A DNA stretch of 64,000 nucleotides from Lysobacterales bacterium (lineage in GTDB: Bacteria > Pseudomonadota > Gammaproteobacteria > Xanthomonadales > SZUA-38). Positions within the stretch are counted from its first letter, which is position 1. Each line of letters begins with the position of its first letter. The DNA is taken from the NCBI GenBank assembly GCA_028285525.1, contig JANQOZ010000031.1, forward strand, positions 1-64,000. Direction: 5' to 3'. The position numbers and the translations under genes were made by a program. This document shows positions 1 through 64,000 of this stretch, one piece after another. The notes beneath the pieces were generated by a model. The model was not told the origin of the DNA. It did not search any database and saw nothing but the letters and a program-made list of their open reading frames with translations.

Positions 1-366
1 GGGCTTACCTTCAAAATGACGCCGTCACTCATCGAGCTGCCGTACCTCGGGCGTCATCCGCTGGGTTTCGACAACCAGCTGCAAAGCCTGATTACGGCGC
101 TGCTGGACCTGCCGAACTGGCACTTGTTCTGGCTCTTCGGGCTCCCCGCGGTTGTCTGGACGGCGTGGCGCACCCGGAACTCCGCCGAGGGGCGCGGGCT
201 GAGCACGATCATGCTGCTCGGGCTGGGTTTTCTACTTGCGCTTTTCTTCTTCACGCAGGCGGCGGTCTGGGCCGAGTCCATGACCGCGTCCAACCGGCTC
301 GCCCTGCACCTGGCGCCAGCTATCGGGCTCTGGGCATGGGTGCTGCTGGGGCGTCAGCACAGCTGA
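1..366 (+). CDS. C-terminal fragment of an integral membrane protein, probably a lipid-linked-sugar glycosyltransferase
   Basis: The reading frame is open to the left edge, so only the last 120 or so residues are present. Two clear hydrophobic segments are visible (around LFWLFGLPAVVWTAW and LLGLGFLLALFFFTQAAVW), with a short soluble stretch and a final hydrophobic HLAPAIGLWAWVLLG. Such an end is typical of multi-spanning GT39/GT83-like glycosyltransferases or of polymer-processing membrane proteins, but no catalytic motif lies in the visible part, so the assignment is inference. Its stop overlaps by 13 bases the 3' end of the convergent GT4 gene. The neighbouring genes are glycosyltransferases, which fits a role in surface glycan assembly. 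Confidence 0.6.
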   Translation, partial: GLTFKMTPSLIELPYLGRHPLGFDNQLQSLITALLDLPNWHLFWLFGLPAVVWTAWRTRNSAEGRGLSTIMLLGLGFLLALFFFTQAAVWAESMTASNRLALHLAPAIGLWAWVLLGRQHS

Positions 367-1469
367 CGGTACAGACGCGTCAGGCTCTCGGCCGTTTGGT
401 CGATGTGAAAATGGGGGAAGTTTGCGCGCGCCTGGTTTCGGCAGCGTTCGCGAAGCTCGACGTTGCTGCTGATCTCCCGCAGCCGCTCGATCAGCGAGGG
501 GACGTCATCCGGTTCGGCGAGCAGCCCATGGCCGCCGCGATTGACCACATACGGCACGCCGGATCCGGGCAGGTTGGTGGCGATTACCGGGGTTCCCAGG
601 GCCATCGCTTCCACCAGCACGATCCCGAAAGCTTCGGTCCGCTCGATGGAGGGCAGACAAAGGCAGTCGGCTTCGGCGATGACGCTGTTGCGCAGCGCGT
701 CATCCGCATCGTGGATCATCTGAACACGCTCCTGAAGGCCCCAGGCAGCAACCAGCTTCTCCAGCCGGCTTCGCTCCTGGCCGTCGCCGACCAGCAGCAG
801 GCTGGACTCGGGAATCGACCTTATTGCCTCGAGTAGACGGTCAAAGCCTTTGTAGTAGGTCAGTCTGCCGACGGCCGCCACCTTGAATCGACCTGGAGGC
901 CACGTAACGGATTTCCTGATCTTCAACCTGGCTGGGTTTATCCCGTAGGGGATCACGTCTAAACGTCGCGGGTCGATCGAATCAAGTACCGGGCTGCTTG
1001 ATGCGTAAGCCTGGCTTGCGGCAATGATTTTGGACGATCTCTTCATGACCATCGATTCGAACACCCGGTATATCGGATAAGCGACTTGAAGCCTGCGCTG
1101 ATAGGCAGAAGCGACGACATCGGAATGCCAGCTGACCACCCAGGGTATCCGACGGGCAGCTGGGATCGCCAGCAACAGGAAAGTCGCTGGGTTAGGCATA
1201 TGAAGGTGAAGCACCTGCGGCTTAAATTGTCTTAGCTGCCGGACGGCCGCCGGCGCAAAACCTGGCGCGATCGGCGTAAAGAGCCATTCCCCGTGCGATT
1301 TGACCCCAGTGAGGTCAGCTTTCTCGGGAACGGGGATATCGCGCTTCTGATGAACAAGCATGGCGCAACGCACGTCCGAGCCCGCAAAGGCCTCAAACAG
1401 GTCGCCGCAAAAAGTTTCGATGCCGCCGGGCACCGGCGGAAAATACTTCCCGACGTGAAGAACCCGCAA
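354..1469 (-). CDS. Glycosyltransferase family 4 (GT-B fold)
   Basis: The 371-residue product starts at a TTG with RVLHVGKYFPPVPGG, the glycine-rich N-terminal loop of GT4 enzymes that contacts the acceptor. The C-terminal half carries AAVGRLTYYKGFDRLL and the EX7E-type nucleotide-sugar motif within TEAFGIVLVEAMALGTPV. It should transfer a sugar from a nucleotide donor to a growing lipid-linked glycan at the inner face of the membrane. It is the last gene of a minus-strand set with the DUF2304 and GT2 genes, 11 bases after the former. Donor and acceptor cannot be read from sequence. Confidence 0.9.
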   Translation of the reverse strand: MRVLHVGKYFPPVPGGIETFCGDLFEAFAGSDVRCAMLVHQKRDIPVPEKADLTGVKSHGEWLFTPIAPGFAPAAVRQLRQFKPQVLHLHMPNPATFLLLAIPAARRIPWVVSWHSDVVASAYQRRLQVAYPIYRVFESMVMKRSSKIIAASQAYASSSPVLDSIDPRRLDVIPYGINPARLKIRKSVTWPPGRFKVAAVGRLTYYKGFDRLLEAIRSIPESSLLLVGDGQERSRLEKLVAAWGLQERVQMIHDADDALRNSVIAEADCLCLPSIERTEAFGIVLVEAMALGTPVIATNLPGSGVPYVVNRGGHGLLAEPDDVPSLIERLREISSNVELRERCRNQARANFPHFHIDQTAESLTRLYRQLC

Positions 1470-1480
1470 CGCCGACGCTG

Positions 1481-1870
1481 CTAGCGGCCGCTGGCGCGGC
1501 GGCTCTCACCGCCGCGGTCTGCCTCGATCTCGGCCTGTAGCCGCAGGTTTTCTTCGGCCAGGATCGCCATCTTTTGTCCCAGGCGGCGGATACGCCGCTC
1601 GTGCCGCGATGACTCGATGTCCGACTTGAGCATTTTCAGCAGCAGCATCCCGATCGCCAGAGAAAACAGGAGGTTTGGCGGGTAGGAAACACCGGTGTAG
1701 CCGGCGATCAGGTCGATGGTGCGAGGAAACAGGCCCAACACGATGGTAATCCCGGCGACCACAAGCCACCACAGAGCATAGGGGCCATGGAGGTGGTCGC
1801 GCCGGACCAGGTAGAGGATCGCGCCGGCTAGCAAGATCCCAACAAACGATGTGGTTACCTGGTAGCTCAC
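1481..1870 (-). CDS. DUF2304 family membrane protein
   Basis: This is a 129-residue protein with three hydrophobic segments (near residues 5-22, 32-48 and 64-80) and a basic, coiled-coil-prone tail rich in Arg, Glu and Gln (about 85-125). The layout matches DUF2304 proteins, which nearly always sit next to a dolichol-phosphate-mannose-type GT2 gene, as here. The GTG start overlaps the stop of the upstream GT2 gene by four bases, indicating translational coupling. The biochemical role is unknown; helping the GT2 enzyme or moving its lipid-linked product across the membrane is a reasonable inference from gene pairing only. Confidence 0.8.
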   Translation of the reverse strand: MSYQVTTSFVGILLAGAILYLVRRDHLHGPYALWWLVVAGITIVLGLFPRTIDLIAGYTGVSYPPNLLFSLAIGMLLLKMLKSDIESSRHERRIRRLGQKMAILAEENLRLQAEIEADRGGESRRASGR

Positions 1871-2619
1871 GCTGCCTCCGCCTTACGCCGGCGCCGCGGC
1901 CCCAGGCGGGACACGCACAGCACCGAGGTTTGCATCATGTATTGAGCAACAACGAACCAGGAGCTGAAAACCCTTGAATGACCGGCTTTTCTCGCGGACA
2001 TCGTGACCGGAACTTCTTCGATGGAGATGCCCTGACGCTGCAGCAGCATGAGTACGCCGATATCCTGGTAGTCCAGCAGACTGGCATACCGGCGACCGAG
2101 CACCTTGATGGCCCGGAGGTTATAGGCCCGCAGCCCGGAGGTGAAGTCGCGGATAGAGAGACGCGTCAGCAGGCGGAAGTAAGCCCAGGCAACGCGCTTC
2201 GCGGCGCTCAGGCGGTGAGGGCAGGCGCCGACGGCCACGTCCGTCCGTCCGCTGACGATCGCCTGCAGAATCTTATTGACCGAGCGGGCGTGATGCTGAC
2301 CGTCGGCGTCCATCGTCACCACATATCGATAGCCATGTTGCAGCGCATAGCGCAGCCCGGCCTGAGTGGCGCACCAGGCTCCCATGGAAAACGGCAGCTT
2401 GAGAACGGCAGCGCCGGCCGTCGCGGCAACGGCGCCGGTGCGATCGGTGCTGGCGTCATCGACCACCACCACACAGCAGCGGTGGCGGCTGCGGATGTCG
2501 CTGACAACCGTGCCGACGGTTCGCTCCTCGTTGCGGGCGGGTATAACAACCAGAAAGTCCGAACGGTTTTGCCGATCCGGCAAAGCGATAACATCCCCCC
2601 GTGCGGGTTGTGACGTCAT
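1867..2619 (-). CDS. Glycosyltransferase family 2 (polyprenyl-phosphate sugar transferase type)
   Basis: The 250-residue product has the GT-A hallmarks VVIPARNEERTVG near the N terminus, VVVVDDASTDRT, and the metal-binding DADGQ motif. This is the pattern of DPM1-like enzymes that load a sugar onto polyprenyl phosphate. A longer frame begins at a TTG at 2631, but the ATG at 2619 is preferred because a GGGGA ribosome site lies just upstream. There is no obvious membrane helix at the C terminus; the coupled DUF2304 protein may provide the membrane part. It is the first gene of a three-gene minus-strand operon whose promoter must lie in 2620-2846. Confidence 0.88.
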   Translation of the reverse strand: MTSQPARGDVIALPDRQNRSDFLVVIPARNEERTVGTVVSDIRSRHRCCVVVVDDASTDRTGAVAATAGAAVLKLPFSMGAWCATQAGLRYALQHGYRYVVTMDADGQHHARSVNKILQAIVSGRTDVAVGACPHRLSAAKRVAWAYFRLLTRLSIRDFTSGLRAYNLRAIKVLGRRYASLLDYQDIGVLMLLQRQGISIEEVPVTMSARKAGHSRVFSSWFVVAQYMMQTSVLCVSRLGPRRRRKAEAA

Positions 2620-2846
2620 CAAAGTCCCCAAAATGCAGCTTTGTAACTGTGGATTTTACCATTGGTCTTCACGTTTTATCGATTTTTTCCGACATTTTTC
2701 CGCTGGCGCCAAAAAAAGTGCACTTTTTTGATGTTGGCTGACGCTTTTTCTGTTTCTTATCCGCTTCTACCTAATGAGAACGCTGCTTCCGAGCAGCCAC
2801 AGTTGGGAAAAGATCACCCATTGATCACTTAGGAGAGGGTTATTCC
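2620..2846. other. Divergent intergenic region between the GT2 operon and the dockerin-like gene
   Basis: This AT-rich stretch in a GC-rich neighbourhood separates two divergent transcription units. It contains an 18-base perfect palindrome (2712-2729) and a strong Shine-Dalgarno sequence AGGAGAG at 2831-2837 for the gene at 2847. No convincing sigma-70 -35/-10 pair could be fixed by eye for either direction. Confidence 0.6.
2712..2729. promoter_or_regulatory. Perfect 18-bp palindrome, candidate operator
   Basis: The sequence AAAAAAGTGCACTTTTTT reads the same on both strands. It lies about 90 bases from the GT2 start and 118 bases from the dockerin-like gene start, so a dimeric regulator bound here could act on both units. 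Alternatively, the transcript could form a short A/U-rich hairpin. Which regulator would bind is unknown. Confidence 0.45.
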
Positions 2847-3629
2847 ATGAAAAAGTTAGCAACAAGCATTGCTGCACTCGGCCTGCTCGCCGGCGGTTCT
2901 GTCGCCAGCGCCTGCACCTTGAGCGCCTGGTCGTCTACGAGCGGCACTGCGCCAGAAGTTGGGGGCCCGGGCGACACCGTCGAACTAGCACGCTACTCTG
3001 GCATTTGCTCAATGCAGTCTGACGGCGCGGAGTTTGTCCAGGACAACTCGCCGGCCGCTGAAGGTGCGTTGATCGCCCGATTTTATTTCCTCGCTTCGGG
3101 CACCGGCGATGCCACCATTTACGAGGCGTTTTCTGACGAAGGTGGAGCAACCTCGGTTTTCGCCATCTCCGCGGATGGTGCGAACGTTACGGTAACGCCT
3201 GCCTCTGGCACCGCCGCTTCAGCGCCGATGCGGGCGGGCTGGAATTCAGTGGAGGTTAGCTGGACCGGCGGCGGCGGGATCAGCCTCTGGGTGAACAGCG
3301 ACTCTACGACTGCCGCTGCAGATGCAACGGGTACCGATACCGGTAGTGCCACCATCGACGCCATCCAGCTGGGTACGGTTGACGGTCTCGGAGGCTTCAC
3401 CTCTGTGAACTTCGACCAGTACGAGTCTCGCCGGACCACGGCAATCGGGCGGGAAATTCCTGGCGATGCAACTGGCGACGGTGGCGCGCTGAATATTTTC
3501 GACGCCATTGGCATTATTCAAGAAGTGGTTAACGGCACCGCTCAAGTGGGGCAGCCAGATTGCACAGAAGACGGTGCGATCAACATTTTTGACGCGATCT
3601 GCGTCATTCAGGCCGTCGTCAACGGTTAA
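2847..3629 (+). CDS. Secreted protein with C-terminal type I dockerin-like repeat pair
   Basis: The 260-residue product has a signal peptide (MKKLATSIAALGLLAGGSVASA, cleavage near residue 22). A Ser/Thr/Gly-rich middle of about 180 residues resembles a beta-sandwich of the LamG or jelly-roll type, though this is uncertain. The C terminus holds two related 23-24 residue repeats (207-230 and 238-260). The second has the canonical Ca-loop spacing DCTEDGAINIFD followed by a helix ICVIQAVVNG. The first, DATGDGGALNIFD, has one extra Gly in the loop. Duplicated loops of this type define dockerins, which bind cohesin domains. The next gene, 23 bases downstream, encodes a cohesin-like domain. A strong AGGAGAG ribosome site supports the start. 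Confidence 0.8.
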   Translation: MKKLATSIAALGLLAGGSVASACTLSAWSSTSGTAPEVGGPGDTVELARYSGICSMQSDGAEFVQDNSPAAEGALIARFYFLASGTGDATIYEAFSDEGGATSVFAISADGANVTVTPASGTAASAPMRAGWNSVEVSWTGGGGISLWVNSDSTTAAADATGTDTGSATIDAIQLGTVDGLGGFTSVNFDQYESRRTTAIGREIPGDATGDGGALNIFDAIGIIQEVVNGTAQVGQPDCTEDGAINIFDAICVIQAVVNG

Positions 3630-3652
3630 TCTAGGCTCAGGAGTTTAGTAAC

Positions 3653-4117
3653 ATGAACATGAAAAAGATTTCTCTGGCACTGATCCTCGGAGCCACTATC
3701 GGGACGTCCGCATTTGCCGCACCCTCGTCTGATCTCGTGGTCACCCAGTTGGCTGCTGGCAGCACTACGTCATTCGAATTCGACTTTTTGAATGACGCAT
3801 CAGCGACAGCGCTGCAGTTCGAACTGAAGCTTGGACAGGGCGTAAAAATTGAAACTGGAAACTGTATTGCGGGCCTACCAACGTCACACACCGGCGCATG
3901 TAATGCGTCAAATGGTGTGCTGAAAGTAGCGATCTTCAGTCCGACCAACGCTCCGCTGACCAGCGGGTCGATCGGCAGCGTAACGGTCTCCGGTTTCGAC
4001 GTTTCGAAGAGGGCTGAGGTATCCGGTTTGTTGGTGGGGAACGCAGACGGGCAGCCGGTTACGTCTAACGCCATTCTTGACGGCGGTGCTTCCCTTAAGG
4101 AAAATTTCGAGAAATAG
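3653..4117 (+). CDS. Secreted single-domain cohesin-like protein
   Basis: The 154-residue product has a signal peptide (MNMKKISLALILGATIGTSAFA, cleavage near 22) and one domain of about 125 residues. The order TSFEFDFLNDASATALQFELKL, then NGVLKVAIFSPTNAPLTSG, then SIGSVTVSG, and finally EVSGLLVGNADGQPV follows the strand pattern of cohesin or cohesin-like domains. In these, a buried central strand is followed by a small-residue turn and a late D-A-D-G-like strand. C71 and C83 may form a disulfide. The protein has no visible anchor, so it would be free in the periplasm or outside unless bound by a partner. An AGGAG ribosome site at 3639-3643 supports the start. The fold assignment is by pattern and should be tested. 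Confidence 0.6.
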   Translation: MNMKKISLALILGATIGTSAFAAPSSDLVVTQLAAGSTTSFEFDFLNDASATALQFELKLGQGVKIETGNCIAGLPTSHTGACNASNGVLKVAIFSPTNAPLTSGSIGSVTVSGFDVSKRAEVSGLLVGNADGQPVTSNAILDGGASLKENFEK

Positions 4118-4155
4118 TTCTTTAGTGCTCGAAAAATAAGGGTTTTGAGTGTTAT

Positions 4156-4183
4156 GATGCTGAGGTCGGGAGGCCTCAGCATC
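4156..4183 (+). terminator. Perfect 10-bp hairpin without a T-tract after the cohesin-like gene
   Basis: GATGCTGAGG and CCTCAGCATC form a perfect stem with an 8-base loop. The following bases are not T-rich, so it is not a classical intrinsic terminator. It could stabilise the upstream mRNA 3' end or attenuate transcription into the IPTL-CTERM gene 45 bases on. Confidence 0.5.
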
Positions 4184-4227
4184 GTGCTGCTCCGCCCTTC
4201 TTAGTTTAAATTTGGGGTGATTAGAAA

Positions 4228-5475
4228 ATGAATACTAAGTTTATCGGACGTCTGGGCTGTGTGGCACTCGCGCTCTGTGCCTCCACAGCCTTCAGCCAGC
4301 CCGCACTTCAGTGCGGCACGGCGAATATCGCACCAGGTGCTAGCGGAAGCGTCTCCTGCGACTACCTGGGGACGGGATCAACGGTCGTCGGGGGGCAGGT
4401 CACGTTGACCATTGCAAGCGCCGATGTCACCGTTGATTCCTATACGTGTGCCAACGGTTTTACCTGCCCAGCGTCAGGCAGCCCAGCTAACATTATCTTC
4501 GCTGATTTTGGTCTGCAGGAATTTCAGGACACTGCAAACGCTATCCAGGTGAATGTAACTGTCGCCGGGGGAGCGATGGCGCCTCAGGATGTACCAGTTG
4601 CGATCAGCGGCGAACAGTACGCTGATGCGGCTAACGCGCCTGTCGCAGCAAGCGGCAGCCAGGACGGCAACATTCGGATCCAGGACGGGCCTGGTCCAGG
4701 CATTCTCAACGTGCAGCCAGCGGCTCTCGGGCTTGGTGCTGACGTGAACGCACCTGCCGGAACGGGCGTGATTACCATCTCGAACGACGGCGCCATGGGC
4801 GATGCGACGATCAACCCGACCTGTTCACTCAGCGCGCTTTCCGGTGGCGCCGCGGCAACGACGTCTATCAACGTTACCGCAGCCCCGGCCTCTCTGGCGC
4901 CCGGAGCCAGCGGCACGGTCACGGCGAGCTGCTCGGGTACGGCCGTTGGCCAGGCGACAGCTGACTACACCTGTAGCGCTGGCGCAGCGGTTGTCACCAA
5001 TGCGACGACCGCCATAACCTGCGACATCGCCGTGGGCACGCCTAACCCGAATCCCGCGGCAGGGACCACTACGTCCATCAATGTTGGGCCGGTTACCCGA
5101 GGTAATTCGGGAGTGGGTGCCCTGACGTTCACTGAGACCAACAACTCCGGCGGTTCGTATGATGTATCTTGTGTACTGACCGACGACGGTATGGGCGCCT
5201 TCGCGATCACCAGTGCAGCGACGGCGACTGTGAATGCTGCGACGCCGTTTACGTTTGCCGTTAGCGGCACGTCAACGGTGACCGACCCACAGCCTACGGG
5301 GCTTGCCACCTGCACCTACAGCGGTGACGCCACCGGCACGGTCACGATCAACCTCGGTATCGCCCTGGTGCCGGAGATTGTTCCGACCATGACGGAGTGG
5401 GGTCTGATTCTGCTGACCTTGGCCCTGGTTGGCTTTGGTGCCTTCCAGCTGCGTCGGCGGGCTCCGCTGGCGTAA
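4228..5475 (+). CDS. IPTL-CTERM sorted surface protein
   Basis: The 415-residue product has a signal peptide (cleavage after AFSQ, about residue 24) and a long, low-complexity extracellular part rich in Gly, Ala, Thr and Ser with paired cysteines. At least two beta-sandwich-like repeats are visible. The C terminus is the tripartite sorting signal VPTMTEWG (385-392), a hydrophobic helix (393-408) and an RRR cluster (409-411). This matches the IPTLxxWG-CTERM signal handled by exosortase H-type enzymes, with VPTM in place of IPTL. The sortase gene is not in the window. Such proteins are thought to be processed at the membrane and linked to the cell surface. It is followed by a strong terminator. 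Confidence 0.85.
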   Translation: MNTKFIGRLGCVALALCASTAFSQPALQCGTANIAPGASGSVSCDYLGTGSTVVGGQVTLTIASADVTVDSYTCANGFTCPASGSPANIIFADFGLQEFQDTANAIQVNVTVAGGAMAPQDVPVAISGEQYADAANAPVAASGSQDGNIRIQDGPGPGILNVQPAALGLGADVNAPAGTGVITISNDGAMGDATINPTCSLSALSGGAAATTSINVTAAPASLAPGASGTVTASCSGTAVGQATADYTCSAGAAVVTNATTAITCDIAVGTPNPNPAAGTTTSINVGPVTRGNSGVGALTFTETNNSGGSYDVSCVLTDDGMGAFAITSAATATVNAATPFTFAVSGTSTVTDPQPTGLATCTYSGDATGTVTINLGIALVPEIVPTMTEWGLILLTLALVGFGAFQLRRRAPLA

Positions 5476-5493
5476 GCCAAAGCAACACCTAAG

Positions 5494-5522
5494 AAAGCCG
5501 GGGCTTGCCCCGGCTTTTTTTT
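5494..5522 (+). terminator. Intrinsic terminator of the IPTL-CTERM gene
   Basis: AAAGCCGGGGC and GCCCCGGCTTT form a perfect stem around a TT loop, followed by a run of eight T. It lies 19 bases after the stop codon at 5475. Confidence 0.92.
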
Positions 5523-5625
5523 GCCAACGATTTGGGTATCTTGGACTTCTTACGCAGAAAAGCCGGGCGTCAGCCGGCGAAGATCCTCGGCTTGAGGCCA
5601 AGCAGCGGGTTCCGTCGAGAGGGTT

Positions 5626-6339
5626 CTAACCCGGAAAGGGTACGAGGCGGTCGTCAACAGCGACATGAACGTGCTCAGGCTTGTACCAGTCACCGAGCAC
5701 AATTCGTCTGGCCGGTAGGTCATTCACGGTCAGGGTATGGTCTGCCGGCCGATGCGTATGGCCATGGATCATTTGCTGCACGCCCGCGGCAGCCATGCAT
5801 GACGCCACCGCCTCAGCGTTGACGTCCATGATTTCTTCGGCCGCCGTGCCGACGTGGCGCTGGGACTCACCTCTCGCCTCTTTTGCCATCCCCAGCCGTT
5901 GTTCGACGGTTTGGCTAAGCACAGCCTGCTGCCACTGCGGATCACGCACTTTGGCGCGAATCGCCTGGTAGACGTGGTCATCGGTACAGAGGTGGTCGCC
6001 ATGGCTCAGCAGGGTGGGGGTGTCGTTGATCACAATCACGGTCGGGTCAGCCAGGATTGTCATGCCGCAACTTTTCGCAAAGTGCTCGCCTAGCAGAAAG
6101 TCCCGGTTGCCCGCCATAAAAAACACTCGGACGCCTGAGTCGGCAAGGTCTTTCAGCAGGGTTGCGGTGGCCTCTGCCGCGGGCGGCAGGTAGTCGTCAC
6201 CGATCCAGTATTCAAACAGATCGCCAAGGATATAGAGCTCCGCGAGGCCGCTGCGATACCGGTCTAGACACGCTCGGAACGGATGCAGCGACTGCGCGTT
6301 GTTGGGGTCGAGGTGGAGGTCTGAAACGAACAGCTTCAC
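5626..6339 (-). CDS. lpxH: UDP-2,3-diacylglucosamine diphosphatase
   Basis: The 237-residue protein hydrolyses UDP-2,3-diacylglucosamine to lipid X and UMP in lipid A synthesis at the cytoplasmic membrane. Metallophosphoesterase motifs appear in order: SDLHLD at the N terminus, GDLFEYWIGDD, GNRDFLLG, LSHGDH and HGHTHRP. Length matches LpxH. It starts at GTG six bases after the cyclophilin gene, and the cyclophilin-lpxH pair is common in gammaproteobacteria (ppiB-lpxH in E. coli). Confidence 0.95.
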   Translation of the reverse strand: MKLFVSDLHLDPNNAQSLHPFRACLDRYRSGLAELYILGDLFEYWIGDDYLPPAAEATATLLKDLADSGVRVFFMAGNRDFLLGEHFAKSCGMTILADPTVIVINDTPTLLSHGDHLCTDDHVYQAIRAKVRDPQWQQAVLSQTVEQRLGMAKEARGESQRHVGTAAEEIMDVNAEAVASCMAAAGVQQMIHGHTHRPADHTLTVNDLPARRIVLGDWYKPEHVHVAVDDRLVPFPG

Positions 6340-6345
6340 CGGGTG

Positions 6346-7002
6346 TTACTGATCCCCTGACGCGGCCTCAGGCACCGCCTCTGGCGCGGGTGTGGCCGGC
6401 GCGGCAACCTTTTGGGCCTTGAGCACAACAATCGATTCACGGGGCACGTCCCTGGGAAACGGACCACCGGGGCCGGTTTCAACCGCCCGCATCGCTTCGA
6501 TGACGTCCATGCCGGCCACGACACGGCCAAAAACCGCGTACCCCCAGGCACGGGAGTTGGTTTTGCCGGTGTGGTTCAAGGCGAGATTGTCGGCAACGTT
6601 GATGTAGAACTGCGAGGTGGCGGAGTGCGGATCAGCGGTGCGTGCCATCGCCAGGGTGCCTTTGACGTTAGGCTCCATGTTGTCCGCCTCGTTGGTGATC
6701 GGCTCTCGGGTCGGCTTCTTCGTGAACTCAGCGGTATAGCCGCCGCCCTGGATCACGAACGACCCAATAATGCGGTGGAAAACCGTTCCGTCATAGAACC
6801 CGTCTTCGACGTACGCGAGGAAGTTCTCAACGCTGATCGGCGCTTTCTCGGGTAGCAGCTCCACCACAAACGCACCCATGGAGGTATCGAATTCAACAAA
6901 CGTTGCGGCGGATGGGGTTTCGCCGGCTGCCGTCTCGGCCCCTTCCTGGGCCAGAACCGGTGTGCAGCTGAGGGCCGTTGCCAGCATGATGGTTCGAAAC
7001 AT
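6346..7002 (-). CDS. Cyclophilin-type peptidyl-prolyl cis-trans isomerase, exported
   Basis: The start is placed at the ATG at 7002, because this gives a clean signal peptide (MFRTIMLATALSCTPVLAQ) preceded by GGGAGC; the frame could begin at 7053 but then lacks an export signal. The 218-residue protein has the cyclophilin core YDGTVFHRIIGSFVIQGGG, with the conserved FHR catalytic motif, and ATSQFYINVADN. The C terminus is an Ala/Pro tail. Its place beside lpxH is that of cytoplasmic PpiB, yet the signal peptide makes it a periplasmic, PpiA-like enzyme. Confidence 0.92.
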   Translation of the reverse strand: MFRTIMLATALSCTPVLAQEGAETAAGETPSAATFVEFDTSMGAFVVELLPEKAPISVENFLAYVEDGFYDGTVFHRIIGSFVIQGGGYTAEFTKKPTREPITNEADNMEPNVKGTLAMARTADPHSATSQFYINVADNLALNHTGKTNSRAWGYAVFGRVVAGMDVIEAMRAVETGPGGPFPRDVPRESIVVLKAQKVAAPATPAPEAVPEAASGDQ

Positions 7003-7485
7003 GTCCTGCTCCCACAATGAACAACGCCAGTCTACCCAAAAGCGCAACGTCAAACACCTGATAAGCGACTGTTCCCAGGATCCGTTGGCGGCTATTGGGC
7101 GGTGTGCTGCGTGCCTTGGTCCGACGTTTTTCCCTGGAAAAGGTGTTCAGAGCCGTCTCCTGCGGCATCGACGCTGTCAAGACTGATTTGTGGGCCGAAT
7201 GTTCAAAAAAACTGCACTGGGCACCGCTAAGGCATGATCAAAAATACCCCTTGCCAGGGGCGAATATGATAAAATCTCGTGAACTGAAGGCTTACAGTGG
7301 CGCTGAGTGGGAGACGCCCTGTTTGGACCCAAAGCAGAATGCCCGTCGGGTTGTCGCAACCGATGCGTTGTTGGCTTCTGCCGGGAGCATCCAGACATCC
7401 GTCTATTCTGCCAGACCGGCATGTTTTCGCAGCCCGCACGGCCGCGGATCCCCCAGCCACTCGACGATAAGAAAAGGTCACCTCT
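7003..7485. other. 483-bp region upstream of gyrA without a supported gene
   Basis: The region separates the divergent cyclophilin and gyrA genes. A -10-like TATGAT lies at 7265-7270 in an AT-rich patch on the plus strand, but no matching -35 at 16-18 bases was found. An open frame of 132 codons (7095-7493) runs into gyrA in another frame and has no family resemblance. A gyrA promoter and leader are expected here. Confidence 0.6.
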
Positions 7486-10116
7486 ATGGCTGAACTGGCC
7501 AAAGAAATCCTCAAGGTCAATCTAGAAGACGAGATGCGGCAGTCCTACCTGGACTACGCAATGAGCGTCATTGTCGGCCGGGCGCTGCCCGACGCGCGAG
7601 ACGGCCTGAAGCCGGTGCATCGGCGCGTGCTCTACGCCATGTCCGAGCTGGGCAACGATTGGAACAAGGCCTACAAAAAATCGGCCCGCGTTGTTGGGGA
7701 CGTCATCGGTAAATACCATCCTCATGGCGATTCTGCCGTTTACGACACCATCGTCCGGATGGCTCAGCCTTTCGCCATGCGCTACATGCTGGTGGACGGG
7801 CAGGGCAACTTCGGATCGGTAGACGGCGACCGGGCGGCAGCCATGCGCTACACCGAAATCCGGATGTCGCGGCTGGCGCACGAGCTGCTGCGCGATCTGG
7901 ATCGTGAGACCGTCGACTTTGCGCCGAACTACGACGAAACGGAAAGTGAACCGGTGGTGCTGCCGACGCGCGTGCCCAACCTGCTGGTCAACGGTTCAGC
8001 CGGTATCGCCGTGGGCATGGCCACCAACATTCCGCCCCACAACCTGACCGAGGTGGTCAGCGCGACCCTGGCGCTGATCGAGAGTCCCGAACTCGGCGTC
8101 GACGAGCTCATGGAGCACATGCCGGGACCGGACTTTCCGACGGCGGGCATCATCAACGGCGCGGCGGGGATCCGTGAGGCCTACCGCACCGGGCGGGGGC
8201 GGATCTACGTGCGCGCCCAGACCGAAATCGAGACTGACGAGCGGAACGGTAAGCAGACGATCATCGTCACCGAATTGCCTTACCAAGTGAACAAAGCGCG
8301 CCTGATAGAAAAGATTGCGCTGCTGGTCAAAGAAAAGAAGCTCGAAGGCATCACCAATCTACGCGACGAGTCCGACAAAGACGGCATGCGTATGGTGATT
8401 GAACTGCGCCGCGGTGAAGTGGCTGACGTGGTGCTGAACAACCTGTATCAGCAAACCCAGATGCAGAGCGTGTTCGGCATCAACATGGTGGCACTGCTCG
8501 ATGGTCAGCCGCGGCTCCTGACGCTCAAGCAGGTGCTCGAGGCGTTCATCAGCCACCGGCGTGAGGTGGTCACCCGTCGCACGCTGTTCGATCTGCGCAA
8601 AGCCCGCGACCGCGCTCACGTCCTGGAAGGCCTGACGGTCGCGCTGGCCAACATCGACGAGATCATCGCGGTCATCAAGGCTTCCCCCGGACCCAAGGAA
8701 GCGCGAGAGGCGCTGCAGTCGAGGCGCTGGGAACCCGGCGTTGTCGGAAGCCTGCTGTCCCGCGCGGGCGCCGAGGCCTCCCGCCCGGAAAACCTCGATC
8801 TGTCCCTCGGTCTGACGGATGAGGGCTATCAGCTTTCTGAAGTTCAGGCGCAGTCTATTCTAGACCTCCGTCTCAATCGCCTGACCGGTCTCGAGCAGGA
8901 CAAGCTCGTGGCGGAGTACGAGGAGATCCTCGACACCATCGCCGAACTGCTGGCGATCCTGTCAGACCCCGATAAGCTGATGGCGGTTATCCGCGAGGAG
9001 CTTGAAGACCTCAAGGAAAAGTTCGGCGATGAGCGTCGCACGGTCATCAACGAACGTCACACGGGTCTGAGTCTGGAAGACCTGATCAGCGAAGAGGACG
9101 TGGTGGTGACCCTCTCGCACGCCGGCTATGCCAAGGCGCAGCCGCTGGACGCCTACCGGGCTCAGCGGCGCGGCGGCCGCGGGCGATCGGCCACCAGCAT
9201 GAAAGACGAAGATTTTGTCGACAAGCTGTTTGTCGCCAATACCCACGACACCCTGCTGTGCTTCACCTCCAACGGCAAGGTCTACTGGATCAAAGTGTTT
9301 GAGCTGCCTCAGGCCTCCCGGGCGGCACGCGGAAAGCCGATCGTGAACCTGTTGCCGCTGGCTGAGGGTGAACGGGTCAATGCGGTGCTGCCGGTGCGGG
9401 AGTTTCTGGATAGCGAGTACGTCTTTTTTGCGGCTCGGTCTGGCTACGTCAAAAAGACCCCGCTGTCGGCATTTTCGCGTCCCCGAGCCAACGGCATCAT
9501 CGCGATTGACCTGCCGCAGGACGACGAGCTGATCGATGTTGCCATCACCAACGGCGAACATCACATTCTGCTGTTTTCCAGCGCCGGCAAAGCCATTCGC
9601 TTTGACGAGTCGGACGTACGTTCGATGGGGCGCACGGCTCGAGGCGTGATTGGCCTGCGGCTTGCCGATGAGGCGACGCTCGTTTCGATGATCGTCGCTG
9701 ACGGCCGCGCGATTCTGACGGCAACCCAGAACGGATTTGGCAAACGAACGGCGCTGGAAGAGTTCCCAAGCCACCGGCGCGGGGGTCAGGGCGTGATCGC
9801 GGTTCAAACGAACGATCGCAACGGCGACTGCGTTGGTGCTGTACAGGTCTGTGACGATGACGAGGTGATGCTGATCAGCAACGCCGGGACTCTGGTCCGA
9901 ACCCGCGTCGAAGAGATTTCCGTCCAGGGTCGCAACACTCAGGGGGTGACCCTCATCCGCCTCGGCGACGATGAGGACCTGGTGGGGATTGCGCCGATCG
10001 AATCGATGGAAGACGACGACGACGATACCGATCCGGATGTCGACGCCCAGACTGGCGAGGACGGCGAGGGTGGTGAAGCGGGTCCCGCTGAGCCGGAACC
10101 CGATCCAGACGCCTGA
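7486..10116 (+). CDS. gyrA: DNA gyrase subunit A
   Basis: The 876-residue protein is the breaking-and-rejoining subunit of the A2B2 gyrase that introduces negative supercoils. It aligns without gaps to E. coli GyrA at the N terminus. The quinolone-resistance region [12 protein letters not shown] keeps Ser83 and Asp87, and [10 protein letters not shown] holds the active-site Tyr122. The C-terminal domain carries the GyrA box QRRGGRG, needed for DNA wrapping, and ends in a long acidic tail (MEDDDDDTD and onward). It is transcribed alone and ends at a strong terminator. Confidence 0.99.
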
Positions 10117-10132
10117 TCGCGATCTCGCGGCC

Positions 10133-10166
10133 AAAAAAAAGCCCCCGCGTCTCGGGGGCTTTTTTG
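10133..10166. terminator. Bidirectional intrinsic terminator between gyrA and the peroxiredoxin gene
   Basis: The stem GCCCCCG / CGGGGGC has a 5-base loop and is flanked by eight A on the left and six T on the right. It can therefore stop transcription from gyrA on the plus strand and from the convergent peroxiredoxin gene on the minus strand. Confidence 0.93.
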
Positions 10167-10212
10167 TTGTCTTAAGTCGACCCGGCTGAACGGCCAGATC
10201 GGTTGGGATGCC

Positions 10213-10692
10213 TCAGAGGGCGGCGAGGATCGCCTCGGCGCTGCTGACGCGGAACTCGCCGGCGTCCTCGATGTGCAGAGCCGTCACAACGCCGTTGTCG
10301 GCAATCAGCGCGAACCGCTGCGACCGCAAACCCATACCGAAACCGCTGGCGTCGAGCTCGAGGCCAAGCGCTTTGGTGTAGTCGCCGTTGCCGTCGGCCA
10401 GCATCAGAACTTTGTCGTCCGCGTTTTGGTCTTTCGCCCAGGCGTTCATCACAAAAACGTCGTTAACCGACAGGCAGGCGATCGTATTCACGCCTTTGGC
10501 GCGCAGATCGTCATAGCTATGCAGATAGCCGGGCAGATGCTGGGCGGAGCAGGTCGGGGTGAATGCGCCAGGTACGGCGAACAGCACCACCTTCTTTCCT
10601 TCAAACACTTCTTTGGTCGAGACGTTTTTCACGCCGTCGTCCATCACAGCAAAAGACCCTTCGGGAAGGGTATCTCCGACATTAATCGTCAT
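10213..10692 (-). CDS. Peroxiredoxin of the Prx5 type
   Basis: The 159-residue protein reduces hydrogen peroxide and organic hydroperoxides. The peroxidatic Cys48 lies in PGAFTPTCSAQHLPGY, the diagnostic Prx5 motif, and Cys73 (TIACLSVND) is a second conserved cysteine. There is no fused glutaredoxin domain. The following 38 bases upstream contain the end of the response-regulator gene, so both may be cotranscribed. Confidence 0.93.
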   Translation of the reverse strand: MTINVGDTLPEGSFAVMDDGVKNVSTKEVFEGKKVVLFAVPGAFTPTCSAQHLPGYLHSYDDLRAKGVNTIACLSVNDVFVMNAWAKDQNADDKVLMLADGNGDYTKALGLELDASGFGMGLRSQRFALIADNGVVTALHIEDAGEFRVSSAEAILAAL

Positions 10693-10730
10693 GGGGAACT
10701 CCTGGTTTGTTTTTCTGGCTCTATGGCCGG

Positions 10731-11096
10731 TCAGGCATTGATGAATTCGCGAATGGTGCCGGCGAGGGTGCCTTCATCCACGGGTTTGGTCAAGTAGCCC
10801 TTAGCGCCCTGCCGCAGCCCCCAGACCCGGTCGGTTTCCTGGTTTTTGGTGGTGACCAGAATGACGGGTATATGTGCCGTGGCCGCGTCTCTGCTGAGCG
10901 AGCGGGTAGCCTGAAAACCATTGAGATTAGGCATCACAACGTCCATCAGCACCAGATCAGGCAGTTGCTCCTTGGCAGTCTGGACCCCCTCCGCCCCGTC
11001 TTCCGCGGTCAGCGTGTCGTGGCCCAGTTTTTCCACGATCTTTTGCAGGCTGTATAGCTGTGATGGCGAATCGTCAACTATGAGGATTTTTGCCAT
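10731..11096 (-). CDS. pilH: Single-domain response regulator, PilH-like
   Basis: The start is taken at the ATG at 11096 (MAKILIVDDSP) because the longer frame would extend into the end of the acuI gene. The 121-residue receiver has the acidic pair Asp8-Asp9, the phosphoacceptor Asp52 in LVLMDVVMPN, and TKPV with the conserved Lys. The stretch NGFQATRSLSRDA and VTTKNQETDRVWG closely follows PilH of twitching-motility chemosensory systems. No other pil genes are in the window, so it is an orphan here, and its partner kinase must be elsewhere. Confidence 0.85.
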   Translation of the reverse strand: MAKILIVDDSPSQLYSLQKIVEKLGHDTLTAEDGAEGVQTAKEQLPDLVLMDVVMPNLNGFQATRSLSRDAATAHIPVILVTTKNQETDRVWGLRQGAKGYLTKPVDEGTLAGTIREFINA

Positions 11097-11175
11097 GTTG
11101 TGGTAAAGCGGTCCCTTCCTTCTGCCTCGTACTATACCCCAATTTGTGGCACCGTGACGCCAGCGCGCCTGCCGT

Positions 11176-12171
11176 TCAGCCCGCGGTATTGACCACTGTT
11201 CGGCCGAGCGATTCACCGCCGAGGATCAGCTCAAAGACCTCCGGAAGCTGCTGCAATGTCACTTCGCGGGTGATGATCCGGTCCAGCAGCGCGGGTTTCA
11301 GGTCCGAGGACAGCCGCTCCCAAACCTGTCGGCGAAGGGGCATCGGACATCCGGCCGAGTTGATCCCGAGCAGGCTGACGCCTCGGATGATAAAGGGCAT
11401 GACGGTCGTATGAAGCTCGTGTCCGCCGGCGAGCCCGCAGGAGGCGATGCTGCCCCAGGGGGCTATGACGCGGGTCAGTCCAGCGAGCATTTCTCCACCC
11501 ACGGTATCCAAAGCGCCGCCCCAGCGGTGCGTTTCGAGCGGGCGCTGCCCCCAGTGCAGGTCACGGCGCGACAAACACTGCTTCGCACCCAGCTCGATCA
11601 GCAGGTCAAAACGGGCGGACTTGCCGCTGATGGCGTGGACGTCAAAACCCGCCTGACTGAACACCTGCAGCGCCAGCGTGCCGACACCGCCGCTGGCCCC
11701 GGTCACGACGATCGGTCCCAGCTCCGGAACCTGGCCCACCGCCTCCATCCGCAGCAGGCTGAGGCCCGCGGTGAAGCCGGCCGTCCCCAGGCCCATCGCC
11801 TCGCGCGCACTCAGGCCATCAGGGAGCGGAACAACCTTGTCACCGGCCACCGTGGCGACCTGCGTGTAGCCACCGTCCGCGGTTTCTGACAGGCCGCAGC
11901 CCGTGACCAGCACCGGGTCACCCTCTTTGAAGTCCGAGCTCCGGGACGCTGACACGGCGCCCGCCAGGTCGATCCCCCCGACCAGCGGGAAACGTCGCAA
12001 AATGGCGCCTTTGCCGGTGCCGGCCAGGGCGTCTTTGTAGTTGACGCTGGAATATTCCACATCGATGCGGACCTCGCCGTCTGCCAGCTCGGGCACCGGG
12101 AGCTCTTTGAGTTCCGCCCGGTGGGTCTTACCCTCGCGATCGATCTGGAATGCCAGCGTTGTCTGCGTCAT
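11176..12171 (-). CDS. acuI: Acrylyl-CoA reductase-like quinone oxidoreductase (YhdH/AcuI family)
   Basis: The 331-residue MDR-superfamily enzyme lacks the catalytic zinc ligands of alcohol dehydrogenases and has the NADPH-binding VVTGASGGVGTLALQVFSQ. SSVNYKDALAGTGKGAILRRFPLVGGIDLAG is the family-specific N-terminal region. AcuI proteins reduce acrylyl-CoA to propionyl-CoA with NADPH and detoxify acrylate. The gene follows lpdA by 18 bases on the same strand and may be read from the suc operon. Confidence 0.88.
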   Translation of the reverse strand: MTQTTLAFQIDREGKTHRAELKELPVPELADGEVRIDVEYSSVNYKDALAGTGKGAILRRFPLVGGIDLAGAVSASRSSDFKEGDPVLVTGCGLSETADGGYTQVATVAGDKVVPLPDGLSAREAMGLGTAGFTAGLSLLRMEAVGQVPELGPIVVTGASGGVGTLALQVFSQAGFDVHAISGKSARFDLLIELGAKQCLSRRDLHWGQRPLETHRWGGALDTVGGEMLAGLTRVIAPWGSIASCGLAGGHELHTTVMPFIIRGVSLLGINSAGCPMPLRRQVWERLSSDLKPALLDRIITREVTLQQLPEVFELILGGESLGRTVVNTAG

Positions 12172-12189
12172 AGCGGAAGCCCTGTGGGA

Positions 12190-13614
12190 TCAGTTGGCCC
12201 GATGGATCGCTCGGCCGTCGAGGTGGAGCGCCGCCTCATGCACGGCTTCGGACATGGTCGGGTGTGCGTGCACGATGCGTGCGAGGTCCTCTGAGCTGCC
12301 GTGAAACTCCATCGTCACGACCGCTTCGGCAATCAGTTCGGACGCCTGTGCACCCACGATGTGTACGCCCAGCAGTTCATCGGTTTCCGCGTGAGCGATC
12401 ATCTTCACCAGCCCGGCGGTTTCTCCCATCGCCAGCGCCCGACCGGTTGCGGCAAACGGAAAGCTGCCGGTCCGGATCGGAATGTTGCGCTCTTTGGCTT
12501 CCTGTTCGTTGATGCCCACCCAGGCGATCTCCGGCTCGGTGTAGATCACCCAGGGGACCACATCAAGATTGACGTGGGAGGCCTGCCCGGCGATCCGCTC
12601 GGCCACGGCAATACCTTCCTCAGTACCTTTGTGGGCCAGCATCGGTCCGCGGACCGCATCACCGATGGCATACACGCCGCTGGCGGCGGTCTGGCAGTGC
12701 TCGTCGACCTCAATGCGGCCGCGATCGTCCAGCGTCACGCCGGCGGCGTCATCGACGCAGCCTTCCGTTCTGGCCCGCCGTCCGACGGCCACCAGCAGCC
12801 GGTCGAAGGGCACCACGTGCTCGGTGTCGTCGACCTCGTAGGTGACCTGCACCTCCTCACCTTTGACCTCAGCGGATTTCACGCGCGCGTTCAGCCGAAT
12901 ATCCAGTCCCTGCTTCTTGAACTCACGCTGAGCGGCGCGGGCGATGTCGCGGTCACAGGCGCCGAGAAAGTCTGGCAGGGCTTCCAGCAGCACCACCTCT
13001 GAACCGAGGCGCCGCCAGACGCTGCCAAGCTCCAGTCCGATCACTCCGGCGCCGATCACGCCCAGCGATTCCGGAACCTTGTCCAGATCCAGCGCGCCGG
13101 CGTTGTCCACGATGTACTGGCCGTCGAAAGCCACGTTGGGGATTTCGATTGGCACCGAGCCCACCGCAAGGATGATGCTGTCGCCGCTGATCGTCCGGGT
13201 CTCTGAGCCATCCAGCGGAGTGAGCTCCACCTGCTTATCGGCCAGCAGCTTGCCGTGCGCCGCGAAGGTGTCCACACCGGCGCCCTTGAGGAGCTGTTTG
13301 ATGCCGCCGGTGAGCTGTCCAACGATCTTGTCCTTGCGCCCGATCATCGTGCCCACGTTGATCTCAACAGGGCCCGTGCTGATCCCGTGGGCCGCGTAGG
13401 TGTGGCTGGCATGCTCGAAATGTTTACTGGAATCGAGCAGGGCTTTGGAGGGAATACATCCCACGTTCAGACAGGTGCCGCCAAGCGAAGGCTTGCCGTC
13501 CTTGTTTTTGAAGTCGTCGCAGATCGCGGTTTTCATACCGAGCTGCGCGCAGCGGATTGCTGCGGGGTAGCCGGCCGGGCCGGCCCCGATCACAATTACG
13601 TCGTAGTCTGCCAA
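12190..13614 (-). CDS. lpdA: Dihydrolipoyl dehydrogenase (E3)
   Basis: The 474-residue flavoprotein reoxidises the lipoyl groups of 2-oxoacid dehydrogenase complexes. It has the FAD-binding VIVIGAGPAGYPAAI and the redox disulfide Cys48/Cys53 in GGTCLNVGCIPSK. It also has an NAD-binding VIGAGVIGLELGS and the C-terminal HAHPTMSEAVHEAAL with the catalytic His-Glu pair. It is third in the sucA-sucB-lpdA order, 35 bases after sucB, so it probably serves the 2-oxoglutarate complex. Confidence 0.96.
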   Translation of the reverse strand: MADYDVIVIGAGPAGYPAAIRCAQLGMKTAICDDFKNKDGKPSLGGTCLNVGCIPSKALLDSSKHFEHASHTYAAHGISTGPVEINVGTMIGRKDKIVGQLTGGIKQLLKGAGVDTFAAHGKLLADKQVELTPLDGSETRTISGDSIILAVGSVPIEIPNVAFDGQYIVDNAGALDLDKVPESLGVIGAGVIGLELGSVWRRLGSEVVLLEALPDFLGACDRDIARAAQREFKKQGLDIRLNARVKSAEVKGEEVQVTYEVDDTEHVVPFDRLLVAVGRRARTEGCVDDAAGVTLDDRGRIEVDEHCQTAASGVYAIGDAVRGPMLAHKGTEEGIAVAERIAGQASHVNLDVVPWVIYTEPEIAWVGINEQEAKERNIPIRTGSFPFAATGRALAMGETAGLVKMIAHAETDELLGVHIVGAQASELIAEAVVTMEFHGSSEDLARIVHAHPTMSEAVHEAALHLDGRAIHRAN

Positions 13615-13649
13615 GGGTCTTCTCCGAGTAGCAGTCAGATGGTGTTGGT

Positions 13650-14864
13650 TTAAATGTCGAGCAGCAGTCTCGCCGGATCTTCCAGGGCGTCCTTGATGGC
13701 CACCAGGAAGAGCACCGCGTCCTTGCCGTCGATGATTCGGTGGTCGTAGGTCAGGGCGATGTACATCATGGGCCGCGCGACCACCTCGCCGTCGACAACC
13801 ACCGCCCGCTCCTTAATGGCGTGCATCCCGAGAATGGCGCTCTGCGGCATATTCAGAATCGGCGTCGACAGCAGCGAGCCGAAGGTCCCGCCGTTGCTGA
13901 CCGTAAAGGTGCCGCCGGTCAGGTCTTCGAGCTTCAGCGTGCGCTCCTTGGCCTGCACGGCATAGGTGCGAATACCCTGCTCGATTTCGGCAAAACTCAT
14001 GTGGCCGGCGTCCCGCAAAATCGGCACGACCAGCCCGCGATCGCTTGCTACCGCGATACCGATGTCCTGGTAGCCGTGGTAGACAACGTCGTCACCGTCG
14101 ATGCTGGCGTTGACGATCGGAAACCGCTTGAGCGCTTCGGCTGAGGCTTTGACGAAAAACGACATAAAGCCCAGCTTCACGCCGTGGCGCTCGGCGAAAC
14201 GATCTTTGTGCTGATTGCGCAGCGCGATGACGGCGGACAGATCCACCTCGTTAAAGGAGGTGAGCATGGCGGCGGTGTTGTTGGCGTCGACCATACGCTG
14301 GGCAATACGCTGGCGCAGTCGCGTCATGGCGACCCGCTCCTCGGGCCTGGGGCCGCTGACCGCGCCTGCAGCCGGGCCGCTGTCCATATGTCGCAGCACG
14401 TCACCTTTGGTGATACGCCCACCACGACCGGTACCGCTGATTGAACCGGCGTCGAGCTGGTTCTCCGTCACCATCTTGCGCACCGAGGGGCTTAAGTTCT
14501 CGGTGTCAGCGCTTTCGGCAACCGGCTCGGCCGGTGCCGGCGTCGGTTCTGGCTCCGTAGCGGGTGCAGCCTCGGCCGCGGCGGCTGGTGCCGCTTCCGC
14601 AGCCGGCGCGGCTTCCGCCGGCGCCTCACCTTCCTCGACGGTGCCCAGGACCTGGCCGGTGGTCACCAGGGCGCCGGTGTCCTCGCTGATGCCGGCGACC
14701 GTGCCGTCACAGGGTGAGGGGACCTCCAGCACTACCTTGTCGGTTTCCAGGTCCACGAGATTTTCGTCGCGGCGGACAAATTCGCCGGGCTTCTTATGCC
14801 AGGTGGCCACAGTGGCATCCGATACGGACTCCGGCAGCACCGGTACTTTGATTTCTTGCGTCAT
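13650..14864 (-). CDS. sucB: Dihydrolipoyllysine succinyltransferase (E2 of 2-oxoglutarate dehydrogenase)
   Basis: The 404-residue protein has one lipoyl domain with the attachment lysine Lys43 in [11 protein letters not shown]. An Ala/Pro/Glu-rich linker (about 80-120) and a peripheral-subunit-binding domain ([13 protein letters not shown]) follow. The catalytic core ends in [14 protein letters not shown] with the active-site His and Asp. The single lipoyl domain and the position directly after sucA separate it from the pyruvate E2. Confidence 0.96.
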
Positions 14865-14900
14865 TGAGAGAGCCTCAGATGGTTATTTGGGCGGTGACGG

Positions 14901-17753
<2,853 letters not shown>

Positions 17754-17828
17754 GTGGTTTTGATCCTTTCCTTAAGCGGCGAAAGTATAGCGCAGCTGGC
17801 CTGCTCCGTCTGCGAAATCGGCGGCAGC

Positions 17829-18790
17829 TCAAAGCGCCAGCCGGCGGAAGTTCGGGTCGGGGCTGGCGGCCTCCCACATCGGGTCGAAAAGCTCCAGCTG
17901 GCGTCGCGCTTCCCGCCGGTGCCACAGCATGCCGTAGCCTTCGAACTGGTCCCCAAAGGGGCGCAGCAGCAGGTGATGTTCATCACCGACGGAGAAGGCG
18001 CTGGGGTAATCCTGATGGTCCTTGGCCGGGCGGCGGATCTGAATCACGCTGGGCAGGCGCTGAGCGAGGGCGATCAGCGGATGGCAGGCCTGGACCGCCG
18101 CGCCCGAGTCGAGGACCAGAATACGGATCTGCGGGCGCAGGTCACAGACCGCGAGGCTCCGGAGCTGATCCATCAGCAGCGGCTGATCGAGGACGCGCAG
18201 GTCCAGATCCCGGGAGAAGATGGTCAGTCGGCGACGGGTGGCTTTGAGCTGTTCATGCCAGTGCTGAAGCAGGTGCGCTCGGTCGTCAAATTCCTTGCGT
18301 TCCGGATTCCGGTCCGGGGATTCGGGGCGTTCGTGCAGGCTGGGCGAGGCCGGAGCGGGGGGCTCCAGCTCGCGACGCATCCACACGTGATCGATGCCAA
18401 CATCCTGAAAGATCTCGCCGTAAGGTTCGAAGCCGTGGCGCTGGTAGAAGCCGGTGGCGTAGGTTTGCGCCGCGAGCCTCAGCTCGCGCAAGCCCTGAAG
18501 GGTGCCGGCTTCGACCGCGGCGCGCAGCAGGGCGTCACCCACTTTTTGCCCGCGCCAGTCCTTGAGCACCGCGACACGGCCGATTCGCCCGTCGCGCGTC
18601 AGGCGCGCTGTGCCGATGGCGTTGCCCGACCGGTCGAGCGCGAGAAAGTGCTGGGAGGTGGGATCATCGTCATCCCACTCCTCGTCCTCCGGCACCTGCT
18701 GCTCAACGATAAACACCTCGGTGCGAACGGCCCGGATCGCCTCGTCGTCGAAGCGCCAGGTGGCCGGCTCAACAAAGTAGTCGTCGGTGA

Positions 18791-18794
<4 letters not shown>
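17829..18794 (-). CDS. GNAT family N-acetyltransferase with a C-terminal domain of unknown function
   Basis: The 321-residue protein has two parts. Residues 1-155 are an ElaA-like GNAT fold, with IGRVAVLKDWRGQKVGDALLRAAVE forming the acetyl-CoA loop and ATGFYQRHGFEPYGEIFQDVGIDHV the C-terminal strand pair. Residues 180-321 form a separate region (RLTIFSRDLDLRVLDQPLL...HLLLRPFGDQFEGYGMLW) that resembles a domain often found beside or fused to GNAT in gammaproteobacteria. The substrate is unknown. The ATG overlaps the roxA stop by four bases, so it is coupled to roxA and purB. Confidence 0.85.
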
Positions 18795-21317
<2,523 letters not shown>

Positions 21318-21388
21318 CTATGATACCGCTGAAGCGCGGCGACTGCCCGCCTGCCGGGGCCCGGCGGACGGGTCTTTGGATGGTTTGA

Positions 21389-22366
21389 TCAGGCGTCGTC
21401 GCGGTAGCGTCGGATGTAGATTGCAGCGGCGATACAGACAACGCCGAAGGCGACGCCCCACCACATGTCGGTCTGACCAAAACGCTCGAAGACCGAGCTC
21501 CAGGAAGCTGGGGATTCGGTGACGCCATCACTGTCGAAACTGAGGGTGCCGACCTGGATCGAATCGTTCTGGATCGACAGCTCGATCGGTACAACCCCAC
21601 CCAGCAGGCGGTTGCCCAGCACCTGCCAGTAGCTGAAGTCGAAGCTCAAGTACTGGGTCGCCGTTATCCACTGGTAGACAATGCCCAGCAGCACCGGCGG
21701 CGCCACGGCCCAGAGGAATGGCTTGGAGCGGGCAAAAGCCGATGCCAGAATCGCCCAGCCCCATACCGGCAGCATCCAGAACGCCTGCACAAAGTACGCC
21801 GCCAGCATAAAGGTCCAGACGTTGAGCGGATCGGCCGGACCCCACAGGTACTCGTAGACCGGTATGTCGCTGAACAGGAACAGCACGCTGGCAATAATCA
21901 GCATGGCCACGTGCATCAGCGCGATGGCTACCACCCAAAGAAACGGGGCGAGCAGGCTGCCGGCCACCAGCTTCGAGAGCGTCGTCTTGGTGTCCGAAAT
22001 GGGGAGTGACTTCCAAAACAGGAAGCTGCGATCCCGGCGATCGTCGTACAGCGATCCCAGGAAATAAAAGAACACGACAAACAGCAAAATCAGGTGGTAA
22101 ATCGCCGACGATCCCAGGAGGTTGAGATCCCACACGACGTCCAGCTGATCCTGCGGTACTTCCTTGATGGCGGAAACCGCCCGGGTCAGCAGGAATTTTT
22201 CGCCGTCGATTTCATTGATCACCGTGCTGAGCGCCGTCAGAACCGCCAGCGTGACGAAGACAAAAAACCCCCCGATGCCCAGCGGCAGCGTCCAGAACGA
22301 CCCGCGGTTTTCCCAGAACTCTCGTTTCAGCAGCATCCCAAAGCTGCTCAAGGCAGTGCTCTTCAT
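21389..22366 (-). CDS. ABC-2 type transporter permease
   Basis: The 325-residue membrane protein has six or so hydrophobic segments, beginning at WTLPLGIGGFFVFVTLAVLTAL and ending at WWGVAFGVVCIAAAIYI. The stretch GSLYDDRRDRSFLFWKSLPISDTKTTLSKL is typical of ABC-2 permeases of the YtrC/YtrF-like and Na/antibiotic export groups. Its start overlaps the ATPase stop by four bases. With the ATPase and a YtrA-type GntR regulator it forms a stress-responsive transporter; the substrate is unknown. Confidence 0.88.
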   Translation of the reverse strand: MKSTALSSFGMLLKREFWENRGSFWTLPLGIGGFFVFVTLAVLTALSTVINEIDGEKFLLTRAVSAIKEVPQDQLDVVWDLNLLGSSAIYHLILLFVVFFYFLGSLYDDRRDRSFLFWKSLPISDTKTTLSKLVAGSLLAPFLWVVAIALMHVAMLIIASVLFLFSDIPVYEYLWGPADPLNVWTFMLAAYFVQAFWMLPVWGWAILASAFARSKPFLWAVAPPVLLGIVYQWITATQYLSFDFSYWQVLGNRLLGGVVPIELSIQNDSIQVGTLSFDSDGVTESPASWSSVFERFGQTDMWWGVAFGVVCIAAAIYIRRYRDDA

Positions 22367-23220
22367 GCGGCTTCGTCCTTCATGGTAGCGACAAACAGGT
22401 CCGCGATGCTCGGATTGTGCAGTTCACCCAGCTCGGCCAGGGCCAGCTGGTCTGCGTTGTCATAAAGGAAGACAAATTTGCCAAACACGGAGCGCTCGTG
22501 GATCGGATTCAGCGCCCGTGCTTCGTCTGCGGACTCTGGCGCCACCATCACCTCGACAAAGCGCTCAGCGATGTCCTCCATGCTGGCGTCGATGATGATC
22601 TTGCCGTCTTTGATGAACATCAGATCGGTGAGGATGTGCTCAACTTCCTCCACCTGGTGGGTCGTGATGATGATCGTGCGTTCTTCGTCGAAGTAGTCGT
22701 TCAGCAGGTTGGAGTAGAACTCTTTCCGATAGATGATATCGAGGCCGAGGGTGGGTTCATCCAGCACCAGCAGCTTGGCATCGATGGACATCACCAGCGC
22801 CAGATGCAGCTGGGCGATCATGCCTTTTGAGAGCTCTTTGACCTTGGACTCAGGCTTGATCTTGGTTTTTGACAGAAAGCCCAGCGCCCGCTCCCGCGAA
22901 AAGCGAGGATGGACACCTTCCACAAAGTCCACCGCCTGATGCACCTTCAGCCAGCGCGGCAGGACCGCAACGTCGGCGATAAAACACACCTGGTCCATCA
23001 GCTCGTGGCGCTGCTTCATTGGATCCATGCCTAGGATCGACAGCTCGCCGTCGAAGCTGGTCAGGCCGAGCATGGCCTTGAGGGCGGTGGTCTTGCCAGC
23101 GCCGTTGGGACCGATCAGGCCAACGATGCGGCCCGGTTCGATCTGAAAACTCACGTTGTCCAGCGCTACCGACGACTTGTATTTCTTTCGCAGCCCGTTC
23201 GCGTTAACGATCGCTGACAT
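22363..23220 (-). CDS. ABC transporter ATP-binding protein (YtrB-like)
   Basis: The 285-residue ATPase has Walker A GPNGAGKTT (37-45), Walker B LLVLDEPTLGLD and the switch His in IIITTHQVEE. The signature region is LSKGMIAQLHLAL, so the usual LSGGQ is altered to LSKGM, as in several YtrB/BcrA-like ATPases. The C-terminal 70 residues are an accessory domain. It follows the GntR gene with a 17-base overlap and drives the adjoining permease. Confidence 0.92.
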   Translation of the reverse strand: MSAIVNANGLRKKYKSSVALDNVSFQIEPGRIVGLIGPNGAGKTTALKAMLGLTSFDGELSILGMDPMKQRHELMDQVCFIADVAVLPRWLKVHQAVDFVEGVHPRFSRERALGFLSKTKIKPESKVKELSKGMIAQLHLALVMSIDAKLLVLDEPTLGLDIIYRKEFYSNLLNDYFDEERTIIITTHQVEEVEHILTDLMFIKDGKIIIDASMEDIAERFVEVMVAPESADEARALNPIHERSVFGKFVFLYDNADQLALAELGELHNPSIADLFVATMKDEAA

Positions 23221-23623
23221 CCGCTTCCCCTTTTGATGATTCTCCGTTGTCTCCGTTGCCCGTCTGGTGGCCGGTCCCTCCGGCCATCAGCTGGTCTGCG
23301 TTTAGCCCGAGTCGCTGAATTTTCGCCAGAACGCCGGGCCACTCTTTTTCCACAAACTTCTCCCGTTCCGCCACCAGCAGGCGCTCCCTGGCGCCGGTGC
23401 GGACGAACATCCCCAGGCCGCGGCGGCGCTCCACCAGCGCGTCGTCAACCAGGCTCTGGTAGGCTTTCGAAACGGTGATGGGATTGAGCTGAAAGTCTGC
23501 CGCGACGGTGCGGACGGACGGCAGCGGATCGCCGTCGCCGAGCACTCCATCGAGAATCATTGCGATGGCGTGATCGCGCAACTGCACGTAGATCGGCTGG
23601 CTGTCGTTCCAGTGGCGTCGCAT
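23204..23623 (-). CDS. GntR family regulator, YtrA subfamily
   Basis: The start is placed at the ATG at 23623 (MRRHWNDSQPIYVQL), because the longer frame overlaps the preceding small gene. The 139-residue protein has the winged helix-turn-helix LPSVRTVAADFQLNPITVSKAYQSLVDDALVERRRGLGMFV, and the short C-terminal helical part of YtrA regulators instead of a large effector domain. Such regulators repress their own ABC operon. A matching palindrome lies in front of the operon at 23907-23928. Confidence 0.92.
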   Translation of the reverse strand: MRRHWNDSQPIYVQLRDHAIAMILDGVLGDGDPLPSVRTVAADFQLNPITVSKAYQSLVDDALVERRRGLGMFVRTGARERLLVAEREKFVEKEWPGVLAKIQRLGLNADQLMAGGTGHQTGNGDNGESSKGEADVSDR

Positions 23624-23645
23624 CAGGTTTGGGTCGTTTGGTGGG

Positions 23646-23882
23646 TTAGCGCAACCAGCCCACAGACAGATCCAGAAGCCGGCGGCTCTTTTTGCTTTCG
23701 GCCGGCGCCTCAACGGCAGCGGTGGAGACGCACTCGCTCGTGAAAACGTCGACGATCTGCTCGCTCTCGCCGAGCGAAGACATGAGGTAGGCGGCGCTCA
23801 GCATGATGCCGAGGGCCAGCGTCTGCGCCCCCAAAACGGCTGCGATCAATACACCTGGTCGCGTCAATACGGTCCTGCTCAT
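23646..23882 (-). CDS. Small membrane protein of unknown function, first gene of the GntR/ABC operon
   Basis: This 78-residue protein has one strong hydrophobic segment (VLIAAVLGAQTLALGIMLSAAYLM, about 11-34). A short charged tail ends SKKSRRLLDLSVGWLR, which may be amphipathic. It lies 22 bases before the GntR gene on the same strand, directly after the palindromic operator, so it should be under the same control. No ribosome site is obvious. I do not recognise the family. Confidence 0.6.
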   Translation of the reverse strand: MSRTVLTRPGVLIAAVLGAQTLALGIMLSAAYLMSSLGESEQIVDVFTSECVSTAAVEAPAESKKSRRLLDLSVGWLR

Positions 23883-23906
23883 GCTCGGGCTGCCTTTGCC
23901 GGTTTA

Positions 23907-23928
23907 GTGTTGTAGTGAACTATAACAC
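23907..23928 (-). promoter_or_regulatory. Palindromic operator and -10 region of the YtrA-type operon
   Basis: GTGTTGTAGTGAACTATAACAC is a 22-bp inverted repeat in which 9 of 11 positions pair between arms. It sits 25 bases upstream of the first gene of the operon. On the minus strand it contains TATAGT, a good -10, so a dimeric repressor bound here would block RNA polymerase. YtrA-type GntR regulators are known to bind such GTGT...ACAC repeats in their own promoters. Confidence 0.75.
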
Positions 23929-24040
23929 CCATTGAGCTCGGGAGACAGGGTGCCAGGAGTCACGGTCCCGGCGATGCAACGTTTTTACAAATGAACGCTC
24001 TAAGGCACAATGCACCCCTTTTTTGGCAGATGGAACAACT

Positions 24041-24745
24041 ATGAACGCACGTAAAACCCTCATTCACGCCATATGCGCGTCAGCCGTTCTTGTGGGCACT
24101 CAAGCCATCGCCCAGGACATTCAGGGCGAAGATGCGGAGCTCAGCTACAAAATGGGTTACGACATCGGCGAGCGTATGCAGGAGATGGGGATCAAGAACC
24201 TCGATCCGTCTGCCTTCTCCGCGGGCGCTATGGACGCTATGGCTGATAAGGACAGCCAGCTGTCCGAAGCGCAGTCCAGCGCGGCAACCGCCACCCTGAC
24301 GCGGCTCCAGTCCGAAGAGATGGACCGGAGGCGCCTTGAGCTCGCCAACGCCGCGGAAAACAACCTGAAGATCGGGAAAACCTTTCTTGAGGAAAACGCG
24401 CAGCGCGACGGTGTCCAGGTGACTCCCTCAGGCCTGCAGTATGAAGTGGTTCGCGCCGGCGACGGACCCCGCCCCAAGGCGACGGACACGGTTCGGGTTC
24501 ATTACCAGGGCACGCTGATCGACGGGACCGAGTTCGACAGCTCCTATGGCCGTGGCGAGCCGGCAGTTTTCCCGCTGAATCGCGTGATTTCCGGCTGGAC
24601 CGAAGGGCTGCAGCTGATGCCGGTGGGCAGCGAATACCGCTTCGTTATTCCGTCAGACCTGGCCTACGGTGGGCGGAATCAGGGCAAAATCGGCCCGAAC
24701 TCAACGCTCATCTTCAAGGTCGAGCTCCTCGGCATCGAGGGCTGA
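24041..24745 (+). CDS. FKBP-type peptidyl-prolyl cis-trans isomerase, Mip/FkpA-like, exported
   Basis: The ATG at 24041 is chosen over one six codons upstream because it begins a standard signal peptide (MNARKTLIHAICASAVLVGTQAIAQ). The 234-residue protein has the helical dimerisation region of Mip/FkpA (SYKMGYDIGERMQEMGI...RRLELANAAENNLKIGKTFLEENA). An FKBP domain follows (VHYQGTLIDGTEFDSSYGRGEP ... VISGWTEGLQLMPVG ... PSDLAYG). It should act as a periplasmic folding catalyst and chaperone. Confidence 0.94.
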   Translation: MNARKTLIHAICASAVLVGTQAIAQDIQGEDAELSYKMGYDIGERMQEMGIKNLDPSAFSAGAMDAMADKDSQLSEAQSSAATATLTRLQSEEMDRRRLELANAAENNLKIGKTFLEENAQRDGVQVTPSGLQYEVVRAGDGPRPKATDTVRVHYQGTLIDGTEFDSSYGRGEPAVFPLNRVISGWTEGLQLMPVGSEYRFVIPSDLAYGGRNQGKIGPNSTLIFKVELLGIEG

Positions 24746-24753
24746 TCGCCGCC

Positions 24754-24794
24754 CCGACCCTGGCAAAGCCAGGATCCGGTCGGACCTCATTTTT
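24754..24794 (+). terminator. Probable terminator of the FKBP gene
   Basis: CCGAC and CCTGGC pair with GCCAGG and GTCGG around an AAA loop, with a four-base bulge in the 3' arm. The stem is followed by CTCATTTTT. It lies in the 41-base gap between the convergent FKBP and lasso B1 genes, and its T-run enters the end of the latter. Confidence 0.55.
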
Positions 24795-25074
24795 CAGTTG
24801 GCTCAGCGGCCTGGCGCACCAGGCCGCTGTTGAGTAGATCCTCCAGCAGCGCCGCCACGTCGGTATGTGCCTGCGCCTCGCTGACGTCAAAATCCTGTGC
24901 CAGTCGCCCCGCGGCCGCCGCCGGATCCTGCAGGTCCAGCACGTAAAGAAACGCTGCGCAGGCGGTGTCGTTCAGCTCGTAATACTGCCCCTTTTCGGTA
25001 TCCAGCAGTACCATCGCATCGCCGGTGCGCTGACACATCACGTGTTCCGGAAGGCTGTAGGTCGCTTCCGTCAT
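24787..25074 (-). CDS. Lasso peptide B1 protein (PqqD-like leader-binding RRE)
   Basis: The 95-residue protein has the PqqD-like winged fold signature VLLDTEKGQYYELNDTACAAFLYV. The N-terminal beta strands that would pair with the leader peptide are followed by helices (AAGRLAQDFDVSEAQAHTDVAALLEDLLNSGLV). In split lasso systems this RiPP recognition element grips the YxxPxLxxxG leader motif and delivers the precursor to B2. The start overlaps the B2 stop by four bases, and it is the last gene of the cluster. Confidence 0.92.
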   Translation of the reverse strand: MTEATYSLPEHVMCQRTGDAMVLLDTEKGQYYELNDTACAAFLYVLDLQDPAAAAGRLAQDFDVSEAQAHTDVAALLEDLLNSGLVRQAAEPTEK

Positions 25075-25454
25075 GGTGGCGACAGGTCCCGAGCCTCCGG
25101 ACCCTGAAGGGGGTGGTGGGTGCCCTCCGACCAGCTTCGATCGCCGAGCGTCAGCCAGGCGTGGGCAGAAAAGGCCGGCTCGACCTGGGTGCCGAGCCGG
25201 AGCTGTACCGGGTAACCCTGCTGCCGCAGCTGCTTAGCGGCGGCAACACAGCGGCTGAGACAGGTGGACCAAGGCAGAAAGGCGGTACGCTCAAAGTCCT
25301 CGAGCGGCGATCGATCCTCCACCCAGTCGCGCGCGAGCCCCTCGGGTGGCGGCTTGAGCAGCTCGCCCGCGGCGGCCTGAAACCCTTGCGTGCGGAGCCT
25401 GGAGGCGGCTCGCGAAACCAGCCAGATCGCCCGGAACGTGGCCATCAGCGCCAT
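25071..25454 (-). CDS. Lasso peptide B2 leader peptidase (transglutaminase-like)
   Basis: The 127-residue protein has the B2 cysteine-protease pattern: nucleophile Cys65 in STCLSRCVAAAKQLRQQGYPVQLRLGTQ, His98 in FSAHAWLTLGD and Asp105. It cuts the precursor after the leader so that the cyclase can use the new N terminus. Family B2 proteins usually have CLxRS; here the Ser is Cys69. It overlaps the kinase gene by 10 bases, and is followed by B1 with a four-base overlap. Confidence 0.93.
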   Translation of the reverse strand: MALMATFRAIWLVSRAASRLRTQGFQAAAGELLKPPPEGLARDWVEDRSPLEDFERTAFLPWSTCLSRCVAAAKQLRQQGYPVQLRLGTQVEPAFSAHAWLTLGDRSWSEGTHHPLQGPEARDLSPP

Positions 25455-26407
25455 GGTGTCAGAGTCTCAAGGCACGCCACCATCGCAGGCAGCGCGGCCG
25501 GCACCTGGCGATAGCTGAGGCTAAGGACCTGCGTCTGCTGGGCCAGCGTGGCGGCAAAGCTCAGGTGGCGGCGCAGGCCTTCGGGCGAGAAAAGCCGACC
25601 GGCGAGCGTGTGTTCGATCAGCCCCAGCGTTGCCTCTGTCGCGCCAAGTGTTTGCACCGTCGGCGTCGACAGCCCCTGGCTGGCCGGCCCGCTATCTGAC
25701 GCTTCCGGATGTAGCAACACCAGATGGGTGATGGCGCAATCGGTCTCGTCGAGTGCGGCTCGCCACTGGGGCCATTTCGGCTGCGGGTAGTGATCCGGGC
25801 AGCGCGCGGTTTCGGCACTGCAGCGGACCGCCACCGTATCGTCAGCCCAGAGTTCGGCGCCCGCATCGGCGAGCGCCCGGCTGAGGGTGGTTTTTCCGGC
25901 GCCGCTGGCGCCGAGCAGCAGGGTCAGCCCGGTGCGGTGGCGAAGTGCCGCGGCGTGCAGGCAGTAGACGTCATGTTGGCTCAGCACCAGCGGGAGCAGC
26001 GGACCGCAGAGCGCTTCGGTGAGCTCGTCGGCAGACATTCTGGCCGGGTAACGGAGCCGGTCGGGCAGCTCGATGGCGAAGCTGCCGAGATCCTCGAGCT
26101 CCACGGCCATGCGGTCGGCGTCGCCGCGAACCACAACGTCGCGCACCCGCCGGCCAACCAGCCCGCGTGATGAGCGGCGCCAGGGAGCGGTCACGGGCGA
26201 CTGCGCGTTATCGTGATGACCAGGCGTTTCATGGTTTGCTGACGGTTTCGCCACGGATCGGTCGTCGGGAAAGGACTCGAGGCGCGGCAGCGGCTGATCG
26301 ACCGTCAAATTCAGGCCCGCGATGCGATAGCGGTGGGCGGTTTGACCCCGGCTGGGCGTGCGGCCGACGTTGAGCGTGGGTGATTCGAACCCGGTTTGCG
26401 CGGCCAC
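25445..26407 (-). CDS. HprK-related kinase of the lasso cluster
   Basis: The 320-residue protein starts at a GTG only five bases after the precursor stop. Residues 1-100 are a variable N-terminal part (partly His/Asn/Pro-rich linker near 55-75). The HPr-kinase-like P-loop GASGAGKTT is at 166-174, followed by LWADDTVAV with Asp189-Asp190 as likely metal or catalytic acids. Homologues in paeninodin-type clusters phosphorylate the C-terminal Ser of the precursor. Here the predicted core ends in Arg-Pro, so the acceptor is unclear. Alternatives are Ser9, Thr3 or Thr14 of the core, or a different function. Confidence 0.85.
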   Translation of the reverse strand: MAAQTGFESPTLNVGRTPSRGQTAHRYRIAGLNLTVDQPLPRLESFPDDRSVAKPSANHETPGHHDNAQSPVTAPWRRSSRGLVGRRVRDVVVRGDADRMAVELEDLGSFAIELPDRLRYPARMSADELTEALCGPLLPLVLSQHDVYCLHAAALRHRTGLTLLLGASGAGKTTLSRALADAGAELWADDTVAVRCSAETARCPDHYPQPKWPQWRAALDETDCAITHLVLLHPEASDSGPASQGLSTPTVQTLGATEATLGLIEHTLAGRLFSPEGLRRHLSFAATLAQQTQVLSLSYRQVPAALPAMVACLETLTPWR

Positions 26408-26412
26408 GCCGC

Positions 26413-26568
26413 TCAGGGCCGAAGCGTACCCGGATTGCCGCTTTCGCCGACGCCGGGCGTCGGACCGAGGGTGACATCACGGACGTCACCGCGGGGGATC
26501 AGCCGGGGCTCGCGGTAAGGCTTGCGCTGCGTGGTCGCCGGCTTCTGATCGGGTTGACGGGGTTTCAT
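26413..26568 (-). CDS. Lasso peptide precursor
   Basis: This 51-codon gene lies in the 212-base gap between the cyclase and kinase genes. The leader (1-34) has Tyr18, Pro21, Leu23, Gly27 and Thr33, exactly the YxxPxLxxxGxxxxxTx pattern read by B1 proteins, with the universal Thr at position -2. The predicted core (35-51) is GPTPGVGESGNPGTLRP. Gly1 and Glu8 are spaced for an eight-membered macrolactam ring, leaving a nine-residue tail (S9-P17). Arg16 is the only bulky charged tail residue and may act as a plug. The start is ATG; the ribosome site is weak (ACAGG). The core matches no lasso peptide I can recall. Confidence 0.93.
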   Translation of the reverse strand: MKPRQPDQKPATTQRKPYREPRLIPRGDVRDVTLGPTPGVGESGNPGTLRP

Positions 26569-26619
26569 GGCCTGTTTTTAGCGGCTGCCCCTGACGAAGT
26601 CAATTCGGCGCCTGTAACT

Positions 26620-28392
26620 TCAGGTGAACTTCTGCTGCCATCGGGAGGCGCTGACGCAGCACCAGAGGATGTAGAGACTGAAGCCCGACCAGTCGTTTTG
26701 CCGCCAGCGATCCTCGAGCCAGGACGCGTCAATGTAGGGCTGCCAGTGGTCGGCGAAGCTGAGCGCCTGACGCACCTTGTCCCGATGGTCCTCGAGCACC
26801 GCCTGACGAAACATGGGCTCCAGCGTGGTTTTGTCGAGCCGGCTCGTAACGGCTGAGGGCAGGCGGCCATCCATCATCCGGCGGGTGATGGGTTTGGTCA
26901 CGTCGGCATGGGGATCGAGCCAGCAGTCGGCGGGCAGGCTCAGAAAGAACTGCACGAGATTCCACTGGCGGTAGGGAAACCGGTATTCCACGCCCCAGGC
27001 CAGGCCCTGCAGATAGCCCAGATGGGCGGCGCGAGCGGTGGTGCTGTTAAGGCAACCTTCAACCCGATCGACCTGGCTGATCGACCCGTAGATCGGATGA
27101 TCCCGGCCTGCGGTTGTCAGCAGGGACCGGCTGTGCTCCGTCAGCCAGGGGCGGGAGGGCGTTCGGCGGCCGCGGGAGATGCCGTTGAGCGGCCCCAGGC
27201 GTCGCAGGATGGGATCGCGCCAGAAGGCCGGGTTTGCCCTCAGGCGTTCGGCGAGCGTTGTCAGTGACCGAAGAGGCTGGCGAAGAAATCCGTCGCGCAG
27301 CGAATAGGGGTAGCCGAGGTAAAGCTGGTCGGCAAAGTCTCCGGTCACAACGCCCCGGTGGCCCCGCTCCCGCGCCCGAACGGCCAGCCGCCAGCGCATG
27401 GCCTGGTAGGCGTCCTGCTCCGGACCGCAGGCGAGCGCCGGCGTCTTCTCATAGGCTTCGCCGAGGGGCTCAGCGTCGTCACAGTCGATTTCGGTCAGCG
27501 TCATGTCGAGCTGGCGGCAGACTTGCCTTGCCAGCTCATGTTCCTGACAGGCCGGCCAACGATCGAGCCGATAGGTGAACCCATGCCTCAAACCGCTGAC
27601 GGCCGCCGCTGCGGGGGAATCGAGGCCGCCGCTGATGGCGATGGCATCGTCGTCTGACCGGGTTGCCGCAACCGCGCTGCGCAGCCGCTCAAGCAGCCCC
27701 TCTCGCTGTTCCGCGGGCTTCAGACGCCGGACTGTCGGGTCATAGCGAAAGCGCCAGTAGCGTTGTGGCACCGGGCCCGCGCCCGGGCTGAGCTCCAGCC
27801 AGTGCCCCGGCGGCAGCGACCTGACGCCGGCGACCGGCGTCAGCGACGCGGGCGGCGGCTCAGCGGCAAAAAAGTTGGCCAGGTACGCCGGCTCCGGCTG
27901 CGGACGCTCCGGCCACAGCATGCGCTCGTCCGTCGCGAACCAGTAGGCGTCCTCCGTCTCGGCAAAAAATGCGCCCCGACTCCCCAGCGGGTCTCGAAGC
28001 GCCAGCGCCGTGCCGTCAACGCGATCGACCAGCAGTAGCACGAAGCTGCCGCTGAACCACTGCGCAACCTCCGGGCCACGCGCTGCGACGAGCTCGAGCG
28101 CTTCTCGGGCTGTCGGCCCGTCGGGATCCAGCTGCCCCCACAGCAGCCCGCAATAGCGGGTATCGAGCTCGATGACGGGTTCATAGGTAGCGTGGTCATA
28201 TTGCGCTGCCCACGCCAGTGGGTGACCGAGGGCGCCGACCCGCAGGCGCTGCCAGGCGAAATATTTTTCAGGCTGATCGAGCCTCAGGCGGGCGCGCTCG
28301 AGACGCTGACCAAAGTCCTGCTGAGTGGCCCGATGATCCCGATCGGAGTTCGGCTGTCTGGGAACCCTCGCGAGCAGCGCGCCGGCTGTCAT
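26620..28392 (-). CDS. Lasso cyclase (asparagine synthetase homologue, C protein)
   Basis: An open frame continues to 29001, but the real start is the ATG at 28392, which overlaps the stop of the nucleotidyltransferase gene by four bases. The 590-residue protein has a glutaminase-like N-terminal half (ALGHPLAWAAQYDHA, RDPLGSRGAFFAETED) without the catalytic Cys2. The synthetase half has the PP-loop AIAISGGLDSPAAAAV. Lasso cyclases adenylate the ring Asp/Glu side chain and let the new N-terminal amine attack it. The missing Cys2 fits, because no glutamine ammonia is needed. Confidence 0.93.
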   Translation of the reverse strand: MTAGALLARVPRQPNSDRDHRATQQDFGQRLERARLRLDQPEKYFAWQRLRVGALGHPLAWAAQYDHATYEPVIELDTRYCGLLWGQLDPDGPTAREALELVAARGPEVAQWFSGSFVLLLVDRVDGTALALRDPLGSRGAFFAETEDAYWFATDERMLWPERPQPEPAYLANFFAAEPPPASLTPVAGVRSLPPGHWLELSPGAGPVPQRYWRFRYDPTVRRLKPAEQREGLLERLRSAVAATRSDDDAIAISGGLDSPAAAAVSGLRHGFTYRLDRWPACQEHELARQVCRQLDMTLTEIDCDDAEPLGEAYEKTPALACGPEQDAYQAMRWRLAVRARERGHRGVVTGDFADQLYLGYPYSLRDGFLRQPLRSLTTLAERLRANPAFWRDPILRRLGPLNGISRGRRTPSRPWLTEHSRSLLTTAGRDHPIYGSISQVDRVEGCLNSTTARAAHLGYLQGLAWGVEYRFPYRQWNLVQFFLSLPADCWLDPHADVTKPITRRMMDGRLPSAVTSRLDKTTLEPMFRQAVLEDHRDKVRQALSFADHWQPYIDASWLEDRWRQNDWSGFSLYILWCCVSASRWQQKFT

Positions 28393-29465
28393 CCTCGATC
28401 GACGCCGCCCGCACTTCGGCCGCGCGAGGCGTTGCCCAGCGCTTTTGCTGCGCCCCCAACCAGGCGTTGCAGGTACCCGATCGGATGAGCGCCGAAGCCC
28501 CGCGCATTCATGAACTGGCGGGAAGGAAACAGGAGCTGGCGCAGGTAGCGCAGCCGCGAGCCAACGCGGGGCAGGGCGCGCAGGTCCTGCAGGATGGTCG
28601 GGCGGCCTGACACGTAGTGGCGCGTCCGTTGTCGGGCGCCGGCCAGCAGCCGCTCGCGAGCCGTTTCGCAGTAACTGGTGCCCAGCGTGCGCGCGCATAG
28701 CGCCAGCGCCGCGCTGCCGATCGGTGCCAGACCCAGCCGCAGCGTCAGCGCGACCAGATCGGAACGCTGGGTCGGCGTCAGAAGCTCCCAGATGAGATGC
28801 AGGTCGAGCAGCCACTTCATCGCCGGTCGATCGGCGTGGTGCCCGAGCAGGTGCGTCGCCGCATGCAGCCAGGCGGCCTCGGGCCCCAGGACCAGCCGTC
28901 CCGGCGACGCCTCGCCGCTCATATCTCTCAGCACGGGGTACGAGAGCGCCGCGGCCAGCTCCGACCGGTTGCTGCTCTGCCAGTGGAGATCGAGATGGCA
29001 AATCGGGCGATCGTCCTCAACCAGGGTGAACCGCTGCTGGGTCATGATCAGGTCACCGTCGACGGCGAGTTCCGGTCGGTAGCCCAGCGCGGTCAGTGCA
29101 GCGCAGGCCCCGTCGCGGGTTGCTGGATCGATCAATAAGTCCAGGTCACCGACGGGGCGCATCGCCGGTTCCGGGTAGAGCCAGTGGTTGAGGCCCGCGC
29201 CCTTCAGTACCAGCGGTGCTTTCAGCGCCGCCAGCGCCTGCGGCCAGTGCTGCTGCCAGCTGAGCCACTGAGCGGAGTAGGCGCTGCGCCAATCGCGGAG
29301 ACGCTGACGTACGTCCGGCTCAAGCTCCAGCTCGTCAGCCAGCGCAATCGCCATACCCGCCAGACCCTGCTGATGCAGCCAGTCGAAACGCAAAGGTTTG
29401 CCGGCGGCCAGGTGCTTCATCGCCCTCCGGGCAGATGCCAGGAATGCCTGCGGGTCGGGTTTCAC
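28389..29465 (-). CDS. Nucleotidyltransferase-family protein of the lasso cluster
   Basis: The 358-residue product starts at GTG. It has the nucleotidyltransferase motif MRPVGDLDLLIDPATRDGA (about 104-120), followed by ALTALGYRPEL and HLDLHWQSS, as in the NTP_transf_5 family. Members recur in proteobacterial lasso clusters with HprK-like kinases, where modification of a phosphorylated peptide has been reported. It is the first gene of the cluster, 57 bases from divergent ugd. A -10-like GATAAT lies on the minus strand at 29501-29506, with only a weak -35. Confidence 0.85.
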   Translation of the reverse strand: MKPDPQAFLASARRAMKHLAAGKPLRFDWLHQQGLAGMAIALADELELEPDVRQRLRDWRSAYSAQWLSWQQHWPQALAALKAPLVLKGAGLNHWLYPEPAMRPVGDLDLLIDPATRDGACAALTALGYRPELAVDGDLIMTQQRFTLVEDDRPICHLDLHWQSSNRSELAAALSYPVLRDMSGEASPGRLVLGPEAAWLHAATHLLGHHADRPAMKWLLDLHLIWELLTPTQRSDLVALTLRLGLAPIGSAALALCARTLGTSYCETARERLLAGARQRTRHYVSGRPTILQDLRALPRVGSRLRYLRQLLFPSRQFMNARGFGAHPIGYLQRLVGGAAKALGNASRGRSAGGVDRG

Positions 29466-29500
29466 TCCTTCTGACTTCCCTCTACCATGGCGACCTGCGC

Positions 29501-29506
29501 ATTATC
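29501..29506 (-). promoter_or_regulatory. Candidate -10 of the lasso cluster promoter
   Basis: The minus strand reads GATAAT 36 bases before the nucleotidyltransferase start, within the only non-coding gap upstream of the cluster. The -35 region would fall inside the first codons of ugd (CTTTCA-like) and is weak, so an activator or another sigma factor may be needed. Confidence 0.4.
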
Positions 29507-29510
29507 TACC

Positions 29511-29516
29511 AGGAAC
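29511..29516 (+). promoter_or_regulatory. Ribosome-binding site deciding the TTG start of ugd
   Basis: AGGAAC lies eight bases before the TTG at 29523. Translation from there gives [15 protein letters not shown] right after the initiator, the expected N terminus of UDP-glucose dehydrogenases. The upstream ATG at 29487 would add 12 unrelated residues and has no such site. Confidence 0.75.
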
Positions 29517-29522
29517 GAAGCT

Positions 29523-30872
29523 TTGAAAGTCACGATTTTTGGATCCGGCTACGTGGGGCTGGTCACGGGCGCCTGCCTGGCCGAAGCAGGAAATCACGTC
29601 GTTTGTGTCGACGTGGATGCGGAAAAAATTGCGGGCCTGAATCGCGGTGAGCTCCCCATCTACGAGCCGGGGCTGGAACACCTGGTCTCCAGCAACACGA
29701 AGGCCGGGCGCTTGAAGTTTACGAGCGACGCCGCCGAGGGTGTTCAGCACGGCGAATTTCAGTTCATTGCGGTCGGGACGCCGCCAGACGAAGACGGCAG
29801 TGCGGATCTGCAGTACGTGCTGGCGGTGGCGCGGACGATCGGCCAGCACATGGATAAGCCGAAAATTGTCGTGGACAAATCGACGGTGCCGGTCGGTACA
29901 GCCGACCAGGTGAGTCGCGCGCTGGGCGCGGCGCTTGAGGCGCGTGGCGAAAACATCGATTACTGGGTGATTTCCAATCCGGAGTTCCTGAAGGAGGGAG
30001 CGGCGATCGAAGACTGCCAGAAGCCCGATCGCATAGTCCTTGGCGGTGACAACGAGCACGCTTTGACCCGGATGAAACACCTCTACGCGCCGTTCAATCG
30101 CAACCACGACAAAATTATCACCATGGATATCCGTTCGGCGGAGCTGACGAAGTACGCCGCCAACGCGATGCTGGCGACCAAGATCTCCTTCATGAATGAA
30201 ATCGCCAACCTTGCCGAACTTGTCGGCGCGGACGTTGAGCAGGTCCGGCGCGGGATTGGCTCGGATCCCCGGATCGGTTTCTCCTTTATCTATCCCGGCT
30301 GCGGCTATGGCGGTTCCTGTTTTCCCAAAGACGTCCAGGCGTTGTCCCGAACGGCCGCGGAAGTGGGGTACGAGGCGCGCATCCTCAACTCGGTTGAGGC
30401 GGTCAACGCCGATCAGAAGTCCGTACTGCTGGGCAAAATGGCGGCGCACTTCGCCAGCCTGGAGGGCAAGACCATTGCGCTTTGGGGCCTGGCGTTCAAA
30501 CCCAACACGGACGACATGCGCGAGGCGCCCAGCCGCACGCTGATGGAGGGGCTGTGGGCCGCAGGCGCCAGGGTTCGAGCCTACGACCCGGAGGCGAGCG
30601 ATGAAGCGCGACGGATCTACGGCGATCACCCGGCGCTGGAGTTGTGTGATGACGCCTATACGGCCGCCGACGGTGCCGATGCGCTGGTGATCGTGACGGA
30701 ATGGCGCAGCTTCTGGTCGCCGGACTTTGAGCGACTGGCTGAGCTGCTGCGTGAGCCGGTGATCTTCGACGGACGCAACCTGTACGATCCGGATCACGCG
30801 GCCAGCAAGGGATTTGCGTACTACGCGATCGGTCGCGGGGCGAGCGTCACCGTTCCTGGGACCTCTGCGTGA
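29523..30872 (+). CDS. ugd: UDP-glucose 6-dehydrogenase
   Basis: The 449-residue enzyme oxidises UDP-glucose to UDP-glucuronate using two NAD. The N-terminal Rossmann motif [17 protein letters not shown] and the catalytic thiohemiacetal Cys in [14 protein letters not shown] are intact. [14 protein letters not shown] and the C-terminal [18 protein letters not shown], with the UDP-binding site, are also present. It is coupled to the UDP-xylose synthase gene by a four-base overlap and feeds the nearby EPS genes. Confidence 0.97.
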
Positions 30873-31849
30873 CCAGCGCGGCCGGCCGCGGCTACCACGC
30901 GCGCAGCCGGGTCCTGGTGACCGGCGGCGCCGGCTTCCTCGGGTCACACCTGTGTGAAAAGCTGCTCGAGGCCGGCGCAGACGTGATCTGCCTCGACAAC
31001 TTTTTTACCGGAACGAAAGACAACATCCGCCATCTGCTCGATCACTCGAGCTTCGAGCTGCTGCGTCACGACGTCACGTTCCCGCTCTATGTCGAGGTGG
31101 ACCAGATTTTCAACCTCGCCTGCCCAGCTTCGCCGGTGCATTACCAGAGCGATCCGGTGCAGACCACCAAGACCAGCGTCCATGGCGCCATCAATATGCT
31201 GGGCCTGGCAAAGCGGCTGCGATGCCGAATCCTCCAGGCTTCCACCAGCGAGGTTTACGGTGATCCAGAGCTGCATCCTCAGCCCGAGTCCTATTGGGGC
31301 AGGGTCAACCCGATCGGCCCGCGGTCGTGCTATGACGAAGGCAAACGCTGCGCTGAAACGCTGTTTTTTGACTATCACCGCCAGCATGCGCTGCCGATCA
31401 AGGTGGCGAGGATCTTCAATACCTACGGGCCGCGCATGCACCCATCGGATGGACGAGTCGTCTCGAACTTTGTCGTCCAGGCGCTGCGCGGTAAGCCGCT
31501 GACACTGTTTGGTGACGGCAGCCAGACCCGTTCGTTCTGCTACGTCGACGATCTGATCGACGGGCTGCTGCGCCTGATGCGCTCGGACGACACTTTTGTC
31601 GGGCCGGTCAATATCGGCAATCCGGGTGAGTTCACCGTGCGGGAGCTGGCGGAGCTGGTGATCGAGCTGACGGGCAGCAGCAGCCAGATCGAGTATCACC
31701 CGCTGCCGCAGGACGACCCGACGCAGCGACAGCCCAATATCGAGCTGGCCGAGCAGGCGCTCGACTGGCGTCCCAGGGTTGAGCTTCGCGAGGGCTTGAG
31801 TCGCACCATCGAGTACTTCGATCAGCTGCTGGGACAGGGCGATGAGTGA
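30869..31849 (+). CDS. uxs: UDP-glucuronate decarboxylase (UDP-xylose synthase)
   Basis: The 326-residue short-chain dehydrogenase converts UDP-glucuronate into UDP-xylose with bound NAD. It has the N-terminal [40 protein letters not shown] and the catalytic SCYDEGKR (Tyr and Lys). GVVSNF-like [33 protein letters not shown] is also diagnostic of UXS. A GTG start overlaps the ugd stop. Its presence implies that the polymer contains xylose or arabinose-type sugars, which is inference. Confidence 0.93.
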
Positions 31850-32852
31850 CAGCAAACCGGTGGTGCTCGTGACCGGCGGCGCCGGTTACATCGGATCCCA
31901 CACCTGCAAAACGCTGAAGCGCGCCCGCTATCGACCGGTGGTCCTGGATAATCTGTCCACCGGCCACCGCTGGGCCGTGAAGTGGGGAACCTTTGTCAAA
32001 GGCGATCTGCTCATGCCCGAGGTCATCGACCGGGTCATGATCGAGCATCAGCCGATAGCGGTGATCCACTTTGCGGCGCTGGCCTACGTTGGCGAATCGG
32101 TCAGGGATCCGCAGCGCTATTACCGCAACAACGTGGTGGGTACGCTCAATCTGCTCGACAGCATGCGGCGTCATAAGGTGGACAAGATGGTGTTCTCCAG
32201 CACCTGCGCCACCTACGGCGAACCACGCCTGATTCCGATTCCCGAAGCGCACCCCCAGTTCCCGATCAATCCCTATGGCCGCACCAAGCTTGTCGTCGAG
32301 CAGGCGCTGCGCGATTACGGGTCTGCCTACGGCCTCAAATCGGCAAGCCTGCGCTACTTCAACGCGGCCGGTGCTGATCCGCAGGGAGACATCGGTGAGC
32401 TGCACGAGCCGGAGACCCACCTGATTCCGCGGCTGCTCGAGGTTGCCGCGGGACTCCGCGAAAACGTCACCGTCTTCGGCCAGGACTACGACACCGAGGA
32501 TGGCACCTGCATCCGCGACTATATCCACGTCAACGATCTGGCGCAGGCCCATCTGCTGGCGCTGGAAACGCTGGACGGCGGCGGCGGGACTCAAACCTAC
32601 AACCTGGGCATGGGGCGCGGCTACTCGGTCCGGCAGGTGATCGACGCAGCGCGCAAGGTGACCGGCAAGGAGATCCCCGTCGTCGACGGCGCCGCGCGCC
32701 CCGGCGATCCGCCCAAGCTGATTGCCGACGCCACCCGGGCCCGCAACCGCCTGCGCTGGGAACCGGAGTATCTTGAGATCGAGCCGCTGATCGAAACGGC
32801 CTGGCAATGGCTGCAGCATCGGCTAAAACACAAAGAAAAGTACGCAGACTGA
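31842..32852 (+). CDS. galE: UDP-glucose 4-epimerase
   Basis: The 336-residue enzyme interconverts UDP-glucose and UDP-galactose. It has [25 protein letters not shown], the [10 protein letters not shown] serine and the YGRTK catalytic Tyr-Lys. [17 protein letters not shown] and [23 protein letters not shown] also mark GalE. It overlaps uxs by eight bases and ends the three-gene nucleotide-sugar unit. Confidence 0.95.
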
Positions 32853-33081
32853 GGCTCAACGCCTTTTCCTGCCTCGCGGCAGCTCCGCGCCGCCCTAAAA
32901 CCCCACACCGGTTCGGCCGATAGAAACAGGACCCAAAGCCCACAGCGGATCACCGTGTGCTCGTCGAGCCTATGTGGGCACGCACCAGCGCAGCGGCTGA
33001 AGAAATTCTCCCCGGTGGCCGATCCTTGTGTTCAAGCGTTGAACAAAGCTTCTATCTACTTTAGCATTGCGCCCCAAGCCT
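32853..33081 (+). promoter_or_regulatory. Leader region of rfaH with a GTTCAA/TTGAAC palindrome
   Basis: This 229-base gap has no gene. GTTCAAGCGTTGAAC at 33030-33044 is a perfect inverted repeat with 6-base arms and a GCG centre. TTGAAC in its right arm (33039-33044) could serve as a -35 with TAGCAT at 33062-33067 as a -10 (17-base spacer). A repressor bound to the repeat would then cover the -35. This would place the transcript start only a few bases before the rfaH ATG. No terminator after galE was seen. Confidence 0.45.
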
Positions 33082-33591
33082 ATGATTTTAAATAAAGACA
33101 GTTGGTTTTTGGTTCAGACTAAGGTTGCTGGCGAGGAGCGTGCCAGGGACCAGCTGGACCGCCAGGGGTACCAGACCTACCTGCCCATGGCGCGCAACCC
33201 GCTGCGCCGCCGCCGGGTTCGGCGGGCGGCTCAACCGCTGTTCGCGCGCTACCTGTTTGTTGCGGTTGGGCAGGAACAGGTACTGGCGCCAATCGATTCC
33301 ACCTTCGGTGTTTCGCGGCTGGTTCGCTTCGGAAGCGAGCCCGCGCAGGTCCCGGGCTGGGTCATCAGCGGACTTAAGGCGGCCACCTGTTCAGAGACCG
33401 GGCTTGTGAGACTGGACCAGCCCGCGCTGAGCGCCGGCGATCCGGTGGAGGTGTTCGGGGGCCCGATGGCCGGACTCCGAGGTATTTTTCAGGCGCCGGA
33501 CGGCAACGCCCGGGCCTGGCTGCTCGTGGAACTGCTGGGCCAGTCGCGGCGGGTTTCCCTGCCGCTGGACAGCCTTCGCGCAGCTCGCTGA
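33082..33591 (+). CDS. rfaH: RfaH-type transcription antiterminator (NusG paralogue)
   Basis: The 169-residue protein has an NGN domain (WFLVQTKVAGEERARDQLDRQGYQTYLPMARNPL ... ARYLFVAVGQEQVLAPIDSTFGVSRLVRFG). A KOW-type C-terminal domain follows (GDPVEVFGGPMAGLRGIFQ...RAWLLVELLGQSRRVSLPLD). The ATG at 33082 is preferred to a TTG at 33067. RfaH binds paused RNA polymerase at ops sites and lets it read long, poorly translated surface-polysaccharide operons. An exact ops sequence lies 214 bases downstream, before the EPS operon. A LoaP/UpxY-type role is the alternative. Confidence 0.9.
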   Translation: MILNKDSWFLVQTKVAGEERARDQLDRQGYQTYLPMARNPLRRRRVRRAAQPLFARYLFVAVGQEQVLAPIDSTFGVSRLVRFGSEPAQVPGWVISGLKAATCSETGLVRLDQPALSAGDPVEVFGGPMAGLRGIFQAPDGNARAWLLVELLGQSRRVSLPLDSLRAAR

Positions 33592-33601
33592 CGGGCGGTT
33601 T

Positions 33602-33768
33602 TAGCAGTGTGTTGAAAAACGCAGTTTTTCGGCGCACTGCGACCGGCGCAGGGATGTGCCGGCATTTTCGATGGCTGCAAGCCGTCGAAAATGTGAGCCA
33701 AGTGAAAATCGCATTTTTCACTTGGCGTCGTTGAAAATGCCATGGATGGCTTTTTCAACAGCCTGCTA
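33602..33768. mobile_element. 167-bp MITE-like element between rfaH and ops
   Basis: The terminal inverted repeats are 18 bases long, TAGCAGTGTGTTGAAAAA on the left and TTTTTCAACAGCCTGCTA on the right, matching at 16 positions. TA at the outer ends could be the target duplication. Two internal hairpins are present: arms 33664-33676/33680-33692 (12 of 13 paired) and 33697-33708/33715-33726 (12 of 12 paired, loop TCGCAT). No coding capacity exists. Ends of the TGTTGAAAAA type are common in proteobacterial miniature elements. Being transcribed, its strong hairpins could also act on the rfaH or EPS transcript. Confidence 0.7.
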
Positions 33769-33783
33769 GACCCACGCTGTGCG

Positions 33784-33799
33784 GTGCGCGTATGCGCAC
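33784..33799 (+). repeat. Hairpin just upstream of ops
   Basis: GTGCGC and GCGCAC form a perfect 6-bp stem around GTAT, ending five bases before the ops site. In JUMPStart leaders RNA hairpins precede ops; this may be its counterpart and may help pausing, but no U-tract follows. Confidence 0.5.
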
Positions 33800-33804
33800 T
33801 GCAG

Positions 33805-33817
33805 GGCGGTAGCGTGC
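33805..33817 (+). promoter_or_regulatory. ops (operon polarity suppressor) element
   Basis: GGCGGTAGCGTGC is identical to the conserved part of the E. coli ops/JUMPStart sequence, and the preceding base is also G as in GGGCGGTAGCGTG. It lies on the coding strand, 26 bases before the first gene of the EPS operon and shortly after rfaH. RNA polymerase pauses at ops, where the non-template strand recruits RfaH. The more upstream JUMPStart half was not found. Confidence 0.85.
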
Positions 33818-33842
33818 CGCAACGCACGTGTTCAACCGATCC

Positions 33843-34193
33843 ATGCATCAGGAAATTCACTACCACCTTCTGAAGCTGCTGGAGCGTCAGCCCAGCTGCA
33901 GTCAGCGAATGCTCGCCCGCCGTCTTGAGATCAGCCTGGGCAAGGTTAACTATTGCCTCAAGGCCCTGACGGATGCCGGCATGGTTGTCGCGGAGACTGA
34001 CGCTGGCCTGGGCAAACCGCGTCGGTATCGGGTCACCGCCGAGGGGCGTCAGGCGCGTCGCGTTGCGGCGGCCGCCTTTCTGGAACACAAGACCCACGAA
34101 CTGGAGTCGCTGCGGCGGGAGATTGAGCGTCTCAAGGCCGAGCTGGGTCATGACGTCGATCGTGGAGCCGAGGAAGGCCATGTGCGCCGTTAA
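33843..34193 (+). CDS. EPS-associated MarR-family transcriptional regulator
   Basis: The 116-residue protein (from ATG 33843; a GTG at 33828 is possible) has the winged helix MHQEIHYHLLKLLERQPSCSQRMLARRLEISLGKVNYCLKALTDAGMV. This follows the EPS-associated MarR subfamily, which sits in exopolysaccharide loci. The C terminus is a coiled coil (EHKTHELESLRREIERLKAEL) for dimerisation. It overlaps asnB by 14 bases and is the first gene after ops, so it likely controls this locus. Confidence 0.87.
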   Translation: MHQEIHYHLLKLLERQPSCSQRMLARRLEISLGKVNYCLKALTDAGMVVAETDAGLGKPRRYRVTAEGRQARRVAAAAFLEHKTHELESLRREIERLKAELGHDVDRGAEEGHVRR

Positions 34194-35910
34194 CGGCATT
34201 TATGCCTACCATCGCAGTGCGCCCGACGCTGACCCCGCGGAGGCAGAGTCGACGCGAGACGCGATGCAGCGCCGCGGTCCTGACGGTTGCGGGCTGTGGC
34301 AGTCCCCTGACCAGCGTCTGGTGCTCGGCCATCGGCGCCTCAGCATCATCGACCTGAGCGATGCGGGGAGTCAGCCGATGCTCAGCCTCTGCGGCCGCTA
34401 CGTGCTGTGCTTCAACGGCGAAATCTATAACTACCGAACGCTGCGCGACGAGCTTGAAGCCGAGGGTGAGCAGTTCCGATCCAGCAGCGATACGGAGGTG
34501 CTGCTGAGGCTGCTCCAGCGGTATGGCAGTAAAGCGCTACCCAGGCTCCGCGGCATGTTTGCGCTGGCCTTCTGGGATCAGCAGTCGCACGAGCTGCTGC
34601 TCGCGCGGGATCGCTTCGGGATCAAGCCCCTGTACGTGGCTGACGACGGCTGGCACCTGCGTTTTGCCAGCCAGGTCAAGGCGCTGTTGAACAGCGGAGC
34701 GATTCCCTGTGAGCCTGATCCGGCCGGCCAGGCCGGGTTTTTGCTGACCGGCAGCATCCCGGAACCGTTTACGCTTTATCGCGGCGTCCGCGCGCTGCCG
34801 GCGGGTCATTTTCAGCGCTGCGGTCCGGCTGGACCGTCCGCCCCGGTGCCGTTCAAACCCGCGCCCGAGGTTGGCGGGTCCGCGGGCCCGGATGCGCTGA
34901 AGTCCGCCCTCGAGGATTCGGTCAGGGCACACCTGGTGGCTGACGTTCCGGTCGGCGTGTTCCTGTCGGCCGGCATCGACAGCGCTGTTCTGGCGGCCCT
35001 TGCAAGTCGGCAGAATCCAGAGCTTGAAGCCCTGACCGTCGGCTTCGCCGAGTACCGCAACAGTGAGCGAGACGAGGTGACCCTGGCGCGTCAGATCGCC
35101 GGCCGCCTCGGCCTTCGTCACCGCGTCTCCTACTACGCCAAAGCGCAGTTTGAGAGCGATCTGCCGCAGGTGCTGCAGGCGATGGATCAGCCGAGCATCG
35201 ATGGACTCAACACCTGGATTGTGGCCGGAGCCGCCGCTGAGGCGGGCTGGAAGACAGCGCTGTCCGGACTGGGTGCCGACGAGCTGTTCGCCGGCTATCC
35301 GTCTTTCCTGGAGGTCCCGCGGTGGCACCGACGGGCCTCCTGGGCAGGCTGGGTACCGGGGCTGGGCAGTCTGCTCCGAACCATGCTACGGCCGCTCTGC
35401 GCCGTGCTGGGACTGTCGCCCAAGGCTGCGGGAATGCTGGAGTACGGACGCAGCATCGGCGGTGCCTACCTGCTGAAACGTGGCCTGTTTATGCCATGGG
35501 AGCTCCCGGCTCTGATGGGCCGCTCGGCGGCGCGGGAAGGGCTTAAGCGCCTGAGCCTCGTGCGTCGGATGAACCAGCAGGCGCTGCTCGGCAGTAATCC
35601 GCCGGCCGCGGTGAGCGCCCTGGAGCAGGGCTTCTATCTCAAAAACCAGCTGCTGCGCGACGCGGACTGGGCCGGCATGAATCACTCCCTTGAGATCCGG
35701 GTCCCCTATGTCGACACGACGCTGCAGCAGCTGGCGGGCGGTGCGCGATTCAGCAAGATCGATCTGCTGCAAACGGCGGCTGACCTGCTGCCGCAAACGC
35801 TGTTTGAGCGACCAAAAACGGGCTTCACGACGCCACTCGACCAGTGGCGTGGCCACCCGGGCGCCGGCTGGGCTCGACACTGGGCCCAGGAGCTTCAGTG
35901 CAGGTTCTAG
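34180..35910 (+). CDS. asnB: Glutamine-hydrolysing asparagine synthase-like protein of the EPS locus
   Basis: The ATG at 34180 is chosen because it puts the catalytic cysteine at residue 2 (MCAVNGIYAYH) and is preceded by GAGGAAGG. The 576-residue protein has the class II glutaminase (RRGPDGCGLW, GHRRLSIIDLSDAGSQPM, CFNGEIYNYRTLRDEL) and a synthetase domain with PP-loop FLSAGIDSAVLAAL. Such genes are frequent in EPS clusters, where they may amidate a sugar carboxylate (for example glucuronate) instead of free aspartate; this is inference. It contrasts with the Cys-less homologue in the lasso cluster. Confidence 0.92.
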   Translation: MCAVNGIYAYHRSAPDADPAEAESTRDAMQRRGPDGCGLWQSPDQRLVLGHRRLSIIDLSDAGSQPMLSLCGRYVLCFNGEIYNYRTLRDELEAEGEQFRSSSDTEVLLRLLQRYGSKALPRLRGMFALAFWDQQSHELLLARDRFGIKPLYVADDGWHLRFASQVKALLNSGAIPCEPDPAGQAGFLLTGSIPEPFTLYRGVRALPAGHFQRCGPAGPSAPVPFKPAPEVGGSAGPDALKSALEDSVRAHLVADVPVGVFLSAGIDSAVLAALASRQNPELEALTVGFAEYRNSERDEVTLARQIAGRLGLRHRVSYYAKAQFESDLPQVLQAMDQPSIDGLNTWIVAGAAAEAGWKTALSGLGADELFAGYPSFLEVPRWHRRASWAGWVPGLGSLLRTMLRPLCAVLGLSPKAAGMLEYGRSIGGAYLLKRGLFMPWELPALMGRSAAREGLKRLSLVRRMNQQALLGSNPPAAVSALEQGFYLKNQLLRDADWAGMNHSLEIRVPYVDTTLQQLAGGARFSKIDLLQTAADLLPQTLFERPKTGFTTPLDQWRGHPGAGWARHWAQELQCRF

Positions 35911-36947
35911 CGCTGGTGACGGAGGCGTTCAACGCCCGCGGCGGCATCCAGGCATTCAACCGCCATTGGCTGATGAGCCTGGCGGAAGGCCCGGCGAGCC
36001 GCGTTGAGGTGCTGGCGACCGGCGGTGGCGACTATGAATCCGACAGGCTGCGCCAGCGCAGCGCGGCAGGTCGCTGGCGCTATCTGGCAAAGGCCCGCGC
36101 CGCGCTGACGCGGCAGCAGCCCGATCTTCTCCTTTGTGGTCATCTGTCGTTGCTGCCGCTGGCCGCCTTCCTGGCCGGCCGCAGCGGCCTGCCGCTTTGG
36201 CTTCAGCTTCACGGCATCGAGGCCTGGCAGGCACCGGACTCGCGATGGCGCCGCTGGGGTCTGCCGCGGGTCACGCTCGCAACGGCCGTCAGCCGCTACA
36301 CGCGACGACGGTTTCTGAATTGGTCGGGCGTGCCGGATCACCAGGTGAGGGTCCTGCCGAACACGGTGGCCGAAGACTGTTTTGCCGATCCGGCGACGGC
36401 GCCGGAGCAATTGCCTGGCCGCTATCTTCTCAGCGTCGGACGTTTGAACGCCGACGAAGCCTACAAGGGGCATGACGAGGTGATTCGAGCGCTGCCCGTG
36501 GTGCTGCAGGATCAGCCCGATCTGCACTACGTCATCGCCGGGAGCGGCACGGATCTCGGCAGGCTCGAACATCTGGCCGCCCGCTGCGGCGTGGCGGAGC
36601 GCGTGGTGTTTATGACCCGGGCATCCCGGCGCGAGCTGCTGTGGCTCTATCGCCACGCCGAGCTGTTTGTGCTGCCGAGTAGCGGGGAGGGCTTTGGCAT
36701 CGTCTATCTGGAGGCGCTGGCGTGCGGATGTCCGGTGCTGGGCTTAGGTCAGGACGGCAGTGCCGATCCGCTGAGCCTGCCGGGGGGAACATTTGTTGCG
36801 GGCGAGGATCTGGCGGTTTCGATACTGAGCGCTCTGCGCGAAAGGACGAACCGCCCGGCTGATCCGGAATCGGTCAGGCAGCGTTTTGGCCTGCGGGCAT
36901 TTCGCGCGCAGGTCGGCGCCCTGGCCGCGGAGACCCTGAGTCAATGA
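35898..36947 (+). CDS. Glycosyltransferase family 4
   Basis: The start is the GTG at 35898 with AGGAG five bases upstream, overlapping asnB by 13 bases. The 349-residue protein begins QVLALVTEAFNARGGIQAFN and has VGRLNADEAYKGHDEV in the middle. The nucleotide-sugar motif is in SSGEGFGIVYLEALACGCPV (EX7E). It should add one sugar of the EPS repeat unit on the cytoplasmic side; its specificity is unknown. Confidence 0.9.
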   Translation: MQVLALVTEAFNARGGIQAFNRHWLMSLAEGPASRVEVLATGGGDYESDRLRQRSAAGRWRYLAKARAALTRQQPDLLLCGHLSLLPLAAFLAGRSGLPLWLQLHGIEAWQAPDSRWRRWGLPRVTLATAVSRYTRRRFLNWSGVPDHQVRVLPNTVAEDCFADPATAPEQLPGRYLLSVGRLNADEAYKGHDEVIRALPVVLQDQPDLHYVIAGSGTDLGRLEHLAARCGVAERVVFMTRASRRELLWLYRHAELFVLPSSGEGFGIVYLEALACGCPVLGLGQDGSADPLSLPGGTFVAGEDLAVSILSALRERTNRPADPESVRQRFGLRAFRAQVGALAAETLSQ

Positions 36948-38632
36948 GCGGGCTGTGGCGCGATCTTGTGACCGTGCTGGACGACCAGCTCCGTCGGGTT
37001 CCCTGGGTGGTCGGGCTGATGCTCACAGCGGCGGCGCTGGATTTGCTGGGCGTGAGCCTCATCGCGCCGTTTGTCGGCAGCGCGTTTTCCACCGCGCCGC
37101 AGCCGGGGAGCAGCACGCCGGTCTGGCTGGGACTGGCCGTTCTTTCGGCCTTCGCGGTGCGGGCGGCTGCGGGCTTTTACCTGCAGCGTGCGATGGTGCG
37201 ATTCAGCGACCATCACCGAGCTCTGCTGATGGCCAGGATGCTGAAGCGCTACCTGCAGCAGCCTTGGGTCTTCCATCTGCAGCGCAGTGAGGCCGAGCTG
37301 ACCAACACGCTGCTTTATGAGGTGGCGCTGTACAGCGGCAACGTGCTCAACGCGCTGCTTCGGTTGCTGTCGGACGGGCTCGTATTACTGGCGCTCGGGC
37401 TTTTTCTGGTGTACCTCAGCCCGCCTGTCGCTCTGGCCATGGGGCTGCTGATCGGGGCCACCGTACTGCTGGTCAACGTTGCGACACGGCGACCGATGCG
37501 CCGGAATGCGGAGCGCATCGTTCGCCGCTACGAGCGGGTGGTTCAGACCGTGAACAACAGCCTGGCGGCGCTGAAGCAGGCCCGGGTCCTGGGTTCACAG
37601 CAACTGTTTTGCCGGCGGCTGGAACAGGCGGCGGCAGAACAGGCTGAGGCAACGGCGCTGCAGAACGCCCTGCAGACGGTGCCGCGCAGCGCGCTCGAGC
37701 TGGCTGTGGTCGCTCTGATGCTCGGTGCGGCGGTGTGGGCCGGCCAGAGTCCGGAATCGGTGGCGGCTGCCATGGCGACACTGGGAACTTTTGGGGTCGC
37801 CAGTATCCGGCTGATTCCCGCCGCCACGTCGGTGGCGAACCAGATCAATCTGCTGCGGGCCAACCGGCCTGTGCTGAGCAGGCTGGCGGCTGATTTACGG
37901 CTGCCGGCGACCGAGATGCCGGCATCCTCCCGGACCGCTGAACGTCTGCCCGAAGTGATCCTGGATCGGGTGAGCTACACCTATCCCGACAGCCAGGCAC
38001 CGGCGCTTCACGATGTGCGCCTGCGTATCGAGCCCGGGAGCTGCTGCGGTATTGTGGGGCCGTCCGGGTCCGGCAAGAGTACGCTCGGCGATCTGGTGCT
38101 CGGGCTGCTGTCGCCCACGGCGGGCGTCATGAAGGTGGACGGCGTGCCGCTGACCGACGACACGCTGGCATGGACCCGGCGCTGCGCCTACATTCCTCAG
38201 GATCCGTGCCTGTTTCATGATTCGCTGCGAACGAACGTCACTCTCGATGATCGGTCGGGTCCGGCCTTAGACGAAGCGGTCAGGGAAGCGCTGAACAAGG
38301 CGGCGCTGGGTACCCTGCTGGAAGAGCTGCCGAGGGGGCTCGATGAGCCGCTGGGTGATCGCGGCCAGCGGCTCTCCGGCGGTCAGCGACAGCGGCTGGC
38401 GATCGCGCGGGCGCTGTTCCATCAGCGCGAGTTCCTGGTATTCGACGAGGCCACCTCGGCGCTGGACGCCTCGACCGAACGCGACATTATCAGCGCAATC
38501 TCCGACCTGAGGAGCAGCGCAACGGTCCTGGTCATCACCCATCGCGAAGCGTTGCTGGCACCCTGCGATGTGGTCTATGAGATCCGGGATGGCAGTCTCT
38601 CGCCGCTGGCTGATAGACAGGTGGTGGCGTGA
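36944..38632 (+). CDS. ABC exporter with fused membrane and ATPase domains, candidate EPS flippase
   Basis: The 562-residue protein has an N-terminal six-helix exporter domain (about 1-300). Its C-terminal ATPase has Walker A VGPSGSGKSTLGDLVLG, signature LSGGQRQRLAIARAL and Walker B FLVFDEATSALD. It resembles MsbA/PglK-type exporters. No Wzx flippase was found in the window, so this protein is the best candidate for turning the lipid-linked repeat unit across the membrane, as PglK does. This role is inference. It is coupled by four-base overlaps on both sides. Confidence 0.9.
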   Translation: MSGLWRDLVTVLDDQLRRVPWVVGLMLTAAALDLLGVSLIAPFVGSAFSTAPQPGSSTPVWLGLAVLSAFAVRAAAGFYLQRAMVRFSDHHRALLMARMLKRYLQQPWVFHLQRSEAELTNTLLYEVALYSGNVLNALLRLLSDGLVLLALGLFLVYLSPPVALAMGLLIGATVLLVNVATRRPMRRNAERIVRRYERVVQTVNNSLAALKQARVLGSQQLFCRRLEQAAAEQAEATALQNALQTVPRSALELAVVALMLGAAVWAGQSPESVAAAMATLGTFGVASIRLIPAATSVANQINLLRANRPVLSRLAADLRLPATEMPASSRTAERLPEVILDRVSYTYPDSQAPALHDVRLRIEPGSCCGIVGPSGSGKSTLGDLVLGLLSPTAGVMKVDGVPLTDDTLAWTRRCAYIPQDPCLFHDSLRTNVTLDDRSGPALDEAVREALNKAALGTLLEELPRGLDEPLGDRGQRLSGGQRQRLAIARALFHQREFLVFDEATSALDASTERDIISAISDLRSSATVLVITHREALLAPCDVVYEIRDGSLSPLADRQVVA

Positions 38633-39939
38633 GGCTCGCGATGATCATTCCCGAGTGGGGTGAGGTCGCGGGCGGTATCGCAACTTACTACCGACAACTT
38701 GTGCCAGAGCTGATTAACCTAGGACATGACGTGCAGGTGTTTTTTGGCAGCGCCTCGGTGATGGACCAGGAGCCGCCGGAGCCGTTTGCGCACAGCTTGC
38801 GAAGCCAAAACTATCGGGATCATCTTGAGCGGTTCGCTCATCTGAAGCCGCTGGCGGGACTCGACGGCCACCTGGCGGCGGCCTGGGCGCTGAAACAGCA
38901 GGTTGATGAGGCCGCGCGGGTGCAGCCTTTTGACATCATCGAGTGCTGCGATTGGGGTCTGGGGTTTATGCCCTGGCTGGAAACCGCTGAGCCGCTGGTC
39001 GTGCGGCTGCACGCCAGCCTGAGCCAGATCGCCCGTGCCGAGCAGCTTCCCGGAGAGCGGGCCTTTCAGACGTTGACGGCGCTGATCGAGCAGCTTGGCT
39101 TTGCCTGGGCGGACGGTCTCGTCACCTATGCCGAGGCTAATGCTGAGCAGTGGTCTGCGCTGCTGGGGCGGTCGGTGTCCGTGATACGGCCGGCCTACGC
39201 GCTGGCGGAGGTCGGCAGCGGGACGGGTCGGGCGCTTGTCAGCGGCAAGATCCAGCGCTGGAAGGGCGTCGAAGTGCTGCTGCAGGCGATGGAGCGCGTG
39301 CCCGAGGCACAGCTCGACTGGTATGGCCGTGACATGCCGACGCGTCTAGAAGGAAAAGCGGTCTCCATGTCGGAGCTGATGGGGCAGCGCTACCCCGGGT
39401 GCTGGGGGAGTCGTCTGCGGCCCTGCGGGATGGTGCCGCCGTCGGAGCTGGCCGAACGACGTCGTCAGGCGGCATTTGTGGTGGTTCCCTCGAGCTGGGA
39501 TGTCTTCAATTTTACGGTTGTGGAGGCGATGGCCAGCGGGATCCCCACCGTTGTTTCGAGCGGGGCCGGTGCGGCGGAGCTGCTGGAACACGGGACTAAC
39601 GGCTTCCGCTTCGAAGTCGGTGATCCGGCCGGCCTCGCCGATTGCCTTCGCGATTGCCTCGCGATGGATGCCGCGCAGCGCCAAGCGATGGGTGAAGCGG
39701 CGAGATCGACCGTGGTCAGACACCTCGATCCCGCGACGCAGGCGGGCAGGCACGTCGCGTTTTATGAAGACGTCGCGAACGCTGAACGGCGGCAACGCCC
39801 GCTGGAGCTCTGGCGAAGCGTCCTCGACAGTGCGGGCGGCCTGTCAGGCGCCGAGGACCTGGCGCAGAATCTGGCCGGTCGAGACCTGGCCAAAGCGCTG
39901 GTCGAACGGGGCGCGCAGCGGCTGAGACTGCAACGATGA
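38629..39939 (+). CDS. Glycosyltransferase family 4
   Basis: The 436-residue protein begins at GTG with RLAMIIPEWGEVAGGIATYYRQL, the glycine-rich GT4 loop. SGKIQRWKGVEVLLQAMERVPEAQLDWYG and PSSWDVFNFTVVEAMASGIPTVVS form the donor site; the first Glu of the EX7E motif is Asp here. The C-terminal 80 residues are an extension rich in Ala, Arg and Leu. It is translationally coupled to its neighbours. Confidence 0.9.
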   Translation: MRLAMIIPEWGEVAGGIATYYRQLVPELINLGHDVQVFFGSASVMDQEPPEPFAHSLRSQNYRDHLERFAHLKPLAGLDGHLAAAWALKQQVDEAARVQPFDIIECCDWGLGFMPWLETAEPLVVRLHASLSQIARAEQLPGERAFQTLTALIEQLGFAWADGLVTYAEANAEQWSALLGRSVSVIRPAYALAEVGSGTGRALVSGKIQRWKGVEVLLQAMERVPEAQLDWYGRDMPTRLEGKAVSMSELMGQRYPGCWGSRLRPCGMVPPSELAERRRQAAFVVVPSSWDVFNFTVVEAMASGIPTVVSSGAGAAELLEHGTNGFRFEVGDPAGLADCLRDCLAMDAAQRQAMGEAARSTVVRHLDPATQAGRHVAFYEDVANAERRQRPLELWRSVLDSAGGLSGAEDLAQNLAGRDLAKALVERGAQRLRLQR

Positions 39940-40868
39940 GCCTGGCGCTTTGTATCCCCGCGTACAACGCGGCTGAGTTTCTGCCCCGGCTGCTGGACGA
40001 TGCGGCGCGGCAGACGACACCGTTCGACGAAATCTGGGTACACGACGATGCCAGCAGCGACGGTACAGGCGATCTGGCGAGGCGTCTCGGCGCGCGGGTG
40101 CTGCGCAGCGACCAGAACGTCGGCTGTTCTCAGGGCAAGCATCGTCTGCTGGAAGCAACGGCGTGCGATCTCGTTCATTTTCACGATGCGGACGACGGTC
40201 TCAAGCCAGATTTTGTCGCCGCGAATCTGGCGGTCATGGCGCCTGAAATCGACGTCCTCCTAAGCGGCTTTGAGTATCGAGATCACCAGACCGGATCCCT
40301 TCTCGCCGATCGTGTATTCGACGATGAAGCGTTAACCGTCGATCCGGTTGCCTACACGATCAGTGAGCCGATCAACGCCATTTGCGGCGTTTACCGCCGC
40401 AAATCTCTGCTGGCTGTCGGCGGATACAAGATTCCTGATCGACAGCTATTTAACGAGGACCAGGCCTTCCATTGCAGAATTGCTCGCGCGGGCCTCGTGT
40501 TTCGTGCGCTTCAAACAATCCACGTGATCAACTACCGAGTACCCGGTTCGATGTCTGGATCCGCCCAGCGGGCTTGCGTGTCCGCACAATTTGAGGTGAT
40601 GGCTCAGGCCGCCGCGGAATCGGAGTCGCGGCATCTACCGGCGATCTCAAATCGACTGTGGCAGATCAGTGCCGTGGCGGCGTCGCTTCAAGACTGGACT
40701 GTCGCTGACCGGGCGGCGGTGCTTGCAAGCGAGCTCACCAAACAGGGTCCGGGCGAGGGACACGCGGCCTACCGTTGGCTGGCCCGCCGGGCTCCGCGCG
40801 TTGCGATCCGACTGCGCGAGCGTGCGATCGGCTGGCTGGGAAAGCGGCCCGTGGAGGACAGGCTTTGA
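39936..40868 (+). CDS. Glycosyltransferase family 2
   Basis: The 310-residue protein has the GT-A start LALCIPAYNAAEFLPRLLDD, VHDDASSDGTGDLARRLG, and the metal-binding DADD in LVHFHDADDGLKPDF. The later NAICGVYRRKSLLAVGGYK, then NEDQAFHCRIARAG, form the acceptor side. It adds a sugar to the EPS unit. ATG overlaps the previous stop by four bases. Confidence 0.9.
   Translation: MSLALCIPAYNAAEFLPRLLDDAARQTTPFDEIWVHDDASSDGTGDLARRLGARVLRSDQNVGCSQGKHRLLEATACDLVHFHDADDGLKPDFVAANLAVMAPEIDVLLSGFEYRDHQTGSLLADRVFDDEALTVDPVAYTISEPINAICGVYRRKSLLAVGGYKIPDRQLFNEDQAFHCRIARAGLVFRALQTIHVINYRVPGSMSGSAQRACVSAQFEVMAQAAAESESRHLPAISNRLWQISAVAASLQDWTVADRAAVLASELTKQGPGEGHAAYRWLARRAPRVAIRLRERAIGWLGKRPVEDRL
40853..40858 (+). 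promoter_or_regulatory. Strong ribosome-binding site deciding a TTG start
   Basis: GGAGGA lies six bases before the TTG at 40865, which overlaps the stop of the preceding gene. It justifies the short N terminus (TDPRVSIIVPAFN) of the following GT2 protein instead of an ATG 90 bases upstream. Confidence 0.75.
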
Positions 40869-41863
40869 CCGATCCGCGGGTCTCGATCATCGTCCCGGCT
40901 TTCAATGCAGGAAGCTGGCTGAAGCCCTGCGTCGAGTCCATCCTGGCCCAGACCGCCGGAGACCTTGAGGTGCTGCTGGTGGACGACGGTTCCAGCGATG
41001 GCTCGGTCGACGAGCTGCCTCGAAGCGATAGCCGTCTCAAGGTTCTGCGACAGGAGAACCGCGGTGCCGCGGCTGCTCGCAACCGGGGGTTGTCCGAGGC
41101 GCGGGGACGCTGGATCAGTTTTGTGGATGCTGATGACCTGCTGCATCGGGATAAGCTTCGACACCAGCTGGCCTACCTGGCTGAAAATCCCCGGCTCGAG
41201 CTCACGTCCGGATCGTGGTGTCGTTTTGTCGACCAGCCTCCGGCGGTCCCTCAGGTGATCGCAGACAACCTGTGGCGCCCCCAGCCGCCGGTGCCCTGGC
41301 AGATCAATGCGCTGTCGCAGAACCTCATGATGCAGCCTGCTGCCTGGCTGGCGTCGCGGGCGCTGGTCGAGCGGGTTGGTCCCTGGAATCCGGCGCTGTC
41401 GCTGAACGACGACGGCGAGTATTTTGCGCGGCTGATGCTCGCAACCGAGCAGGTCGGCTTCTGCGCACGCGCGCTCAGCTTCTACCGATCGGGCAGCGAT
41501 CAGTCGCTGAGCGCGGGACGCTCGGCGGCTCACTTCAAGTCGGCCGTCACCGCGCTTGAGCTGATCGGGCGGCACCTCCTGGCCGTCGAAGACTCTGACG
41601 CGGTCCGTTCTGCCCTGGCGGCAGGATGGTCGAGGCTGGCGGTGGAGTGCTATCCCTACGCGCCCGACCTCAGCCTGAGTTGTGAGGTCAGCGCCCGGGA
41701 TCACGGCCAGTTTCAGCCGGCGGTCGGCGGGGGACGCTGGGTGCGTCGGCTGGCGGGTCCCCTGGGTTGGCGGCTGGCGCGGCGGCTGCAGGCGACCGTT
41801 TACGATCTCGGCTACCGCCAGCTGGGTCAGCGACGAGCCGCCAGGAAGGTGCCGCATGCCTGA
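40865..41863 (+). CDS. Glycosyltransferase family 2
   Basis: The 332-residue product starts at TTG behind a near-perfect Shine-Dalgarno sequence. VSIIVPAFNAGSWLKPCVESIL, LLVDDGSSDGSVDEL, NRGAAAARNRGLSEARG and FVDADDLLH (DxD-type metal site) identify a GT-A inverting transferase of the WcaA/SpsA type. The later part LNDDGEYFARLMLATEQ is the usual catalytic-base region. The acceptor is unknown. Confidence 0.92.
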   Translation: MTDPRVSIIVPAFNAGSWLKPCVESILAQTAGDLEVLLVDDGSSDGSVDELPRSDSRLKVLRQENRGAAAARNRGLSEARGRWISFVDADDLLHRDKLRHQLAYLAENPRLELTSGSWCRFVDQPPAVPQVIADNLWRPQPPVPWQINALSQNLMMQPAAWLASRALVERVGPWNPALSLNDDGEYFARLMLATEQVGFCARALSFYRSGSDQSLSAGRSAAHFKSAVTALELIGRHLLAVEDSDAVRSALAAGWSRLAVECYPYAPDLSLSCEVSARDHGQFQPAVGGGRWVRRLAGPLGWRLARRLQATVYDLGYRQLGQRRAARKVPHA

Positions 41864-43115
41864 AGCACCGGCCGTATGCCTGGTCAGCCCAGGCCACTTT
41901 TCATCTAACCCGAGACTGGTCAAGGAGCTGACCGCTCTACACCGGTCGGGGTATTCGGTTCGAACCGTGACCTCGGCCCAGGTGCCCTGGTTTTCCGAGC
42001 TGGACGCCCGGATGGACGAACCGGCGCTGGCTGACGGCCTCCGTCTCAGGCGGCTGGGTCGGCTGCATCGGATCCTGCTTAGACTGCGTCAGAAGAGTTT
42101 CCGTCTCTGGGTCTCGCTGCTGTTCCGGCTCGGCCGCCGCCCGAGGCCCTGGCACCTCGCCGAGGCGCTGAATCTTGACTGCCGGCGCCTGCGCAACACC
42201 CTGCGCAAGCAAAACGCTACCGCATCGACACCGTTTGCGCTCGCCATTGCGCACAACCTGGCGGCGCTGCCGGCGGCAGCGGCGGTCGCTCGGGAGACCG
42301 GTGCGGGTTTTGCGTTTGACGCAGAGGACAGTCACGTCGACGAGCTCTACGAAAGCGAGTCTCTTGATCGACAGCTGCGTCACGCCCTGGAGGCCGCCTA
42401 TCTGCCGGATGCCCGCTATGTCAGCGCGGCCTCGCCGGGCATCGCGCGCGCGTTGGCGGAACGTTATGGCGTCAACCCGACGGTGCTGCTCAACGTGTTC
42501 AGCCCGGTCGTCGCGCATACGTCCCGCCGCCCTGGCCCGGAACCTGGTGAGCCGATCCGTTTCTTCTGGTTCTCCCAGACCATCGGACCGGATCGCGGTC
42601 TCGACGCTTTTCTGGCTCTGGCGCCGTCGCTCAGCCAGTCGCTGGGGCGTGCGCTTGAACTCACGCTGGTGGGGCGGCCGGTTCCCGGCTTTGAGACGAC
42701 ACTGCGGCGCGAGGCACAGGCTTGCGGCGTCGGGCTGAAACTCATGCCGCTGCTGGTTCCCGAAGCGCTGTTTGAACTGGCGGCGGGACATCACTGTGGC
42801 CTGGCGCTGGAGCACAGCGAACCGGTCAATAAGGACATTTGCCTGGCCAACAAAATTTTTACCTACCTCGCCGCCGGCATTCCGACGCTGCTTACGCCGA
42901 CGGCCGCCCATCGCGAGCTGGCGCCGCAGCTGACCGACGCAGCGCTGCTGCTGGACGATCCGCCGAAGCCTGAACCGGTCGACCGCTGGCTGAGGGAGGT
43001 TGTGTGTACGGGACGGGGTCACGCCGCTGCCCTCAAGCATTTTCATGACCGGTTTAACTGGGATCTGGAGTCGCGGGTTTTTCTGGATCGCGTCAACGAG
43101 GCGCTGACCTCGTGA
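41856..43115 (+). CDS. Glycosyltransferase of the GT-B type
   Basis: The ATG at 41856 has AGGAAGG upstream and overlaps the previous gene by eight bases. The 419-residue protein begins AVCLVSPGHFSSNPRLVKELTALHRSGYSV and has RFFWFSQTIGPDRGLDAFL at the domain junction. The C terminus has LEHSEPVNKDICLANKIFTYLAAGIPTLLT, a GT4-like donor site without the full EX7E. N-terminal helices at about 80-100 are basic and hydrophobic (LHRILLRLRQKSFRLWVSLLFRLG), suggesting membrane contact. Confidence 0.82.
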   Translation: MPEAPAVCLVSPGHFSSNPRLVKELTALHRSGYSVRTVTSAQVPWFSELDARMDEPALADGLRLRRLGRLHRILLRLRQKSFRLWVSLLFRLGRRPRPWHLAEALNLDCRRLRNTLRKQNATASTPFALAIAHNLAALPAAAAVARETGAGFAFDAEDSHVDELYESESLDRQLRHALEAAYLPDARYVSAASPGIARALAERYGVNPTVLLNVFSPVVAHTSRRPGPEPGEPIRFFWFSQTIGPDRGLDAFLALAPSLSQSLGRALELTLVGRPVPGFETTLRREAQACGVGLKLMPLLVPEALFELAAGHHCGLALEHSEPVNKDICLANKIFTYLAAGIPTLLTPTAAHRELAPQLTDAALLLDDPPKPEPVDRWLREVVCTGRGHAAALKHFHDRFNWDLESRVFLDRVNEALTS

Positions 43116-44146
43116 GAGTGCTGCTGACCGCCGATCCGTTCCTGCCGGTGCCACCCACGCATTACGGGGGCATCGAGCGGGTCATTGCGCAGCTTGCGGA
43201 CGAGCTGGTGCAGTTGGGACACGAGGTGGGACTGCTGGCCCACCCGGATTCGACGGCCCCCGCGCTGAACTTTCGCTGGCCCCACAGCAAGCCCTCGAAT
43301 GGGTTTGCGCACTGGCGAAACGGTCGGGCGCTGGTGGACTCAGTCCGACGCTTTCAGCCGGAAGTTGTGCACAGTTTTTCGCGCCTGGCGTATCTAATGC
43401 CGCTGGGGGTCGCCGGGCGAAAGCTTTCGATTCCAAGCTTGATGTGCTTCCAGCGCGAGCCAACGGGTCGGACCATTTCCCTGGCCAGCCGCTGGCTGGG
43501 AAAGCGCGTGCGCTTCAGCGGCTGCAGTGAATACATCGCCGGCCGCGGGCGGGCGCACGCGGGAACTTGGCACGCCGTCCACAACTGCGTTCGCTGCTCG
43601 GACTACGCCTGGAGCGAGGAGGTGTCTCCCGACGCCCCGCTGGTTTTTCTTAGCCGGGTTGAGTCGATCAAAGGCGCAGACCTCGCCATCCGGATCGCCC
43701 GGGAGTCGGGCAGACGCCTGCTGATTGCCGGCAACCATGCTGAGCACGGTCCGGAACGCGACTATTTCGATTCGCAGGTCAAGGCGGCGTGTGACGGGCA
43801 AATCGAATACGTGGGCCCCGTAAACGATGAGCAGAAACAGGCGCTGCTGACCCAGGCCGCGGCCATGGTGGTTCCGATCCAGTGGAACGAACCGTTCGGG
43901 ATCGTGTTTGCCGAGAGCCTGGCCAGCGGCACGCCGGTCATCACCTGTCCGCGCGGGGCCGCGCCGGAAATTGTTGAGGACGGCCGCCACGGATTTCTCA
44001 TCAAGGATGTGGCCGGCGGCGTCGACGCGGTTGGGAGGCTTCACGAAATCGACCGCCGAGCCTGCCGCGAGCGAGCGCTGGAGGCCTTTGATGCGCCGGT
44101 CATCGCGCGACGGTATCTCGCTGTCTACGAAGAGATGCTGGCCTGA
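43112..44146 (+). CDS. Glycosyltransferase family 4
   Basis: The 344-residue protein starts at GTG with RVLLTADPFLPVPPTHYGGIERVIAQLADEL, the pattern of GT4 enzymes of the mannosyl/galactosyl type. FLSRVESIKGADLAIRIARESG begins the donor domain, and QWNEPFGIVFAESLASGTPVITC carries EX7E. It is coupled to the previous gene by GTGA and to the next by TGATG. Confidence 0.92.
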   Translation: MRVLLTADPFLPVPPTHYGGIERVIAQLADELVQLGHEVGLLAHPDSTAPALNFRWPHSKPSNGFAHWRNGRALVDSVRRFQPEVVHSFSRLAYLMPLGVAGRKLSIPSLMCFQREPTGRTISLASRWLGKRVRFSGCSEYIAGRGRAHAGTWHAVHNCVRCSDYAWSEEVSPDAPLVFLSRVESIKGADLAIRIARESGRRLLIAGNHAEHGPERDYFDSQVKAACDGQIEYVGPVNDEQKQALLTQAAAMVVPIQWNEPFGIVFAESLASGTPVITCPRGAAPEIVEDGRHGFLIKDVAGGVDAVGRLHEIDRRACRERALEAFDAPVIARRYLAVYEEMLA

Positions 44147-45252
44147 TGCGCGTGCTGCTGCTGCTCGATGGCATCGTTTTGTTCGGTCGCGAGCGCGGCA
44201 ACATCGACGTGATCGAACACCTGAAATCCGAGGGGTGTGACGTGCTGGTGGCGGTCCACGAACACTGGGGGCGTCAGCATGTCGTGCCGCACCTGGAGTC
44301 GCTCGACATCCCCTGGTGTGAACTCGATTTCTACGATCGCCTGGGGCGGGACACCAGTTGGGTGCATTGGCTGACGGCTGTGCTGGTCATCGCCAAAGCT
44401 AACGTTCAGCTTGCGCTGCGCCTGCTGCGTACCCCAACCAGTGCGCTGCAGATCTCCAACCCCGAGACCCTGCTCAATTTCCTGCCGCTGCTATGGCTGG
44501 TACCGAAGCCGCTGGTCCTTCGCTGCGGAGACACCCCGGCCGGCCATACCGCGGCTCACCGCTGGCTTTGGCGCGTTTGTTTTCGGCGTGTCGATCGAGT
44601 GGTTGCGATCTCAGAACACATCGCGAGCCGCCTGCGCGACCTGGGTTGCCCGGAGGACAAGCTCACCGTGATCTGGTCCCGGGCTTTTCAGCGAAAGTCG
44701 TCCATCACCTCCAGCCCCCCGGCGAGGGAGGCGGGTCTGGTGTTTGGCTTCATGGGTCAGCTCGAAGGGCACAAGGGTATCGATCACTTGCTCGAAGCGT
44801 GTGACCAGCTGCACCGCGATGGCATCGATTTTGCGCTGCGCGTGGCCGGTCGCGAAACCGACTGCTGGCGGCGGTTGGCGGAACGCTACGGGACCGCGTC
44901 CTGGCTGTCCTTCGACGGATTTGTCGAGGACACCGCGTCGTACTTTGCGGGTATCGATCTGCTGGTTGTGCCGTCCGTATTCGAAGAGGGTCTGGGAGCT
45001 GTGGTCATTGAGGCGAAGAAGGCTGGTGTTGCCGCCGTCGTCTACCCCCGGGGCGGTTTGCCCGAGCTGGTGACGCCCGGACATGACGGCATCATCTGCG
45101 AAGCGCCCGATGTGCCGAGTCTGGTCTCAGCACTTCTGGCCCTCAGTGAAAAGCGTTCGACGGTTAAGGCCATGGGAGTGGCGGCCCGACGCTCCGCTCA
45201 GGACATTGACCGGGCCTTTGAAGCCGGTTGGAGCGCAGTCTATGCGCTATAA
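44146..45252 (+). CDS. Glycosyltransferase family 4
   Basis: The 368-residue protein has an N-terminal acceptor domain (RVLLLLDGIVLFGRERGNIDVIEHLKSEG). The donor domain begins at VFGFMGQLEGHKGIDHLLEA, and the motif EEGLGAVVIEAKKAGVAAVVYPRGGLPE has EX7E. The middle includes VVAISEHIASRLRDLG, typical of GT4. Start and preceding stop share one base. Confidence 0.9.
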   Translation: MRVLLLLDGIVLFGRERGNIDVIEHLKSEGCDVLVAVHEHWGRQHVVPHLESLDIPWCELDFYDRLGRDTSWVHWLTAVLVIAKANVQLALRLLRTPTSALQISNPETLLNFLPLLWLVPKPLVLRCGDTPAGHTAAHRWLWRVCFRRVDRVVAISEHIASRLRDLGCPEDKLTVIWSRAFQRKSSITSSPPAREAGLVFGFMGQLEGHKGIDHLLEACDQLHRDGIDFALRVAGRETDCWRRLAERYGTASWLSFDGFVEDTASYFAGIDLLVVPSVFEEGLGAVVIEAKKAGVAAVVYPRGGLPELVTPGHDGIICEAPDVPSLVSALLALSEKRSTVKAMGVAARRSAQDIDRAFEAGWSAVYAL

Positions 45253-46708
45253 GGCGCAGCTTCGAATCCTTGGGGTGCTCGCCGTTCCTCTCACCCTTTG
45301 CCTGATTAAGGCACCGCTCGCAAACTACCCGCTGACGCTGCTGGCCTTTGCGATCCTCGCTGCTGCCGTGCTGGCGCTATGGCGCCCGAGCGAACCGCCG
45401 CTTGTCATGCTGGTGGTTGTCTACCAGTGGCTGCAGGCCAGCACCAAGCTCCTCCACGCCAACTTCATGGGCATCCCACTTAACGATATGCTGGTTGAAG
45501 CTTCCTTCGGCGCCGAGCATCCCGTGCTGGGTGCACTGGGCGAGGCGACCGGGCTATCGTTGATCGGACTGCTGGCGTTGGTCGCCGGCTTTGCGCTGGC
45601 GCAATGGCAATTTGCCCCGCGGCAAAAAAGCGTCAGCGATTCACCGGCACCCGCGGCTGCCAACTCTGACAAGGTGCGCACGCGACTGCTTCTGGCCACC
45701 GGCGCCGCCATCGCGGCCTCCAGCGTCCTGAAAAGCCTGCAGTATCTGCTGCCAGGCGGCGTCACCCAGATCCTCTTGCCGCTGATCGATCTCAAGTGGG
45801 CATTTGTGTTCGCTCTGGCCTGTCAGGTGCTGCGGAGCCGGCAGGGTTACGGATGGCTGGTTTTGGTCTGCGGACTCGAGGTGGTACTTGGCTTCGCTTC
45901 CTATTTCTCCGCGTGGAAAGAGGTCATCTTAGTCCTGGCGCTGGCCTACTTTTTCTGCCGGCCAAGCTTTGAGCTACGCCGGGTGGCCGCCGGTTTTGGC
46001 ATCATTTCCGTTGGGCTGGTTCTGGCCGTTTTCTGGACGGCGATCAAGGTCGATCAACGGCAGTTCCTCAATCGCGGAACCGGTCAGCAGGTGATCACCC
46101 GCGGCACCGGGGAGAGCCTCCTCAACGCTTTCGACCTGGCCGCCGCAACCGACGCCGAAGCCTATCGACAGGCCGTCGGGCAGTTGGCCGACCGAATCGC
46201 GTACGTGGACTTTTTCGCCAACGCTCTGATTCACGTGCCCCAGGTTCGGCCGCATGAGGGCGGGCGGCTCTGGTGGCGGGCGGTGACGCACGTTTTTACG
46301 CCGCGAATTCTGTTTCCGAACAAACCACCGCTGCCGTCGGATTCTGAGCAAACCATGTACTACACCGGTCTTCTCCTGGCGTCGGGCTATGAGGGTACGT
46401 CCATCAGCCTGGGCTATATGGCTGAGAGCTACATCGACTTCGGCTCGCTGGGGATGTTTGTGCCGATCTTCCTCTGGGGGTATCTGGTTGGCGCCGCCAT
46501 CTGCCAGCTCATTATTCGCTTTGGGCGTTCGGACCTCGTTTGGGGGGCGGCGGTTGTCATCATCCTCAATACCCTGATCCTGGAGGTGGCGGCGGTAAAG
46601 ATGGTGGGCGGTACCCTCATGAGCATCATTGTGATGTTCCTGCTGTTCCGCTTTGTCGGCGCTTCGCTGGCGGCCAACATCTATAACCCAAGGCCGGCAG
46701 CGGCATGA
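45242..46708 (+). CDS. Polysaccharide polymerase-like membrane protein (Wzy type)
   Basis: The ATG at 45242 is inside the end of the previous gene, and gives a 488-residue protein of about ten to twelve hydrophobic segments. Examples are LGVLAVPLTLCLIKAPL, GLSLIGLLALVAGFALA and LVLALAYFFC. A large periplasmic loop follows, with FFANALIHVPQVRPHEGGRLWWRAVTHVFTPRILFPNKPPLPSDSEQ. This layout, with few conserved residues, is that of O-antigen/EPS polymerases. A second polymerase- or ligase-like protein lies at 54006. Confidence 0.75.
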   Translation: MRYKAQLRILGVLAVPLTLCLIKAPLANYPLTLLAFAILAAAVLALWRPSEPPLVMLVVVYQWLQASTKLLHANFMGIPLNDMLVEASFGAEHPVLGALGEATGLSLIGLLALVAGFALAQWQFAPRQKSVSDSPAPAAANSDKVRTRLLLATGAAIAASSVLKSLQYLLPGGVTQILLPLIDLKWAFVFALACQVLRSRQGYGWLVLVCGLEVVLGFASYFSAWKEVILVLALAYFFCRPSFELRRVAAGFGIISVGLVLAVFWTAIKVDQRQFLNRGTGQQVITRGTGESLLNAFDLAAATDAEAYRQAVGQLADRIAYVDFFANALIHVPQVRPHEGGRLWWRAVTHVFTPRILFPNKPPLPSDSEQTMYYTGLLLASGYEGTSISLGYMAESYIDFGSLGMFVPIFLWGYLVGAAICQLIIRFGRSDLVWGAAVVIILNTLILEVAAVKMVGGTLMSIIVMFLLFRFVGASLAANIYNPRPAAA

Positions 46709-47871
46709 CTCATCAGCGAAGGGTGGCTGTCGTTTGCTCGCATCCCATCCAGTATTTTGCGCCCTGGTTTCGCTGGCTGTCAGACAATCTGGACGCCGCG
46801 CTGCGCGTGTTCTATCTCGACAATCCGGCGGTCCGCGACGCGGCCGACCCGGGTTTTGGCCAGGCGGTGACGTGGGATACGCCGCTGCTGGAAGGGTACG
46901 ACAACAAATTTGTCGAAAACACCGCCGCCAGCCCGGGCACCCACCATTACCGCGGACTGCGTAACCCAGGACTCTGGCCGGCGCTGAACCGTTATGGTCC
47001 GGCCGCTACGCTGCTGATGACCTACCGGTACGAAAGCATACTGCCGGCGATGCTGCGCGACAGACTTCCGCCGAATACCTGGCTTCGCGGGGACTCAACC
47101 CTGCTCGCGCGAACGGAAGGATTTCGCCGCCGCCTGGCGGACCGGGTGATTCGTCGGGCCTTTCGAAGTCTGACCGGTGCGCTGTTTGTCGGTCAGCACA
47201 ACCGCGCCTACTTTCGTCATCATGGCATCGATGATCAGCGGCTTCACCGCTCGCCGCCGGCGGTGGATCCTGAGCACTTCAGCCCGGCGCCACAGGTCCG
47301 TGAAGAGGCCGCCGCCTGGCGCAATCGCCTGCGGCTCGAGCGTTCCCAGCCGCTCGTGCTGTTTGTCGGCAAGCTGCAGTCGATCAAGCGTCCGCTCCTG
47401 GTGCTGAGCGCGTTTCGCCGTGCCCGGCTCGGTCATGCGGCGCTGGCGTTTGTCGGCAGTGGGGAACTGGGAGATGAGCTGCGCGCGGCGGTCGGCGACG
47501 ATCCGCAGGTTCACCTGCTCGGCTTTAGAAACCAGGGCGCGATGCCGGCAATCTATGCCGCCGCCGACCTGCTCGTGCTGCCGTCGGTCAGCGAAACCTG
47601 GGGCCTGGTGGTCAATGAAGCTTTTGCCATGGGTTTGCCCGCGCTCGTCAGTGATCGGGTCGGCTGCGCGCCCGATATGATTGCCGACCGGGACACCGGG
47701 GCGGTCTTTGCCCACGATAATGAGGGCGCGTTGGCGGCGGCTCTTGGTGAAGCTTTGGCCCAGCCGGAACGGCTGGCCGGCTGGGGCCGCAATGCTCAGG
47801 CGCTGTCGGCCGCCGAGTTCAGCTTTGCGGCGATGAGTCAGGGTGTGGTCCAAATGCTGGAGCAGGCGTGA
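46705..47871 (+). CDS. Glycosyltransferase family 4
   Basis: The 388-residue protein begins VAVVCSHPIQYFAPWFRWLSD, a variant N terminus common in GT4 enzymes of EPS loci. LVLFVGKLQSIKRPLLVLSAF starts the donor domain and SVSETWGLVVNEAFAMGLPALVS carries EX7E. It overlaps the previous gene by four bases and the next by one. Confidence 0.9.
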   Translation: MTHQRRVAVVCSHPIQYFAPWFRWLSDNLDAALRVFYLDNPAVRDAADPGFGQAVTWDTPLLEGYDNKFVENTAASPGTHHYRGLRNPGLWPALNRYGPAATLLMTYRYESILPAMLRDRLPPNTWLRGDSTLLARTEGFRRRLADRVIRRAFRSLTGALFVGQHNRAYFRHHGIDDQRLHRSPPAVDPEHFSPAPQVREEAAAWRNRLRLERSQPLVLFVGKLQSIKRPLLVLSAFRRARLGHAALAFVGSGELGDELRAAVGDDPQVHLLGFRNQGAMPAIYAAADLLVLPSVSETWGLVVNEAFAMGLPALVSDRVGCAPDMIADRDTGAVFAHDNEGALAAALGEALAQPERLAGWGRNAQALSAAEFSFAAMSQGVVQMLEQA

Positions 47872-49073
47872 TGCGGGTCCTGCACGTGATTCCGTCGATC
47901 GCCCCATGTCGCGGGGGGCCCAGCGCCGCCATGGCGCCGATGATCAGCGCGCTGCGCGATGCCGACGTGGACTCCGCGCTGCTGACCACTAACGACAATG
48001 GCCCGGATAACAGCGATATACCCTTGGGGGAGTGGTTTGACTTCCACGATGTGCCGGTGCTGGCGTTTCCGCGCAGCCTGAGGGGGGTGCGCTGGTTTGA
48101 CGAACACATCGTGGCGCCCGGTGCGCTTCGGTGGCTGCGACGGAACGGTCCGCAGTGGGATCTCGTGCACGTCCACGCGGTTTTTTCTTACCTGTCGACG
48201 CAGACCATGCGGTGGGCGCGATCGGTGTCCCGGCCCTATATCTGCCGTCCACTCGGTCAGCTTTGCCTCTGGTCGCTGGCGCAGAAGGCCACCCGCAAGA
48301 AGGTGTACCTGCGGCTGGTGGAAAAGGCCAATCTCGAGGCCGCCAGTCGAGTACATTTCACCTCACAGCAGGAGCAGCGCGAGTGTGAGCAAACCGGCTT
48401 GGCGGTCCGAGGCCTGGTGGTGCCGCACGGTATTGAGCTGCCTATCGGCCGCGCGTCAGAAACGATCCCGGAAAACGCCCGAAACGACGAAACGACCGAT
48501 GGCCGGAACGCCGGAAAGGGACTGGGTTCGATTCTCTTTCTCGGGCGACTGGATCGTAAAAAGGGCCTGGAGCGACTGATCACGGCCTTTGGTCAGGTTG
48601 TCGACACTCTGCCCGACGCGGTTCTGACCATTGCCGGCAGCGGGGACGATTCCTACGCCGCCGGTCTCCAATCGCTCGTCGATGAACTGGAGCTCACCGA
48701 GCGCGTTCGTTTTGCGGGCTGGGTGCAGGGCGCTGAGAAGCGCGCGCTGCTGGGGTCGGCCGACGTCTTTGTGCTGCCGTCTTTTTCGGAGAATTTTGGC
48801 GTCGCTGTGCTCGAGGCGCTGAGCTACGGCGTGCCGGTTATCGTCAGCGATGCCGTTGCCCTGGCGACCGAGGTAGCGCATGCCGGTGCGGGTCTCGTGG
48901 TGAGCGGTGACGCAGCCTCGCTTGCCGAGGGTCTGCGCAGCCTGCATCAGGATCTCGGGCTTAGGCGCCGCATGAGCGTTGCCGGTCTAAAGCTGGCGCG
49001 GGAGCGCTACAGCTGGCCCGGGGTGGCCAGCGAGCTCAAGAAGCATTATCAGCAGATCCTGGCAGCCGCATGA
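47871..49073 (+). CDS. Glycosyltransferase family 4
   Basis: The ATG at 47871 (stop-start overlap TGATG) is chosen over a GTG one codon earlier. The 400-residue protein has RVLHVIPSIAPCRGGPSAAMAPM at the N terminus and FLGRLDRKKGLERLITAFGQVVDTLPDA. PSFSENFGVAVLEALSYGVPVIVSD carries EX7E. It is of the WcaI/CapM-like type and adds a sugar to the repeat unit. Confidence 0.92.
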   Translation: MRVLHVIPSIAPCRGGPSAAMAPMISALRDADVDSALLTTNDNGPDNSDIPLGEWFDFHDVPVLAFPRSLRGVRWFDEHIVAPGALRWLRRNGPQWDLVHVHAVFSYLSTQTMRWARSVSRPYICRPLGQLCLWSLAQKATRKKVYLRLVEKANLEAASRVHFTSQQEQRECEQTGLAVRGLVVPHGIELPIGRASETIPENARNDETTDGRNAGKGLGSILFLGRLDRKKGLERLITAFGQVVDTLPDAVLTIAGSGDDSYAAGLQSLVDELELTERVRFAGWVQGAEKRALLGSADVFVLPSFSENFGVAVLEALSYGVPVIVSDAVALATEVAHAGAGLVVSGDAASLAEGLRSLHQDLGLRRRMSVAGLKLARERYSWPGVASELKKHYQQILAAA

Positions 49074-49855
49074 AGCTGAGTGACGTCACGCCGCTGCTGC
49101 TGACCTTCAACGAGGAAGCCAACCTGGACCGGACCCTCAGCGCCCTGACCTGGGCCAGCCGCATCGTGCTGGTCGACAGCGGCAGCAGTGACAGCACGCT
49201 CGACATTGCGCGTCGGTATCCGGCAGTGGAGATTTTGGAGCGCCCGTTCGACAACTTTGCCGCGCAGCGGAACTTCGGCTTGGAGGCTGTCGGTACGCCG
49301 TGGACCCTGTCGCTCGACGCGGATCATCGGGTCGATGCGACGCTGGCGGCCGAACTTGAGGCCCTGGAACACGGCGACAAGCTCGCGTTTGCCGCGCGCT
49401 TTCAGTTCTACGTCTGGGGCCAGCCGCTGCGCTGCGCCATCCTGCCGCCGCGGCCTGTCCTGCTGATGACGCAGCGCTGTCGCTACGAGGAGGACGGTCA
49501 CGCCGAGAAGCTGATGGTGCCCGGCGAGACCGGCATGCTTCGGTCCCGCGTTGCTCACGACGACCGCAAGCCGCTGTCCCGGTGGGTTGGCGCCCAGGAT
49601 CGCTACGCGCGCCAGGAGGCGGACAAGCTGGCCGGCGGGCAGCCGCTCAGTGCGGCGGATCGGATACGTAGACGCCCCTGGCTTGCGCCGCTGGCCGTGT
49701 TCTTTCACGTGCTCTTGCTTAAAGGGGGCGTGCTGGAGGGACGGCGCGGCTGGTTCTACGCCTATCAGCGACTGCTGGCGGAGCTGAACCTTGCGCTGCA
49801 CCAGCTCGATGATCGCGGGCAGACAGCGCTACGAGATCACACTCGTGACGGCTGA
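49070..49855 (+). CDS. Glycosyltransferase family 2, WaaE-like
   Basis: The 261-residue protein has VTPLLLTFNEEANLDRTLSALTWASRIVLVDSGSSDSTLDIA. NFAAQRNFGLEAVGTPWTLSLDADHRV and its DADHR metal site mark the WaaE/KdtX-type beta-glucosyltransferase family. The C terminus is hydrophobic and basic (LAPLAVFFHVLLLKGGVLEGRRGWFYAYQRLLAELNLALHQLD). Role in EPS or core-branch glycosylation cannot be separated here. Confidence 0.9.
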   Translation: MKLSDVTPLLLTFNEEANLDRTLSALTWASRIVLVDSGSSDSTLDIARRYPAVEILERPFDNFAAQRNFGLEAVGTPWTLSLDADHRVDATLAAELEALEHGDKLAFAARFQFYVWGQPLRCAILPPRPVLLMTQRCRYEEDGHAEKLMVPGETGMLRSRVAHDDRKPLSRWVGAQDRYARQEADKLAGGQPLSAADRIRRRPWLAPLAVFFHVLLLKGGVLEGRRGWFYAYQRLLAELNLALHQLDDRGQTALRDHTRDG

Positions 49856-50423
49856 CAAGGTCACCAAAAAGGTCCGCCTGGATCGATTCGATAACCGGGC
49901 TTTCGATCGCGGCCGCCCGCGCTGGGTTGAGGCGCTCTGGCTGCTGGCCGGCACGCTGCTGGCCTCCGCAGTGCCGGGTTCCGGCTGGCGCTGCGCGCTC
50001 CTGCGTGCGTTCGGCGCGAGCATCGGCCGCGGTGTCGTCATCAAGCCCCGGCTGCGGATCAAGTTTCCCTGGCGCCTCACCGTCGGCGACCACTCCTGGC
50101 TCGGCGAAGGTGTTTGGATCGACAACCTCGCGCCGGTTTCGATCGGCCGCCACTGCTGCGTCTCCCAGGGTGCCTTTTTGTGCACGGGCAGCCACAGCTC
50201 CCGGCTGTCCACCTTCGATCTGATGACGATGCCGGTCACGCTGGAGGAGCAGAGCTGGGTAGGCGCATTTTGTGTGGTGGCGCCCGGCTGTCGGTTGGGG
50301 GAGGGCGCCGTGCTGAACCTGGGCTCGGTGCTGCTCGCCGATGCTGAACCCTGGACGCGCTATCGGGGTAATCCGGCGGAGGCCTGCGGTCCGCGCCGAG
50401 TGGATTCTGAGGTGTCGGACTGA
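49845..50423 (+). CDS. WcaF-like hexapeptide-repeat acyltransferase
   Basis: The GTG at 49845 overlaps the previous gene by 11 bases. The 192-residue protein has LRAFGASIGRGVVIKPRLRIKFPWRLTVGDHSWLGEGVWIDNLAPVSIGRHCCVSQGAFLCTGSHS, the left-handed beta-helix repeat with the catalytic His in TGSHS. Typically it O-acetylates a sugar of the polymer using acetyl-CoA, as WcaF does in colanic acid. Its last 64 bases overlap the convergent glycosyltransferase gene. Confidence 0.9.
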   Translation: MTADKVTKKVRLDRFDNRAFDRGRPRWVEALWLLAGTLLASAVPGSGWRCALLRAFGASIGRGVVIKPRLRIKFPWRLTVGDHSWLGEGVWIDNLAPVSIGRHCCVSQGAFLCTGSHSSRLSTFDLMTMPVTLEEQSWVGAFCVVAPGCRLGEGAVLNLGSVLLADAEPWTRYRGNPAEACGPRRVDSEVSD

Positions 50424-51673
50424 GCATCCGGGTCCAAGACGTGCTGCAAAAAAGACGACAGCGCCGAGGCCTGGCGGTCGGCTTCGAAGGGATAGTCGGT
50501 CAGTTCCACCGAGTCGGCGGGAAGCCCCTCGAGCCAGCGGTTGATCGCTTTCGACGCTGCGGCCGAACCACAGTCCACCAGAGTCAGGTGGGGCGCCAGT
50601 CCCTGCCAGAGCTTCTGCGCCACGCTGCCCTCATGAACCAGCGCCAGCACCGGCGGTCCGGCGAGCACGCAGTTGTGGATCTTCGAGGCGTTGTACGAAG
50701 AATCGCTGGAGGTCAGCACAACGACGCCGTGGCTGTCGCTCAGGCAGCGCAGCGCTTCGAAGTAGTCCACTCGAGCCGGGTACTCGCTGAGCGATCCGGC
50801 CAGCCCGGCGGCTTCGGCGAGGGGCAGCAGCGACGGCTGCTGACGCCCGGCCGGGGCGTAGGAGGTTCCAATCAGGTGCAGGTGGAACGGCCGCGCATTG
50901 TCTTTCAAAGCCTGGAGCAGCGGCCGCAGCGAAGGCCACAGGTCTTCGCCGCCGCGACCCACGTGCACCAGCTGGAGCTGATCGCTGCTTCGACCAAAAA
51001 ACGTCTGGCGGCTGCTCTCGCCGGCCGCACAGCGGAAGTCGCCGGCGGCCGCGCCGAACGGCAAGGTGAGAAACGGTTTGCCCGCCAGGGTTGGGTAGCG
51101 CGCCTTGAGCCGGCTTTCGTAGTCCGGCGAGACACAGACGATGCCGGCGGCAGCGTCGGTGACGGCCGGTTCCCAGCGTTGCGCCTGGGCCATCGCCAGA
51201 CCGTAGCGAAGCGGCCCGCCTGGCGGGCTGACGCCATCCGGCAGCTCCTGCAGCCACGGGTCCTGAAGGTCGATTACAAAATCGACGCCAAAGCGCTGTC
51301 GCCAACGCACGCCCAGCGGCAGCAGGCCGAACGCGGTGGTGGAAAACAGTACGCCGGCGTAGTTCCCGCGGCCCAGAAGCTCGTCTCCTCGACGCTGGAC
51401 AAAACGTCTGGCGTTCCGACTGGTTGTGCTGGCGCCGACAAGCCGGCCGAGGACGGTAGGACGACAGGGGACGCGATGAATCACCAGGCCTTGGGGCAGG
51501 GTTTCTTCGAGGCCGGGAGACTGATTGATCGGCAGGTCGTTCGGTTCGCAGCAAAGGATGTCGAGCTGCCACCCCCGGCTCATAAGCCCGGCGGCACAGA
51601 TACGTATCCGGTGACCGTCCGCAGCGTTGGTGGGCGGAAAGTGAGGGCAGATGATCAGCAGCCTTTGGGACAT
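50360..51673 (-). CDS. Glycosyltransferase of the GT-B type on the opposite strand to the EPS operon
   Basis: The 437-residue protein begins RLLIICPHFPPTNAADGHRIR, with GVDFVIDLQDPWLQELPDGVSPPGGP in the N-terminal domain. The donor domain has QLVHVGRGGEDLWPSLRPLLQALK, and a variant C-terminal site SSDSSYNASKIHNCVLAGPPVLALVHEG without EX7E. It is the only gene in 33843-60552 on the minus strand, overlapping the acyltransferase 3' end by 64 bases and facing the next GT4 across 29 bases. No clear ribosome site or promoter was seen. Confidence 0.85.
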   Translation of the reverse strand: MSQRLLIICPHFPPTNAADGHRIRICAAGLMSRGWQLDILCCEPNDLPINQSPGLEETLPQGLVIHRVPCRPTVLGRLVGASTTSRNARRFVQRRGDELLGRGNYAGVLFSTTAFGLLPLGVRWRQRFGVDFVIDLQDPWLQELPDGVSPPGGPLRYGLAMAQAQRWEPAVTDAAAGIVCVSPDYESRLKARYPTLAGKPFLTLPFGAAAGDFRCAAGESSRQTFFGRSSDQLQLVHVGRGGEDLWPSLRPLLQALKDNARPFHLHLIGTSYAPAGRQQPSLLPLAEAAGLAGSLSEYPARVDYFEALRCLSDSHGVVVLTSSDSSYNASKIHNCVLAGPPVLALVHEGSVAQKLWQGLAPHLTLVDCGSAAASKAINRWLEGLPADSVELTDYPFEADRQASALSSFLQHVLDPDAQSDTSESTRRGPQASAGLPR

Positions 51674-51702
51674 GACTTAAGAATACGGAGCAAAGCGCCG
51701 AT

Positions 51703-52944
51703 TTGAAACGCATTGTGTTTATCAATCGCTACTACCAGCCCGATCAGTCGGCGACTGCGCGCGTGCTGACCGCGCTGGCTGTTGGTCTCGCGGGGCGCGG
51801 CTATCCGGTGCATGTTCTGACCAGCGATCAGCGCTACGAAGATCCGACCGCGAGGCTGCCGGCGCGGGAGACGCTCGATGGAGTGACAGTGCATCGACTG
51901 GCCACCAGCCGTTTCGGACGCCGCGGTCTGGCCGGTCGGTCAGCCGACTACCTCGCGTTTATCGCCGCTGCGAGCTGGTGGGTGTTGAAACGCGTCAGGC
52001 GGGGTGAGCTGGTCATCTGCAAAACCGATCCGCCAATGATGTCTGCATTTCTGTGGCCCGTGGTGGCGATCCGCCGGGCGGTGCTCGTGAACTGGCTGCA
52101 GGATCTGTTTCCCGAGGTGGCCGTGGAGCTCGGGGTGTTAGGTCGCCGCGCTGCCGCTGTGCCGAGGGCGCTGAGAAATCTCGGGCTGAAGCGGGCCAAG
52201 CTGAACGTGGTTATCGGGCGCCTTATGGCCCGGCGAGTTGCGGCGCTGGGCGTGGAAGAATCCCGACAGCGCCTGATCGAAAACAGCTGCCATGTCGCCC
52301 AGCTCAACGATCATGACGGCGGCCGTGAACAGCGCCGGCGCTGGGGAATCGATGACAGCGCGTTTGTGGTCATGTATGCCGGCAACCTGGGGCGGGCTCA
52401 CCCCTACGAGTGGATTGCGCGATGTATGGAGGAGCTGGCGAATCGTCCCGGCCTTCAGTTTGTCATGGTCGGCGGGGGTGCCGGGATGGAGCGATTGCGG
52501 CAGCGCAGCAAAGGTCTGGCGAACTGTCGATTCCTGCCGTATCAGCCGGAGTCCACCCTGGCGGAGTGCCTTGCCGCCGCGGACGTGCATCTCGTTGCAT
52601 TAAGGCCGGAGCTCGAAGGCCTGATCGTTCCAAGCAAGTTTTATCCCGTGGCTGCCGTGGGGCGGCCGGCGGTTTACGTGGGCAGTGAAACCGGGGACAT
52701 CGTCGGCTACCTGCGCCGGCACCGCTGCGGCTGCGTCGCAGGATCGGGCGACGAGCTGACGCAGGTGCTGCGCCGGCTGATCGGCGACAGGGCGCTGGTC
52801 AACGACATGGGACGGCGCGCGGGTCGCCTGGCGCGGGCACAGTTCAGCCTCAGCCGCAGTCAGACTCGCTGGGAAGCGCTGCTCAATGATCTGGGCTTTC
52901 GCCCGGACGCAACGGACACAATGGAGATGGTCTATGAACCCTGA
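51703..52944 (+). CDS. Glycosyltransferase family 4, WbuB-like
   Basis: The 413-residue protein starts at TTG with KRIVFINRYYQPDQSATARVLTALA, the typical N terminus of WbuB/ FnlC-locus transferases. A membrane-associated loop AVLVNWLQDLFPEVAVELGVLG and the donor motif RPELEGLIVPSKFYPVAAVGRPAVYVG follow. The close pairing with a WecA-like gene, overlapping by 11 bases, suggests it adds the second sugar to the lipid-linked primer. Confidence 0.9.
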   Translation: MKRIVFINRYYQPDQSATARVLTALAVGLAGRGYPVHVLTSDQRYEDPTARLPARETLDGVTVHRLATSRFGRRGLAGRSADYLAFIAAASWWVLKRVRRGELVICKTDPPMMSAFLWPVVAIRRAVLVNWLQDLFPEVAVELGVLGRRAAAVPRALRNLGLKRAKLNVVIGRLMARRVAALGVEESRQRLIENSCHVAQLNDHDGGREQRRRWGIDDSAFVVMYAGNLGRAHPYEWIARCMEELANRPGLQFVMVGGGAGMERLRQRSKGLANCRFLPYQPESTLAECLAAADVHLVALRPELEGLIVPSKFYPVAAVGRPAVYVGSETGDIVGYLRRHRCGCVAGSGDELTQVLRRLIGDRALVNDMGRRAGRLARAQFSLSRSQTRWEALLNDLGFRPDATDTMEMVYEP

Positions 52945-53998
52945 ACTGCTGGCCGCCATGGTCTCCGCCTTGAGCTGCGCGCTGCTGCTGAAGGGGTTTG
53001 TGCCGGTCGCTGCTCGTATCGGTCTGGTCGATCAGCCACACCGCCGAAAAATTCACGGTGCGGCAACGCCGCTGGTCGGCGGCCTGGCGGTTTTCGGCGG
53101 GTGCGTATTTGGTCTTCTTGCGGTGCCGGTCGGGCTCGGTGAATACCGGATTCTGTTCGGCGCCGGCGCTGCGCTGCTGCTCGTCGGGTTGCTGGATGAC
53201 TTTCGCGAGCTGTCCGCTCGCTCTCGGTTTGCCACCCAGATACTGGCCGCGCTGGCGATGGTGATGGCAGGCGGTGTCGAGCTGATCTCGTTTGGTCAAC
53301 TGCTCGACAGCCGGGAACTGATGCTCGGGGCCCTGGCGCTGCCGATTACCGTGTTCTGCACGGTTGGCGTCATCAATTCAATCAACATGGCGGATGGTGT
53401 TGACGGCCTGGCCGGCGGCCTCGTGAGCGTTGCGCTGCTCAGCCTGGCGATCGCGGTCCTGGCGGCAGGCAAGACGGACTCGCTGCCGCTGTTTGCGGCG
53501 ATCCTGCCGGCGGTGATCGTGTTCCTGCTGGCCAACTTTCGACCGGGCCGCCCGGCGGCCGTCTTCCTGGGAGATGCGGGAACGCTGTGGCTGGGATTCC
53601 TCCTCGCCTGGCTGCTGATCGACCTGTCCCAGGGTTCAGCTGCGGTGATAGACCCGGTGACCGCGCTTTGGCTGCTGGCGGTTCCGCTGCTGGACACGGT
53701 GTATGTTTTGATCGAACGTCCCCGGCGCGGTGAGTCACCGTTCAGCGCCGGCCAGGACCACCTCCACCACCTGTTTCTCCGGGCCGGGTTTTCGCGCCGG
53801 GCCAGCGTGCTGTGGCTGTGGCTGCTCGCCGCAACCTGTGCCGCTGGAGGGCTGCTCAGCCAGTGGCTGGCGGTCCCGCAGTGGTGGCGGTTCTACGCCT
53901 TTTTGCTGCTGGCGGGCGTCTACCATGCCGCAGTGTCCCGGGCCTGGCGTCGGCGCCGCTGGCTGGGCCGAGACGTGAGCGACGTGCCCGCTGTCTGA
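52934..53998 (+). CDS. WecA-like undecaprenyl-phosphate sugar-1-phosphate transferase
   Basis: The ATG at 52934 is taken because the longer frame adds a non-family N terminus. The 354-residue multi-spanning protein has RKIHGAATPLVGGLAVFGG, the Asp-rich LLVGLLDDFRELSAR, NSINMADGVDGLAGG and FLGDAGTLWLGF. The cytosolic DHLHHLFLRAGFS His motif is also present. These are the polyprenyl-phosphate N-acetylhexosamine-1-phosphate transferase signatures. It should start EPS repeat-unit assembly by loading a HexNAc-1-P onto undecaprenyl phosphate. Confidence 0.93.
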   Translation: MNPELLAAMVSALSCALLLKGFVPVAARIGLVDQPHRRKIHGAATPLVGGLAVFGGCVFGLLAVPVGLGEYRILFGAGAALLLVGLLDDFRELSARSRFATQILAALAMVMAGGVELISFGQLLDSRELMLGALALPITVFCTVGVINSINMADGVDGLAGGLVSVALLSLAIAVLAAGKTDSLPLFAAILPAVIVFLLANFRPGRPAAVFLGDAGTLWLGFLLAWLLIDLSQGSAAVIDPVTALWLLAVPLLDTVYVLIERPRRGESPFSAGQDHLHHLFLRAGFSRRASVLWLWLLAATCAAGGLLSQWLAVPQWWRFYAFLLLAGVYHAAVSRAWRRRRWLGRDVSDVPAV

Positions 53999-54005
53999 AG
54001 CGCGT

Positions 54006-55358
54006 TTGACCGTTGACAGGGCTCTCTTCGGAGCCCTGCTGTGCCTGGTGTTCACGCTGCCGCTGCTGTGGGGCGGTAACCGCAATCCGGTGTGGCTGGC
54101 CTACGCGTCGCTGACGTTTCTGCTGCTGACCGTAGCGGCGCTGACGGTCTCACAGGAACAGTGGCAGCGGTGCTGGCAGCGTTACCGTAACGCTCTGATC
54201 ATGCTGGCCGCCTGGCTGGCCTTCAACGTTCTGCAGCTGATCCCGTGGCCCGGCGTCGGTGCCATTTCGCGCGACGTGTTCGCCTCAGCGCTGACGACCG
54301 TCCAGTCGTGCTTTTATGCCGGGCTCTTCCTGCTGGCGGCGCTGCTGCTGACGCGCCCCGGCCGGCTTCGCTGGCTCGCTCTCACGATGCTGCTGGCCGG
54401 CTTTGCGCAGGCGATGTTCGGCTCGCTGATGACCTTGAGCGACGTCGAGTGGCTGCTGCTCGAACCCAAAACCTACGGTATTGGCTACGCCACCGGAACC
54501 TTTGTCAATCGCAATCACTTTGCGGGCCTTCTCGTGACCTGCCTGGCGCTCGGCGTGGGCCTGCTGCTGGGACATACCGGCCCCCGCGGCGGTGGCGAAG
54601 GACTGTCCCGTCGGGCGCGAGACCTGCTGCGCTGGATGCTGGGGCCGGCCATGCGTCTGCGCCTGATGCTGGTTGTGATGGTGATCGGTCTGGTGCTGAG
54701 CCGATCGCGTATGGGTAACAGCGCCTTCTTCGCCACGCTGCTGGTGACGGCGCTGCTGGCGCTCATCGTCATGCGCCCGCTGCCCAGGAAGGTTCTGGTG
54801 CTGCTCAGCACGCTCCTGATCATCGACATTGCCCTGGTGGGGACGTGGTTTGGTTTCGAACAGGTTGTTGACCGCCTGCAGGGTACGGGTCAATACAACG
54901 AGATTGCACGCGTCAGCGCCGACAGCGATCGCCTCAACATTTCTGCCGAAACCTGGCGAGCCGCCAAAGACTTTCTGTGGCTGGGCTCGGGGGGCGGCAC
55001 GTTCGAGCAGCTTTTCCCGGCATACCGGCCTGTCGATCTGCGGAAATTTTTCGACCACGCTCACAATGACTACCTGGAATTTCTGCTCGAATACGGCGTT
55101 GTCGGACTGGTGCCGCTGGTCGGCTGGATCGTTGGGGCCCTGCTGTCAGCGTTCCGTGCCATGAGGCAGCGTCGCAACGTGCTCATGAAGGGCCTGAGTT
55201 TTTCGGTGCTGATGGCCATGCTGGCTTGCGCCATGCAGGCGACAGTGGACTTCAACCTGCGAATCCCGGCCTGTGCCGCTTACCTGACGCTGGTCCTGGC
55301 GTTGGGCTATGCGGCCGAGCGCGTTCCGACCATGTCGGGAAAAACTGTTAAAATTTAA
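54006..55358 (+). CDS. O-antigen ligase/polymerase family membrane protein
   Basis: The 450-residue protein begins at TTG and has ten or more hydrophobic segments. GIGYATGTFVNRNHFAGLLVTCLALGVGLLL is the family signature (the ...NRNHFAG... region). The large periplasmic loop has RLNISAETWRAAKDFLWLGSGGGTFEQLFPAYRP and FFDHAHNDYLEFLLEYGVVG, with the conserved His-Asn-Asp-Tyr. It either ligates polymer to lipid A core or polymerises repeat units; with a second Wzy-like gene in the locus, ligase is one possibility. Confidence 0.88.
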   Translation: MTVDRALFGALLCLVFTLPLLWGGNRNPVWLAYASLTFLLLTVAALTVSQEQWQRCWQRYRNALIMLAAWLAFNVLQLIPWPGVGAISRDVFASALTTVQSCFYAGLFLLAALLLTRPGRLRWLALTMLLAGFAQAMFGSLMTLSDVEWLLLEPKTYGIGYATGTFVNRNHFAGLLVTCLALGVGLLLGHTGPRGGGEGLSRRARDLLRWMLGPAMRLRLMLVVMVIGLVLSRSRMGNSAFFATLLVTALLALIVMRPLPRKVLVLLSTLLIIDIALVGTWFGFEQVVDRLQGTGQYNEIARVSADSDRLNISAETWRAAKDFLWLGSGGGTFEQLFPAYRPVDLRKFFDHAHNDYLEFLLEYGVVGLVPLVGWIVGALLSAFRAMRQRRNVLMKGLSFSVLMAMLACAMQATVDFNLRIPACAAYLTLVLALGYAAERVPTMSGKTVKI

Positions 55359-55440
55359 TAATCTACTGCGGCTTTTTCGATTTTCACTTAGAATTATCTG
55401 CGACCGGCAGCGAGCCGGTGCGGCGAGGGCTGAGGACAAC

Positions 55441-56625
55441 TTGAAAACCGGTTATTGCGCTAGAGCCGCTGCGATGTCCGCGTTGGCCCTGCTGCTGCTA
55501 TCGTCCCTCGCCTGGAGTCAGGAGGCGGCGGTGCCGCTCGGCCCGTGGGATCTGTATCCGACGATCGGAATTGCCGTCGGCTACGACGACAACCTGGCCC
55601 TGAGTGCCGATGCGCCGCAGGAGTCTGAGTACGTCCTGCTGCAGCCGGCGCTGCGACTGGAGACCTCAACCCGCCGGAGCGATATCCGCCTGCAGGCTGA
55701 GCTGGACCGCGGCGAGTTTTCGGGCTCTCAGTTTGATGACTATGAGGATTTCGAGCTTTCGGCACGCTGGCAGTACAACCCGAGCGTCCGGTCGGCGCTG
55801 CTGCTTGCCGCGGCCACCGGCCGTAGACACGATCGTCGGGGGGAAGGTCTGCGGGAGAATTTCGACCAGACGCTGGAGCGCGATGTCGACCAGTACGACC
55901 TGGACAGCTTCAACGGCAGGTACACCTACGGCGCGCAGGGTGCGCGCGGGCAGCTGGCGGTTTTTGTCGAAGCACGGGACAAAACCTACCGCAACAATCG
56001 CGATTTCACGGGTGTCGGAGACTTTCGGCTGTTTCTCGCCGGGGCTGAATTCGGCTGGCGGGCCGCGCCGCGGACAACGGTGATCGCCCGGGTCACGCAG
56101 GCGGACGTCGACTACGATCAGGCCAATCTGGATAGCGACGAGCAGACGGTTGCGGTTGGTGTAGCCTGGGAAGCCGGGTCCAAAACGGACGGGCAGGTGC
56201 TGGTCGGGCAGCTTGATCGGGAGTTTGACGACCCGGAGCTTCCCGGCTTCGACGGAACCTTCTGGGAGCTCCAGGCCTCCTGGCGCCCCAAGGAGCGCAC
56301 GGAGTTCAGCGTGGTCAGTAGGCGCTCGACCGACGAAGCGTTCGGTGGCGCGAATCTTCTCATCCGGCGGGAATCCAGTTTCGCCTGGCGCCACAACTGG
56401 CGACCGCGATTCGTGACGTCCCTGGACGTTGCCGTGTCGACGGAGGATTTCAGGCCCCAGGGACGTGACGACGATATCGTCCGCATCGGCCTCAGCGCGG
56501 ACTACCAGTTCAGGCGGTGGATGCTGATGGGGGCGGGGCTGCGGCGGGTCGAACGGCAGTCGACGGTGGACCGGTTCGACTACACGCGCAACGAGCTGCT
56601 CCTGACCGTGCAGCTCAGTTTGTAA
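55441..56625 (+). CDS. Outer-membrane beta-barrel protein of the EPS locus (EpsL-like)
   Basis: The start is placed at TTG 55441, with GAGGA four bases upstream, as this gives a good signal peptide (KTGYCARAAAMSALALLLLSSLAWSQ); an ATG at 55474 is the alternative. The 394-residue protein shows regular alternating strands (RRSDIRLQAELDRGEF, FELSARWQYNP, TFWELQASWRP) and ends in an aromatic-hydrophobic strand NELLLTVQLSL, typical of outer-membrane barrels. Its size and place match EpsL-type proteins of exopolysaccharide operons. It may form or assist the export channel. Confidence 0.82.
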   Translation: MKTGYCARAAAMSALALLLLSSLAWSQEAAVPLGPWDLYPTIGIAVGYDDNLALSADAPQESEYVLLQPALRLETSTRRSDIRLQAELDRGEFSGSQFDDYEDFELSARWQYNPSVRSALLLAAATGRRHDRRGEGLRENFDQTLERDVDQYDLDSFNGRYTYGAQGARGQLAVFVEARDKTYRNNRDFTGVGDFRLFLAGAEFGWRAAPRTTVIARVTQADVDYDQANLDSDEQTVAVGVAWEAGSKTDGQVLVGQLDREFDDPELPGFDGTFWELQASWRPKERTEFSVVSRRSTDEAFGGANLLIRRESSFAWRHNWRPRFVTSLDVAVSTEDFRPQGRDDDIVRIGLSADYQFRRWMLMGAGLRRVERQSTVDRFDYTRNELLLTVQLSL

Positions 56626-56758
56626 ACAATTGCTTAACTGACGAGAGGAAAGCGGTTCTTCGGGGTCATAACAGGCACGATTCAGGCATCGGTGGATGCG
56701 GCTCAAGCTGCGCTAACGTATTGACGATAATGGAACATTGGCCCGAGAGGATGCTGGC

Positions 56759-57289
56759 ATGAAAGGCAACAGACAAAGCGGATGGATCATTCTGCTGAGC
56801 TGCATGGCGCTGTGGTTTGCGCCGGCCTGGGCCGACTACCAGCTGGCGCCGGGCGACATGGTTCAGATCGCCGTCTACGGGGAGGACGACCTGTCGCCGC
56901 GCATCCGGGTCGACGAGGGTGGTCGGATCGCATACCCGTTTCTCGGCAATCTGAGCGTGGCCGGGCTGACCACCGAGCAGCTGAAGCAGAAGATCCACGA
57001 CGGGCTCAAGGGCGACTACCTCATCGACCCGAAGGTCTCTGTGAGCATCTCTGAATACCGTCCATTTTACGTTGGCGGCGCCGTGAACGCTCCCGGCAAC
57101 TTCAGCTTTGAACCGGGCATGACCGTACGCAAGGCGCTGTCGCTGGCCGGCGGAACCACCGATCGGGCGAGCCTCAAAAAGATTTTTGTCGTTCGCGACG
57201 GCGCCAGCGAATCGGACCGCAGCAAGGTCGGTCTGGACGACGCGCTCGGACCGGGTGATATCCTGACCGTGGAGGAGAGCTTCTTCTAG
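56759..57289 (+). CDS. Short Wza-like polysaccharide export protein
   Basis: The ATG at 56759 follows GAGAGG by eight bases. The 176-residue protein has a signal peptide ending AWA-DY. The polysaccharide export domain follows (YQLAPGDMVQIAVYGEDDLSPRIRVDEGGRIAYPFLGNLSVAGLTTEQL), then one SLBB-like domain (VGGAVNAPGNFSFEPGMTVRKALSLAGGTTDRA). It is less than half of Wza: no second SLBB and no C-terminal outer-membrane helix. It lacks a clear lipobox, although Cys21 lies in the hydrophobic segment. It is probably periplasmic and would depend on another protein, such as the EpsL-like barrel, to cross the outer membrane. Confidence 0.9.
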   Translation: MKGNRQSGWIILLSCMALWFAPAWADYQLAPGDMVQIAVYGEDDLSPRIRVDEGGRIAYPFLGNLSVAGLTTEQLKQKIHDGLKGDYLIDPKVSVSISEYRPFYVGGAVNAPGNFSFEPGMTVRKALSLAGGTTDRASLKKIFVVRDGASESDRSKVGLDDALGPGDILTVEESFF

Positions 57290-57326
57290 CGGCCCTGTTC
57301 CTGGCCGAAAGAAGCGGGTAGATGCA

Positions 57327-59528
57327 ATGCAGCAGCTCAATCTGCAGACCCAGGTAGTCGAAAACGCTGAAGCTGAGCGTCGCTTTGACCTGCGCCAGCT
57401 TTGGCGGGTTATCGATAAACACAAGTGGGCCGTCCTGGTGCTGACGGTGCTGGCGACCGCCGTCGCGGCGCTTTTCGTGAATCGTCAGATCCCGGTCTAT
57501 CGAGCCACCGCCACCCTGCTGATCGAGCGCAGTCCGGTGCAGTTTTCGCCGGTACAGGACGCCTACGCGGGCTACACCGACCACTGGCTGTACTACCAGA
57601 CGCAGTACGGCCTGATCAAACGGCGGGCGATCGGTGAGCGGGTCGTCGAAGATCTCGGCCTCGCGACTCCCGAAGCCAGTCAGGCGCCGGCTCCGGCCGA
57701 GGGCTTTTCCTGGCGTGATCTGCTGCCCGATGCGCTGCGCAGCCCGACACCGGACCCGCCGTCCCAGGCTGAGCGTGTCGATGGCCTTGTGAGCTGGATT
57801 GTCGGCGGAATTCAGGTCAGCCCAAGGCGCAACAGCCAGCTCGTCGACGTCAGCTTCTCCAGCACCAGTCCGCGTGAGGCGGCCGACGTCGCCAACGCGG
57901 TGGCCAACGCCTACATCGCTGACAACCTCGACGGCCGCGTCGAAATGAGCCGCGCGGCCACCGACTATCTGACCGAGCGTCTCGTTGAGCTGAAAGACGC
58001 GTGGGAACAATCCGAGCAGCAGGTGCAGGCCTTTCTCGATTCCCAGAGTCTTCTGAGTGTGCAGGGTGCAGACAGCATCGCCAATCAGGAGCTCACCCTC
58101 GCGACGGAAAAGCTGAGCGCTGCGCGCCAGCTGCGCCTCGACTCCCAGATTATCAAGGATCAGATCGACGCCGGTTTCGGAGATGACAGCGCACTGCTGA
58201 ACGATCCTCAGGTAGCGGCTGCCAACGACACCCTGCTGGCTGCGCGTCGTAAAGTCGATGAGCTTGGTCAGCGCTATGGGCCCAAACACCCGCGGATGAT
58301 CGAGGCTCAATCCGAGCTCAGTTCCGCCCAGTCGGTGCTCGACCGTCAGGCGCAGATCGCCCGGCAGGATGCGTCGCGGCGCTTCGACAACGCGCTGGCC
58401 GCAGAGCGGGCCGCCAACGCGGAGCTGGAGCTGGTCAAGGGTCGCCTGCGCAATATCGATCGGCAGGAGTTCCGGCTGCAGGCGCTCCAGCGCGAGGCGG
58501 ACAAGAACCGGGAGATCTACGAACAGTTTCTGACCCAGTACAAGTCGGCATCAGCGTCGGGTGATATCCAGACCGCCAACGCGCGGGTTGTCGAGCAGGC
58601 CCGGCCGCCAGGCTACCCCGTCTGGCCGAACAAGAAGCGGAGCCTTTCCATTGCGTTTATGCTCTCGCTGCTGGGCGCGATAGCGCTGGCCTTCCTGCTC
58701 GAACACCTGGACAACACGTTCAAGACCGCCGACGACCTTGAGCGTCGTACGGGCCTGGCGGTGCTCGGTGTGCTGCCGCGTCTGAAGACCGGGGGCAAAC
58801 AGGACCTGTCCCCGTTCAGTACCTTCTCCAACGATCGGCAGAGCCTGTTTTCCGAAGCGATACGTACCGTCCGTACGGGTGTGCTGCTGTCCGACCTGGA
58901 CGCGGACCAGCGCATCCTGCTGGTCACCTCATCAGTGCCGGGAGAGGGTAAGACGACCCTGTCGGTGAATCTGGCCCGAGCGATGGCGGAGATGAAATCG
59001 GTGCTGCTGATCGACGCCGACATGCGGCGGCCGATGGTCGCCACCGCCACCGAGCGCGACAACAGCAACTTCGGGCTGTCGCATTTCATCGCTGAGGAGG
59101 CGGACCTCAAAACCTGCATTCACCAGATGGACGCGGAGGGTGGTCAGCAGCTGTTTGTGATGCCCGCCGGCAACCCGCCGCCAAACCCGCTGGAGATGCT
59201 GTCGTCGCAGCGTTTTGCCGTCGCTCTGGATCGCCTCTCCGAGAGCTTCGACTACATCGTGATTGACTGTGCGCCGGCGCTGGCCGTGAGCGACGCCATG
59301 GTCCTTTCCAAGCTCGCTACCTCGGTTGTTTATGTGGTCAGGGCCGACTCAACCCCGGTTCAGGCGGTGCAAACCGGCGTCAAGCGTCTGGGTCGGGTCA
59401 ACGCGCACCTGATCGGTGCGGTGTTGAACTCCGTTGAGCTGCGCAGCCAGCGCTACTACGGCAAGTACGGCGCATACGGCATGGACTATTACGCCGCCTA
59501 CGGCAAGAGGTCATCGAGCGACACGTGA
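57327..59528 (+). CDS. Wzc-like chain-length determinant with tyrosine autokinase
   Basis: The 733-residue protein has a first membrane helix (about 34-51), a long periplasmic Wzz and coiled-coil part (52-435), and a second helix (440-458). The cytoplasmic BY-kinase has Walker A SSVPGEGKTT (535-544), Walker A' LLIDADMRRP (560-569) and Walker B YIVIDCAP (643-650). The Tyr cluster YYGKYGAYGMDYYAAYG (710-726) is the usual autophosphorylation site. It controls polymer length and export through phosphorylation and pairs with the preceding Wza-like protein. Confidence 0.95.
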   Translation: MQQLNLQTQVVENAEAERRFDLRQLWRVIDKHKWAVLVLTVLATAVAALFVNRQIPVYRATATLLIERSPVQFSPVQDAYAGYTDHWLYYQTQYGLIKRRAIGERVVEDLGLATPEASQAPAPAEGFSWRDLLPDALRSPTPDPPSQAERVDGLVSWIVGGIQVSPRRNSQLVDVSFSSTSPREAADVANAVANAYIADNLDGRVEMSRAATDYLTERLVELKDAWEQSEQQVQAFLDSQSLLSVQGADSIANQELTLATEKLSAARQLRLDSQIIKDQIDAGFGDDSALLNDPQVAAANDTLLAARRKVDELGQRYGPKHPRMIEAQSELSSAQSVLDRQAQIARQDASRRFDNALAAERAANAELELVKGRLRNIDRQEFRLQALQREADKNREIYEQFLTQYKSASASGDIQTANARVVEQARPPGYPVWPNKKRSLSIAFMLSLLGAIALAFLLEHLDNTFKTADDLERRTGLAVLGVLPRLKTGGKQDLSPFSTFSNDRQSLFSEAIRTVRTGVLLSDLDADQRILLVTSSVPGEGKTTLSVNLARAMAEMKSVLLIDADMRRPMVATATERDNSNFGLSHFIAEEADLKTCIHQMDAEGGQQLFVMPAGNPPPNPLEMLSSQRFAVALDRLSESFDYIVIDCAPALAVSDAMVLSKLATSVVYVVRADSTPVQAVQTGVKRLGRVNAHLIGAVLNSVELRSQRYYGKYGAYGMDYYAAYGKRSSSDT

Positions 59529-60166
59529 TCCCGCGTCTAGCCGGGGCCGCTCTGCCGGGTTTACTGCTGGTCGTCAGCCTCACGCTGTGTATCCAGCAGG
59601 CCAGCCTGTCGCTCGCGTCGCGCGCTTACGAACGCTGGGTGGAAAACCCCGCGCGAGTATCGCCGCAGCAGGTCAAGGCACCGTTGACCGTCGCGCTCTT
59701 CCTGCCCGATCCGGCCGCGCACTGGCTTGACGGCCGCTGGAAAATGGCGCAAATCCCGACCGACGCCTCGGCCCTGGCAGCGTTCGACCGGGTCTCCCAA
59801 GCACGGCCCTATGATTTCCAACCGGCAGTGGGACGCGCCAGCTGGTGGGCCATGAACGAGCCCGCCAACGCAGAGTTTTCGGCAGCAATCGCGGAAGCCA
59901 TAGCTCTGGGTCCGAACGAAACGCGTGTCTTTGCCGCAATATTTCCCCTCGCGCGTCTTCACTGGCATTATCTGTCTCCCGATCAGCAACAGCAGCTTGA
60001 AGCACTGCTGGTGAGCACGGCGGTCCGTGAGCCCGCCTTGGCGATCGAATTGGCTCGAGACTATGGTTTTGCTGGCCCCGCCTGCCGGCTGACGGCGGAT
60101 AACGCCCTGGCGGTCGGGCACTGCCAGCGTCTCGGCATCATTGACAGGGAAGAGGGAAGTCCATGA
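59525..60166 (+). CDS. EPS-locus protein of unknown function with one N-terminal membrane helix
   Basis: The 213-residue protein starts at GTG, overlapping the Wzc-like stop by four bases. One hydrophobic helix (about 6-26) is followed by a periplasmic-looking region with helical-repeat features (NAEFSAAIAEAIALGPNETRVFAAIFPL, QQQQLEALLVSTAVREPALAIELARDYG). TPR-like helices are possible. Two late Cys (PACRL, GHCQRL) may pair. I do not recognise the family with certainty; position after wzc suggests a role in EPS chain control. Confidence 0.7.
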   Translation: MIPRLAGAALPGLLLVVSLTLCIQQASLSLASRAYERWVENPARVSPQQVKAPLTVALFLPDPAAHWLDGRWKMAQIPTDASALAAFDRVSQARPYDFQPAVGRASWWAMNEPANAEFSAAIAEAIALGPNETRVFAAIFPLARLHWHYLSPDQQQQLEALLVSTAVREPALAIELARDYGFAGPACRLTADNALAVGHCQRLGIIDREEGSP

Positions 60167-60552
60167 GTGAGGTATCGATACCGGTCTCCTACGGTGAGCT
60201 GCTCGACAAGATCACCATTCTGGAAATCAAGGCTGAGCGAATCAAAGATGCCGCCAAGCTGGAGAACGTGCGTCACGAGCTCGAGCTTCTGTCGGAGGTC
60301 TGGGATACGCACGTCAATGATGCGAACAAGGTCGACGAGGCCCGGGAGCAGCTCAAGGCTGTCAACCTCACTCTCTGGGAGATCGAAGACAAGATTCGTC
60401 TCAAGGAAGCCGCCAACACCTTTGATGATCGCTTTGTCGAGCTGGCGAGGGCGGTTTACGTGACGAACGATCGTCGCGCCGCGATCAAAAAGGACATCAA
60501 TCTCGCGCTGGGTTCCGCGCTGATCGAAGAGAAATCTTACGAGCCCTACTGA
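60163..60552 (+). CDS. DUF6165 family protein
   Basis: This 129-residue soluble protein is mostly helical and highly charged: IPVSYGELLDKITILEIKAERIKDAAKLENVRHELELL, then LWEIEDKIRLKEAANTFDDRFVELARAVYVTNDRRAAIKKDIN. The pattern YGELLDKITIL...KSERI is typical of DUF6165, found beside glycosyltransferases and LPS core genes. Function unknown. The start overlaps the previous stop by four bases, and the end overlaps the convergent GT9 gene by seven bases. Confidence 0.8.
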   Translation: MSEVSIPVSYGELLDKITILEIKAERIKDAAKLENVRHELELLSEVWDTHVNDANKVDEAREQLKAVNLTLWEIEDKIRLKEAANTFDDRFVELARAVYVTNDRRAAIKKDINLALGSALIEEKSYEPY

Positions 60553-61586
60553 GCCGACGCCTGCGCCGCAAACGCGTCGAGGCGTTCGGTGACCTGATCC
60601 AGCTCGATCAGGTCCATCACCCCCGGTCTCTCAATTTTCTGTCCCCACCGCAGCTCCTTTGCCGGCCTGCCGAGGTACTTTCGTGCCGCTGCGTCGTACT
60701 GATCCACGCACCACTTCAGCGAGCTGTAGGGCCCGCTGCGTCGCGGGTTGCTGGCAGCATGCAGCCCCAGCACCGGCGTGCCGACCGCGTTGGCGATATG
60801 CATCGGGCCTGTATCGGGCGCCAGGAGCAGCTGGGACAGCTTCAATAGACCCGCGAGCTGCTTGAGGGTGTCTTTACCCGTCAGGTTGAGCGCCGGCTGT
60901 TTCATCCGTGCCGCAATATCGGCGTTGAAGGACCGCTCGAACTCCGACGGCCCGCCGGCGAGAATCACCTGCATGCCGCAGCGTTCAGCCGCGTGGTCGG
61001 CCGCCGCCGCATAGCGTTCGGGCCGCCAGTTGCGCAGAGCGTGAGAGGAAACGGGGCAAAGCGTCAGCGTCGGTCGGGTTTCGTCGACATACTCCCTGGC
61101 AAACGCGAGATCCTCGTCGGAGATGGGTAGCTCCCAACGCGGTGTTTCCGGTTGCGCAATGCCTGCCGGTTCGAGAAATGACAGCAGCGCGTCCTGCACG
61201 TGCTGGCCCGAAACCGCCTCGATGCGTTGGTTGACGAAAAAGCCATGGCCGTCGCGCGCGCGCTCCCGGTCAAAGCCGACCCGACGGCGAGCCTTGATCA
61301 TCAGGGAGGCGAGGTTGGCCCGCAGCGCCACCTGCTGATGCAGCAGAAGATCGAACGACTCGCCGCCAAGCTCCCGCTTGAGGCGACGAAAGCCGGTCAG
61401 GCCGGCACCCTTATCGAAGGTGACCAGCCGCACGCCGTGTAATCCTTCCATCAGGCGCCGTTCGAGGCCGCCGATTACCCAGGTCAGCTCGGTGTCGGGC
61501 TCGGCTTGCTGTATCGCGCGCACCACGGCGAGGGCGTGGACCGCATCACCGATCGCCGAGATCCGCAGCAGGCAGACGCGCCTCAT
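60546..61586 (-). CDS. Glycosyltransferase family 9 (LPS heptosyltransferase type)
   Basis: The 346-residue protein begins VCLLRISAIGDAVHALAVVRAIQQ, and has LLLAPDTGPMHIANAVGTPVLGLHAASNPRRSGPY, the GT9 ADP-heptose donor site. It adds heptose, or a related sugar, to the lipid A-Kdo core. It lies back to back with kdkA across 50 bases, which marks the end of the EPS operon and the start of core genes. Whether it is WaaC, WaaF or another member is open. Confidence 0.92.
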   Translation of the reverse strand: MRRVCLLRISAIGDAVHALAVVRAIQQAEPDTELTWVIGGLERRLMEGLHGVRLVTFDKGAGLTGFRRLKRELGGESFDLLLHQQVALRANLASLMIKARRRVGFDRERARDGHGFFVNQRIEAVSGQHVQDALLSFLEPAGIAQPETPRWELPISDEDLAFAREYVDETRPTLTLCPVSSHALRNWRPERYAAAADHAAERCGMQVILAGGPSEFERSFNADIAARMKQPALNLTGKDTLKQLAGLLKLSQLLLAPDTGPMHIANAVGTPVLGLHAASNPRRSGPYSSLKWCVDQYDAAARKYLGRPAKELRWGQKIERPGVMDLIELDQVTERLDAFAAQASAQ

Positions 61587-61636
61587 AGTTGGTGTGACAC
61601 GATCTTGACGAGCATAATGAACCGGTGGAGCAGGGA

Positions 61637-62437
61637 ATGATATCTCGAAAGGGCTCGACGGTAATCTTAACCAACCCGGCGCTGAGCGAGAATGCCGCCG
61701 GCGACGAGTGGTTTGACCCGACCTACTGGTCCAGCCGGCAGCAGCTCAGCGGCAGTGCCAGCGGTCGAGGTGCGGTCGCCTTTTTTGAGCACAACAACGA
61801 ACGCTGGGCGCTACGGCACTACCAGCGGGGCGGGCTTGTGGGCCGCTTTAATCGCGATCGGTATCTGTTTACCGGTCACTCGCGGGTGCGAGCGGTTCGT
61901 GAGTTCGAGCTGCTGCGAAAACTGATCGATATCGGTCTGCCGACCGCCGCGCCGCTGGCGGCGCGCTATCGCCGAAGCGGCGCCTGGTATCGCGCTGATT
62001 TGATTACCCGTTTTGTTCCCCATCGATGGACGCTCGCCCAGTATCTCCAGCAGGTCCTCGCCGAGTCGGATGCTGATACCGCCAAGACCCGCGAAGCGCT
62101 CAAGGAAGTCTTGTCCCGCGTGGGCGCGACCGTCGGCCGCTTTCAGGCAGCGGGCGTTTGCCATGCGGATCTTAACTGCCACAATGTGCTGCTGGCTGAC
62201 GGCGGAACCCACATCATTGACCTGGATCGCGGCACGCTCCAAACCCCCGGTCCCTGGCAGCAGCGAACGGTGGCTCGGCTCAAGCGTTCGGCGCTGAAGG
62301 TTTCGCCCCCCGAATCGCATGCGCTGCTGCTCGACTGCTGGCCGGCCCTCGAGTCGGCAGAAAGCGTGGGACAGGAATCCACCGCCGGCAGCGGCGCGGC
62401 GAGGGCCGTTACGGCCCGCAGCGCCCCAGGTCGTTGA
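61637..62437 (+). CDS. kdkA: 3-deoxy-D-manno-octulosonic acid kinase
   Basis: The ATG at 61637 has GGAG six to seven bases upstream; a GTG at 61625 is less likely. The 266-residue protein has RGAVAFFEHNNERWALRHYQRGGLVGRFNRDRYLF at the N terminus, the KdkA/RfaP-type nucleotide site. Catalytic HADLNCHNVLL and DLDRGTL (Asp residues of the kinase fold) follow. It phosphorylates Kdo on lipid A, replacing the second Kdo in organisms with mono-Kdo lipid A, such as Haemophilus. The last 29 bases overlap the convergent DUF547 gene. Confidence 0.92.
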   Translation: MISRKGSTVILTNPALSENAAGDEWFDPTYWSSRQQLSGSASGRGAVAFFEHNNERWALRHYQRGGLVGRFNRDRYLFTGHSRVRAVREFELLRKLIDIGLPTAAPLAARYRRSGAWYRADLITRFVPHRWTLAQYLQQVLAESDADTAKTREALKEVLSRVGATVGRFQAAGVCHADLNCHNVLLADGGTHIIDLDRGTLQTPGPWQQRTVARLKRSALKVSPPESHALLLDCWPALESAESVGQESTAGSGAARAVTARSAPGR

Positions 62438-63221
62438 GCTGCCAGTCGTAGTCGGTGAATTTCACCTTTAGAGCCGCTGAGGCTCCCCCCGACGGCAAAC
62501 CCAGCGCGTCTGAAAAGGTTGCGAGATAAGCCTCGAGACTGCCTGCGGCGTCGGCAAAGTCTTCTTCGTACCACTTGAAGATCGGTGATACCCAGACTCG
62601 ACCCTCGTCCGCGTCGTAGTAGTTGCGGCTGCGATCGGCCAGAAACCCACCCATCGCGGCGGCCAGCTGCCGGTCGAGCTCACCCGGTGAAAACGGCTCT
62701 GCCAGCAGCGCCGGACAGCCGCAGGAAGCACAGTTCACCGCGGCGTGAATTCTCGGCTCGGCGAAGGTGCCGCGAATCATTTCGTGCTCCAGCTCATCCA
62801 GCGATCGCTCGGCGCCCAGCAAAACAAAAAATTCCTGCTTCCAGGGTGACCGAAACAGCGACCCCAGGTCTTTGATTGACTCAAGATCCGGGTAGCGCGT
62901 CAAAATCAGCTCCAGCGTAAAAGCGTTGTAGGCGTTGATCAGAAACGCCAGCTGCCCTGATCTGGACCAGCCGTCAAAGGTCTCCTGGGAAACGCCGCTC
63001 ATGGCCTCGAGAACCGCCTTGAGTTCCTGCCGGTGGTCGGCGAGCCAGGCGTAATCCACCTCGCTGGCGGTTCCTTCCGGATTGAACTTCACCGCGGTTG
63101 TGAGCAAGGCCGCGTATCCGTCAAAACCTGGATGCCTCATCGCTTCTTCAGCGCTAGCTGAACATGCCAACCAGCTGAGAATCAGCGAGGCGGCCAGGGC
63201 AAAAGACTTTCCTTTCTTCAT
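62409..63221 (-). CDS. DUF547 domain protein, exported
   Basis: The ATG at 63221 is chosen because it begins a signal peptide (MKKGKSFALAASLILSWLACSASA) and follows GGTGGAG; a longer frame reaches 63266. The 270-residue protein has FLINAYNAFTLELILTRYPDLESIKDLG and HAAVNCASCGCPALLAEPFSPGELDRQL, the two conserved blocks of DUF547 with paired cysteines. Function unknown, probably periplasmic. It overlaps the flavin reductase gene by four bases. Confidence 0.88.
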   Translation of the reverse strand: MKKGKSFALAASLILSWLACSASAEEAMRHPGFDGYAALLTTAVKFNPEGTASEVDYAWLADHRQELKAVLEAMSGVSQETFDGWSRSGQLAFLINAYNAFTLELILTRYPDLESIKDLGSLFRSPWKQEFFVLLGAERSLDELEHEMIRGTFAEPRIHAAVNCASCGCPALLAEPFSPGELDRQLAAAMGGFLADRSRNYYDADEGRVWVSPIFKWYEEDFADAAGSLEAYLATFSDALGLPSGGASAALKVKFTDYDWQLNDLGRCGP

Positions 63222-64000
63222 GATCGGCTCCACCGATGAAATTTTTCCAGCCAGGGCATCAGCCACTCGGGTTTGTTCGCGTCCTGCCAGCGTCCTGCCG
63301 CAAACTTGGTCGCTTCGCTGAAGGTCGGGTAGGGGTGCACGGTTCCCATGATCTTTTTCAGCCCCAGCCCGTGGCGCATGGCCAGCGTGAACTCAGCGAG
63401 CAGCTCACCGCCGTGGTGTCCGACCACCGTGGCACCCAGGATCTTGTCGCTGTTGCCGGCGGTAATCACCTTGACGAAACCATGGGCCGCCTCGTCCGCC
63501 AGCGCCCGGTCGAGACCTTCGAGCGAATAACGAATCACCTGGTGGTCGATGCCCCGTTCGTTCGCTTCAGTTTCGTTCAGGCCAACACGCGCCAGCTCGG
63601 GCTCGGTGAAGGTGACCCAGGGCAGCACGCTGTAGTCCACCCGAAACTTCCGGAATTTGCCGAACAATGCGTTGACCGCGCAGTACCACGCCTCGTGGGA
63701 GGCTGAGTGCGTGAACTGGTAGGGCCCAATGACGTCGCCGCAGGCGTAGATGTTGGGATAGCGGGTCTGCAGATGATCGTTGACTGAGATCGTTCCGTTG
63801 GGTTCGGTCTCGATGCCCATTTCCTCCAGCCCCAGATTTTGGGTGTTGGCCTTGCGCCCGACGGCCACCAGCAACCGGTCAAAGGGCAGGGAGACCTCGC
63901 CGTCCGGCCCATCGCAGATCAGCGCCTGGCCGTCTTCAACCCGCACTGCGGTGTGCTTGAGCCGCAGACTCACCCCGTTATCCACCAGGGTCTGCTGAAC
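63218..64000 (-). CDS. C-terminal part of a pyridine nucleotide-disulfide oxidoreductase (mercuric-reductase-like)
   Basis: The frame runs off the right edge, so the FAD-binding N terminus and redox disulfide are not visible. The seen 260 residues include RLLVAVGRKANTQNLGLEEMG and YPNIYACGDVIGPYQFTHSASHEAWYCAVNALFGKFRKFRVDYSVLPWVTFTEPELARVG. The dimerisation domain ends with TVHPYPTFSEATKFAAGRWQ. The YPTFSE form differs from HAHPTxxE of lipoamide dehydrogenase. Members often pair with DUF547 and TVP38-like genes; the substrate is unclear. Confidence 0.88.
   Translation of the reverse strand, partial: VQQTLVDNGVSLRLKHTAVRVEDGQALICDGPDGEVSLPFDRLLVAVGRKANTQNLGLEEMGIETEPNGTISVNDHLQTRYPNIYACGDVIGPYQFTHSASHEAWYCAVNALFGKFRKFRVDYSVLPWVTFTEPELARVGLNETEANERGIDHQVIRYSLEGLDRALADEAAHGFVKVITAGNSDKILGATVVGHHGGELLAEFTLAMRHGLGLKKIMGTVHPYPTFSEATKFAAGRWQDANKPEWLMPWLEKFHRWSRS

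Follow-up and report, generated by a model that had tools for sequence, protein, structure and literature searches.

A dockerin-bearing secreted protein and its cohesin-like neighbours form a candidate noncellulosomal surface-display set in the Xanthomonadales

Introduction

Cohesins and dockerins occur outside cellulosomes, and without multi-cohesin scaffoldins, in Archaeoglobus fulgidus and ANME archaea, and the role of such noncellulosomal domains has been called unknown or unclear (PMC9012536, PMC5244752). Single cohesin modules with dockerin partners are also found outside cellulosomes in the NagJ-type proteins of Clostridium perfringens, and Ruminococcus flavefaciens ScaG (CohG) is a protein with little beyond one cohesin (4wkz, 4n2o). 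PEP-CTERM/exosortase sorting (PMC1569441) includes a branch of IPTL-CTERM tails and XrtH and, in the midcut-by-XrtH family (NF033207), an XrtH-type signal lies inside a longer frame.

Here we analyse a locus in a 64,000-nucleotide stretch of DNA from a Lysobacterales bacterium, hereafter the window, in which a dockerin-like and a cohesin-like secreted protein had been predicted from the sequence alone to be encoded side by side and to bind each other. From sequence comparison and structural models, we propose that the products of this locus, P1, P2 and P3, probably form a small noncovalent surface-display set outside any cellulosome, and that the main function of P1 is likely to be the binding of P2 and/or P3.

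Results

Three adjacent genes encode a dockerin-bearing protein and two cohesin-like proteins

The two predicted open reading frames, both with signal-peptide-like starts, are separated by 23 bases (3630-3652), and a third gene follows on the same strand after 110 bases. The features of the locus are:

2847-3629, + strand: P1, 260 aa, ConA-like domain and type I dockerin (open reading frame with signal peptide)
2910-3458, + strand: ConA/laminin-G-like beta sandwich of P1, residues 22-204 (VIA-align; Laminin_G_2 in one relative)
3462-3626, + strand: dockerin of P1, residues 206-260, with I10-F11 in each of its two loop-helix repeats
3653-4117, + strand: P2, 154 aa, a secreted protein consisting of one cohesin-like domain (fold; conserved beside P1)
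4138-4199, + strand: strong RNA stem-loop between P2 and P3 (folding z -5.08 relative to shuffled sequences)
4228-5475, + strand: P3, secreted, 415 aa, with cohesin-like head, repeats and IPTL-CTERM tail
4297-4719, + strand: cohesin-like head of P3 (iterated cohesin-like profile match, E 1.1e-15)
5380-5460, + strand: IPTL-CTERM sorting signal of P3, VPTMTEWG, hydrophobic helix and RRR (Pfam PF18203, 24.7 bits)

An AlphaFold2 model of P1 was built from 27 sequences (mean pLDDT 93.8). The N-terminal fold matched glucuronan lyase (VIA-align Z 15.0), the AbnA C-terminal domain (14.7), TtX122 (14.0), Cip1 (13.9) and CBM66 (13.4), and one P1 relative matched Laminin_G_2 (E 2.2e-4). Going by this fold, the ConA-like domain may bind a glycan. 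Clostridial neurotoxin receptor-binding domains were also among the fold matches, and a toxin function was rejected because they share only the ConA-like sandwich with P1; the matches beside them are lyases, sialidases and CBMs.

The C-terminus of P1 contains the two predicted dockerin repeats with NIFDA cores. Calcium loop 1 (3465-3503) has 13 residues, a one-residue insertion relative to the 12 found in 45 of 65 relatives. The two duplicated calcium-loop/helix repeats that define a type I dockerin are present in the alignment and as helices 196-208 and 226-238 of the mature AlphaFold2 model. Pfam Dockerin_1 matched residues 206-256 (E 0.071) with 13.8 bits, below its cut-off of 22.9, and we therefore describe the domain as a dockerin by family profile and structure, not as a Pfam-threshold member. 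The match goes beyond chance, because Dockerin_1 matched 15 of 25 P1 family members at E<=0.1 (best 8.4e-11) and a family profile of the C-terminal 53 residues found the CelS dockerin of Clostridium thermocellum in the PDB (E 9.2e-07). Each of the 65 dockerins has 0, 2 or 4 cysteines, and such even counts would be expected of disulfides outside the cytoplasm.

For P2, an unrelated fold in structure prediction had been named in advance as grounds for dropping the cohesin assignment. The AlphaFold2 model (pLDDT 91.5) instead has the nine-stranded jelly roll of a cohesin. Cohesins made up all of the top 26 Foldseek rows and 49 of the best 50 VIA-align matches, with Z up to 14.4 (superposition at 2.3 A over 122 residues); the sole non-cohesin among these 50 had Z 9.8. 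The alignment given to AlphaFold2 combined P2 proteins with P3 heads and may have steered the model toward cohesin, so the model and the sequence evidence are not fully separate. No Pfam family matched P2 searched alone, and the best PDB match of a P2-only profile, to NagJ cohesins, reached just E 0.03; P2 by itself is thus no proof, and the case rests on the P3 heads and the fold. The P2 and P3-head families matched each other with an hhalign probability of 98.5%, the P3-head family found the PDB cohesin 1g1k (C. cellulolyticum scaffoldin; E 2e-15), and Pfam Cohesin matched 16 of 17 aligned P3 heads (best 9.9e-15), the exception being the P3 head of the window itself. The cohesin-like character predicted for P2 is therefore seen only through its relatives and its predicted fold. 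The proposed Pfam comparison, in turn, gave matches for relatives of P1 and for most P3 heads and none for P2. The dockerin and both cohesin-like domains of the window all lie below Pfam cut-offs, which, like the insertion in calcium loop 1, counts against the display model. A match of P2 to LegT (NCBIfam, cut-off 1200 bits; score 16 bits, E 0.0023) was at chance level and was rejected.

Cohesin and CBM folds are related, and the lower fold matches of P2 include CBM2-type domains and a fibrillar-adhesin CLIPPER domain (Foldseek, VIA-align). The P2 protein and the P3 heads might accordingly be CBM-like glycan-binding modules that share a substrate with P1, the dockerin being a calcium-stabilised tail, and the existence of four cohesin-like paralogues without a dockerin neighbour (see below) would fit such an arrangement. 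We consider this quite unlikely, given the near-complete dominance of cohesins among the best VIA-align matches, the identification of P3 heads as cohesins by sequence, the co-occurrence of dockerin and cohesin, and the recognition symmetry and cohesin covariation of the dockerin residues.

In relatives, several long P2-P3 gaps contain a stem-loop like that at 4138-4199 and the short gaps do not; one relative's stem-loop has a T-run as in a terminator. The structure could possibly lower P3 relative to P1 and P2. Scans for sigma-70 promoters and terminators gave nothing clearly above chance. Upstream, divergent genes for a GT4 glycosyltransferase, a DUF2304 protein and a GT2 glycosyltransferase adjoin P1 (window 354-2631, - strand), and a GT2-like gene also adjoins P1 in one relative (L034).

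Dockerin-bearing P1 genes and cohesin-like genes are linked across the order

Of the 398 genomes sampled from the order Xanthomonadales/Lysobacterales, 77 contained a P1 match, covering 33 of 98 genera, with named records from Lysobacterales, Wenzhouxiangella and Chiayiivirga, and the match included the dockerin in 63 of the 77 genomes. A sample of 369 genomes of the class yielded no full-length P1 beyond the order, and viral contigs encoded no P1 relative. Three genomes of the class sample outside the order encode giant proteins with similar dockerins. In the collection scan the 25-sequence P1 alignment was too diverse, and a narrower alignment gave 30 loci.

Using a mature-domain profile built from A3, we found a cohesin-like gene <=700 bp from 52 of the 64 dockerin-bearing P1 genes for which sufficient downstream sequence was available. 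An iterated profile added five P1 loci with a cohesin-like neighbour, and in two more the cohesin-like domain was in the same frame as P1. Just two other cohesin-like matches, one of them a fused protein, were present among 8065 open reading frames in the P1 loci. The genomes behind the cohesin-like profile overlap with those scanned, so the count of neighbours serves as description, and it is the scarcity of other matches that is informative. P1 homologues lacking the dockerin had a cohesin-like neighbour in 0 of 7 cases (Fisher p 3.8e-05, a value that ignores descent: the seven represent about two or three lineages, and related genomes are not independent observations).

Both P2 and P3 were present in 30 loci, P3 without P2 in about 21, and P2 without a recognised P3 in 6. 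The loci that lack P2 count against the full three-protein model. The imbalance, together with the lack of an anchor on P2 in the relatives listed and a stem-loop that could raise P2 above P3, would fit a refinement of the display model in which P3 is the sole surface receptor and P2 a periplasmic chaperone or competitor that blocks premature binding or releases P1. The dockerin covaries to a similar degree with P2 and with P3 (see below), which fits binding by P2 but is not evidence of competition, and we regard this refinement as possible, with rather less than an even chance of being right.

The genome that contains the window encodes seven cohesin-like domains in seven separate frames and two dockerins. 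No multi-cohesin protein was found in it, and the scaffoldin with many dockerin enzymes that defines a cellulosome is thus not what this genome presents. Four further proteins of ~400 aa have a cohesin-like head and no dockerin neighbour (C20:15044, C82:73171, C35:28982 and C108:92773), which leaves room for cohesin-like domains that do not bind dockerins. With seven cohesin-like domains and just two dockerins, P1 might bind mainly unlinked paralogues while the neighbouring cohesins serve other partners. Gene order and covariation favour the neighbours, however, and the other dockerin protein has a cohesin of its own, making this very unlikely.

Dockerin repeats share recognition residues within proteins and covary with the cohesins

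Positions 10, 11 and 17-18 are specificity positions of cellulosomal dockerins. Among 34 non-redundant P1 proteins, identity between the two repeats of a protein was 0.91, 0.82 and 0.91 at loop positions 10, 11 and 17, whereas identity between proteins was 0.16, 0.13 and 0.11. Positions 10 and 11 were both identical between repeats in 26 of the 34 proteins (~1 expected). Positions 13, 14, 20 and 21 behaved in the same way and positions 15, 16, 19 and 22 did not, so symmetry is confined to part of the loop and helix. Recognition positions that are near-identical between the repeats of a protein and divergent between species are, at the sequence level, a dual-binding signature.

Internal symmetry in solved dockerins supports two binding orientations, and a single binding mode is described for the C. 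thermocellum dockerins that fix individual enzymes straight onto the cell surface (PMC5429695). Symmetry in dockerins with single-cohesin receptors is therefore unexpected, and it would be explained if the P1 dockerin bridged P2 and P3, one on each face, in a ternary P2-P1-P3 complex. In agreement with such a refinement of the display model, symmetry never fell below 0.71 in non-redundant loci with P2, and all three clearly asymmetric dockerins were in loci without P2; the difference is weak and ignores phylogeny (Mann-Whitney p 0.02 for 29 non-redundant proteins, 0.12 for all). However, symmetric dockerins also occur with P3 alone, and solved cohesin-dockerin complexes are mostly 1:1. We think a ternary complex unlikely.

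The plainer expectation of the display model, that P1 binds its neighbours, agrees with the covariation. With the ConA domain partialled out, the dockerin recognition residues correlated with cohesin distance at 0.43 (P2) and 0.45 (P3), and at 0.25 and 0.35, respectively, in the non-redundant sets. Of 300 random 12-column sets drawn from the ConA domain, no more than one gave a value as high. Some covariation with the cohesins was also seen at the other dockerin positions (0.10-0.29), which fits co-evolution of the entire domain with its partner.

P3 carries an IPTL-CTERM tail and the genome encodes XrtH

In the original prediction, the pair had no anchor and perhaps formed a two-part scaffold. 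The absence of an anchor holds for P1 and P2 but not for P3, the tail of which exceeds the curated Pfam and NCBIfam cut-offs for IPTL-CTERM (TIGR04174: 29.4 bits, cut-off 20.5). Likewise, the cohesin/dockerin pair stands, but the two-part scaffold was incomplete, as the third gene had been overlooked; with a cohesin-like head and an exosortase signal on P3, the set has two or three parts and includes an anchor.

An XrtH gene lies elsewhere in the same genome (195.8 bits, cut-off 86), which thus has both halves of an IPTL-CTERM/XrtH system, a tail above cut-off and the exosortase. Across the sampled genomes of the order, XrtH was present in 60 of 63 dockerin-P1 genomes compared with 103 of 335 others, and the three dockerin-P1 genomes without it are 77-85% complete. 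A transmembrane-like C-terminal helix was found in 39 of 42 complete P3-type proteins, preceded by a P-x-[LM..] motif in 37 of the 42. The IPTL_CTERM cut-off was passed by 5 of the 10 P3 tails scanned, most of the others being weaker variants.

Separately, large secreted proteins ending in (I/V/L)F-x-(D/N)-(G/S)-FE were seen in five loci (L157, L158, L159, L041 and L039), with endings such as VFSDGFE, IFTNGFE, IFIDSFE and IFADSFE. This ending might be a so far unrecognised C-terminal signal.

Cohesin, tail helix and dockerin also occur in one frame

The second dockerin of the genome belongs to a frame of 3141 aa on contig C108 (L040:1690-11115, - strand). This frame starts with a signal peptide, a cohesin (Pfam, E 0.0064) and an IPTL-CTERM signal (21.4 bits, cut-off 20.8), continues with a second hydrophobic stretch that has a signal-peptidase-like end and a dockerin (E 0.0037), and finishes with ~2800 residues of repeats. 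Eight proteins from other genomes in the order have their parts arranged likewise (two in L169 and one each in L170-L174 and L179), so that nine proteins in all, own genome included, fuse a cohesin, an XrtH-type tail helix and a dockerin in one frame. Such a frame may be translated as a single precursor, or it may contain two overlapping genes that share the frame. Against the midcut-by-XrtH model, the C108 protein scored 20.4 bits (cut-off 45), and we therefore do not claim membership of that family.

In three loci of other gammaproteobacterial orders (L175, L176 and L177), a dockerin is near the C-terminus of RHS/YD-repeat-type proteins, and the gene for a secreted cohesin-like protein that lacks an IPTL tail lies 0.8-1.5 kb away. 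Together with the P1 sets and the C108-type fusions, these cases link dockerin and cohesin to three kinds of passenger.

Discussion

A dockerin and a cohesin encoded side by side in a non-cellulosomal bacterium, as originally predicted, are borne out by our computation: fold and profile give the domain identities, and synteny, linked presence and absence, repeat symmetry and covariation tie the two domains together. The P3 tail and its matching exosortase extend the picture to a third protein.

In the mechanism that we infer, which covers binding, its calcium dependence, localisation, the role of P2 and the ConA ligand, P3 would be exported and its IPTL-CTERM tail processed by XrtH, leaving the cohesin head at the cell surface. 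The P1 dockerin would bind this cohesin, probably with calcium, and could do so in either of two orientations because both repeats present the same recognition residues. P1 docked on P3 in this way would keep its lectin-like ConA domain at the cell surface. P2 may serve as a soluble cohesin for the same dockerin that caps, chaperones or releases P1, or bridges it to P3.

More tentatively, XrtH-anchored cohesins might be a general Gram-negative receptor for dockerin-tagged secreted proteins. Partners could come from separate genes, or from a precursor cut between cohesin and dockerin, whose giant passenger would be released and then noncovalently recaptured by its own cohesin. We see this generalisation as conceivable, and as clearly less probable than the display set itself.

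The set is compact and genetically simple. It offers obvious candidate partners, includes an anchor, can be compared across a whole order, and connects the pairing of cohesins and dockerins with sorting by exosortases. Its many natural, mutually divergent cohesin-dockerin pairs might also be of use as orthogonal connectors. In the open-licence literature, we found no paper joining cohesins or dockerins with IPTL-CTERM or XrtH, or Wenzhouxiangella with dockerins. Noncellulosomal cohesins and dockerins are already known (PMC5244752, PMC9012536), so what is new here is the recurrent two- or three-gene set and its exosortase anchor.

Compared with the archaeal systems, among which the A. fulgidus cohesin 2xdh matches the P2 model with Z 13.5 (VIA-align), the Xanthomonadales have a recurrent two- or three-gene set in a Gram-negative background, with ConA-like cargo and an IPTL-CTERM/XrtH anchor. 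The NagJ-type modules of C. perfringens are carried on large hydrolases of a Gram-positive organism, whereas P2 is a lone domain and P3 has an exosortase signal. R. flavefaciens ScaG (Z ~11 to P2) resembles P2 in having little beyond one cohesin but is part of a cellulosome, and P2 has no anchoring sequence. The nine cohesin-tail-dockerin proteins resemble midcut-by-XrtH proteins in the internal position of the signal. Finally, P3 and the XrtH of its genome follow the IPTL-CTERM branch of exosortase sorting, and differ from other exosortase sorting in that the sorted protein is likely to be a cohesin receptor for another secreted protein.

What the first reader, a model, noticed from the sequence alone, without database searches (positions are those of the whole stretch)
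24787..29465. Lasso cluster with two tailoring enzymes but no exporter or isopeptidase
The order nucleotidyltransferase, cyclase, precursor, HprK-like kinase, B2, B1 puts both tailoring genes in the same coupled operon. No LasD-type ABC transporter and no isopeptidase are next to it. The product might use a general exporter, act inside the cell, or depend on the YtrA-type ABC transporter 1.6 kb downstream, which is on the same strand but beyond a convergent gene.
Basis: partly seen in the sequence, partly recalled or inferred. Interest (0 to 1): 0.7.

Follow-up and report, generated by a model that had tools for sequence, protein, structure and literature searches.

The report
Exporter-less lasso peptide gene cluster
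This is a complete gene cluster for a knotted ('lasso') peptide with two extra modifying enzymes but no export pump or degrading enzyme of its own, and related bacteria show that the missing pump is a stable trait of a whole peptide family rather than a gap in the data.

Summary
Confirmed: 29465-24787 (minus strand) encodes, in order, a nucleotidyltransferase (PF14907), lasso cyclase C, a 51-aa precursor, an HprK-like kinase, B2 and B1, tightly packed. The predicted core is GPTPGVGESGNPGTLRP, with E8 as its only acidic residue, giving a G1-E8 ring.

No isopeptidase or dedicated exporter accompanies it. All four held genomes of the family carry the cluster at one site. The precursor family occurs in 41/398 genomes of the order. 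LasD-like exporters lie close only to divergent precursors, and 35 distinct cores share G-x-[ST]-x-G-x-G-[DE]-S-G almost invariably.

The proposed YtrA-type transporter is housekeeping (188/200 genomes). In cluster-free relatives FKBP and UGD lie 122-186 bp apart; here the cluster fills that junction (4.75-4.78 kb). That explains its nearness to both the transporter and the polysaccharide locus.

Known lasso kinases modify a C-terminal Ser. No core here ends in Ser, yet the kinase keeps its HKDD residues, so S9 or T3 is the likelier target. I read it as a new variant of the paeninodin/pseudomycoidin kind: a phosphorylated, perhaps glycosylated, lasso peptide kept in the cell or released by a general route. 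Product, modification and location are inferred, not shown.

The parts
28389..29465 (-). NT: nucleotidyltransferase-family tailoring enzyme (358 aa), GDLD and D159 motifs kept
   Evidence: PF14907 E 1.4e-28; invariant G106 D107 D109 D159 in three genera
26620..28392 (-). C: lasso cyclase (590 aa), ATP motif SGGLDS, starts in an ATGA overlap with NT
   Evidence: Asn_synthase E 3.9e-21; S254 G255 G256 D258 S259 invariant
26413..26568 (-). A: precursor, 51 aa; leader 26568-26467 with YREPRL and Thr at -2; core GPTPGVGESGNPGTLRP 26466-26416
   Evidence: leader model NF033521 15.5 bits, below its cut-off 19
25445..26407 (-). K: HprK-like kinase (320 aa), His151-Lys172-Asp189-Asp190 invariant
   Evidence: profile reaches HprK structure 1jb1 at E 5e-4
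25071..25454 (-). B2: leader peptidase (127 aa), Cys (STCLSR) and His (SAHAW) kept
   Evidence: NF033537 45 bits over cut-off 33; Transglut_core3 E 4.7e-13
24787..25074 (-). B1: PqqD-like leader-binding protein (95 aa)
   Evidence: NF033530 70.3 bits, cut-off 70; TfuB1 6jx3 E 1e-10
24053..24745 (+). FKBP-type isomerase, convergent flank; left side of the insertion junction, not part of the cluster
29523..30872 (+). UDP-glucose dehydrogenase-like gene, first gene of the divergent polysaccharide operon (likely start TTG 29523); right side of the insertion junction, not part of the cluster
   Evidence: NDP-sugDHase 460 bits
21389..23220 (-). YtrA-type ABC pair; considered as exporter and rejected (housekeeping)
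   Evidence: 188/200 genomes of the order
36944..38632 (+). exporter-type ABC half-transporter (562 aa) in the polysaccharide operon; considered, not tied to the cluster
   Evidence: PF00664 46 bits; MsbA-like 250 bits, cut-off 602; not found beside the cluster in G004

Best explanation
The operon makes a lasso peptide. B1 binds the YREPRL leader motif, B2 cuts after Thr(-2)-Leu(-1), and C activates Glu8 and joins it to Gly1, giving an 8-residue ring with a 9-residue tail. The kinase probably phosphorylates a hydroxyl of the core (S9 or T3 rather than the C-terminal residue), and the nucleotidyltransferase probably attaches a sugar or nucleotide to that phosphate, as proposed for PsmN in pseudomycoidin. 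There is no dedicated exporter or isopeptidase. The product is either kept in the cell or leaves by a housekeeping route. The cluster is inserted between FKBP and UGD and inherited there, so its neighbours do not show that it uses them. Shown from sequence: gene identities, catalytic motifs, conserved exporter absence, insertion site. Inferred: ring, modification sites, location of the product.
For: Family models and motifs for every lasso step. Same six-gene cluster at the same site in G016, G004 and G026. Related precursors in 41/398 order genomes, with LasD-like ABC genes close only to divergent precursors (L028, L121, L122, L124) and, 7-9 kb off, in two g39 loci (L096, L100). No isopeptidase over the cut-off. 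Core 0 non-synonymous and 5 synonymous changes between G000 and G016, while the kinase has dN 0.28 and the leader dN 0.19. FKBP-UGD gap 122-186 bp in five cluster-free genomes, 4754-4779 bp in three carriers.
Against: No product has been seen, so topology and modifications are predictions. Precursor and C score below some curated cut-offs. The K assignment to HprK rests on motifs and weak profile hits. Exporters other than ABC half-transporters (MFS, ABC-2, RND) were not profiled. The S9/T3 argument is partly circular for precursors found by the profile, though examples from f1, f4, f10 and f11 were first found through C.
Confidence: 0.72

Rival explanations
1. The peptide is secreted by the YtrA-type ABC transporter 1.6 kb downstream, which belongs functionally to the cluster.
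For: Same strand; near the cluster in all four family genomes.
Against: Present in 188/200 genomes of the order, most without the cluster; same FKBP-GntR-ABC order in cluster-free genomes; 97-99% identical between congeners while cluster enzymes are 61-76%.
Confidence: 0.04
2. The exporter-type ABC protein in the adjacent polysaccharide operon (36944-38632) exports the lasso peptide.
For: Exporter-type ABC family, kept in G016; paeninodin-like clusters in Bacilli lie in polysaccharide loci and the related linear-peptide clusters there carry an MsbA-like transporter (PMC13381572).
Against: Not beside the cluster in G004, where the polysaccharide locus has an ABC-2-type pair instead; no PF00664 match on the G026 cluster contig. 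Polysaccharide or lipid flipping is a simpler role (best NCBIfam match MsbA, below cut-off).
Confidence: 0.08
3. The lasso peptide is functionally part of the polysaccharide locus, for example a phosphoglycosylated peptide that modifies or regulates surface polysaccharide, with NT using UDP-sugars from the divergent UGD/UXS/GALE genes.
For: Within the close precursor family the NT gene and the UGD junction both occur in family f1; paeninodin-type clusters often lie in capsular loci in Bacilli and one was up-regulated together with a polysaccharide gene (PMC13381572).
Against: The UGD-FKBP neighbourhood also exists without the cluster; relatives of the cluster in other families lie away from polysaccharide genes; one insertion event gives no statistics.
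Confidence: 0.15
4. The cluster is decaying: exporter and isopeptidase were lost and the enzymes are under relaxed selection.
For: Enzyme dN/dS 0.17-0.31 against 0.01-0.13 for flanking genes.
Against: Core invariant, all catalytic motifs intact, all frames open, kept in 4/4 family genomes across three genera; exporter absent across the close family, so no recent loss.
Confidence: 0.05

Closest known systems
Pseudomycoidin cluster (PsmK kinase + PsmN nucleotidyltransferase), Bacillus pseudomycoides
   Same: Lasso core enzymes plus an HprK-like kinase and a nucleotidyltransferase-family enzyme (PMC9266682, PMC8498205).
   Different: PsmK modifies a C-terminal Ser, absent here; Firmicutes clusters of that type carry a D transporter (PMC8498205), absent here; different core sequence (own knowledge).
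Paeninodin-like clusters in capsular polysaccharide loci of Bacilli
   Same: HprK-like kinase, NTP transferase, location beside polysaccharide genes (PMC13381572).
   Different: The paeninodin cluster and similar ones include transport genes (PMC8498205); here none, and the location is explained by insertion into an FKBP-UGD junction.
Astexin/caulosegnin-type proteobacterial clusters
   Same: Proteobacterial lasso clusters without an ABC transporter (PMC9266682).
   Different: Those carry isopeptidase, TonB receptor and sigma/anti-sigma genes; none of these is in this cluster, and B is split here with kinase and NT added.
Transporter-less clusters such as sphingocin and chaxapeptin
   Same: No D gene; chaxapeptin is still found outside cells (PMC11006600).
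   Different: Sphingocin is described as a three-gene A-B-C operon (PMC11006600), without kinase or nucleotidyltransferase; different core sequence.

Membership tests
Lasso peptide biosynthetic cluster | Precursor with YxxPxL-type leader, Thr at -2 and Gly1 ... Asp/Glu at 7-9 | tested here: met
   YREPRL, T33, G35, E42 = core E8
Lasso peptide biosynthetic cluster | B1, B2 and C enzymes | tested here: met
   NF033530, NF033537, Asn_synthase with SGGLDS
Lasso peptide biosynthetic cluster | Threaded product | not testable with these tools
   needs expression and MS/NMR
Paeninodin/pseudomycoidin type (kinase, with or without NT) | HprK-like kinase with His-Lys-Asp-Asp motif | tested here: met
   H151 K172 D189 D190 invariant in 10 sequences; motif from PMC9266682
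Paeninodin/pseudomycoidin type (kinase, with or without NT) | C-terminal Ser as phosphorylation site | tested here: not met
   core ends in Pro; 0 of 35 distinct cores end in Ser
Paeninodin/pseudomycoidin type (kinase, with or without NT) | D transporter in the cluster | tested here: not met
Isopeptidase-type proteobacterial lasso cluster | AtxE2-family isopeptidase | tested here: not met
   0 of 14 genomes over the 400-bit cut-off, best own match 85 bits

The most novel reading that the evidence does not exclude
A widespread, vertically kept lasso family whose ring is nearly invariant and which is not given its own exporter, because the phosphorylated (in f1 phosphoglycosylated) peptide works inside the producing cell, for example as a regulator or cofactor-like ligand, instead of as a secreted weapon or scavenger.
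Probability: 0.2. Interest if true: 0.85.

Novelty: new variant of a known kind. Interest (0 to 1): 0.52.

Why it matters
Lasso peptides are usually pictured as secreted antimicrobials or scavengers with a dedicated pump or a recycling enzyme. A family with a fixed ring, a conserved kinase, no pump, no isopeptidase and stable inheritance points to a different role and gives a defined peptide on which to test it. It would also extend lasso phosphorylation beyond the C-terminal Ser, and it warns that the nearness of such clusters to transporter or polysaccharide genes can reflect an insertion site.

Tried and rejected
YtrA transporter as partner: rejected. Polysaccharide adjacency as proof of function: weakened by the empty-site comparison. 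Isopeptidase elsewhere in the genome: only matches far below the cut-off. Plasmid-borne copies: none. tRNA or Rfam features: no tRNA at 20-35 kb, no Rfam match in the window. Sigma-70-like promoter: none found at 24600-29700. Literature search for the ring string GGSPG with lasso: no hit. The genome-contig scan gave only 11 loci, so the survey relied on the genome search. In one search the row GTa was read out of frame and is not used.

Full report
Observation. Family searches support most of them: PF14907, Asn_synthase, Transglut_core3/NF033537, PqqD/NF033530, and B1 matches the solved lasso B1 protein TfuB1. The precursor matches the lasso leader model NF033521 only below its cut-off (15.5 against 19 bits). 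The kinase has only weak family hits (HprK-related kinase A 20 bits, HprK structure 1jb1 E 5e-4), but ten homologues share invariant His, Lys and two Asp, the motif reported as essential in lasso kinases (PMC9266682). NT keeps GDxD and a third Asp. The genes overlap or nearly touch, so one operon is likely (inference).

Product. The leader carries YREPRL and Thr at -2, and the core is GPTPGVGESGNPGTLRP. Glu8 is its only acidic residue, so the G1-E8 ring is the only possible isopeptide of normal size (sequence plus established knowledge of the class).

Relatives. The family to which the window's genome belongs is represented by four genomes, and all four have the cluster. The cluster sits between the UGD operon and FKBP-GntR-ABC in each. 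C of the three relatives is 27-76% identical to that of the window, yet most of the 17 core positions do not change. Between the window and its congener the core has five synonymous and no amino-acid changes, while the leader has dN 0.19 and the kinase 0.28. The core is therefore under strong constraint.

Wider family. A profile of seven precursors finds 41 of 398 genomes of the order in 22 genera and 8 of 369 of the class sample. C-based scanning also found members in an Anaerolineae and an Acidobacteria assembly. Thirty-five distinct cores have G1 and D/E8 in all, and S/T3, G5 and S9 in 34; none ends in Ser. Part of this conservation is due to the search profile, but examples from families f1, f4, f10 and f11 were first found through C.

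Exporter. PF00664 matches near the cluster are limited to the polysaccharide-locus protein in the window and its congener. In G004 the corresponding locus carries an ABC-2-type pair instead (identified from sequence and order, not by a family search). Among neighbourhoods of the wider family, exporter-type ABC genes lie close only to divergent precursors (L028, L121, L122, L124) and, 7-9 kb away, in two g39 loci (L096, L100). Two ABC half-transporter families are shared by G000, G004, G026 and G010. One is MsbA-like; the other is in 109 of 121 genomes of the order. No genome of 14 has an isopeptidase over the NF033523 cut-off. Other exporter classes were not profiled, and assemblies are fragmented, so short contigs may hide neighbours.

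Neighbourhood. The YtrA-type ATPase is in 188 of 200 genomes of the order. In cluster-free genomes FKBP is followed directly by UGD, with 122-186 bp between them in five genomes where both ends could be placed. In the window, G016 and G004 the gap is 4754-4779 bp and holds the cluster in the opposite orientation. G010, from another family, also has the cluster next to FKBP. The simplest account is insertion as one unit into an older FKBP-UGD pair. The nearness of the YtrA transporter and of the polysaccharide genes is therefore not evidence of shared function.

Mechanism. Leader recognition, cleavage and cyclisation follow from the enzymes. Phosphorylation is likely, because the kinase is kept with its catalytic residues even where NT is absent. 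The site is open. Lasso kinases studied so far act on a C-terminal Ser (PMC9266682), which is missing here, while LppK of linear peptides acts on S3 of its core and did not accept Thr there (PMC13381572). S9 or T3 is my choice. The role of NT is taken from pseudomycoidin, where PsmN is needed for adding hexoses to the phosphorylated Ser (PMC9266682). Where the product acts is not known; I give retention in the cell and non-specific release together more weight than any dedicated pump.

Known or new. Clusters without a transporter are known (PMC11006600), and so is the link of kinase/NT lasso clusters to polysaccharide loci in Bacilli (PMC13381572). The combination here (kinase, no pump, no isopeptidase, fixed ring, fixed site) was not found in the literature searched, which covers open-licence papers only.

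Noticed in passing
L108 7175-8411 and L029 1296-2972; L110 10133-11408 and L030 9338-11017: In one genus of family f8 the precursor, kinase and B2 lie in one locus and a C homologue on another contig: seven genomes (G008, G028, G107, G112, G132, G147, G176) have both, apparently a split lasso pathway with no exporter seen in the loci read.
   Followed up: partly
L132 3982-5073: In genome G025, which gave no precursor or C match, a lone NT homologue (E 5e-60) sits between UGD and FKBP, the same junction that holds the lasso cluster in f1.
   Followed up: partly
window 23646-23882: A 78-aa predicted membrane protein upstream of the GntR gene; similar small ORFs sit there in related genomes (for example L133, L136, L137).
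   Followed up: no
window 34045-35910: The polysaccharide locus has its own asparagine synthase-like amidotransferase (asparagine synthase model 349 bits; XrtA/PEP-CTERM amidotransferase model 306 bits, below cut-off), which picks up weak matches to the lasso cyclase.
   Followed up: no
L119 1-170 and 1850 onward: Genome G047 has several precursors of this family, including two on one contig with different rings (GVSRGALESG and GGSVGRADSG).
   Followed up: no

Follow-up and report, generated by a model that had tools for sequence, protein, structure and literature searches.

A conserved precursor gene and split-B operon predicted to yield a phosphorylated lasso peptide in a Lysobacterales bacterium

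Most work on lasso peptides has dealt with compact clusters whose products vary. The paeninodin, Sphingobium yanoikuyae (SyanA) and pseudomycoidin clusters (PadeK, ThcoK, SyanK, PsmK/PsmN) have split B proteins and a kinase, and these kinases phosphorylate the C-terminal Ser of the peptide (PMC9266682). The kinase BsfK of Bradymonas instead phosphorylates Ser3 of the BsfA core, in which the ring is G1-D8; it also accepts Thr and is stimulated by B1 (PMC10368454). The locus described here lies in a window of 64,000 nucleotides, the whole stretch of DNA that was analyzed.

Precursor gene and operon

Six minus-strand genes are arranged in the order nucleotidyltransferase-C-A-kinase-B2-B1 (N-C-A-K-B2-B1). 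The N/C, K/B2 and B2/B1 pairs overlap by a few bases (4 bp for N/C) and A and K are spaced by 5 bases, so that the genes look like one operon; a 51-base gap precedes A. The features are as follows.

24041..24745, plus strand: FKBP-type prolyl isomerase with a signal peptide, convergent with B1, not claimed as part of the operon
24787..25074, minus strand: B1, PqqD-like RiPP recognition element, 95 aa, predicted leader binder (PF05402, E 1.3e-13)
25071..25454, minus strand: B2, leader peptidase, transglutaminase-like, 127 aa (PF13471, E 4.7e-13)
25445..26407, minus strand: K, HprK-like kinase, 320 aa, GTG start, predicted to phosphorylate the precursor
26413..26568, minus strand: A, lasso precursor gene, 51 aa plus stop (from translation and conservation in relatives)
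26467-26568, minus strand: leader codons of A
26416-26466, minus strand: core codons of A
26458-26460, minus strand: codon of core Thr3
26443-26445, minus strand: codon of core Glu8
26440-26442, minus strand: codon of core Ser9
26620..28392, minus strand: C, lasso macrolactam synthetase, asparagine-synthetase-like, 590 aa (PF00733, E 3.9e-21)
28389..29465, minus strand: N, nucleotidyltransferase-family protein (PF14907, E 1.4e-28)

The minus-strand translation of 26413-26568 is MKPRQPDQKPATTQRKPYREPRLIPRGDVRDVTLGPTPGVGESGNPGTLRP followed by a stop, giving the 51-aa precursor MKPRQPDQKPATTQRKPYREPRLIPRGDVRDVTL/GPTPGVGESGNPGTLRP (leader/core), and the plus strand yields an unrelated product across the same interval. 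The 51-codon frame proposed by the first-pass annotation was thus reproduced exactly, and the coordinates agree with its placement of the gene between the cyclase and kinase genes on the same strand. The leader residues that it had listed, Tyr18, Pro21, Leu23, Gly27 and Thr33, are all at their positions. Gly1 and Glu8 of the core (precursor residues 35 and 42) are likewise spaced as it had described for a Gly1-Glu8 ring, a reading that is backed by homology. Its assignment of Arg16 as the only large plug candidate holds in part: Arg16 stays a candidate and Leu15 is another, the equivalent position being Phe15 or His15 in relatives. Of the features that mark lasso precursors, this one has an RRE-type leader (YxxPxL...G), Thr at -2, Gly1 and an Asp/Glu at positions 7-9, and the adjacent C, B2 and B1 genes have conserved catalytic or diagnostic residues, all of which agrees with the earlier lasso precursor reading. 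The precursor had no match among solved structures.

C matched the lasso cyclase model NF033535 significantly (E 2.9e-20) but under its curated cut-off, while PF00733 scored above cut-off; the protein does not have the N-terminal Met-Cys of AsnB, and its ATP-site SGGxDS is retained across relatives. B2 scored 45 bits against NF033537 (lasso_biosyn_B2, cut-off 33) and has one Cys and one His that are invariant among 25 homologues, and B1 scored 70.3 bits against the NCBIfam lasso PqqD model NF033530 (cut-off 70). K gave weak matches to HprK-related sequence models. Its predicted structure (mean pLDDT 85.9) aligned with PEP carboxykinase (PEPCK; Z 13.2, rmsd 3.9, 235 residues) and with HPr kinase/phosphorylase (HprK/P; Z 10.6, rmsd 2.7, 121 residues), and H151, G171, K172, D189 and D190 are invariant among 29 homologues. 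The same His, Lys, Asp, Asp set was reported to be catalytic in PadeK/ThcoK (PMC9266682) and BsfK (PMC10368454). N, which lies beside C in four genomes of the window's family, is probably a tailoring enzyme acting on phosphate. The operon contains no transporter or isopeptidase gene and nothing else pointing to export or self-protection. In four kinase-containing clusters of other genomes (L034, L035, L036, L045), no B2 was found with the profile used; their B2 may have diverged or lie elsewhere.

A large exopolysaccharide region (29487-60166) lies directly upstream of the operon. It contains ugd, UXS, galE, RfaH-like, MarR_EPS-like and asnB genes, many glycosyltransferase genes, and genes for a Wzc-like tyrosine autokinase and a WecA-like protein. 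The adjacency of ugd to the lasso operon is retained in the window's family, and the position of the operon beside this region may be due to chance.

Conservation, inheritance and a scattered pathway

A kinase search in 101 relatives gave 14 loci in further genomes, and tblastn found a homologous precursor near the kinase in 14/14. Eleven positions, falling in both leader and core, were invariant in an alignment of 13 precursors (A1): Y18, P21, G27, R30, D31, T33, G35, G39, G41, S43 and G44. The precursor profile matched 41 of 398 genomes within the same order. Among other genomes, it matched 6 of 368 in a sample of the class and 3 of 397 in a sample of the phylum, these three all weakly. In about 40 genomes of the order the leader is similar and the core follows a pattern like G-[GAP]-[ST]-P-G-x-G-[DE]-S-G, and every parsed core (47/47) has Gly at position 1 and Asp/Glu at position 8. 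Most of the public records that carry the precursor are MAGs under the labels Lysobacterales, Alcanivoracaceae, Arenicella or Gammaproteobacteria; the others are one deltaproteobacterial contig and two Anaerolineae/Anaerolineales contigs. A scan of genome contigs with the window's cyclase, by a method that needs near-exact stretches, found no relative; the relatives came from the precursor alignment. In C-A pairs of Arenicella and similar gammaproteobacteria (L055, L065, L066, L068), cores such as GGTLGEGESG occur without an adjacent kinase. Genomes G047 (L125 and L122) and G065 (L121) have at least two precursor-cyclase pairs of this family, with differing cores.

These results bear on two findings that the first-pass annotation had said would count against it, namely that the frame is not conserved in related clusters, or that a different precursor is found nearby. 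The frame is conserved, the window yielded no further precursor, and the gene is single-copy in its own 6.2-Mb genome. The claim that the core is new stands in the sense that its motif was found in no paper of the open-licence literature searched. The precursor itself, however, belongs to a widespread conserved family and is not an isolated novelty. Among open-licence papers, none was recognised as describing lasso peptides of this order.

The gene was also compared with its copy in a same-genus genome (Nei-Gojobori). All 17 core residues are identical, the core codons showing 5 synonymous and 0 non-synonymous differences (dN 0, pS 0.33), while the 34 leader codons show 7 synonymous and 9 non-synonymous differences. 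A short frame, below the usual gene-calling size, could be a random ORF or the remains of a decayed gene from which no peptide is made, and the NCBIfam leader model NF033521 (lasso_leader_L3) indeed gave only 15.5 bits (cut-off 19), with 17 of 20 model positions matched. A loose leader-plus-core pattern has one occurrence over all six frames of the window, where shuffles predict 0.16. The conservation of frame, leader and core in about 40 genomes, the unchanged core, and the operon enzymes, all intact and under purifying selection, refute that explanation, which we give next to no probability. The evidence supports 26413-26568 as a real lasso peptide precursor gene; threading, ring closure and phosphorylation of its product are what we infer from it.

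Gene content, order and synteny are the same in four genomes of the window's family, in all of which (4/4) the lasso operon is flanked by the same FKBP gene on one side and by ugd on the other. In the same-genus pair, dN/dS was 0.17-0.19 for C, N and B2, about 0.31 for K and B1, and 0.01-0.06 for the flanking genes, with comparable dS for most genes (Nei-Gojobori). The cluster has therefore long occupied this position and evolves under purifying selection. The lasso enzymes are 61-76% identical, versus 92-99% for the flanks. Because dS is alike in most lasso enzymes and flanks, this lower identity reflects faster protein change, and the idea that the cluster had recently been acquired by horizontal transfer was rejected.

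In one related family (f8), ten genomes were checked for the location of A, K, B2, C and B1. Here a small A-K-B2 cassette holds the precursor, kinase and B2 genes, mostly behind pepN, and no C or B1 was found within several kilobases of it where the contig was long enough. The cyclase of this family lies elsewhere in 10/10 genomes, directly behind rlpA in 6, and a PqqD protein lies elsewhere in 8/10, beside an FKBP gene and arranged as in the window in 5. The three places are largely syntenic within the main genus.

A-K-B2 loci: L058, L060, L063, L076, L120 and others, behind pepN
C loci: L142, L143, L145, L148, L149, L151, behind rlpA
B1 loci: L169-L174, beside an FKBP gene and a sigma-factor-like gene

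The adjacency of FKBP and B1 is conserved in f1, f10 and f8 genomes, including relatives with the other lasso genes elsewhere. Its presence in both the window's family and f8 suggests, at the level of gene order, that it is ancestral. The peptide cores contain prolines, and we make no claim that the FKBP prolyl isomerase acts on the peptide. No paper recognised as describing such scattered lasso genes was found among open-licence papers.

The separation of A-K-B2 from C and B1 also bears on whether a lasso is made at all. The product might be an unthreaded branched-cyclic or a linear phosphopeptide made by reused lasso enzymes, and the unusually small, Gly/Pro-rich core and the cyclase score under the curated cut-off are in line with this. 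However, the whole-genome searches found the family cyclase, and mostly the PqqD protein too, so the cyclase-less cassette was rejected as a source of a lasso-free peptide; moreover, Gly1 and Asp/Glu8 are kept in all parsed cores and bulky residues recur around positions 15-18. We therefore consider an unthreaded product quite unlikely.

Phosphorylation site, pathway and possible role

A phosphorylated lasso peptide from a split-B cluster is probably the product of the operon. Evidence against the lasso model comes from the small, glycine-rich core with weak plugs, from the cyclase score, and from the operon having neither transporter nor isopeptidase. As for the residue that is modified, the core here ends in Pro, and a C-terminal Ser is found in 0/26 distinct kinase-linked cores. 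Ser/Thr at core position 3 is present in 26/26 and Ser9 in 25/26 of them. Both are also kept in precursors without an adjacent kinase (19/21 each), whose kinases may lie elsewhere in the genome, so conservation alone does not prove a phosphosite.

Ser9, directly after the ring-closing Asp/Glu8, was at first favored as the target of the kinase for its invariance in alignment A1, and its frequency among the cores and the missing C-terminal Ser of the paeninodin-type kinases speak for it. It was displaced by the BsfK paper, in which Ser3 is the known experimental ring phosphosite in a G1-D8 core (PMC10368454), and by two cores without Ser9: L127 (GGSSGKSEHGR) keeps Ser3 and the adjacent kinase, and L130 keeps Ser3 with a kinase 2 kb away. 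A lasso peptide phosphorylated on Ser9 is now a doubtful reading. The BsfK precedent, the constant Ser/Thr3 and the L127 core favor Thr3, which on this comparison is rather more probably the phosphosite, though not with high confidence.

By analogy with known RREs, B1 would bind the leader via YxxPxL...G. The linear precursor would be the substrate of K, with Thr3 in the future ring as the most likely site by comparison with BsfK, and ring phosphorylation would precede leader removal and ring closure. B2 is expected to cleave after Leu34, placing Thr33 at -2, and C would activate Glu8 and couple it to the amine of Gly1, closing the ring around the tail; the plug is likely Leu15/Arg16. Judging from PsmN, the phosphate may be decorated by N.

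The nearly frozen core between families, the purifying selection, and the vertical inheritance at one chromosomal place all speak for a stable role. They suggest that the product may serve a fixed physiological function, for instance signalling, in the producer or in its relatives, and not be a diversifying antibiotic. We propose only tentatively that a vertically inherited, nearly invariant, ring-phosphorylated lasso peptide acts as an endogenous signal or regulator across the order, its pathway being kept even when unclustered. If this is true, some lasso peptides are something other than variable antibiotics encoded in compact clusters. A core nearly frozen across families, and a pathway split over three syntenic loci in one related family, were unexpected, and cluster-based genome mining would miss pathways so arranged. 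Since the residue that the best-studied lasso kinases modify is absent from these precursors, which hydroxyl is modified becomes testable, as does the use that the producer makes of a conserved phosphorylated lasso peptide.

Likeness to described clusters

The C-terminal Ser of the paeninodin type is absent from the kinase-linked precursors (0/26). The pseudomycoidin cluster, like the present operon, has a nucleotidyltransferase-family tailoring gene (PMC9266682). The bsf cluster of Bradymonas sediminis (Duan et al. 2023, PMC10368454) shares split B1/B2, C, an HprK-like H-K-D-D kinase and an N gene with it, and has a D gene that is missing here. BsfA resembles the present precursor in its ring from Gly1 to an acidic residue at position 8 (Asp in BsfA, Glu here), its position-3 hydroxyl (Ser in BsfA, Thr here), its YxxPxL leader and the lack of a C-terminal Ser. 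The two differ at the C-terminus (Asp in BsfA, Pro here). They also differ at leader position -2, where BsfA has Ile and the present precursor has Thr33, invariant in A1, in place of the Ile/Val by which the Bsf type is defined. The other defining feature of that type, Ser/Thr3 with a Gly1-Asp/Glu8 ring, is found in 26/26 kinase-linked cores. Taken together, the cluster is of the phosphorylated split-B lasso kind and closest to the bsf type, as judged by these shared features.
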